A DNA stretch of 28,265 bases from a bacterium. GTDB taxonomy: Bacteria > JAHJDO01. Position 1 is the first letter of the stretch. Each line of letters starts with the position of its first letter. A model generated the notes under the pieces. That model was not told where the DNA came from and did not search any database. It worked only from the letters and a program-made list of their open reading frames with translations. This document shows positions 1 through 28,265 of this stretch, in pieces. The position numbers and the translations under genes were made by a program. The stretch is from NCBI GenBank assembly GCA_030611945.1, contig JAUWOV010000009.1, forward strand, positions 1 through 28,265, read 5' to 3'.

Positions 1-32
1 CCAATCCTAGAACTGGTTATTACATCTTTCAT
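1..32 (-). CDS. Start of an unidentified gene downstream of lpxA (truncated by window edge)
   Basis: An ATG on the minus strand at 32-30 overlaps the lpxA stop codon as ATGA, the same coupling used at several other junctions in this operon. It opens a frame reading MKDVITSSRIG up to the window edge with no stop. Only ten to eleven residues are visible, so no function can be given. In related operons the gene after lpxA is often a Gfo/Idh/MocA-type oxidoreductase or lpxI, but nothing here discriminates between them. Confidence 0.45.
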   Translation of the reverse strand, partial: MKDVITSSRI

Positions 33-802
33 TTACATATACCTCTGTCAGATACTCTAATAAAATTTATAAGATATTGTAGCTCATCTACTAAGGGAAT
101 TTCTTCTTCAATTTTTTTTAGAGCCTGAGTCGTATTCATACCTGACCTAAACAAGATTTTATAAGCCTTCTTGAGCTTTTCTATAACCGGAGCAGGTATA
201 TTGTTCCTAGTTAGTCCTATAATGTTCAGTCCATATATCCTTGTAGGATGACCATCTGCCCTTGCAAATGGAGGAATGTCCTTAACCACTTTAGACAGTC
301 CTCCTACCATAGCAAGCCTGCCAACTCTTGCGCCTTGATGAATCCCTACCATGCCGGCCAGCACACATCCATTCTCTAATATGCTATGTCCTGACAATCC
401 TGAAAAATTAACCATTGTAACACCATTGCCCACCTTGCAATTATGAGCCGCATGCGTATACGCCATAAAAAAATTATTATCCCCTACTACTGTTGCTGTC
501 TCCGGCTCTGTTGCTCTGTTAATTGTAACATATTCTCTTATAATATTTCCATTGCCTATTTTAACATATGTACGGTCATCATCATTGCATTTCACATCCT
601 GCGGAACTGTTCCAATGACTGCGCCGGGGAATATCTTGTTGTTCTCTCCTATGCTTGTCCAGCCGTCTATTACAACATTGGACGCAATCTCTGTGTTTTT
701 CCCTATTTTAACATTACCTCTTATAACGCTCCATGGTCCGATCTTTACACCTTTAGAAATCTTGGCGCCTGGAGAAATAACTGCTGTATTATGGATTGTC
801 AT
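29..802 (-). CDS. lpxA: Acyl-ACP--UDP-N-acetylglucosamine O-acyltransferase (LpxA)
   Basis: LpxA catalyses the first step of lipid A synthesis, moving a 3-hydroxyacyl chain from ACP to UDP-GlcNAc in the cytoplasm. The 257-residue protein has the usual length. Residues 1-190 show left-handed beta-helix hexapeptide repeats (isoleucine/valine every six residues, with many IG and NG turns). The segment YTHAAHNCKVG around residues 115-125 matches the catalytic-histidine region, H120 being the likely catalytic base. The family signature GLNIIGLTRN follows, then a C-terminal helical region. It lies 13 bp downstream of the lpxC-fabZ fusion, as in the lipid A operons of many diderms, and its stop overlaps the start of the next gene. 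Nothing looks broken. Confidence 0.96.
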   Translation of the reverse strand: MTIHNTAVISPGAKISKGVKIGPWSVIRGNVKIGKNTEIASNVVIDGWTSIGENNKIFPGAVIGTVPQDVKCNDDDRTYVKIGNGNIIREYVTINRATEPETATVVGDNNFFMAYTHAAHNCKVGNGVTMVNFSGLSGHSILENGCVLAGMVGIHQGARVGRLAMVGGLSKVVKDIPPFARADGHPTRIYGLNIIGLTRNNIPAPVIEKLKKAYKILFRSGMNTTQALKKIEEEIPLVDELQYLINFIRVSDRGICK

Positions 803-815
803 TTTCTATTATCCT

Positions 816-2099
816 TTATTGTATGATTGACGTTAATTCCGCTTCGCATACTACTTCACCATCAACAGAAGCCTTTGCCTTTACCCTGCCAACTTTGCTC
901 TTTGCCTTAATTACCTCAACCTCTATAATAAGCTGATCTCCAGGTCTGACAGGTCGTCTTAATTTGACATTATCCATCTTAGCAAAAAACGGAGTCTTCC
1001 CTCTATTCTCTTTTTTTCTCAATAACAAAATCCCGCCTACCTGCGCCATTGCCTCAACAATTAGCACGCCAGGCATTATTGGATAGTCAGGAAAGTGTCC
1101 CTGAAAAAAACTTTCATTTACGGTAACATTCTTAATTCCTACTATCTTTTTATCCTCTTCAATTTTTATTATCCTATCAACAAGTAAAAACGGATATCTA
1201 TGCGGAAGAATCTTTTTTATCTCATCTATGTCTAAACTGGTTTTTGTCTCCGTATCATCGTCATCCGCCAATCCTACTGTTTTTTTAAGTTTTTTAACCA
1301 GTTCTATATTTAAGTAATGACCGCTCTTTATTGCAATAACATGCGCTTTTAATGGTTGTCCCAGTAAATACAGATCGCCTATTAGATCAAGTATCTTATG
1401 CATAACAAACTCGTTCTCAAACCTCAATTCATCGTTAAGAAGAGCTTCGTCCCCTATAACAACAGCGCTCTCTAAACTGCCTCCTTTTATGAGCCCTTCC
1501 TTTTGCAGCATCTCCACCTCTTCCAGAAAACAGAATGTTCTTGCAGAGGCTATTTCCCTCTTAAAAGATTCAGGGGTAATTGTAAGTGAGGCGAATTGGG
1601 AATTAAGCACAGGATGATTATAGTCAATAGTAAATGAGATACGAAAATCTTTTGACGGCAAAGCAACCAAAGAAGAACCATTCTCCGAAACCCAGACAGG
1701 CTCTTTTACTTCAAAAAACTTCTTAGGCGCTTTTTGCCGCACAATCTTTGCCCCTTCCAACGCCTCTATAAATGGCAAAGCGCTTCCATCAACTACAGGA
1801 GGCTCATTGCTGCTGAGTTCAACCAGCATATTATCAATCCCTAAACCTGCTGCTGCTGCCAGTACATGCTCTACGGTATGCACTTTTATATCGCTTTTAC
1901 CCAGAGAAGTCCCTCTGGCTGTATCAACAACTCCGCTAATATCCGCTTTAACTATTGGGCTATTAGGTAAATCTTTTCTTATGAATTTTATACCCGTGTT
2001 CTCATCCGCAGGTTTAAAATAAATTGTGGTTTTATTTCCTGTATGCAAGCCAATACCTTCGCAGCTCGCTTCATTGCTTATTGTTGTCTGTAATTGCAT
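816..2099 (-). CDS. lpxC/fabZ: Bifunctional UDP-3-O-acyl-GlcNAc deacetylase / 3-hydroxyacyl-ACP dehydratase (LpxC-FabZ fusion)
   Basis: Two enzymes are joined in one 427-residue chain. Residues 1-270 are LpxC, the zinc deacetylase committing to lipid A: HTVEH at 74-78, a metal-binding H..D pair in [10 protein letters not shown] (H234, D238) and the catalytic region KSGHYLN (H261) are all present. An acidic linker (about 278-290) leads to FabZ (about 291-427), the dehydratase of fatty-acid elongation: [12 protein letters not shown] at 298-309, then [20 protein letters not shown] with H335 and E349 as catalytic residues. The same fusion is known from Bacteroidetes and several uncultivated diderms. 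It may balance the 3-hydroxyacyl pool between lipid A and phospholipid. Both active sites look intact. It follows ompH by 14 bp. Confidence 0.95.
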
Positions 2100-2113
2100 A
2101 ATCTTCCCTTTTG

Positions 2114-2683
2114 TTATTTTTTATTTTCCTCTATTTCTTCTTTCTTCAATAAATCTTCTATATGCTTTGTAATGTCCAATTTTTCATCCGCATATAATAG
2201 ATCACGATTCCCAATTACAAGAGTATATCCCCTTTTTTCTGAATATTCTTTGATCACAGCCTCTATGTCCTTTATAATCTCCTTAATGGCTTTTTCTCTC
2301 TGAACCTCCAGTTCTCTTTTGCTTTCTCTAATAATTCTATTTAATTGAAGAGACCTTTGTTCGAGAATTCCTTTCTGCTTATCTTTTTCCTTCTGCTTTA
2401 ATACCCCTGATCCCAGCTTCTTGCGAATATTATTAATCTCTTCTCTAATTTCTTTTATCTTTTCCTGTTTCTTATCCGCTTCTTTCTTCAACTCCGCCTC
2501 TGCTTTTTCTGTTTTATAATAACCTTCAAACAGCACGGAGAAATTTACATATCCTATTTTTAGCTCATCCGCCGCATAACAAGCTGAAGACAGGAAAAAG
2601 CAAGACAATATAAAAACTATAAAATACGAAGTAGGGGCGAGCCTTGCGTTCGCCCATTCACAGATTAAATTTTTAATTTTCAA
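2114..2683 (-). CDS. ompH: OmpH/Skp-family periplasmic chaperone
   Basis: Skp/OmpH holds unfolded outer-membrane proteins in the periplasm on the way to BamA. The mature part starts [15 protein letters not shown], the typical Skp opening, followed by a long, highly charged coiled coil ([18 protein letters not shown]...) and a C-terminal beta segment. I place the start at TTG 2683, because AGGAG (2696-2692) lies 8 nt upstream. The ATG at 2710 and the TTG at 2716 have no such site. From TTG 2683 the product is 189 aa, beginning [10 protein letters not shown]. The signal peptide is odd: between the basic start and the hydrophobic core lie about ten residues encoded by a palindromic repeat (2631-2655). 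It is normally next to bamA, but here about 7 kb of accessory DNA separates them. Confidence 0.9.
2631..2655. repeat. Short GTAGGGGCGA...TCGCCC palindromic repeat inside ompH signal-peptide coding region
   Basis: The block has GGGCGA/TCGCCC arms and a GTAGGGG edge. The same edge opens the larger palindromic element at 8076-8158. It lies in frame inside the signal-peptide part of ompH and encodes roughly WANARLAPT on the minus strand. This looks like a half copy of an intergenic repeat family that has been absorbed into coding sequence. Confidence 0.6.
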
Positions 2684-2718
2684 TTTCTGATCTCCTGTGT
2701 TATTTGTCATTGTCAAGT

Positions 2719-2958
2719 CTATGCCTTCCTATAAGCATCTAAAAACTCTTCTCTTGTAATTCCGGATTGACTGCAAATTGTCCTTAATGTAGAAGCTTTT
2801 ATTTTTGGATGATTCGGCATAGTTAAAGGAGTTTTGCTTTCATCAAGATTTTTACGCACCATGGAAATGTGTTCTTTTTCCCTTACAATTTGAAAACCCA
2901 AAATCCCCAGCGCTTTTACTACCTTTCGCTTGGGTGCGTCAATAGGAAACTTTGTCAT
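2719..2958 (-). CDS. hicA: HicA-type mRNA interferase toxin
   Basis: HicA toxins are small double-stranded-RNA-binding-fold nucleases that cleave mRNA when freed from HicB. The 79-residue protein shows the usual pattern: a first helix with a glycine turn (KALGILGFQIV), the conserved histidine at H30 in REKEHISMVRK, then LTMPNHPKIKASTLRTI and SGITREEF, typical of the HicA C-terminal half. Its ATG shares an A with the hicB stop (TAATG at 2960-2956), so the two are translationally coupled. The order is antitoxin first, the reverse of E. coli hicAB but common elsewhere. It ends 35 bp before the ompH start, so it sits directly at the edge of the conserved operon. Confidence 0.9.
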   Translation of the reverse strand: MTKFPIDAPKRKVVKALGILGFQIVREKEHISMVRKNLDESKTPLTMPNHPKIKASTLRTICSQSGITREEFLDAYRKA

Positions 2959-3182
2959 TAAGCTTCCACTCCTGCCTCAGCAACGAAAGCCTCAATAATT
3001 CGTGGTTCTATATCCATTGCTTCGTTTCCAAATGTCTCGATGTGAAAATGAATTGCTGATTTTATATTAGAAAGCGCTTCTTCATAAGTATCTCCTTGTC
3101 CAACCACAACCCCTTTGAGTCCTAATGGATATGATACATAACCGTCTGGATGTTTCTCTACAACGATTTTAAACTGTCTCAT
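2958..3182 (-). CDS. hicB: HicB-type antitoxin
   Basis: This 74-residue partner neutralises HicA. It carries the partial RNase-H-like HicB fold: strand FKIVVEKHPDGYVSYPLGLKG, then GVVVGQGDTYEEALSNIKSAIHFHIE, the standard GxGxTxxEAxxNxxxAI motif. There is no obvious DNA-binding domain after it, so autoregulation through this protein alone is uncertain. GGGGGT lies about 8 nt upstream of the ATG, and a plausible promoter lies at 3222-3249. It is preceded by a short dispersed repeat (3265-3310). Confidence 0.9.
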   Translation of the reverse strand: MRQFKIVVEKHPDGYVSYPLGLKGVVVGQGDTYEEALSNIKSAIHFHIETFGNEAMDIEPRIIEAFVAEAGVEA

Positions 3183-3221
3183 GATAAATTACCCCCGTTT
3201 TCTATTCTCTATGTAATTAAG

Positions 3222-3249
3222 GATATACTATAAACATCATAATTTACAA
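3222..3249 (-). promoter_or_regulatory. Candidate sigma-70-like promoter for hicBA
   Basis: On the minus strand TTGTAA (3249-3244) and TATATC (3227-3222) are separated by 16 nt, 40 bp upstream of hicB. The hexamers are imperfect, but the gap is AT-rich and this is the only sizeable space upstream of the pair. Assigned by eye. Confidence 0.35.
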
Positions 3250-3264
3250 GATAAAACCCACACT

Positions 3265-3310
3265 CGTCACTGGTCATTGCGAACGAAGTGAAGCAATCTC
3301 GTCTGTCATT
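3265..3310. repeat. GTCATTGCGA-type dispersed intergenic repeat
   Basis: The stretch GTCATTGCGAACGAAGTGAAGCAATC contains ATTGC/GCAAT arms (3276-3280 and 3293-3297) and is flanked by CACTGG and GTCTGTCATT. This is a well-known class of short repeat scattered through many bacterial genomes. It supplies the TGA stop of the lipoprotein gene ending at 3306. A partial cousin (TTTGCAATGACA) occurs at 8164-8175. Confidence 0.6.
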
Positions 3311-4019
3311 TTCTCTTTTGGAATTCACGATTCATGTCTTCAATGGCATCGTTCATAATCTTTTGCATCAAGTATGAGTATCCTTTGACATCATGCCCAT
3401 AATGGTAGTAAAGACCCTGAATGATTTTCCGGGTAAGATTATAGTTCTTTTCCCAAACCCTCTTCTTAGATATCAAATCTGTTAATTTTAGATTTAGAAC
3501 AACATCGTTTCGTGAAGACCCCATAGGAAGACCAAAAAACCACAAAACAGGACCATACACAGATAAGCCATAAGAATATACCTTGCCATTATAAATAGTT
3601 GAAAACACTTCCCCTTCAAGTAATAATTGAGCTTTCTCTTTATCGCCGCCAAAAGTAAAAAAAGCGTCAACGAATAAACCAGATTTACGCAGACTATATG
3701 CTGCCGCTTTCGCAAGATCCTCGCTCATATCAAAATCAAATTCAGCAATCGAGATAAACTCTCTAGCCGCATCGGGTCTTTCATATTCCACCCAGCCAAA
3801 AGGCATTAAAGGAATCAGGTAAAGGAAAAGAGTGCCGTATTGATTTTTATCTCCTCGCATGTCTTCAAAAGGCACAACGGCTATTTTCTTCTGATAAGCC
3901 GGACCATCGGAAAACCGAACAAGATTTCTTCCCTTTGCGGGATAAATAAATTTTGCGGTTGTCCCACAGCCACTTAAAAGTGATAGAGCTAGTAATGCGG
4001 TTATTAGTTTTGTTTTCAT
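3306..4019 (-). CDS. Putative outer-membrane or periplasmic lipoprotein of unknown function
   Basis: The 237-residue product begins MKTKLITALLALSLLSGCG, a signal peptide with a clear lipobox (LSGC, cysteine about residue 18), so it should be lipidated and anchored in a membrane. The next part (KKIAVVPFEDMRGD) resembles the opening strand seen in many envelope lipoproteins that begin with a 'VaVlPF.d.R' segment, such as GNA1162/CsgG/LpoB-like proteins. The later segment DVVLNLKLTDLISKKRVWEKNY is also of that general style. I cannot name a family. It is the last gene of a four-gene envelope cluster (3306-5886). Its stop codon lies in a dispersed repeat, so the natural C-terminus may have been changed slightly. 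Confidence 0.75.
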   Translation of the reverse strand: MKTKLITALLALSLLSGCGTTAKFIYPAKGRNLVRFSDGPAYQKKIAVVPFEDMRGDKNQYGTLFLYLIPLMPFGWVEYERPDAAREFISIAEFDFDMSEDLAKAAAYSLRKSGLFVDAFFTFGGDKEKAQLLLEGEVFSTIYNGKVYSYGLSVYGPVLWFFGLPMGSSRNDVVLNLKLTDLISKKRVWEKNYNLTRKIIQGLYYHYGHDVKGYSYLMQKIMNDAIEDMNREFQKRK

Positions 4020-4037
4020 AGCTATTTGTCTCCTTTT

Positions 4038-4304
4038 TTATTGGCTTTTTTTGAACCCCCTAATTATCCACTTTACGATTGGTGGAATTATCCATCTTGC
4101 AATAACATACGCTATCCAAATAGCAATGAACCATTCAAGGGCTAAACCAAATGCGTTAACTACATCATGCTCGTAAACGCCGTAGAATGAGTCATAATAA
4201 AAGCTATAATGCCAAATAAAAACAATTATAGCTGACAAAATAGACAATACTAGCGTTAGTCTCAAGAAACCTTTTTCCTTATTCTTTTTCAATACACTTC
4301 TCAT
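4038..4304 (-). CDS. Small membrane protein, two predicted transmembrane helices
   Basis: From ATG 4304 (AAGG about 9 nt upstream, preferred to TTG 4313) the protein has 88 residues. A basic N-terminus (MRSVLKKNKEKGFLR) is followed by a hydrophobic helix (LTLVLSILSAIIVFIW), a tyrosine-rich loop (YYDSFYGVY) and a second helix (ALEWFIAIWIAYVIARWII), with a basic tail (KWIIRGFKKSQ). Small proteins opening KEKGFxRLTLVLSI occur widely as hypotheticals, but I know no function. It lies between a lipoprotein and another small membrane protein in the same orientation, with gaps of about 20 bp, so it is probably co-transcribed with them. Confidence 0.7.
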   Translation of the reverse strand: MRSVLKKNKEKGFLRLTLVLSILSAIIVFIWHYSFYYDSFYGVYEHDVVNAFGLALEWFIAIWIAYVIARWIIPPIVKWIIRGFKKSQ

Positions 4305-4322
4305 TTTTAACAACCTTGCCCA

Positions 4323-4559
4323 CTATTTACGTTTTTTATCTCTTTTATTGAATATTTGTGCAATCCCAAAGATAGTAAGAATTGTAAGTGGAATAGAAAA
4401 TATCTTATCTCCTGATGTTCCCGCAATTCCTTCTGTTAATTTCCACAAAGAAATAGAAACAACTCCTAACACTGCCCATCCCCAACGAGCATTACCTTTT
4501 TCGTAGGATATTCTTATGCAACAATATAATCCCCAGCCAGCAAAAATCATAGGTATCAT
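4323..4559 (-). CDS. Small membrane protein, two to three predicted transmembrane segments
   Basis: The 78-residue product opens IPMIFAGWGLYCCIRISYEK, a hydrophobic stretch, then has GWAVLGVVSISLWKL and IFSIPLTILTIFGIAQIF as further hydrophobic segments, and ends in a strongly basic tail (NKRDKKRK). That pattern fits an inner-membrane protein with a cytoplasmic C-terminus. No family is recognised. It starts 13 bp after the secreted repeat protein upstream, consistent with an operon. GAGAAC precedes the ATG as a weak ribosome binding site. Confidence 0.65.
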   Translation of the reverse strand: MIPMIFAGWGLYCCIRISYEKGNARWGWAVLGVVSISLWKLTEGIAGTSGDKIFSIPLTILTIFGIAQIFNKRDKKRK

Positions 4560-4572
4560 TAGTTCTCGTTTC

Positions 4573-5886
4573 TCACTTTTTAATAATAACCGTGCTTAAC
4601 TCAGAAGAACAAACAAACTCTTTGCCATTCCAAACAAAATATTTATACGCCAGTTTATCCCGATTTGTGCGTCCCTTTTTATCAGCAGCAGCAGTTCTTC
4701 CTACTTTAATTACAGGCGTTTTATCATTAAATAGGAAAAGATGTTGCTCTGATGCAAGTCCTGGATCATCCTCGCCCCATAAGTATTTATAGTTACTCTT
4801 TTGCCAAGATACAATACTAAGATGCTCTATTCCCATAGTTGAATAACCTGAAGCAGATACGTCCTTTAAACCATCTCCATCAACATCAACCAACTCAAAA
4901 TCAGGGTTAGACTCCCCCGTAATTATTGCAAATTCAACTTTTAACAATTCCCCTTGAGGACTACATATTACGACGCAACTATAAGGACACTCTGGAAGCG
5001 CTGAAGTACTTCCGTTGGGATAAACGTATCTTAACCCTTTCAACTGAATAGCAATGACATACTCCTTCTGCCCATCTCCATTCAAATCTTCCTTCAGTAA
5101 ACTTCTTATCCCTATATACTCTTCTTTGTCAGACGGAAAAGGATAAATCTCAGAATTCCAAGAAAGGAACACTTCGTTACCATACAATTTTAATGAAAAA
5201 TCTGAGTAGTAACACTTTACTATTTCTCCATTTGCCCATTTGAACTCTCTAACAATTTTGCATTTAATCCACTCAAGCAACTTGCCAGCGTAGGCTTCTG
5301 AGGAAGTCTTTAGATATTTTTTCTGTTTTGCGTCTAAGATCCAAACATTATCGCTTAAAGGAATCCCGTCGTCGTTATAAACAAAATATCTTTCCCCGTC
5401 TGTATTAACAAACTCTAAAACGCCGTCGTTATTAAAATCTGCAAAGTAATAAACCTCTCCTCCGCCCTCTATAGGCTCGAATTCAGTTACAGAATCCTGG
5501 TTAATAGATAATACTCGTACAGCAAAAGGCATATAGTGGTTCCCTGGGGAAGGATATTCTTGAATTACTAAATTAGGAATGCTGTCACCGGTTATATCAT
5601 CAAAGGGCAGGACTTTTTTATACAGACCTCTAGGCGCTAACTCCTTGTAAATAGGATTTATCCACAATACATCACTCTTTGGGACATCAAGAAAATAGAC
5701 TGGGGTGATTTCATATATGGTTTTATCTCCGCGCCTTAGCACAAGCCTATGCCATTCTTCTCCCTGCCTTATAACTTTATACTCATTAGCACTGTCAGAC
5801 AGAATTATTTCTTCATCAACTTGAAAGGCATAAACAAGTGGTGTAACCAATAGTAAGAAGCAAATAGCAAATGTTAACTTTTCCAT
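4573..5886 (-). CDS. Secreted protein with FG-GAP/VCBS-like calcium-binding repeats
   Basis: The 437-residue protein begins with a signal peptide (KLTFAICFLLLVTPLVYAFQ). Four acidic loops of the DxxxDxxxD kind found in FG-GAP/VCBS beta-propeller repeats follow: DDITGDSIPNLVI, ADFNNDGVLEFV, EDLNGDGQKEYVI and VDVDGDGLKDV. These usually bind calcium between propeller blades. The protein is therefore probably exported and may bind ligands or surfaces. No catalytic domain is visible. It opens a four-gene same-strand cluster with two small membrane proteins and a lipoprotein, suggesting an envelope function for the group. It could also be a descriptive 'integrin-like' protein with no enzymatic role. 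Confidence 0.75.
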   Translation of the reverse strand: MEKLTFAICFLLLVTPLVYAFQVDEEIILSDSANEYKVIRQGEEWHRLVLRRGDKTIYEITPVYFLDVPKSDVLWINPIYKELAPRGLYKKVLPFDDITGDSIPNLVIQEYPSPGNHYMPFAVRVLSINQDSVTEFEPIEGGGEVYYFADFNNDGVLEFVNTDGERYFVYNDDGIPLSDNVWILDAKQKKYLKTSSEAYAGKLLEWIKCKIVREFKWANGEIVKCYYSDFSLKLYGNEVFLSWNSEIYPFPSDKEEYIGIRSLLKEDLNGDGQKEYVIAIQLKGLRYVYPNGSTSALPECPYSCVVICSPQGELLKVEFAIITGESNPDFELVDVDGDGLKDVSASGYSTMGIEHLSIVSWQKSNYKYLWGEDDPGLASEQHLFLFNDKTPVIKVGRTAAADKKGRTNRDKLAYKYFVWNGKEFVCSSELSTVIIKK

Positions 5887-5926
5887 CGATCTTGCCTTCT
5901 CTTAAAAATCATTACAAGTTTTTTAT

Positions 5927-6253
5927 TTATTTCCATTCAGTATCAATGCCAATCTCAAATTTTATGCGATGTACAAGTTCATTGCTTAGAGCTTTTTCTG
6001 TACTTGCGGCTCCACCTAAATTGGCAAGAGCAATCATGATACCAGCCTTATCTTTCTGATTCTTGGCAACTGTAACAGCAATATCAAATTGAATCCCAGG
6101 TATTTTTGAGGCATCTCCCATGTTACGTCGTAAATTAAAAACTTCAAATTGACTTTTATCAGGATTTTTTAATTCATCATTTGCCATTCTAATTCCTTGG
6201 GCAATCCCTACAAGAGTATTTTTAATAAATTCTTTAAGTTCGATATGTTCCAT
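5927..6253 (-). CDS. Small conserved-looking protein of unknown function (FDIAVTV... RIKFEI type)
   Basis: I choose ATG 6253 because AGGAAG lies about 7 nt upstream; the frame stays open to 6292. The 108-residue product starts with a helix (MEHIELKEFIKNTLVGIAQGIRMAN). It then has a beta region IQFDIAVTVAKNQ, a glycine- and alanine-rich turn (GIMIALANLGGAAS) and RIKFEIGI. The pattern (helix, 'xFDVAVT', glycine-rich loop, 'RIxFxVxx') occurs in many small hypothetical proteins found near other accessory genes. I do not know the biochemical role. It has no signal peptide or membrane segment. It sits alone between the envelope cluster and the insertion sequence. Confidence 0.7.
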   Translation of the reverse strand: MEHIELKEFIKNTLVGIAQGIRMANDELKNPDKSQFEVFNLRRNMGDASKIPGIQFDIAVTVAKNQKDKAGIMIALANLGGAASTEKALSNELVHRIKFEIGIDTEWK

Positions 6254-6353
6254 TATTATCTTCCTTTTGAATAGACTTCTAACATTAATCATTAAACAGT
6301 CACTTTTGCTTTAATATTACCATAATTCAAATCACTTAAAACCTCAATAAAAA

Positions 6354-6373
6354 CACTGGATTCCCCGATCAAG
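6354..6373. repeat. Left half of a split stem-loop repeat, including target duplicate CAAG
   Basis: CACTGGATTCCCCGAT at 6354-6369 pairs with TCGGAGAATGACAGTG at 8061-8076 once the insertion sequence is removed, giving an imperfect hairpin with loop TCAAG. CAAG at 6370-6373 is repeated at 8057-8060 on the other side of the element, as expected for a 4-bp target duplication. Confidence 0.7.
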
Positions 6374-8056
6374 AGACTGTGTCATAATAGGTTTATTCTG
6401 GAAGTATAGGGTATTTATTCATATAATATACTGAATAGACAAGATATATTTAGGAGGGAGAATTAAATGGCTTTTCGACATGGCGAACGATTTCAAATGA
6501 ATTTATTTCCACAGAGTCTGGACGATTATGTTGGGCAAAATGATCCAGCGCGTGTCTATGATGCGTTCGTGGAGGCTTTGGATTATGATGAATTAGGTAT
6601 TTCCTTGCATGAGAAACAAGCTGGTAATGCGCGGTACAATCCTAAATCAATGTTGAAACTATTACTATACGGTTACTCATACGGGATACGTAGTTCCAGA
6701 AAATTAGAGAGAGCAACCTATCACAATGTATCTTTCATGTGGATGGTGGAGGGTTTGAGACCGGATCATAAAACGATTGCACGTTTTCGTCGGGATCACA
6801 GGGAAAGTTTCAAGCAGGTAATGAAACAATGTGCCCGACTTTGCTTGAAACTTGATCTAATTGATGGAAACACATTATTCGTAGACGGAACAAAAATACG
6901 AGCGAATGCCTCAATAAACCATACATGGAAAGAAAAATGTTGTCAGAAGATGCTATCCAATATCGACGAACGCATAAATGCTATCATGGATGAATGTGAT
7001 GCCAAAGATAAAGAAGAAACGAATGCCGAAAGCTTCGTTGAGTTAAAAGAAGAACTTGCTGACAAAAAATCTCTCAAGTTGACCATTAAGTCGCTCTTAG
7101 GCGAGATTAAATCAGAAGAAAAGACATCAGTAAATACAACAGATAAGGATTGCGTTGTGGTTAAGGGACGTCAAGGGCACCATGCCGGCTATAACGGTCA
7201 GATAGTTGTAGATGATAAGCATGGGCTGATCGTAAACAGTGACGTTGTGAATGAATCGAATGATCGGAATCAGTTTTCAAATCAAATCACACAGGCGCAA
7301 GAGATTTTAGACAAGCCCTGCGAAACCGCCTGCGCGGATTCAGGATACGCTAATACAAATAACTTGGCAGTTGTAGATAAAGCCGGTGTTAAAGTTGTCG
7401 TTCCCACACAGGAGCAGGAAAGCAAACAAGTAGAAAAACCTTTTTCCAAGCAGCAATTTCGGTACGACGCAGAGAACGGCTGTTATTGGTGTTCAAAAGA
7501 ACATCCTCTGAAATATTCAACAACTGATCATAAAACAGGAAAACGGATTTATCGCATAAATAGCCGTAAGATATGTACTTCATGTTGTCATTTTGGTCAG
7601 TGTACCACGGCACAAAAGGGACGCAGTATTACACGTCTGTTCAACGAAGACATCAAAAGAAAATTGGAGAAACAGTATCAAACGCTGGAATCACAAGTCG
7701 TATACAAGAGAAGAAAAGAGAAAGCAGAACTGCCTTTTGGGCACATAAAGAGAAATCTGGGGGTACAAGCATTTTTATTGAGAGGTATCCAGGGGGTTAG
7801 GGCTGAAATGTCGATATTCTCCACTAATTTCAATCTTTCAAGGTTGATGACACTTATTGATACAAAAACACTACTTGACAGGCTCAAGGTTGCTTAAGGG
7901 GCATGAATATATGCGCATTTTGAATATATAATGCCATAAATGAAGGACAAAACAACACGATATGGATCGAATTTAAATTACCAATAGTGCGTTAAATGAA
8001 TTTCTTGAATTATGGGACTTTTATTGCCTCTTGGCGTTTGGTTATGACACAGTCTC
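6374..8056 (+). mobile_element. IS1182-family insertion sequence, complete
   Basis: The element is about 1683 bp and carries one intact transposase gene. The ends form inverted repeats: AGACTGTGTCATAA at 6374-6387 and its complement TTATGACACAGTCT at 8042-8055. One extra base at the right end leaves the exact boundary uncertain by 1 bp. CAAG occurs directly outside each end (6370-6373 and 8057-8060), the expected target duplication. It is the only plus-strand gene unit in the window and has not visibly disrupted a gene. It lies in the loop of a dispersed hairpin repeat. Intact ends, target duplication and open reading frame point to a fairly recent insertion. Confidence 0.88.
6467..7897 (+). 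CDS. IS1182-family transposase
   Basis: This 476-residue DDE transposase moves the surrounding element. The N-terminal domain (about 1-130) has the family opening (AFRHGERFQMNLFPQSLDDY), and NPKSMLKLLLYGYSYGIRSSRKLE and DHKTIARFRRDH are typical of the DUF772-type transposase N-domain. Catalytic acidic residues are probably D140 (FVDGTKIRANAS), D291 (CADSGYAN) and E421 (KEKAELPFGHIKRNLG). A cysteine-rich zinc-ribbon-like insert (YWCSKEH ... KICTSCCHFGQC) lies at about 340-380, also usual for the family. AGGAGGGA stands 7 nt upstream of the ATG, and TATAAT at 6422-6427 may be a -10 element without a clear -35. No frameshift or internal stop. Confidence 0.93.
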   Translation: MAFRHGERFQMNLFPQSLDDYVGQNDPARVYDAFVEALDYDELGISLHEKQAGNARYNPKSMLKLLLYGYSYGIRSSRKLERATYHNVSFMWMVEGLRPDHKTIARFRRDHRESFKQVMKQCARLCLKLDLIDGNTLFVDGTKIRANASINHTWKEKCCQKMLSNIDERINAIMDECDAKDKEETNAESFVELKEELADKKSLKLTIKSLLGEIKSEEKTSVNTTDKDCVVVKGRQGHHAGYNGQIVVDDKHGLIVNSDVVNESNDRNQFSNQITQAQEILDKPCETACADSGYANTNNLAVVDKAGVKVVVPTQEQESKQVEKPFSKQQFRYDAENGCYWCSKEHPLKYSTTDHKTGKRIYRINSRKICTSCCHFGQCTTAQKGRSITRLFNEDIKRKLEKQYQTLESQVVYKRRKEKAELPFGHIKRNLGVQAFLLRGIQGVRAEMSIFSTNFNLSRLMTLIDTKTLLDRLKVA

Positions 8057-8076
8057 CAAGTCGGAGAATGACAGTG
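8057..8076. repeat. Right half of the split stem-loop repeat with target duplicate CAAG
   Basis: CAAG (8057-8060) duplicates 6370-6373, and TCGGAGAATGACAGTG (8061-8076) is the pairing partner of 6354-6369. The next repeat element (8076-8158) begins immediately, so two unrelated-looking repeats are abutted here. Confidence 0.7.
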
Positions 8077-8158
8077 TAGGGGTCGGATTTATCCGACCCG
8101 CGGGCTTGCCCTGAACCAGTGCGAACTCGGTTCGGGGCTTGATAAATCAAGCCCCTAC
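8076..8158. repeat. Composite palindromic intergenic element (three hairpins inside GTAGGGG/CCCCTAC ends)
   Basis: The outer ends GTAGGGG (8076-8082) and CCCCTAC (8152-8158) are complementary. Inside are a perfect 9-bp hairpin (GGGTCGGAT/ATCCGACCC, 8080-8099), a weaker CTGAACC/GGTTCGG pair (about 8111-8135) and a perfect 10-bp hairpin (GGGGCTTGAT/ATCAAGCCCC, 8134-8155). A related shorter copy occurs at 2631-2655. A reading frame at 8010-8192 across this block is only repeat and is not a gene. Together with the IS right end it makes up the longest gene-free stretch (7898-8181). Confidence 0.7.
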
Positions 8159-8181
8159 AATACTTTGCAATGACATGTTTT

Positions 8182-8628
8182 TTACTCATCATTTGAGCTT
8201 AATTTTAATAATTTTCCTTTTAGTCGCAATAGATCTTTTCCAAAAGCGCCCATTATTTCATCGTACATATCTTTTATCTCTTCTGGTAAATAATCATGAA
8301 CTATTCTATTTCTTACATCTCTCATTTGCAGCCATAGAATAGTGGAACTTATTATTTCTAATTTCCCCATTCTGTTCAATAAATCTCTTAAGGTTTCAGA
8401 ATTTTCGCCATACATTAATTTTTCATAACTTCTAAAATATTTCAAACTAATTTCAATTGCCCTGATAAATCTATCACTTAAAGCGTCATAAGGTTCTCTT
8501 TCTTTTGGAGTATATATTTTATTTGCATCAAAGGGTTTTACTTCATTCAGAGAGGCTTCTACTAAATTGATCGCACTTATTGCTTTAGCTAAAGATGCTT
8601 TAGTTAAAATTTGTTGATCATCTCTCAT
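8182..8628 (-). CDS. hepT: HEPN-domain toxin (HepT-like RNase)
   Basis: The 148-residue, all-helical protein carries RNRIVHDY at 106-113, which fits the HEPN RNase signature Rx4HxY (R106, H111, Y113). HepT toxins cut RNA (in characterised cases tRNA) and are inactivated when the partner nucleotidyltransferase adds AMP to the tyrosine of this motif. Its ATG overlaps the stop of the upstream nucleotidyltransferase by four bases, the standard mntA-hepT layout. Its stop is close to a block of palindromic repeats. The active-site residues are intact, so it is likely functional. Confidence 0.88.
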   Translation of the reverse strand: MRDDQQILTKASLAKAISAINLVEASLNEVKPFDANKIYTPKEREPYDALSDRFIRAIEISLKYFRSYEKLMYGENSETLRDLLNRMGKLEIISSTILWLQMRDVRNRIVHDYLPEEIKDMYDEIMGAFGKDLLRLKGKLLKLSSNDE

Positions 8629-8909
8629 TCAAATTTCTCCATTTTAATTACATTCAGGAAAGCGCTTTGTTCTCTTGTAAGCTTCAATTTATTCATTACA
8701 ACCACATCAATTTTCTCCTCGCATTCCATAAAAAACCTTACAGAAACCTTTTGTGAAAGCCTGAATGCATTTTCCTTAGAAAATATCAGAACATCAATAT
8801 CTCCGCCTTTTTTTGTATCATCTACCCTTGAACCAAACAAATAGACATTTCCATTGATATCCTCAACTGCTTTTCTTAACGCGCTAACTTCTTTCTTATC
8901 TAATCTCAT
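8625..8909 (-). CDS. mntA: MntA-like minimal nucleotidyltransferase antitoxin
   Basis: The 94-residue protein has the minimal nucleotidyltransferase signature: VYLFGSRVDDTKKGGDIDVLIF (about residues 22-43), the GS...DxD pattern, and a third acidic strand EKIDVVVM. In the MntA-HepT system this enzyme AMPylates the HEPN toxin and so acts as the antitoxin. Gene order and the ATGA overlap with hepT support the assignment. GAGAT is the only upstream purine-rich stretch, so the ribosome binding site is weak. It is separated by 42 bp from the AbiEii-like gene and could be transcribed with it. Confidence 0.88.
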   Translation of the reverse strand: MRLDKKEVSALRKAVEDINGNVYLFGSRVDDTKKGGDIDVLIFSKENAFRLSQKVSVRFFMECEEKIDVVVMNKLKLTREQSAFLNVIKMEKFE

Positions 8910-8951
8910 TTATGTTTATTATCTCATTTATTTATAATTAAGAATTTAAAA

Positions 8952-9569
8952 TTAGAAATTTCTCCTTACTTCATCTTCAAAGTATCCCTTGACCTGTTCC
9001 CATGCTATTTCTTTTGACATTTTTGGCATTGTAGTCGCTTCGGCATCTAAAAAATAAACTAAACTCTTCTGAATGTGGACAAGGTTAGAAGCTAAAGTTC
9101 CATACTTACGGTCATAAAGTGATAACATTTCATTTAAGGATATTCCTTTTTGACACATAAAATAAATATCCATAAAATCTCTCTTAATTCCCCTTGAACC
9201 AACGGCATCTATTTTCATCGCTGCGATATCTCGTAAATCAAGAATATTTATACTGAATAAAGATTTAAAAGGAAACAAAACCGGGTAATTATATACAAAG
9301 ATACTGAACTTTACTTCTTCAAAATTACCTAAGATAGTCCCCCAACTTTGCCTGTCTAATTCAAATTTGCCTATTTTTTTTAAAGAACGAATTAACTCCT
9401 CAGCATTAAACTCACGAGGAGTAAAGAAATCTAAATCAACAGAAATCCTATGACCTATCTGTAAAGCGCAGGCTGTGCCGCCTGCCAAATAGGCATTATC
9501 CATCAAATGCGATTTGCCTAATATGGCCAATGCCTTCTTTGTGTTTCCAAATAAGGTTTCTGTAAACAT
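8952..9569 (-). CDS. AbiEii/toxin-family nucleotidyltransferase
   Basis: The 205-residue product matches the PF08843-type nucleotidyltransferase pattern: YLAGGTACALQIGHRISVDLDFFTP (about 28-52), where GG and DxD form the nucleotide-binding site, then LRDIAAMKIDAVGSRGIKRDFMDIYFM (about 112-138), the second conserved block. Members include the AbiEii toxins of abortive-infection systems and the MenT toxins, which modify tRNA ends. The upstream gene, overlapping by 52 bp, is the likely antitoxin. AAGG stands about 4 nt before the ATG. Toxin activity is inferred from family and context. Confidence 0.85.
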   Translation of the reverse strand: MFTETLFGNTKKALAILGKSHLMDNAYLAGGTACALQIGHRISVDLDFFTPREFNAEELIRSLKKIGKFELDRQSWGTILGNFEEVKFSIFVYNYPVLFPFKSLFSINILDLRDIAAMKIDAVGSRGIKRDFMDIYFMCQKGISLNEMLSLYDRKYGTLASNLVHIQKSLVYFLDAEATTMPKMSKEIAWEQVKGYFEDEVRRNF

Positions 9570-9820
9570 AAGACCTTTTTTTTATTGATACTAAAAATAA
9601 GCGCCCAAAAATTTGCGCTTTTTGGCGAAACACTGCGATAATGAAACAAAATATCCTCAATCTGATGTCTGACAAAATTTCTTTTCATCCAGCCAATCGC
9701 ACTTTCATCGCCATACTCAAGTAATCTTGCCAATACATCCCGAGAAGACACATCTGCATCTATTTTCTCAAATTCCACATCCCAAAAATATTTCTCTAAA
9801 AATCCAGGCAGCTTTTTCAT
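9518..9820 (-). CDS. DUF6922-like small protein, probable antitoxin of the AbiEii-like gene
   Basis: This 100-residue protein has the pattern LPGFLEKYFWDVEFEKID ... LARLLEYGDESAIGWM ... SPKSANFWAL that I associate with DUF6922-type proteins encoded directly before AbiEii-like nucleotidyltransferases. It starts 16 bp after the bamA stop with GGAGAGCAGGA as ribosome binding site, so it is tied to the conserved operon. Its last 17 codons overlap the next gene in another frame, including a run of eight A residues (9583-9576, minus strand) where slippage could occur. The exact role is inferred from gene order. Confidence 0.7.
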   Translation of the reverse strand: MKKLPGFLEKYFWDVEFEKIDADVSSRDVLARLLEYGDESAIGWMKRNFVRHQIEDILFHYRSVSPKSANFWALIFSINKKKVLCLQKPYLETQRRHWPY

Positions 9821-9835
9821 AAAAATCCTGCTCTC

Positions 9836-12148
9836 CTAGAAACTATAAGATATGGAAATGTCAAATCTGCCTTTATGTCTGTCTATACCGTATCCGTAAA
9901 ATAATGTAACGGGTATAGGCATAAGTATTCTTATCCCGGTCCCTATGCTTGTTTTTAGCGAGCCTGAGAAACCCCCTGCGCTTTTCCATGCGTTTCCAGC
10001 ATCATAGAATATTAACCCTCTGATTTTCATAGGACTTTTTGTTGGAGTGTCAGTTGTATCCACCAGAAGATATGAGTATTCCAGATTACCAACTAACATT
10101 GAATTTCCGCCAACATTAACATCGTCCTCTTTAGGTCCTATGCTGCTGTAATCATATCCTCTAACTGTGCTCGGGCCACCTACATGGAATCGCTCATAAA
10201 CCGGAACTTGTTTTGTGCCTCCGTAATTATCAACCACTCCCGCCCTGAAACGAACATTGAACACGGACTTTTTAGTTAGAGGAAAATATTTGCTTGCGCT
10301 GCCTGTTATTTTATAAAAATCCTTATCTCCAAAAAAAGGACCGCCAGCGCACTCTGCAGACACTACATTCACATAACCTTCGGTCGGATCAAGAATATTA
10401 TTTCTATGATCATTTTTTATCTTAGCCGTTATGCTGCTAATAGTTGCTGATCCTTCATCATCCCGTACTACATCAGGAGCGTCATCTGTTAAGCTGCCCA
10501 CATCTACGTTCTCACATTTATACGTAAGAGAGCCTCGCGTGTATTCCGTAAGAGAACGTCCAGCTCTTATGTCTCCGCCGGTTTTGGTTTCTGTCCATTC
10601 TTCTTGATAATAGGTTTTATTGTATAGATCAAACCCCAGAGAAAGAGGCTCATCTCTAAACCACGGCTCTGTAAAGCTCAAAACAAAATTCTGCCTTCTT
10701 GCGCTTATGTCAGCCCGGATACTGGCATACTGACCACCGCCTGAAAAACTTGGAAAGTTCTTGATATCAAAATTCTTCTGCCTAAGCTCTACAAATCCTA
10801 TAGCATTCTCCACTGTGCTGTATCCGCCGCCAAAAGAGAAACTGCCTGTCTTTTTTTCTTCTACATCGCAGATCAAGTCCCTGGTATTTATTTCTTCTGT
10901 TTTCTCATCAGAAAAATCCACTTTGTGAAAATAATCTAAATTCATTAACCTTTGCCTGCTTCGCCTAACCTTTTTTGTATCAAACTTTTCTCCCGGCTTT
11001 ATTCTTACTTCTCTGCGAATAACCTTGTCCTTTGTTTCCAGATTCCCTTTTATAATAACCTGCCGAAGATAGTTAATGCTCCCTTCATATACATTGTACA
11101 CCACATCAACTGTTTTATTTTTATCGTTAATCTGTGTTTCCGGATTGGCATAAGCCTCTATATATCCTCTCTCTCCGTAAAACATTCGCATATTATAAAT
11201 GTCCTTAGAAACAGCATGCCTGCTAAAAACATCGCCTTTTTTCATATCCAATATGCTGATGACCTCCTGAGAAGGTAAATTCTTATTGCCTTTTACAGTG
11301 ATATTGTTTGTGAAATATTTATCTTTTTCATCAATAAGAATTCTTATATACATCTTAGTTCTTGCCTCATTAAAGGTTATATCTGCTTCTTCTATCTCAG
11401 CTTTTATATACCCGGCTCTGTCGTAATAAAGTTTGAGCCGTTTTATGTCTTCTTTTAATTTATCAGGGTCATAATATCCTCTTGGAAACCATTTTAGTCT
11501 GGCTTTTTTGGTTACCATTTGTCTCCTTAGCTTCCAGTTACTGAAATGGCTGTTTCCATCAAAAACAATCTTTTTTATCTTTACTTTATTCCCCTCTTTT
11601 ATATTGATATTGACAACAACTTTGTCGGGTTTCTTCTCCTCAACAGTATGGCTGACAGCAGCTGCATAATATCCGTGTTTTTTGTACAGTTCATATATGG
11701 ATTCATCATTTCTTTTCAGACGTTTCTCGTTATATGTATCTCCTATGACAATAGACATAATCCTCTTTATCTTTTTTAATTTTAATTTCTTATTACCTGA
11801 TATCACAATCTTCTCAATAGCAGGTCTCTCCTGAACAGTAAAAGTAATGTTCAGCCCTCCAAGAAACTCGGAAGCGTCTACAGTTATATCCTGAAAATGT
11901 CCAAGTTTATACAGCGCTTCAATATCTGCGCTTATTGTTTCCTGTAAAAACGGCACTCCTTCTTTAGTCTTTATTCTATTTAGAATAGTTGAAGTACTTA
12001 TTCTGCTATTCCCTTTCACACTTACTTTTGTCACTTTTTTTACATCCTTAGAAGCCTGTTCAGCAATTGCCTCAGAGATGTAGGGTGTGAGACAGGAAAT
12101 AAATAGAAAGAGAAAAATACCTGCGTAACGTTTTTTTGCCATCATCAT
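9836..12148 (-). CDS. bamA: Outer membrane protein assembly factor BamA
   Basis: BamA is the beta-barrel insertase of the outer membrane. The 770-residue chain has a signal peptide (YAGIFLFLFISCLTPYISEAIA). About five POTRA domains follow (residues roughly 38-420; recurring patterns such as VKGNSRISTSTIL, ISGNKKLKLKKIK, FDGNSHFSNWKLR, VKGNKNLPSQEVI and IKGNLETKDKVI). The barrel extends from about 430 to the end. VRGYDYSSIGP is the conserved loop-6 VRGY motif, and the last residue is phenylalanine (SISYSF), the beta-signal. ATGATGATG offers three starts: 12148 overlaps the clpC stop, and 12142 has the best spacing from AGGAGC. In many genomes ompH follows directly; here accessory genes intervene. 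Confidence 0.95.
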   Translation of the reverse strand: MMMAKKRYAGIFLFLFISCLTPYISEAIAEQASKDVKKVTKVSVKGNSRISTSTILNRIKTKEGVPFLQETISADIEALYKLGHFQDITVDASEFLGGLNITFTVQERPAIEKIVISGNKKLKLKKIKRIMSIVIGDTYNEKRLKRNDESIYELYKKHGYYAAAVSHTVEEKKPDKVVVNINIKEGNKVKIKKIVFDGNSHFSNWKLRRQMVTKKARLKWFPRGYYDPDKLKEDIKRLKLYYDRAGYIKAEIEEADITFNEARTKMYIRILIDEKDKYFTNNITVKGNKNLPSQEVISILDMKKGDVFSRHAVSKDIYNMRMFYGERGYIEAYANPETQINDKNKTVDVVYNVYEGSINYLRQVIIKGNLETKDKVIRREVRIKPGEKFDTKKVRRSRQRLMNLDYFHKVDFSDEKTEEINTRDLICDVEEKKTGSFSFGGGYSTVENAIGFVELRQKNFDIKNFPSFSGGGQYASIRADISARRQNFVLSFTEPWFRDEPLSLGFDLYNKTYYQEEWTETKTGGDIRAGRSLTEYTRGSLTYKCENVDVGSLTDDAPDVVRDDEGSATISSITAKIKNDHRNNILDPTEGYVNVVSAECAGGPFFGDKDFYKITGSASKYFPLTKKSVFNVRFRAGVVDNYGGTKQVPVYERFHVGGPSTVRGYDYSSIGPKEDDVNVGGNSMLVGNLEYSYLLVDTTDTPTKSPMKIRGLIFYDAGNAWKSAGGFSGSLKTSIGTGIRILMPIPVTLFYGYGIDRHKGRFDISISYSF

Positions 12149-14613
12149 TTGCTCCTTATGTTTTTAACAGCCTTTTGTCTTTTTATACTAAAATCTAATT
12201 TATCTCCCTTTTGAACAACCTCTATTATGGAGCCTTTGGAAATCTTGCTTCTTAACATTTCTTCAGAGAGAGGGTCTTCAATATAACGCTGTATGGCCCT
12301 TTGGAGAGGTCTTGCTCCGTAAACGGGGTCATAGCCTTTTTCAATGAGAAAATCCTTTGCCTGAGAAGTAATATGTAATTTTATTTTATCTGATTCAAGG
12401 CGTGAATATACATCGCCTAACATCAGACCCACTATCTTTTTTAGTTCATCTTTAGTGAGTTCATGGAATACTATTACTTCGTCCAATCTATTAATAAATT
12501 CGGGTCTGAACACCTGTTTAACCTCGCTCATAAGTCTGGACTTAGTTTCTTTATACGTCAGCTTCGCATCTGAAGAGCGAAATCCCAAGGATCCGCGCTT
12601 TATATCGCGTGTACCAATGTTTGATGTCATAATTAATACTGTATTTCTGAAATCCACAGTATGATTCAAACTATCCGTCAACCTGCCGTCGTCAAATACC
12701 TGCAGGAGTATATTAAAGACATCCGGATGCGCTTTTTCTATTTCGTCAAAAAGAACCACAGAGTATGGCCGTCTTCTTACCTTTTCAGTAAGCAGTCCGC
12801 CTTCTTCATAGCCCACATATCCCGGAGGAGCCCCGATAAGCCTTGATACGGCAAATTTCTCCATGTACTCTGACATATCAAGACGTATAAGAGCATCTCT
12901 GTCACCAAATAAAAACTCTGCTAAGGTCTTTGCAAGCTCTGTTTTCCCTACGCCTGTAGGTCCCAGAAAAATGAATGAGCCAACTGGCCTTTTTGGATCT
13001 TTCAGCCCTGATCGTGAGCGTCTTATCGCTCTGCTGATTGATTCTATTGGTTCATCCTGCCCGATAACACGATTATGCAGAGCCTCTTCCATCTTGAGAA
13101 GCTTTTTAGCCTCTGCTTCCTGAAGTCTCTGAACCGGTACTCCTGTCCACTTGGCCACAATCTCTGCAATTGTATCAGTAGTTACTGCAGCAGACGCCTT
13201 TTTACTTGACTGCTTCCAGTTTTTCTGCTGATTAGAGAGCTTAGCCTTCAGCTTTCTCTCTTGATCTCTTAATTGCGCCGCTCTCTCAAAATCCTGCGCT
13301 TTAACAGCCGCTTCTTTTTCTTTCTTAGCTTCACCAACCTGTTTTTCAAGTTTTTTTACATCTAAAGGCGCAGTCGTCACTGATAATCGCACCTTTGCGC
13401 CGGCTTCATCTATGACATCTATTGCCTTATCCGGTAAAAATCTATCGGTTATATAGCGATCAGACAGTTTAGCTGCAGATTCAAGCGCTTCATCCGCTAT
13501 CCTTACCCTATGATACGCTTCATATTTATCTCTTAATCCCTTTAATATTTCAGTTGTTTCATCTACAGACGGAGCTTCAACCATAATCGTTTGAAAACGC
13601 CTTTCCAAAGCGGTATCTCTTTCAATGTATTTTCTGTATTCATCTACGGTTGTCGCTCCAATACACTGAATATCCCCTCTTGCCAATGCAGGTTTCAGTA
13701 TATTGGAAGCGTCCAGCGCTCCTTCTGCAGCGCCTGCGCCTACTAAATTATGTATTTCGTCAATAAACATTATCACATCGTCTGATTTTTTTATCTCTGA
13801 CATAACAGCCTTAATTCTTTCTTCAAACTGCCCGCGATACTTTGTTCCGGCAACCATTGAAGCCAGATCAAGTGTTATGAGCTTTTTTCCTTTAATGGAA
13901 TCAGGAACGTTCCCTGCAATTATTTGCTGAGCCAATCCCTCTACAATAGCTGTTTTACCAACTCCCGCATCTCCTAAAAGAACAGGATTATTCTTTTTTC
14001 TTCTGCTTAATATATGAATTACTCTTTCTATCTCATCCTTTCTCCCTATAACAGGATCAAGCTTTCCATCAATTGCAAGTTTTGTGAGATTACTGCCAAA
14101 CGCATCAAGCGCAGGTGTCTTGGTCTTTACTCCAGTCCCACCTGATCCTGTATGACCTGCTGCTGCGCCAACAGGTTCTGCACCGAGAAGACTCATTATT
14201 TCATCTCTCACCTTTTCCGGATTAAGTCCCATTTGTTCAAGAACCTGAGCCGCAATCCCCTCTTTTTCGCGAATCAAGCCCAGAAATATATGTTCTGTTC
14301 CAACATAATTATGTCCCAGAGCAGACGCTTCCTCCAGAGAGAGCTCCAGAACTCTCTTTGCCTGCGGGCTTATAGGCATCTCGCCAAGTATTAATGTGGG
14401 AGAACCTGTTTTCGCTTTTTTCTCTATCTCGTTTCTTATCTTTCTTGGATCTATACCCATTTTTTCAATTACTGCCAGAGCTACTCCACTACCAACTCTA
14501 AGAAGACCAAGTAAAATATGTTCCGTCCCAACCTGCGGATGACTCATGCGGGTAGCTTCTTCTTTTGCCATTATAACTACACGTTTTGCTCTTTCTGTAA
14601 ATCTGCTGAACAT
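12145..14613 (-). CDS. clpC: ATP-dependent Clp protease ATP-binding subunit ClpC
   Basis: ClpC unfolds proteins and feeds them to ClpP. The 822 residues contain two Clp_N repeats (1-145; FSRFTERAKRVVIMAKEEA), nucleotide-binding domain 1 with Walker A GDAGVGKTA (about 218), a UVR-containing middle domain (FERAAQLRDQERKLKAKL, about 445), and nucleotide-binding domain 2 with Walker A GPTGVGKTELAKTL (about 550) and VLIMTSNIG. The middle domain identifies ClpC rather than ClpB or ClpA; it is where McsB/MecA-type adaptors act. mcsB ends 2 bp upstream with AGAAGGGGG as ribosome binding site, so ClpC is made together with the arginine kinase. clpP is not in the window. Confidence 0.95.
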   Translation of the reverse strand: MFSRFTERAKRVVIMAKEEATRMSHPQVGTEHILLGLLRVGSGVALAVIEKMGIDPRKIRNEIEKKAKTGSPTLILGEMPISPQAKRVLELSLEEASALGHNYVGTEHIFLGLIREKEGIAAQVLEQMGLNPEKVRDEIMSLLGAEPVGAAAGHTGSGGTGVKTKTPALDAFGSNLTKLAIDGKLDPVIGRKDEIERVIHILSRRKKNNPVLLGDAGVGKTAIVEGLAQQIIAGNVPDSIKGKKLITLDLASMVAGTKYRGQFEERIKAVMSEIKKSDDVIMFIDEIHNLVGAGAAEGALDASNILKPALARGDIQCIGATTVDEYRKYIERDTALERRFQTIMVEAPSVDETTEILKGLRDKYEAYHRVRIADEALESAAKLSDRYITDRFLPDKAIDVIDEAGAKVRLSVTTAPLDVKKLEKQVGEAKKEKEAAVKAQDFERAAQLRDQERKLKAKLSNQQKNWKQSSKKASAAVTTDTIAEIVAKWTGVPVQRLQEAEAKKLLKMEEALHNRVIGQDEPIESISRAIRRSRSGLKDPKRPVGSFIFLGPTGVGKTELAKTLAEFLFGDRDALIRLDMSEYMEKFAVSRLIGAPPGYVGYEEGGLLTEKVRRRPYSVVLFDEIEKAHPDVFNILLQVFDDGRLTDSLNHTVDFRNTVLIMTSNIGTRDIKRGSLGFRSSDAKLTYKETKSRLMSEVKQVFRPEFINRLDEVIVFHELTKDELKKIVGLMLGDVYSRLESDKIKLHITSQAKDFLIEKGYDPVYGARPLQRAIQRYIEDPLSEEMLRSKISKGSIIEVVQKGDKLDFSIKRQKAVKNIRSK

Positions 14614-14615
14614 CT

Positions 14616-15674
14616 TTATTTCCCCCTTCTTTCTAAATTTTCCCTGATAAGGTTTGCTCTTGCTATATCACGTTCGTAAGGTTCCAGTTTTCTTCCTTCT
14701 AATTTTTGGAGATACGCAGGTTGTGTAATAATAAACATTTTATTGAGTAATGTTCTGTCTATTTTGTCTATCATCTTCAATCCAATTCCTAAACGCAGGA
14801 GAGACAACAAGTTTAAAGTCTCCTGAAAATCAATGATCCTGACATTTGAAAGCGTTCCATACGCGCGCCAGATCTTATCTTCTATCACTTTTTTATTTTC
14901 TTTTATCAATAGTTCCCTGGCTTTTTGCTCATAACCAACAACTTGCTTTACTACAGATTCAATATTGTTTATTATGTCCTCCTCGCTATATCCCAGAGTA
15001 ACCTGATTGGATATTTGGAAGAAATTTCCATACGCTTCAGTCCCCTCTCCATAAAGCCCCCTAATTGCAATACCCAGCTTGGCAGCCGCTTGCAGAACTT
15101 TTCCTATTTGCTTGGTAATTACTAAGGCAGGCAGATGAATCAAAACCGAAGCCCGCATGCCAGTTCCAACATTAGTAGGGCACGATGTCAGGTATCCCCA
15201 TGTCTTGGAAAAGGCAAATTCCACTTGTGATTCAAGTTCCAGCGTTGCTTGACTAATCAATCTCCAGCTGTCTAACAGTTGTAAACCGGGCTGTATGCAT
15301 TGAAGCCGTAAATGATCTTCCTCGTTAACCATTAAACTAATTATCTCTTTATCACTTACTATTAATATCTGTTCTGATTTCATCTCGCCAAATTCGTGAC
15401 TTATAAGGTGCTTTTCCACTAGAAACTGAATATCTGTATCTGTCAAATTTGACATATCTATAATTGAGGTATTCTTTAAATACTTACTATTCTTTATAGC
15501 TTTCTCTGTCTTTGATATTACCTCTGTGAGCTGCTCCTTATTAGCGCGATGTGGGAAAGGTATCAGATCATAATTCCTTGCAAGTCTTACTCTGCTGCTT
15601 ACAACTATATCTGATAAAGGACCTTCCTTCTCCAGCCAGCCCGCAATCTGTCCAACCAACTTATCAATAGACAT
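14616..15674 (-). CDS. mcsB: Protein-arginine kinase McsB
   Basis: McsB phosphorylates arginines, marking proteins for degradation by ClpCP. The 352-residue protein is a phosphagen-kinase-like enzyme: VVSSRVRLARNYD near the start is the nucleotide-binding SxRxRxxR motif, NEEDHLRLQ (about 116-124) is the catalytic loop, and GYLTSCPTNVGTGMRAS contains the family cysteine. Near the C-terminus, RDIARA fits RDxxRA, the phosphoarginine-sensing motif of McsB, so the allosteric part seems complete. It lies between mcsA and clpC as in Firmicutes, but no ctsR repressor gene is present in the window. Confidence 0.95.
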   Translation of the reverse strand: MSIDKLVGQIAGWLEKEGPLSDIVVSSRVRLARNYDLIPFPHRANKEQLTEVISKTEKAIKNSKYLKNTSIIDMSNLTDTDIQFLVEKHLISHEFGEMKSEQILIVSDKEIISLMVNEEDHLRLQCIQPGLQLLDSWRLISQATLELESQVEFAFSKTWGYLTSCPTNVGTGMRASVLIHLPALVITKQIGKVLQAAAKLGIAIRGLYGEGTEAYGNFFQISNQVTLGYSEEDIINNIESVVKQVVGYEQKARELLIKENKKVIEDKIWRAYGTLSNVRIIDFQETLNLLSLLRLGIGLKMIDKIDRTLLNKMFIITQPAYLQKLEGRKLEPYERDIARANLIRENLERRGK

Positions 15675-15680
15675 TGTTTT

Positions 15681-16169
15681 TTAATTCCCCTCCAGCTTTT
15701 TTATCTGGTCACGAATCTCTGCCGCTTTCTCAAACGCTTCCTGCTGAACCGCCTTTTCCATTTCTATCTTCAGCTTTTCAATCTTTGATAAAGTCTGAGC
15801 TTCTTTATCATGCTTAGCAGGCACAACACTGCCAACATGTTTTGTGCTGCCGTGAATCCTCTTTATCAGCGGCTCCAGTTCAGTTTGAAACGCTTTATAG
15901 CATCTGCTGCACCCAAAACGTCCTGTCTCCCGGAAATCCGAAAATAGAAGACCGCAATTATCACACTTTAGATTTTTTTCTTTGCCTTTTGTTTCTACAA
16001 AACCAGCAAGCCCTTTAACAAAATCCGCCATAGAAAAATTCCCAAATTGATCTATTATCTCTTTCTTCCTTGCGCAATCCTCACACAGATGCAGCTCCAC
16101 TGCTTTATTATTGATGATCTCCGTATAATGAACCGTTGCCTCCCGTTCCCCGCAAATCTGACAGAGCAT
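15681..16169 (-). CDS. mcsA: McsA, zinc-binding activator of McsB with UVR motif
   Basis: McsA activates the arginine kinase McsB. The 162-residue protein carries paired CxxC zinc sites: MLCQICGERE and LCEDCARK in the first 35 residues, KCDNCG and GCSRCYKAF in the middle. The UVR coiled coil (KIEMEKAVQQEAFEKAAEIRDQIKKLEG) is at the end. The start is fixed by GGAGGA 7 nt upstream, which lies in the last codons of the preceding small antitoxin-like gene. A diverged copy of its first 13 codons survives at 16962-17000, showing that it once followed ilvE directly. Confidence 0.93.
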   Translation of the reverse strand: MLCQICGEREATVHYTEIINNKAVELHLCEDCARKKEIIDQFGNFSMADFVKGLAGFVETKGKEKNLKCDNCGLLFSDFRETGRFGCSRCYKAFQTELEPLIKRIHGSTKHVGSVVPAKHDKEAQTLSKIEKLKIEMEKAVQQEAFEKAAEIRDQIKKLEGN

Positions 16170-16170
16170 G

Positions 16171-16368
16171 CTATTCCTCCTGGATTTTCACAGCCAAATT
16201 TCTTTTCTTGTTCCTTCGCAAAGCTTGATCAGCAGAAATTTCTATTACTTTATCCTTTTCCCAGATAGCAAGCGTCTGACCAGTTTGCTTGTGTTTCTTA
16301 ATAACATTTTTTACCGCTTGTTGTAGCGCAAGCATTGCTTTGTCTTGCAAAGTTCTTCTTGTCTTCAT
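16171..16368 (-). CDS. Small partner (probable antitoxin) of the zeta-like kinase
   Basis: The 65-residue protein is basic, with a helical first half (DKAMLALQQAVKNVIKKHKQTG) and the segment QTLAIWEKDKVIEISADQAL. Small proteins with 'LAIWxDGKVxxIxA' are regularly encoded beside COG4185 zeta-like kinases, and I infer an antitoxin or accessory role. Its ATG lies 3 bp after the kinase stop, with GAGG in the kinase's last codons as ribosome binding site. Its last codons (CAG GAG GAA TAG) provide the GGAGGA used by mcsA. It therefore links the cassette to the downstream housekeeping gene. Confidence 0.75.
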   Translation of the reverse strand: MKTRRTLQDKAMLALQQAVKNVIKKHKQTGQTLAIWEKDKVIEISADQALRRNKKRNLAVKIQEE

Positions 16369-16371
16369 ATT

Positions 16372-16956
16372 TTACCTCGCCAATTTCTTGATTTCCTCGA
16401 ATGAGGAGACATTTTTAATCGAAACTTTCCCATTTCTACATTTAGCAATTAAAGCTGGAATAGAACCAGCGTTATCAAATAGCATCCATGAATCCAGTAG
16501 AGGCTGGTACAATTTGAAGAAGTTACAGATTGAACGTGTAAAGCGGCGTCTTACGTCTTGGGCCGGAATATTATGCCCGCCGCTGGAGACTCTTTTTTTG
16601 ATACGAGCTATAGCAAGCTCGGGATTCGGAATCCATAGAAAGAAAAGATGAAGTTTGTATCCTCTGCTTTTTAATTTCTTGAAGAGATTAGCATATAATT
16701 TTCCTGCAAGTGTGGACTCAAAAGCAAAATCCACTCCTGCTTTCGCAAACTCATGAATCTGGCTTAATACAAGCTTCCCCGCTTTTATGGCTGCTCTATT
16801 GGGAGAAAAGGGCGACAGCCCTTGAGCGATAAAGTCAGCGTTCACAAAATTCGGGCACTTAACGTAATCGGGTAGAAATTCGCTTGCAAACGTAGTCTTC
16901 CCCGATCCATTCGGGCCAGCTATTATGTACACCCATTTACCCCCTCTGCTTTTCAT
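16372..16956 (-). CDS. Zeta-toxin-like P-loop kinase (COG4185 type)
   Basis: The 194-residue protein has a Walker A at residues 14-22 (GPNGSGKTT) and the motif NADFIAQGLSPFSP, the substrate/acid-base region of zeta-type kinases. FESTLAG and the basic segment ARIKKRVSSGGHNIPAQDVRRRF, an arginine-rich lid, follow, then LLDSWMLFDNAGS. Zeta toxins phosphorylate UDP-N-acetylglucosamine and block wall synthesis, but COG4185 members are diverse and their substrates mostly unknown. It precedes a 65-aa partner. Its start follows a 40-bp copy of the mcsA beginning, the edge of an inserted cassette. No strong ribosome binding site is close; GAGG is 13 nt away. Confidence 0.85.
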   Translation of the reverse strand: MKSRGGKWVYIIAGPNGSGKTTFASEFLPDYVKCPNFVNADFIAQGLSPFSPNRAAIKAGKLVLSQIHEFAKAGVDFAFESTLAGKLYANLFKKLKSRGYKLHLFFLWIPNPELAIARIKKRVSSGGHNIPAQDVRRRFTRSICNFFKLYQPLLDSWMLFDNAGSIPALIAKCRNGKVSIKNVSSFEEIKKLAR

Positions 16957-16961
16957 AACTA

Positions 16962-17039
16962 AACCGTTACCTCACGTTCCCCGCAAATCTGACAGAGCAT
17001 GTTTATTTCTCTCCATTAATAAATTTTTTGAACTTATTT
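16962..17039 (-). other. Scar: diverged copy of the ilvE 3' end joined to the mcsA 5' end
   Basis: 16962-17001 matches 16131-16170 (start of mcsA) at 38 of 40 bases. 17004-17039 matches 19066-19098 (end of ilvE) at 30 of 33 bases, apart from one 3-base insertion. Read on the minus strand the scar ends an ilvE frame (NKFKKFINGEK, stop TAA; the real gene has NKFRKFIGEK). Two bases later it starts MLCQICGEREVTV and then stops. The differences are codon-wise (one whole-codon indel, one synonymous change), as if derived from a working relative. It separates the GHKL-ATPase gene from the kinase gene and records the ancestral ilvE-mcsA neighbourhood. Confidence 0.85.
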
Positions 17040-17089
17040 GTAACTTTCTGTCAATAGTAAAGATTTGACCCATTTTCTCTTTTTCATTA

Positions 17090-19063
17090 TTACTCATACT
17101 TTTCGATTTGTGCCTTAATGGTACTTTTAGGATTATTTAAAAATTTAATTAGTTCACTAAGGACAATTAAATCCATTTCCTTTTGGTTCGTATTCAAATT
17201 CATCATGGTGTGTGTAATTCCATGGTATTCACGATAATTTAGGTTGTCAGGATCGAGCAGAGAAATTATATGGTAATTCTGTTTATACTCTTCTCCTGTT
17301 TCCCAACACACTACAATACTAATATCATTTGAATTTTTATTGCCATTTTCAATGTCCTCTATCAACCCATCTAGAGAATATTTATATTCAATAATTCTCG
17401 GTGAACTGCTAAACGGTAATTCCAAATCATCAATAACAGATTCATCTGCTCCCAAAGGATTTTGTTCTTCATCATAGGTATAATGTTCTTTAGGTGGGTC
17501 AAGGACCACTCTGATGAGTCCATCATAAGGTAGTCTCTCATTTGTAGCCATAACTCTAAGTCCGCGAATAACTCCACCAGCTAACAATTGATTAAACAAT
17601 GCAATTACATCTTGTTCTCTTGTTGGAAGTGATGTTATTGAGATTTTTTTAGACGGGAAAAAGAAGTTCTCATTGATTATTTCAAGTGGATTGGAACTTT
17701 CATGCTCTGACATTTCTTTTTTCCAATCATCAACTTTTGTCTCTCGTTTTAGATTAGGAGTGCTTCCTGTGTTCACTCTTAAACAACGTTTAATTTTTAG
17801 AAGAGGACCATCGGCTATTTTCTTCGAAAGTTCTTTAGCGAATTCAACTATGTCACTTTGAAAGCCTTTCCTTCCTAGGTCTGGGCTACATTTGTCAAAA
17901 TGAATGAGAATATGAATTTGATTCTGTCTACCAGTATTTCTATTTAAAGGGATTTGAATTGTTTCTCCTTGAGGCATGTTGTTAGCGGCAATTTGAATGC
18001 CTCCGTACAGAATTGAAACACCTTTTCGAACATTGAGTTTAGTATTTATGGCTTCCCAAATTTTCAGAGAGTATACATAAACAACGTATATCCCCGGATT
18101 GTGTTTCTCTATAATTTCTTTTTCCTCTTCTGTGAATTTAATCTGACCATTTTTTGCCATGTTTAAAAGTTCGCTATGATCCCATCTTTGGTAAATAGCA
18201 TCAAGGTTTTTAAATTTTAAAGGGAGATTGAAATCTCTTCCTTTTTTCTTAAAAAGCTCTGCCTCCTTATCAGTTATTTCTTTGACAGAAACAGCTTTAG
18301 TTACTGCTGTATGAGCTAAGTAATAGCCAGTTCCTACATTGCTATATTCAGTTTTATTTCCGTGTTCATCAACCACAGAAATATTGATATGAATTTTGTC
18401 ATTCGAGGTAAAAGCACCAAGTCCAGTTTTAACCGAAAGTACCTTAAACCAATTCTCCGCTTTACTAGCAACTAACCATTTTAGTTCACGAGGATGGGTT
18501 GACTTGTCAAATTTCAAGTAAATAGAAACACCTGAACCAATATTTTTAAAATTATCGTCTTTTACTCCTTCTTGATCGGGTTTAATTTTAGGGTTACCTG
18601 AAGGACTTTCATCATCAAGCCAAGCTCTTGCATTTTCCATTTTACCCACTGCAAAGAAATCTCCTGATTTTGTAGCAACTTGGATATAATTAAAACCATA
18701 TGCAAGATAGGTTGCACCGACCCCTTTAGACCCTCTCGTATCTCCTGATTTGAACGAAATGTCCGGACATAGAAATTGTTTAAATTCTTCTTCACTCAAT
18801 CCTACACCGTTGTCCGTTACTATTAGTGAGTTGTCTTGTATATCGACAGTAATCCATATCGTAGGTTTGTATTCCATTTCGCCTTTTTCTATTCTTAATT
18901 CAAGTGAATCCAATGAATTTTGAATTAACTCGCAAAATGGATCATACCAACCCACATAAGAACTTAGAATGTTCTTTAGTTCTCTTTTTTGAGCTAACAC
19001 AGCAACACTTGTGTTAGCGTTATCCTTAGCTTTTAATGGGTCAAATGCTTCAAATTTATTCAC
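17090..19063 (-). CDS. Large GHKL (HSP90-like) ATPase with possible C-terminal PD-(D/E)XK nuclease domain
   Basis: Starting at GTG 19063 (GGAG 9 nt upstream; TTG 19078 also possible) the protein has 657 residues. The N-terminal 200 or so are a GHKL ATP-binding domain: N-box ELIQNSLDSLE (about 45-55), DNGVGL (84-89, aspartate for adenine) and GSKGVGATYLA (about 111-121, ATP lid glycines). A long middle region follows (YVVYVYSLKIWEAIN, RKGVSILYGGIQIA, then PLNRNTGRQNQ). The C-terminal third has PYDGLIRVVLDPP, IIEYKYSLDGLIED and DISIVVCWETG. D514, E559 and K561 with a following beta strand could form a PD-(D/E)XK nuclease core. The layout recalls prokaryotic MORC-like ATPases and conflict-system proteins; I do not recognise a named system. 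It sits in a cassette between ilvE and the scar. Confidence 0.8.
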   Translation of the reverse strand: MNKFEAFDPLKAKDNANTSVAVLAQKRELKNILSSYVGWYDPFCELIQNSLDSLELRIEKGEMEYKPTIWITVDIQDNSLIVTDNGVGLSEEEFKQFLCPDISFKSGDTRGSKGVGATYLAYGFNYIQVATKSGDFFAVGKMENARAWLDDESPSGNPKIKPDQEGVKDDNFKNIGSGVSIYLKFDKSTHPRELKWLVASKAENWFKVLSVKTGLGAFTSNDKIHINISVVDEHGNKTEYSNVGTGYYLAHTAVTKAVSVKEITDKEAELFKKKGRDFNLPLKFKNLDAIYQRWDHSELLNMAKNGQIKFTEEEKEIIEKHNPGIYVVYVYSLKIWEAINTKLNVRKGVSILYGGIQIAANNMPQGETIQIPLNRNTGRQNQIHILIHFDKCSPDLGRKGFQSDIVEFAKELSKKIADGPLLKIKRCLRVNTGSTPNLKRETKVDDWKKEMSEHESSNPLEIINENFFFPSKKISITSLPTREQDVIALFNQLLAGGVIRGLRVMATNERLPYDGLIRVVLDPPKEHYTYDEEQNPLGADESVIDDLELPFSSSPRIIEYKYSLDGLIEDIENGNKNSNDISIVVCWETGEEYKQNYHIISLLDPDNLNYREYHGITHTMMNLNTNQKEMDLIVLSELIKFLNNPKSTIKAQIEKYE

Positions 19064-19064
19064 A

Positions 19065-19922
19065 CTATTTCTCTCCAATAAATTTCCTGAACTTGTTTAT
19101 CAGAAGCGCTGTGATTTTTCCGGGCTTTCCGTTTCCTATTTCTCTTCCATCAACTTTTACTACCGGAATAAGCTCAGCTGCCGTGCCTGTAAGAAAACAT
19201 TCATCAGAAGTATATACCTCATATTTTGAGAAAATAAGTTCTTTAACCTTCAAGCCTTCCTGCTCGGCAATCTTTATAACTATCCCTCTTGTAATCCCAT
19301 TCAATGCGCCAATGGATGTAGGCGGAGTGATAAGAGTCTCATTTCTATATATGAATATATTATCCCCACTGCATTCAACAACGTTGCCGGAGGAATTCAG
19401 CATTAGCGCTTCGTTAGCGCCGGCATTTACCGCTTCAATCTTAGCGAGGATATTATTTAGATAATTCATGGATTTTATCTGGGGATTTAGAGCGCTGACA
19501 GGTGTCCTTTGCGTAGATGCAGTTATGATCTCTATTCCTTTCTTATAAAGTTCTTCCGGATAAAGAGCTATTTTGTTAACAATAATAACAATTGATTGTT
19601 TTGGACACTTTTTTGGATCAATACCAAGATCCCCTATGCCTCTTGTTATTATCAATCTTACATATCCATCCTTTAATCCATTAACTTTATGAGTTTGCTT
19701 AACAGCATCTTTGATTTCGTTCTTTGATAACGGTATTTTTAATCTAATTGCTTTTGCAGAATCATAAAGCCTGTTTATGTGTTCATCCAGCATAAAGATA
19801 TTGTTATTATATATCCTGATTCCCTCAAAAACTCCATCTCCGTACAAAAACCCGTGATCATATACAGAAACGTTTGCCTTCTCTTTTGGAAAGAATTCCC
19901 CATCAATATAAACCTGCATCAT
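19065..19922 (-). CDS. ilvE: Branched-chain-amino-acid aminotransferase-like PLP enzyme (class IV)
   Basis: The 285-residue protein is a fold-type IV aminotransferase: YIDGEFFPKEKANVSVYDHGFLYGDGVFEGIR is the family opening, and RLIITRG and SLNPQIKSMNYLNN-like residues (ALNPQIKSMNYLNN) surround the PLP lysine. ECSGDNIFIY and GITRG match the IlvE signature. It probably interconverts branched-chain amino acids and 2-oxoacids, supplying ketoisovalerate metabolism next to panB/panC. D-amino-acid aminotransferase or aminodeoxychorismate lyase are close relatives and cannot be fully excluded. GAGGAG precedes two ATGs (19922 and 19919); 19919 has the better spacing. Its last codons are duplicated in the scar at 17004-17039. 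Confidence 0.85.
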   Translation of the reverse strand: MMQVYIDGEFFPKEKANVSVYDHGFLYGDGVFEGIRIYNNNIFMLDEHINRLYDSAKAIRLKIPLSKNEIKDAVKQTHKVNGLKDGYVRLIITRGIGDLGIDPKKCPKQSIVIIVNKIALYPEELYKKGIEIITASTQRTPVSALNPQIKSMNYLNNILAKIEAVNAGANEALMLNSSGNVVECSGDNIFIYRNETLITPPTSIGALNGITRGIVIKIAEQEGLKVKELIFSKYEVYTSDECFLTGTAAELIPVVKVDGREIGNGKPGKITALLINKFRKFIGEK

Positions 19923-19953
19923 AAAAACTCCTCAAAAATTTCCCGTCATCCTA

Positions 19954-20796
19954 TCATATCAACACTAAATTGTCTATAAGCCTTGTCTTGCCTATGCGAC
20001 AGGCAATTATAATTAAACCGGTTTTTGAAATCTTGAAAACAGGCAAAAAATTTTCAGGGTTGACTATGCCAACATAATCTAAGCGCGCTAATCTTTCTTT
20101 TTTTACTACGCTTCTCATACGTTCTAACACATTGTCGGATTTCTTTTCCCCGTTCTTTATGATTCTTTCTGCTTCCTGTAAAGACCTGTATAATACCAAA
20201 GCTGCCTTTCTTTCATTATAAGACAAGTATTTGTTTCTTGAACTCATTGCCAAACCATCTTTTTCTCTGACAGTCGGCATAACAACAATCCCTATGTTAA
20301 AATTCAGGTCTTTTGTCATCCTTTTAATAATTGCGGCTTGCTGAGCATCTTTTTGGCCAAAATAAGCAATATCAGGATCTATAATGTTGAAGAGTTTCCC
20401 GACAATAGCGCATACTCCTCTAAAATGCGTAGGTTTTGTTTTCCCTTCCCATATTTTATCCATATTTTCAACACTAACAAATGTAGAAAAATCTTTCCGG
20501 TAGATATGCTTCGCGTCCGGATAAAAGATAACATCCACTTTTGCGCTTTCTGCCAGTTTCCTGTCCATATCAAAATCTCTCGGATATTTTTCTAAATCCT
20601 CTCCAGGAGCAAACTGCGTTGGGTTCACGAATAGACTCATAACTACAATATCGCAATCCTTTCTTGCTTTATGTATAAGACTCAAATGCCCATTGTGCAG
20701 ATACCCCATTGTCGGGACAAGACCAATGGTTTTATTATTGATTTTTGCTTTCTTGGATAATTGACGCATGTCCTGAACAGTCTTAACAATCTTCAT
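19954..20796 (-). CDS. panC: Pantothenate synthetase (PanC)
   Basis: PanC joins pantoate and beta-alanine using ATP. The 280-residue protein has the usual length. VPTMGYLHNGHLSLI (about 27-41) contains the HxxH nucleotide-binding motif (H34, H37), followed by VNPTQF, FGQKDAQQ and AMSSRNKYLS, the KMSKS-like loop of this family. The start overlaps the panB stop by ATGA. No panD (aspartate decarboxylase) is in the window. Confidence 0.95.
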   Translation of the reverse strand: MKIVKTVQDMRQLSKKAKINNKTIGLVPTMGYLHNGHLSLIHKARKDCDIVVMSLFVNPTQFAPGEDLEKYPRDFDMDRKLAESAKVDVIFYPDAKHIYRKDFSTFVSVENMDKIWEGKTKPTHFRGVCAIVGKLFNIIDPDIAYFGQKDAQQAAIIKRMTKDLNFNIGIVVMPTVREKDGLAMSSRNKYLSYNERKAALVLYRSLQEAERIIKNGEKKSDNVLERMRSVVKKERLARLDYVGIVNPENFLPVFKISKTGLIIIACRIGKTRLIDNLVLI

Positions 20797-21599
20797 TCGT
20801 AACTGTGCTCTTTATCCGGGAACTTTCCTGCGGTTACGTCTTTTTTGTAGTCCTCAATCGCTTTTGCGATCTGTTCTGTTAAATCAGCATACTGTTTAAC
20901 AAATTTTGGGATATGTCCTGTTTTTAAGCCCAGCATATCGTGTGTTACTAATATCTGCCCGTCACAGTATGGACCTGCTCCAATTCCAATAGTTGGGATA
21001 TGGAGTTTTCTTGTTATCTCCTTTGCGAGCGCGGATGGAACACATTCAAGAACAATAGCAAAAGCCCCTGCTTCTTCAAGCAGCAAAGCGTCTTTAACGA
21101 GATTCTTAGCTCTCTCAGGATCCCTTCCCTGAACCCTGTATCCTCCGATCTGATGAATTGATTGAGGAGTCAGCCCTATATGACCTAACACTGGAATCCC
21201 TGCTTGAACAATCCTATGGACAGTATCTTTTATCTGCTTTCCTCCTTCCAGTTTAACTGCTTCAGCTCCTGCCTCTTTTATAAACCTGCCTGCATTTTCC
21301 AAAGCCTTTTCCTGACTCACCTGATACGACATAAACGGCATATCCGCAACGATCAGCGAATCCGGATTAGCTTGCGACACAGCTTTGGCATGATGTATCA
21401 TTTCATTCATTGTTACAGGTATAGTATCCTTGTACCCGAGCATCACAGATGCAAGTGAATCACCAACAAGAATTAAATCAATATCTGCCTGATTAATAAT
21501 AGTGCTCATCCAATGACTGTAAGAAGTAAGAGCAACAATCTTTTTTACCCCTTTCATGTCTCGAATTGTTACAGATGTTCTTTTCATCGTATTTTTCAT
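20793..21599 (-). CDS. panB: 3-methyl-2-oxobutanoate hydroxymethyltransferase (PanB)
   Basis: PanB makes ketopantoate from ketoisovalerate and methylene-tetrahydrofolate. The 268 residues show the TIM-barrel family motifs: LVGDSLASVMLGYKDTIPVTM (metal-binding aspartate and the substrate loop), ADMPFMSY, EAVKLEGG, PVLGHIGLTPQS and IPTIGIGAGPYCDGQILVTHD. The ATG overlaps the stop of the restored folK frame (TGA, 21598-21596). This supports folK as the ancestral upstream neighbour, an order common in bacteria. Confidence 0.95.
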   Translation of the reverse strand: MKNTMKRTSVTIRDMKGVKKIVALTSYSHWMSTIINQADIDLILVGDSLASVMLGYKDTIPVTMNEMIHHAKAVSQANPDSLIVADMPFMSYQVSQEKALENAGRFIKEAGAEAVKLEGGKQIKDTVHRIVQAGIPVLGHIGLTPQSIHQIGGYRVQGRDPERAKNLVKDALLLEEAGAFAIVLECVPSALAKEITRKLHIPTIGIGAGPYCDGQILVTHDMLGLKTGHIPKFVKQYADLTEQIAKAIEDYKKDVTAGKFPDKEHSYE

Positions 21600-22148
21600 C
21601 CCATTTTTCTAACAATCTGTTCTTCTGTTATCTCATCCAGCAGTTGTTTCACAGACTTTCCAAGAACAGGATGTATGAAATCACCGGCAATCTCTGCTAA
21701 AGGAGCCAGTACAAATGCTCTCTTGTGCGCTTGAGAATGAGGAATTTTCAAAACCTGTTCATTCAAAACAATATCCCTAAAGAAAATTATATCTATCTAT
21801 ATCTATTTTCCGAGGACCCTTAACAAATGAACTTTCTCTTCCCATGGAAAGCTCAATATCTTTAATAATCTTCAGCAAGTCTTTAGATCCAATATCTGAG
21901 GCAACTTCAACTGCGCAGTTCACAAACCACGGCTGTTTCTCCACGCCGACAGGACTTGTTTCATAAAACGAAGAACGCTTCTTGACCTCAATCTGTGGAT
22001 TTTGAGACAAGAGTCGAACAGCTTCCTGAATATTCGCCATGCGATTTCCTATATTTGAACCAAGGCAAAGAAACACAGAGGCACAGAGGCACAGAGGCAC
22101 AGAGTTTACGCTTTTTATCCTTTTTTTGTGCCTATGTGCCTTTGCCAC
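21596..22148 (-). pseudogene. folK: folK, 6-hydroxymethyl-7,8-dihydropterin pyrophosphokinase, interrupted by a GATA insertion
   Basis: HPPK pyrophosphorylates the folate pterin. LGSNIGNRMANIQEAV, FYETSPVGVEKQPWFVN and ESSFVKGPRKIDID match family motifs, the last holding the two catalytic aspartates. The frame then breaks: the minus strand reads GATAGATA at 21797-21790 where one GATA would give IDIDIIFFRDIVLNEQV and run on to TGA at 21596. As written it stops at 21777. With the four bases removed and the start at GTG 22076, the product would be 158 aa, the normal size. The downstream half keeps FolK-like sequence and overlaps panB by ATGA. The N-terminal strand is encoded by a dispersed repeat; upstream GTG 22148 is in the repeat too. 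Pseudogene, phase variation or a base-call/assembly error are all possible. Confidence 0.75.
22074..22104. repeat. Octamer tandem repeat CACAGAGG (nearly four copies) at the folK start
   Basis: CACAGAGG begins at 22074, 22082, 22090 and 22098, the last copy missing its final base. It is part of the larger GGCACA-type repeat that continues to about 22160 and recurs at 25580-25619. Because the unit is eight bases, copy-number change would shift the frame of any start upstream of it. Confidence 0.8.
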
Positions 22149-22160
22149 TTTGTGCCTTTT
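22105..22160. repeat. GGCACA-type dispersed repeat overlapping the dapB end and folK start
   Basis: TTTGTGCCTATGTGCCTTTGCCACTTTGTGCCTTT closely resembles TTTGTGCCTATGTGCCTCTGTTACTTTGTGCCTTT at 25585-25619. The copy provides the last codons and stop of dapB (KAQSGKGT, TAG at 22132) and the upstream open frame of folK. Confidence 0.75.
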
Positions 22161-22926
22161 TTAACACATCTCTCATATCATAGAATCCCGCTTTTTGGGT
22201 GCTGATGAATTTTATTGCTTTAATAACACCTCGCGCAAACGTATCCCTTGTGCTCGCAATATGCTTGAGTTCTATTCTTTCGCCGGCTCCTCCAAATATA
22301 ACTGTATGTTCTCCAACTATATCGCCTGCTCTAACAGCATGTATTCCAATCTCATTTTCTTTTCTTTCTCCAACCAGCCCTTCCCTGCCGTAAACAGCTA
22401 CATCCTTAAGCTGCTTGCCTTTTACCTTTAAAACTACTTCAGCAAGAGTTTTTGCTGTGCCGCTTGGAGCATCCTTCTTAAGCCTGTGATGCGCCTCTAT
22501 TATCTCTACATCATATTCATCTCCTAATATGCTTGACGCCTGCTCAACAAGTTTACACAGAAGATTAATGCCAACACTCATATTTGAAGAAACAAGACAG
22601 GGAATCATGCGAGCTATGCTTTTTATCTCAGATAACGCTTCAACGCTCAGTCCGGTAGCGCCAATAATTAACGCTTTCTTATACTTTGCGCAGACTCTGG
22701 CAGAATTAAGAGCTCCCTCTGCGGATGAAAAATCAACCACAACATCCGTATCTTCTATAACGTCATTAATACACGAATTCACCTTCACACCAACATCTTT
22801 CCCTATGTCAGGATGAGATGGAATCTCAACTGCTCCGCAAAGATGCAGATCTTTTTGCATGGACAAGAGAGCAATTATTCTCTTTCCCATTTTCCCGCAA
22901 GCGCCGTTAACAATCACATTTATCAT
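22132..22926 (-). CDS. dapB: 4-hydroxy-tetrahydrodipicolinate reductase (DapB)
   Basis: DapB reduces the DapA product in diaminopimelate/lysine synthesis. The 264-residue protein begins VNGACGKMGKRI, the Rossmann nucleotide-binding loop. It then has VVDFSSAEGALN, GATGLS, SSNMSVGINLL and the signature EIIEAHHRLKKDAPSGTAKTL with the catalytic His-His/Lys set. Its ATG overlaps the dapA stop. The natural C-terminus is about VLKK; the remaining residues AQSGKGT come from a dispersed repeat, with no visible harm to the fold. Confidence 0.95.
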   Translation of the reverse strand: MINVIVNGACGKMGKRIIALLSMQKDLHLCGAVEIPSHPDIGKDVGVKVNSCINDVIEDTDVVVDFSSAEGALNSARVCAKYKKALIIGATGLSVEALSEIKSIARMIPCLVSSNMSVGINLLCKLVEQASSILGDEYDVEIIEAHHRLKKDAPSGTAKTLAEVVLKVKGKQLKDVAVYGREGLVGERKENEIGIHAVRAGDIVGEHTVIFGGAGERIELKHIASTRDTFARGVIKAIKFISTQKAGFYDMRDVLKKAQSGKGT

Positions 22927-23798
22927 GACAAAATCTCCAGGTCAGTCAATACTACTCTCAATCTTTCCGCTTTTTCCTTCTTCATTTCGCAAAGAGGAAG
23001 TCTCAATTCGGGAATTATCCTACCCATCATTCCAAGAGCTGTTTTTACAGGTATTGGGTTTGTTTCATAGAATAATGCCTTAAATAGCGGGAACAGGTTA
23101 AAATGAATTTTTCTGGACTCCTCTAAATTACCGTCCATAAAACTCTTTACCATCATAGCCATATGCTTTGGAACTACATTTGCCGCAACTGATATTACGC
23201 CTTTTGCTCCAAGCGCCATCATAGGCAGGGTTAAAGCGTCGTCTCCTGAAAGAACAGTTATGTCGCACAGATCCATTATAGCGCTGACTTGGTCCAGACT
23301 TCCGCTTGCTTCCTTTATAGCAACAATATTATCAATCTTTGAAAGTTTAGCAACTGTTTTAGGCAGAATACTTATGCCTGTCCTTGAAGGCACATTATAC
23401 AATACAATAGGAATATCCACCGCTTTAGCTATCTTCTCATAATGCAGGTACTGCCCCCTGGGAGTTGGTTTATTATAGTATGGGGTGATCAGCAGAGCTC
23501 CGTCTGCTCCAGCGTCTTTAGCTGATCTTGTAAGCGCCAGAGCTTCTTCAGTACTATTTGAACCTGTTCCGGCAATTACAGGTACTCTCTTATTAACAAT
23601 ATCAATAACCAATTTTATCATGTGTTCCTGTTCCTTGTGACTAAGCGTAGCCGCTTCTCCTGTGCATCCGCATGGAAGGATTGCGCTTGTGCCCTCTGAA
23701 ATATGAAACTCAATAAGCTCTGATAATCTGCGTTCGTCAATCCTGCCGTTTTCAAACGGCGTAACTATTGCAACTATTGACCCTTTGAACATGTTCAT
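22923..23798 (-). CDS. dapA: 4-hydroxy-tetrahydrodipicolinate synthase (DapA)
   Basis: DapA condenses pyruvate with aspartate semialdehyde. The 291 residues form the expected TIM barrel. K162 in AIKEASG is the Schiff-base lysine, Y134 in LYNVPSRTG and Y108 in ITPYYNKP are the tyrosines of the proton relay, and NPIPVKTAL closes the family pattern. The usual GTTGE at the active site is GCTGE here: the threonine matching T44 of E. coli DapA is C45, an uncommon change in the relay. It starts inside the end of the FHA gene (ATGA) and couples to dapB. Another N-acetylneuraminate-lyase-family activity is unlikely with dapB adjacent. Confidence 0.93.
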   Translation of the reverse strand: MNMFKGSIVAIVTPFENGRIDERRLSELIEFHISEGTSAILPCGCTGEAATLSHKEQEHMIKLVIDIVNKRVPVIAGTGSNSTEEALALTRSAKDAGADGALLITPYYNKPTPRGQYLHYEKIAKAVDIPIVLYNVPSRTGISILPKTVAKLSKIDNIVAIKEASGSLDQVSAIMDLCDITVLSGDDALTLPMMALGAKGVISVAANVVPKHMAMMVKSFMDGNLEESRKIHFNLFPLFKALFYETNPIPVKTALGMMGRIIPELRLPLCEMKKEKAERLRVVLTDLEILS

Positions 23799-24418
23799 AC
23801 CTCCGCTTTGAATGTTATTTCTGTATATCCTATTTCAATTCTGTCATTATGTCTGAGACGATGTCTCTTTATCTCTGTTCCATTAACAACAGTTCCTCCC
23901 TTGCTGAGCAAATCATAGAGAATGTATCCCTCTTTTTCAGGCCTGATTTTTGCGTGAAGCCTGGATACCCTTGGCTCTTTAATCTCAATGTCACATGTAT
24001 CGTTCCTTCCAATAAAAAATTCTTTATCAGACAGTAATTTACACTCTTCTAAAAATCCAATCTGATTTCTAGCAATTAATCTGGCAGAAGGAAGTGAGAG
24101 ACCTTGTTCAACACTGCCTTCAGAAATTTTAGTGAATAATTCGTCTTTTTCTTCGTCTTCCTTTGACCGTTCTATCTTTTTCTTAACAATATCTATTTCT
24201 GCTTTGCCAAAGCTGAATAGATAGCGAACTATCCAAACAATAAACAAGGCGCCTACCACAGGACCTATAATTGAGAAAAATAACCCTACAGGATGCTCTA
24301 TTATGAATCTTTCAATCTTACTGACAGCAAAAGCATGCTGGCAAAATGCCAACATAATAAAAACGACATTTGAAGTAAAAACCAATAATTTATGTCTCAT
24401 ATAGATAAATTCTAACAT
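23795..24418 (-). CDS. Membrane-anchored FHA-domain protein
   Basis: The 207-residue protein has an N-terminal hydrophobic segment that may be a signal peptide or anchor (LLVFTSNVVFIMLAFCQHAFA) and a second helix (GLFFSIIGPVVGALFIVWIV). A charged linker (SKEDEEKDEL) precedes a C-terminal FHA domain (about 130-205): FFIGRNDTCDIEI, PRVSRLHAKIRPE and NGTEIKRHRLRHNDRIEIG carry the conserved GR, SxxH and NG. FHA domains bind phosphothreonine peptides, so this is probably a membrane-proximal adaptor for Ser/Thr-kinase signalling. No kinase is in the window. ATG 24418 or 24400 may start it. It lies between prfB and dapA and overlaps dapA. Confidence 0.85.
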   Translation of the reverse strand: MLEFIYMRHKLLVFTSNVVFIMLAFCQHAFAVSKIERFIIEHPVGLFFSIIGPVVGALFIVWIVRYLFSFGKAEIDIVKKKIERSKEDEEKDELFTKISEGSVEQGLSLPSARLIARNQIGFLEECKLLSDKEFFIGRNDTCDIEIKEPRVSRLHAKIRPEKEGYILYDLLSKGGTVVNGTEIKRHRLRHNDRIEIGYTEITFKAEV

Positions 24419-24450
24419 ACCCTACATAGACGCGCAACAGAAAACAAAGA

Positions 24451-25540
24451 TTACTTCATCTTTAAAAATGCTTCCATAAATTTATCAATATCTCCATCCA
24501 TAACCGCCTGAATATTTCCTGCTTCAATTCCTGTCCTGTGGTCCTTAACAAGCGTATACGGCTGGAATACATACGAACGGATCTGAGAGCCCCATTCTAT
24601 TTTCTTTTTATCTTTATTATATTTCTGCATTTCTTCTTCCTTCTTCCGCATGCGGTGTTCAACCAGCCGCGCTTTCAGAACCTTCATGGCAGTCAACTTG
24701 TTTTTAAGCTGAGAACGTTCATTCTGACATTGGGTAACTATGCCTGTAGGCAGATGTGTAATACGAACGGCAGAGTCGGTTGTATTGATATGCTGTCCTC
24801 CATGACCGCTTGCGCGGTAAGTATCAATTCTTAGATCATCGTCCTTAATATCAACATCAGCCTCGTCCTCCACCTCTGCGATCACGTCAACTGAACAGAA
24901 TGAGGTATGCCTTCTTTTGTTTGCATCAAACGGAGATATTCGGACAAGCCTGTGCACACCTATTTCCGAACGCAGATAACCATACGCATAATCGCCTTTA
25001 ACTATAATTGTTACGGTTTTTATACCAGCTTCTTCGCCTGCCAGAATGTCTGCGATCTCTGTTTTAAAGCCTCTTTTTTCCGCCCACTTGATATACACTT
25101 TCAGCATCATCTCCACCCAGTCGCATGCCTCCGTCCCTCCCGCGCCTGAATGAATGGTCATAATAGCGTTATTTCCATCATACTCGCCGCTTAAAATCAA
25201 GGTTACTTCAAATTCCTTATAACCCTTCTCCAATTTCTCAAGTTCTGCGGTAATTTCAGAAGAGATTGAATCATCTTTCTCTGACAAAGCAAGTTCAACC
25301 AGTTCTAAAGCGTTACCCGTTTCTTTGATAAGAATATCAAGAGGCGTGATAATCTCTTTCAGGATTTTGATCTGTTTTATGATCCCTGCGGCTTTTTTGT
25401 TGTCTGACCAGAAGTCCTGCTTTGAAGTCTTTTCTTCTAACTGCTTTATTTCTTCAATCTTCTTGGAGTAGTCAAAGATACACCTTTGCGTGATCCAAAT
25501 TCTCTTTTAATATCTCCAATCTTTGTTTTAAAGATTCCAT
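24451..25540 (-). CDS. prfB: Peptide chain release factor 2 (RF2), expressed by programmed +1 frameshift
   Basis: RF2 ends translation at UGA and UAA. The reading frame from ATG 25540 (MESLKQRLEILKENLDHAKVYL) meets TGA at codon 23. Shifting +1 at CTT TGA C continues in LDYSKKIEEIKQLEEK and on to the end at 24451, giving 362 residues. The anchor motifs are SPF (RISPFDANKRR), which reads the stop codon, and GGQ (GHGGQHINTT) for hydrolysis. The open frame from 25287 alone would lack the N-terminal domain, so the frameshift is needed. GGGGG (25554-25550), 9 nt upstream, is the ribosome binding site; an in-frame ATG at 25549 is too close to it. Confidence 0.95.
25471..25477 (-). promoter_or_regulatory. 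RF2 autoregulatory frameshift site CTTTGAC
   Basis: CTT TGA C follows GCAAAGGTGTAT. The AAGGTG acts as the internal Shine-Dalgarno-like stimulator three bases before CTT, as in E. coli prfB (AGGGGGTATCTTTGAC). When RF2 is scarce the ribosome slips +1 instead of terminating at TGA, so RF2 controls its own level. Confidence 0.93.
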
Positions 25541-25559
25541 GCTAAACATCCCCCTGAAT

Positions 25560-25620
25560 CCCCCTTCAAAGGGGGACTTTTATCCTTTGTGCCTATGTGC
25601 CTCTGTTACTTTGTGCCTTT
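25560..25620. repeat. Dispersed repeats upstream of prfB: CCCCCTT/AAGGGGG hairpin plus GGCACA-type repeat
   Basis: CCCCCTT (25560-25566) and AAGGGGG (25569-25575) form a 7-bp stem with a two-base loop. The flanking GGGGGATTCAGGGGGA belongs to a repeat type common in many genomes and includes the prfB ribosome binding site. 25580-25619 is a copy of the GTGCCTATGTGCC repeat seen at 22122-22156. Together they fill the gap between the GspK-like gene and prfB. Confidence 0.75.
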
Positions 25621-25622
25621 CC

Positions 25623-28265
25623 CTATCTTTCATAAATAACCGTGATCTTCCTCTCCCCAAGCACCTCGTCGTCTGTATCAAAAGTTCCGTTACCATTCTT
25701 ATCCAGAATTGACTGGCCTGTGCAGATTATTTTGAATACATTGGATTTTGTTGTTATGAGGTTGGAGATTTTTTGAAATCTTGAAATACTAATCTCATCT
25801 ACATCAAGAATTTCGCCAATAGACTTAAACGGTCTACCATATCCTACTCCTCCTGAAACAATATTATTCGCTACGGTAGGTCCTACGCCTTGAAGTCCCT
25901 GAAGCACAGGTGTATCTGCCGTATTTATGTTTATTCTTCCATAAGTTTTTGACGCGGGGGTGAGGAGAATATAATCAAAAAATACGGAGTCTGCGCTTGA
26001 AGCATCCGCTTGAATAGCAACGCTCAGAGTGGTATCCGATACAACAACCTGTCCAAACCTCGCTCCGTAGTCTGAGCTTGGAATAATGATCGCGCTGTCA
26101 TCTTTATCGTTACTTCTTACTCTCACTCTCATTGCTCCGCCCTCTCTGCCGTAAACATACATGACATACGTATCCGCTTCAAATCTATCTCGTGTTGTGT
26201 ACCACGTCCAAGTATCCTCATCCGCAGAATCTGCCCTAAACCAATATAATTCGTCGGTGTCAGAATAAAGTTCTCTTCCATATTTACGCTTCACTTCATC
26301 ATCATTATACAACAGAGTCTCTAAAGTCCAGTTTGGAGAGACTTCAGGTGTATGAGTCGCAAACTCCGCGTCAAGCCGTCTTGCTGAAACAGTGATCTTG
26401 TCTGCAATAGCTCTAACCTTATAAACTTTCGCAGGAGTAGGAGCAGAAAAACCGATATTTTCCCATGCCGCTGTATCGGAAACATCCGCTATTTCGCCTA
26501 TGTTCGCAAATGGAGAGTTTTTAACACTAACATTTGTTCCAGGAATGTTGCTACCCAATCCTCCCCCCATTGGCTCATTTATTGACCCAGGAGTTCCTCT
26601 GACTAAGAGAGGATCTGTAGCAGAATTTTGGTGTATTAGCCAACTGTCAAATATGCCTGAATCATTGAGAACATCGTCCCACATATAAGTCGGGTCGTTT
26701 CTTTCCATAGAATAAAACTCATACGCCTGCACTACCTGACTATCCCATAGAACCTGGTCAACAATATGACCTGCTGGACTGCTTGCTCCTGTTGGACTTG
26801 TTGTCGGCGCGATTGGTCCGTCGTAAAGCCTGAGAGGACTATCCATTAAGGCAGTATCGCAAAGAATGTTATCCTGAATTGTGTTTGAAAAAGTGAGCTG
26901 ATAAACACTATCAGCTTGGATATTATCCCAAGTACCCATAACAGAAATTCCGTTCCCTGCGCCGTCATGCCAGATACCTGCATTGTTGTATGTATCGTCC
27001 TTATCTACAGCAAGAACAGCATAATCTCCTGCTAGTATGGAATCTGTCCCTTGCGAAACTGTCCCAACCTGACCATTTGGAAATTCAAGATTCCATCCGC
27101 TTATGTCAATTGGGTTAGGCGAGATATTCACAAGCTCAACATATTCGCAGTCAGGGGATTGGGAGAATACCGCAGAATCAAAACGCGCTGTTCCACCAGT
27201 TATATTTTTAAGTTTTATCTGTATCCCTACTGCTATGTCGCTAATAACAACAGTATCACAATCAGCATAATCGGATGCAAAGCCGTACCAGTTAGCTGGC
27301 AATGACGACTCATCATTGTTTGGCAGCCAGTCTGTTCCACCAGTTACACTCGTTTTTGCTCCTATATCAACTCCACCCACTCCGTAAACTGTCAATTTAT
27401 ATGTTCCTGCAGGTATAGTTGTCCATTCAAAAATATCCGTATCATCAGCGTCTGTGCTCTCCCAACGGGAAGAACCAACGATCCATTCCCATCTTAGATC
27501 AGCACTAATTTTGCTTCCATCTCCAACAGTATCGGATGCAGGCTCCCTGAACACAGGTCTCACCATAACCTCATTTATTCTTATTCCTTCAACGCCGTAG
27601 CGGGTAAGGACAGTGCTGCCCGGACCTTCAATATCAATCCGCGTTGAGCCGTTATCTCTGTCTCTGTAATCAATTATGTTCACCGCCATCTGAGCGAGCT
27701 CTGAATCTGTAACAGAAGTGTCAAACACATCCCTTAGAACTGAATACAATTCCATCGCGGAACTTACAGCGTTGATATTCAGCCGCGCCAGTCCTGAATC
27801 CGTGAGATTTTTGTCAGAGGAAAAGGTCGTGATGTACTGAGACGAGTCGTTATAATCTGTACTTGAGAGTCCTGCAAAAGAAACAATTTCCCCGACAGTT
27901 ACAAAAGGCGTATCTGCGCTGAGACCATCTGCTTCAGTGTATGGTCTGGCAATATAAAACTCCGCAGGGTCGTCAGTTCCTTCACCATCAGGATCGTCTG
28001 AATCAACATCGTTATCTCCATCGTTATCTATTCCGTCATTGTCAAGAACAACACTGTCGTGATTATCATCCTCACCAGAAATTCCAGGTGAATTACCAGC
28101 CCCATAACGCGCAGATAAAATAGCGCTTGCCTGTGAGCCGGCAGTGAATATTTTATCAAGTCTTATTTCCTTTGTTGTCCAGCCATGTTCACCGTAAGAA
28201 TCTACTCCTGCGGTATTTATATTCATTTTACCTGATTCATCAATAACCAGAACAGCGTATCTGCC
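25623..28265 (-). CDS. GspK-like minor pseudopilin fused to a lamin-tail domain (5' end outside window)
   Basis: The frame is open to the window edge, so the N-terminus (prepilin peptide) is missing; an ATG at 28226 is internal. The visible 880 residues open YAVLVIDESGKMNINTAG, the GspK pattern. An acidic, Asn/Gly-rich stretch (DNDGIDNDGDNDVDSDDPDG) may bind calcium. NINAVSSAMELYSVLRDVF ... NIIDYRDRDN is the GspK helical domain. CEYVELVNISPNPIDISGWNLE begins a lamin-tail-like beta domain. The end, GRININTADTPVLQGLQGVGPTVANNIV, is a ComEA/GspK helix-hairpin-helix, followed by a NVFKIICTG strand. The motif PFxxxGEI appears three times (near 27905, 26505 and 25825). It is probably at the tip of a type II secretion or pilus-like pseudopilus; the lamin-tail domain is unusual for GspK. 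Confidence 0.8.
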   Translation of the reverse strand, partial: GRYAVLVIDESGKMNINTAGVDSYGEHGWTTKEIRLDKIFTAGSQASAILSARYGAGNSPGISGEDDNHDSVVLDNDGIDNDGDNDVDSDDPDGEGTDDPAEFYIARPYTEADGLSADTPFVTVGEIVSFAGLSSTDYNDSSQYITTFSSDKNLTDSGLARLNINAVSSAMELYSVLRDVFDTSVTDSELAQMAVNIIDYRDRDNGSTRIDIEGPGSTVLTRYGVEGIRINEVMVRPVFREPASDTVGDGSKISADLRWEWIVGSSRWESTDADDTDIFEWTTIPAGTYKLTVYGVGGVDIGAKTSVTGGTDWLPNNDESSLPANWYGFASDYADCDTVVISDIAVGIQIKLKNITGGTARFDSAVFSQSPDCEYVELVNISPNPIDISGWNLEFPNGQVGTVSQGTDSILAGDYAVLAVDKDDTYNNAGIWHDGAGNGISVMGTWDNIQADSVYQLTFSNTIQDNILCDTALMDSPLRLYDGPIAPTTSPTGASSPAGHIVDQVLWDSQVVQAYEFYSMERNDPTYMWDDVLNDSGIFDSWLIHQNSATDPLLVRGTPGSINEPMGGGLGSNIPGTNVSVKNSPFANIGEIADVSDTAAWENIGFSAPTPAKVYKVRAIADKITVSARRLDAEFATHTPEVSPNWTLETLLYNDDEVKRKYGRELYSDTDELYWFRADSADEDTWTWYTTRDRFEADTYVMYVYGREGGAMRVRVRSNDKDDSAIIIPSSDYGARFGQVVVSDTTLSVAIQADASSADSVFFDYILLTPASKTYGRININTADTPVLQGLQGVGPTVANNIVSGGVGYGRPFKSIGEILDVDEISISRFQKISNLITTKSNVFKIICTGQSILDKNGNGTFDTDDEVLGERKITVIYER

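Follow-up and report, generated by a model that had tools for sequence, protein, structure and literature searches.

Two gene cassettes lie between ilvE and mcsA in the window (the whole 28,265-bp stretch of DNA analysed here), and between them is a 78-bp scar in which a copy of the ilvE tail is joined to a copy of the mcsA head. Both cassettes were probably acquired independently at a former ilvE–mcsA junction, each by the mode described as 'insertion with long (variable) target duplication'.

The scar and its source genes

All features of this locus are encoded on the minus strand. The upstream flank is an intact ilvE (19065..19922), which encodes a branched-chain aminotransferase class IV (Pfam Aminotran_4, E 1.6e-61), and the downstream flank is an intact mcsA (15681..16169) for a protein-arginine kinase activator, which matches the NCBIfam McsA model at E 1e-45 and under the model's own cut-off. 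Orthologues of ilvE in four sister species are 84-91% identical and those of mcsA in sister species 84-88%. On the coding strand, the scar (16962-17039) reads AAATAAGTTCAAAAAATTTATTAATGGAGAGAAATAA-AC-ATGCTCTGTCAGATTTGCGGGGAACGTGAGGTAACGGTT. Its first half (17003..17039) corresponds to the ilvE tail as an inner copy and includes an in-frame TAA stop, and its second half (16962..17000), which begins 2 bp past this stop, is an inner copy of mcsA codons 1-13. Over 40 nt, the mcsA part shares 95% identity with the head of the real gene (16131-16170); the ilvE part differs from the real ilvE end (19066-19098) by four substitutions and one 3-nt insertion over about 36 positions. When a 91-bp scar stretch was searched against the whole genome, it matched above background only its own position, the head of the real mcsA gene (E 3e-12) and the end of the real ilvE gene (E 8e-4). 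The ilvE-tail alignment scores 24, a score that was never reached in 5000 dinucleotide shuffles (maximum 18). The 78-bp scar is confirmed as real, far beyond chance, and its description in the earlier note as an ilvE tail, two bases and 13 mcsA codons is borne out by alignment, shuffles and genome search.

The outer, functional copies of the duplicated stretches are located at 19065..19100 for the ilvE tail, as aligned with the scar, and at 16131..16179 for the mcsA head. The latter copy is about 50 bp long and includes the ilvE-derived GGAG..TAGC before the ATG, as the mcsA-side duplication extends into the ilvE Shine-Dalgarno/stop sequence (GAGAAATAAAC vs GAGGAATAGC); the two copies are 90% identical over 50 bp. 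The layout given in the earlier note holds, but the mcsA-side duplication is longer than the 33-40 bp stated there and the real ilvE stop is the TAG at 19065-19067. The 13 mcsA codons of the scar are followed by TAG-TT-ATG, and the resulting 13-codon mini-ORF (mcsA codons plus TAG) abuts the start codon of the second cassette's kinase gene.

The earlier note had also suggested that the scar came from a relative. For the mcsA half such a donor is rejected: this half carries two changes that are found in the scar only, against none private to the own mcsA gene, which shows that it arose within or very near the host lineage. The ilvE half is equidistant from the own ilvE gene and that of sister species G002, shares one position with G002 but not with the real ilvE, and has kept its codon structure. 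An in-lineage duplication of this half is not proven by these comparisons, and its distance from the own gene counts against the explanation that we prefer.

The two cassettes and the junction that they occupy

Cassette 1 consists of a gene for a GHKL (Hsp90/HATPase-like) ATPase of 657 aa (17090..19063), whose GTG start at 19063 follows 1 bp after the ilvE stop, and a tail of 50 bp between its stop and the scar (17040..17089), in which inspection revealed no attC. The gene was not found in the four sister species or in 92 other genomes and had no match in PADLOC. Relatives with 48-53% identity are present on three viral/prophage contigs, and a scan of viral contigs with the mcsA head gave no match.

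Cassette 2 encodes a zeta-toxin-like P-loop kinase of 194 aa (16372..16956; Pfam Zeta_toxin, E 6e-10, above the Pfam gathering score) with the Walker A motif GPNGSGKTT, followed by a 65-aa partner (16171..16368) whose stop is separated by 1 bp from the mcsA start (TAG-C-ATG). Relatives of the kinase (30-70%) occur sporadically, in 37 of 385 genomes. The partner matches no Pfam family; tblastn matches at 48-51% were found at L064 and L065, small partner ORFs also at L066, L071 and L072, and a similar small gene lies directly downstream of the kinase at other loci. Judged from these sequences, the two genes presumably form a zeta-type toxin/antitoxin pair with the 65-aa protein as antitoxin. They resemble the chromosomal zeta-type toxin-antitoxin/UNAG-kinase family in combining a Zeta_toxin P-loop kinase with a small partner gene, but differ from it, as read from sequence, in that the partner is downstream, 65 aa long and without a Pfam family.

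ORF and family searches of the inserts detected no transposase or integrase. The inserts also lack terminal inverted repeats, as those that were found are located elsewhere than at their ends. The earlier claim that no recombinase or terminal repeats surround the cassettes is supported in spirit.

Outside the genus, ilvE is located directly upstream of mcsA in nine genomes or contigs. These distant relatives show that adjacency is the ancestral arrangement, as the earlier note had supposed. Among the four sister species, none has an empty ilvE–mcsA junction or a single cassette: G001 and G002 carry other cargo there, and G003 and G004 are rearranged. Since two sister species hold quite different cargo at this position, the ilvE–mcsA junction is an insertion hotspot.

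The same footprint at other loci and in other genomes

The genome that contains the window (G000) is a metagenome assembly of 119 contigs with 91% completeness. It was sampled in stretches with a total of 0.79 Mb, about half of the genome, and these contained 18 qualifying repeats, against none in three dinucleotide shuffles. Five further loci have flank duplications of 35-80 bp around a small cassette: the dnaJ tail with AbiE, the lolA head with a ParE-YefM-like toxin-antitoxin pair, a glycosyltransferase tail with a methyltransferase (L116), the vanZ head with a DUF4143 ATPase, and a 66-bp intergenic repeat with a DUF2442 gene. The duplications vary by event (about 35, 38, 50, 54, 66, 75 and 81 bp), the repeats vary in sequence and length by locus, and both gene heads and gene tails are used. 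Repeats at L099, L104, L112, L117, L122 and part of L201 were discarded as multi-copy or REP-like.

The dnaJ/AbiE locus provides the equivalent of the empty-site comparison proposed in the earlier note, and here it succeeded: in sister species G002 and G004, dnaJ is followed directly by the DUF5661-like gene. Each G000 copy of the 54-bp duplicate at this locus has one private change. The lolA scar and the own lolA gene share three states that are absent from all sister species. At L116 the start codon of the cargo lies within the duplicated tail (ATGATC). Sister species have footprints of their own, at a VapBC-like pair in G002 and in the lolA leader in G004.

Seven events were counted in 0.79 Mb of G000, whereas mixed control genomes had none in 0.40 Mb; this enrichment is suggestive only. 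The footprint is not confined to the genus, since a second control set, picked for zeta genes, held one. In the unrelated genome G067 a zeta/partner cassette precedes guaA, behind an approximately 80-bp copy of the guaA head, and in G071 such a cassette is flanked by repeated gene tails that are more diverged than in G067. Control L173 was rejected as a footprint, as it is a pair of attC-like repeats.

Mode of insertion, precedent and meaning

The two insertions probably proceeded as follows. With ilvE and mcsA originally 1-2 bp apart, the ilvE end (GGAGAGAAATAR) would have doubled as the mcsA ribosome-binding site. The GHKL ATPase gene would have entered at the ilvE stop, with about 38 bp of the ilvE tail duplicated on the far side of the insert, and the zeta-kinase/partner pair just inside mcsA, with about 50 bp of the ilvE stop and mcsA head duplicated on the near side. 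What lies between the cassettes would then be the remainder of the original junction. We infer that foreign DNA joined the target with its sides offset by tens of bases, perhaps by fill-in of a staggered break or by template switching back upstream, and therefore target sequence would appear on both sides of the insert. In tight operons, selection would retain insertions that duplicate the junction, because only these keep the tail of the upstream gene together with the ribosome-binding site and start of the downstream gene. Two separate insertions that each duplicated one flank, as the earlier note proposed, are supported by the arrangement. Ku-type end joining is rejected, as no Ku was found in the five genomes of the lineage.

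Homology-facilitated illegitimate recombination, which is experimentally known in transformable bacteria (PMC2884548 and references therein, with Acinetobacter baylyi, Streptococcus pneumoniae and Pseudomonas stutzeri), likewise catches foreign genes at a homologous gene edge without mobile-element enzymes. Donor DNA with ilvE–GHKL, and separately with zeta–partner–mcsA, would have recombined homologously in the gene and illegitimately at the other end, so that the scar is the recipient's own gene end and the present ilvE tail and mcsA head are donor sequence. This would account for the duplication of whole gene ends, for the seamless joins of cargo and flank (TAG-T-GTG, TAG-C-ATG and the ATGATC overlap in L116) and for the codon structure and the G002-like position of the ilvE half. 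The sequence of the methyltransferase overlap looks as if an operon junction had been brought in together with the flanking gene, which counts against insertion with target duplication. Still, we regard such an import as unlikely. It requires one-sided homology and a flank-bearing donor, neither of which was seen here, and a sliding comparison with the four sister species revealed no donor-like divergence step in the ends of ilvE or mcsA, which speaks against mosaic gene ends. The lolA scar with its three private shared states and the mcsA scar with two changes are so close to their own genes that the donor would have to be conspecific, which is conceivable. To leave remnants below 100 bp in genes with lengths of 0.5-1.1 kb, chance or subsequent shortening would be required.

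A remnant of a second complete ilvE–mcsA copy (tandem or ectopic), trimmed by deletions on both sides as the cassettes came, would also leave an ilvE'–mcsA' junction between them. It is very improbable, as it needs two deletions that end 37 and 39 bp from the junction and does not predict short single-flank footprints at several unrelated loci. Site-specific integration at gene ends, either of a tyrosine-integrase-type island or of integron gene cassettes, has only a slender chance of being correct. Integrase islands typically have direct repeats at the 3' end of a gene, and small cassettes that occur in operons within the genus as well as attC-like hairpins at other loci of G000 and G003 (L087, L047) recall integron cassettes at secondary sites. 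However, no integrase is present in or beside the inserts, the locus-dependent repeats at heads and tails alike have no conserved att core, and the integron integrase model TIGR02249 matched nothing above its cut-off in any of the five genomes (G000 being 91% complete). Both cassettes lack attC and have long flank duplications, and the 1 bp between the partner stop and the mcsA start leaves no space for attC; an integron route for both was rejected. An assembly chimera of strain variants, conceivable for a metagenome in 119 contigs, is hardly credible at all: the joins of the GHKL tail with ilvE' and of mcsA' with the zeta gene have no overlap able to mislead an assembler, and the pattern is repeated on several contigs and in an unrelated genome of four contigs.

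Insertion with long target duplication remains our preferred reading, and, contrary to the earlier note, the insertion mode is not unusual in kind. It is published for restriction-modification genes (PMC3874152; further precedent in PMC3031569) and, according to papers that cite them, was described by Nobusato et al. (2000) for Helicobacter pylori (cited in PMC1643837) and by Furuta et al. (2010). The likeness lies in a small unit without transposase or integrase, variable direct duplicates of tens of base pairs and addiction or defence cargo; at ilvE–mcsA and the other loci, inserts are flanked by direct duplicates of about 35-81 bp. Instead of restriction-modification genes, the type cargo, these inserts carry TA-like pairs, the GHKL ATPase and others (Zeta_toxin kinase and HATPase here; AbiE, ParE-like/YefM, DUF2442 and DUF4143 elsewhere), a difference that concerns the cargo and not the insertion mode. 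Relative to the type cases, the duplications are 35-80 bp and the host is an uncultured lineage (five genomes), and two insertions stacked at one junction have preserved the ancestral gene boundary as a fossil. There is some small chance that zeta/partner and similar toxin-antitoxin cassettes are themselves a mobile unit and that, in different phyla, they enter gene junctions by a common route whose enzymes are undefined and which duplicates 35-80 bp of target, with promotion or selection of the event by the toxin or by the host's repair response to it; a promoting role of the toxin would parallel the proposal made for restriction enzymes.

The mobility of small defence and addiction modules that lack mobile-element enzymes is an unsolved problem, and the operons of this lineage contain a dense set of relevant footprints, consisting of gene-end duplicates with mostly toxin-antitoxin cargo and, in one case, empty sites in sister species. 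The findings extend to other cargo a mode described for restriction-modification genes, and the junction fossil allows successive insertions at one site to be read apart. They suggest that insertions are filtered by selection for gene junctions that stay intact.

Layout of the ilvE-mcsA junction

The source genome measures 1.66 Mb in 119 contigs, and the window makes up one of them in full (G000:C40). The phylum of this genome is represented in the compared genome set by five species of a single genus. On the coding (-) strand the gene order is panC, ilvE, the GHKL ATPase gene, the scar, the zeta-like kinase gene, its 65-aa partner, mcsA, mcsB and clpC. The scar (16962-17039) consists of a second ilvE tail, 2 bp and a second mcsA head, as described in the earlier note, and is not a chance match; the observation itself is near certain. 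At 16959-17000 its mcsA-derived part runs into a stop two bases ahead of the zeta start codon; the resulting leader peptide of 13 codons could couple translation of zeta.

Outside the genus, nine genomes or contigs (L017, L018, L020, L021, L028, L030, L032, L043 and L044) have an ilvE homologue immediately upstream of mcsA, with a gap of about 10-160 bp. The adjacency is therefore old, which agrees with the ancestral neighbourhood proposed earlier. Within the genus, this junction is a hotspot for insertions. In the sister species G001 it holds about 7 kb of other genes: a small one (161 aa) read as PIN-type, genes for large secreted proteins, and an ORF6N-like gene. G002 has two genes here as a unit, one encoding a DUF6036 nucleotidyltransferase. 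In G003 and G004, ilvE and mcsA are apart and a pyruvate-phosphate-dikinase-like gene precedes mcsA. Directly before mcsA in G001 (L045, 8883-8960 and 9455-9533), an 81-bp stretch just upstream of the ORF6N-like gene matches the end of that gene at 70%, which may be one more flank duplication at this hotspot.

The GHKL gene is absent from all four sister species. The zeta kinase has a patchy distribution among unrelated genomes, with up to 70% identity, and two sister species have it at other sites with only 42% identity. This distribution marks both cassettes as foreign additions. A phage genome (L080, 4998-6971) encodes a protein related to the GHKL ATPase (53%) beside lysis-type genes, where accessory genes are commonly found; this setting suggests a phage-borne role in defence or competition.

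The same footprint at other loci

Short direct repeats numbered 18 in a self-comparison of 0.79 Mb of the source genome (the window and 60 further stretches); three dinucleotide shuffles yielded none. Once multi-copy repeats were removed, seven events at six loci had a layout like that of the window. Two events are those of the window itself (ilvE tail with GHKL, mcsA head with zeta-partner). The others pair a dnaJ tail with AbiEi-AbiEii, a lolA head with a ParE-YoeB-like toxin and Phd-YefM antitoxin, a glycosyltransferase tail with a methyltransferase and a vanZ head with a DUF4143 ATPase, or place a DUF2442 gene between copies of a 66-bp intergenic repeat. G002 has an AbrB-like/PIN pair flanked by 61-bp repeats, and lolA leaders are duplicated in G004. 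The region upstream of lolA, different in each sister species, appears to be another hotspot. In G004 (L217, G004:C31, 7402-9560) the lolA promoter/leader is repeatedly duplicated upstream of lolA around small cassettes.

The unrelated genome G067, which is nearly closed, has the zeta-partner pair immediately ahead of guaA; a 78-81 bp copy of the guaA head upstream of zeta (84% identity) ends in an early stop. In G071 the pair lies between more diverged gene-tail copies (60-71%), and a neighbouring pair resembling HicBA carries the same tail once more. Clear or diverged flanking repeats were present at two of the 16 zeta loci of the first set (L064-L079), and the window is a third case.

An AT-rich repeat (AATTTTGAAAATTAGGATTTTGAATTTGTTTAG...) was found at least 16 times in the sampled sequence (for example L122, G000:C115, 11352, 14612 and 15630), and in places it is read through to form the beginning of a secreted-protein gene. 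AttC-like hairpins (TAACAAATC...GGCGTTA) stand directly behind single genes in the source genome (L087, G000:C14, about 19050-19110), where the hairpin abuts the lolA scar, and in G003 (L047, G003:C133, about 11880-11990), between the pyruvate-phosphate-dikinase-like gene and mcsA. The hairpins mark integron-type cassettes at scattered chromosomal sites, although no integron integrase scored above the cut-off in the five genomes.

Origin of the copies and route of insertion

The dnaJ site is empty in G002 and G004, where the next gene directly follows dnaJ. Each copy of the 54-bp dnaJ duplicate has one private change from the empty-site sequence, as in-situ duplication followed by drift would give. 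The lolA scar, which has acquired a stop codon, shares with its own lolA gene three states found in no sister species. The earlier note had suggested that the scar may have come from a relative. The mcsA half speaks against such a source, with two private changes in the scar and none in the gene itself. The ilvE half gives an ambiguous picture, with four differences plus a 3-nt insertion relative to its own gene and three plus the insertion relative to G002, in a comparison that omits G001 (its ilvE end is altered, and it agrees with the own gene at one position); this half may therefore be older or imported. Two insertions, each with one flank duplication, remain the reading we hold with high confidence, in line with the earlier proposal.

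The footprint in the window is an 'insertion with long target duplication', a mode first reported for restriction-modification genes of Helicobacter pylori (Nobusato et al. 2000, cited with an illustration in PMC1643837), with 'long and variable target duplications' (PMC3031569), given as 'in the order of 100 bp' in PMC3874152. The window differs in being a doubled instance and in its cargo. Our literature search, limited to open full texts and few term combinations, found no report of long target duplication for zeta-type or AbiE-type modules.

The inserts contain no recombinase genes, as had been noted, and Ku was not found in the five genomes. We infer that foreign DNA became linked to a target site with an offset of 35-80 bases between its two sides, either because a long staggered break was filled in or because template switching went back upstream; such a route would need no new enzymes. 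The main rival is one-sided homologous import. A higher rate of this footprint in the genus than in other bacteria is suggestive only. At the tight junction studied here, the end of ilvE doubles as the mcsA ribosome-binding site. It follows from this layout that only a junction-duplicating event keeps ilvE and mcsA both whole, so that selection would enrich such insertions.
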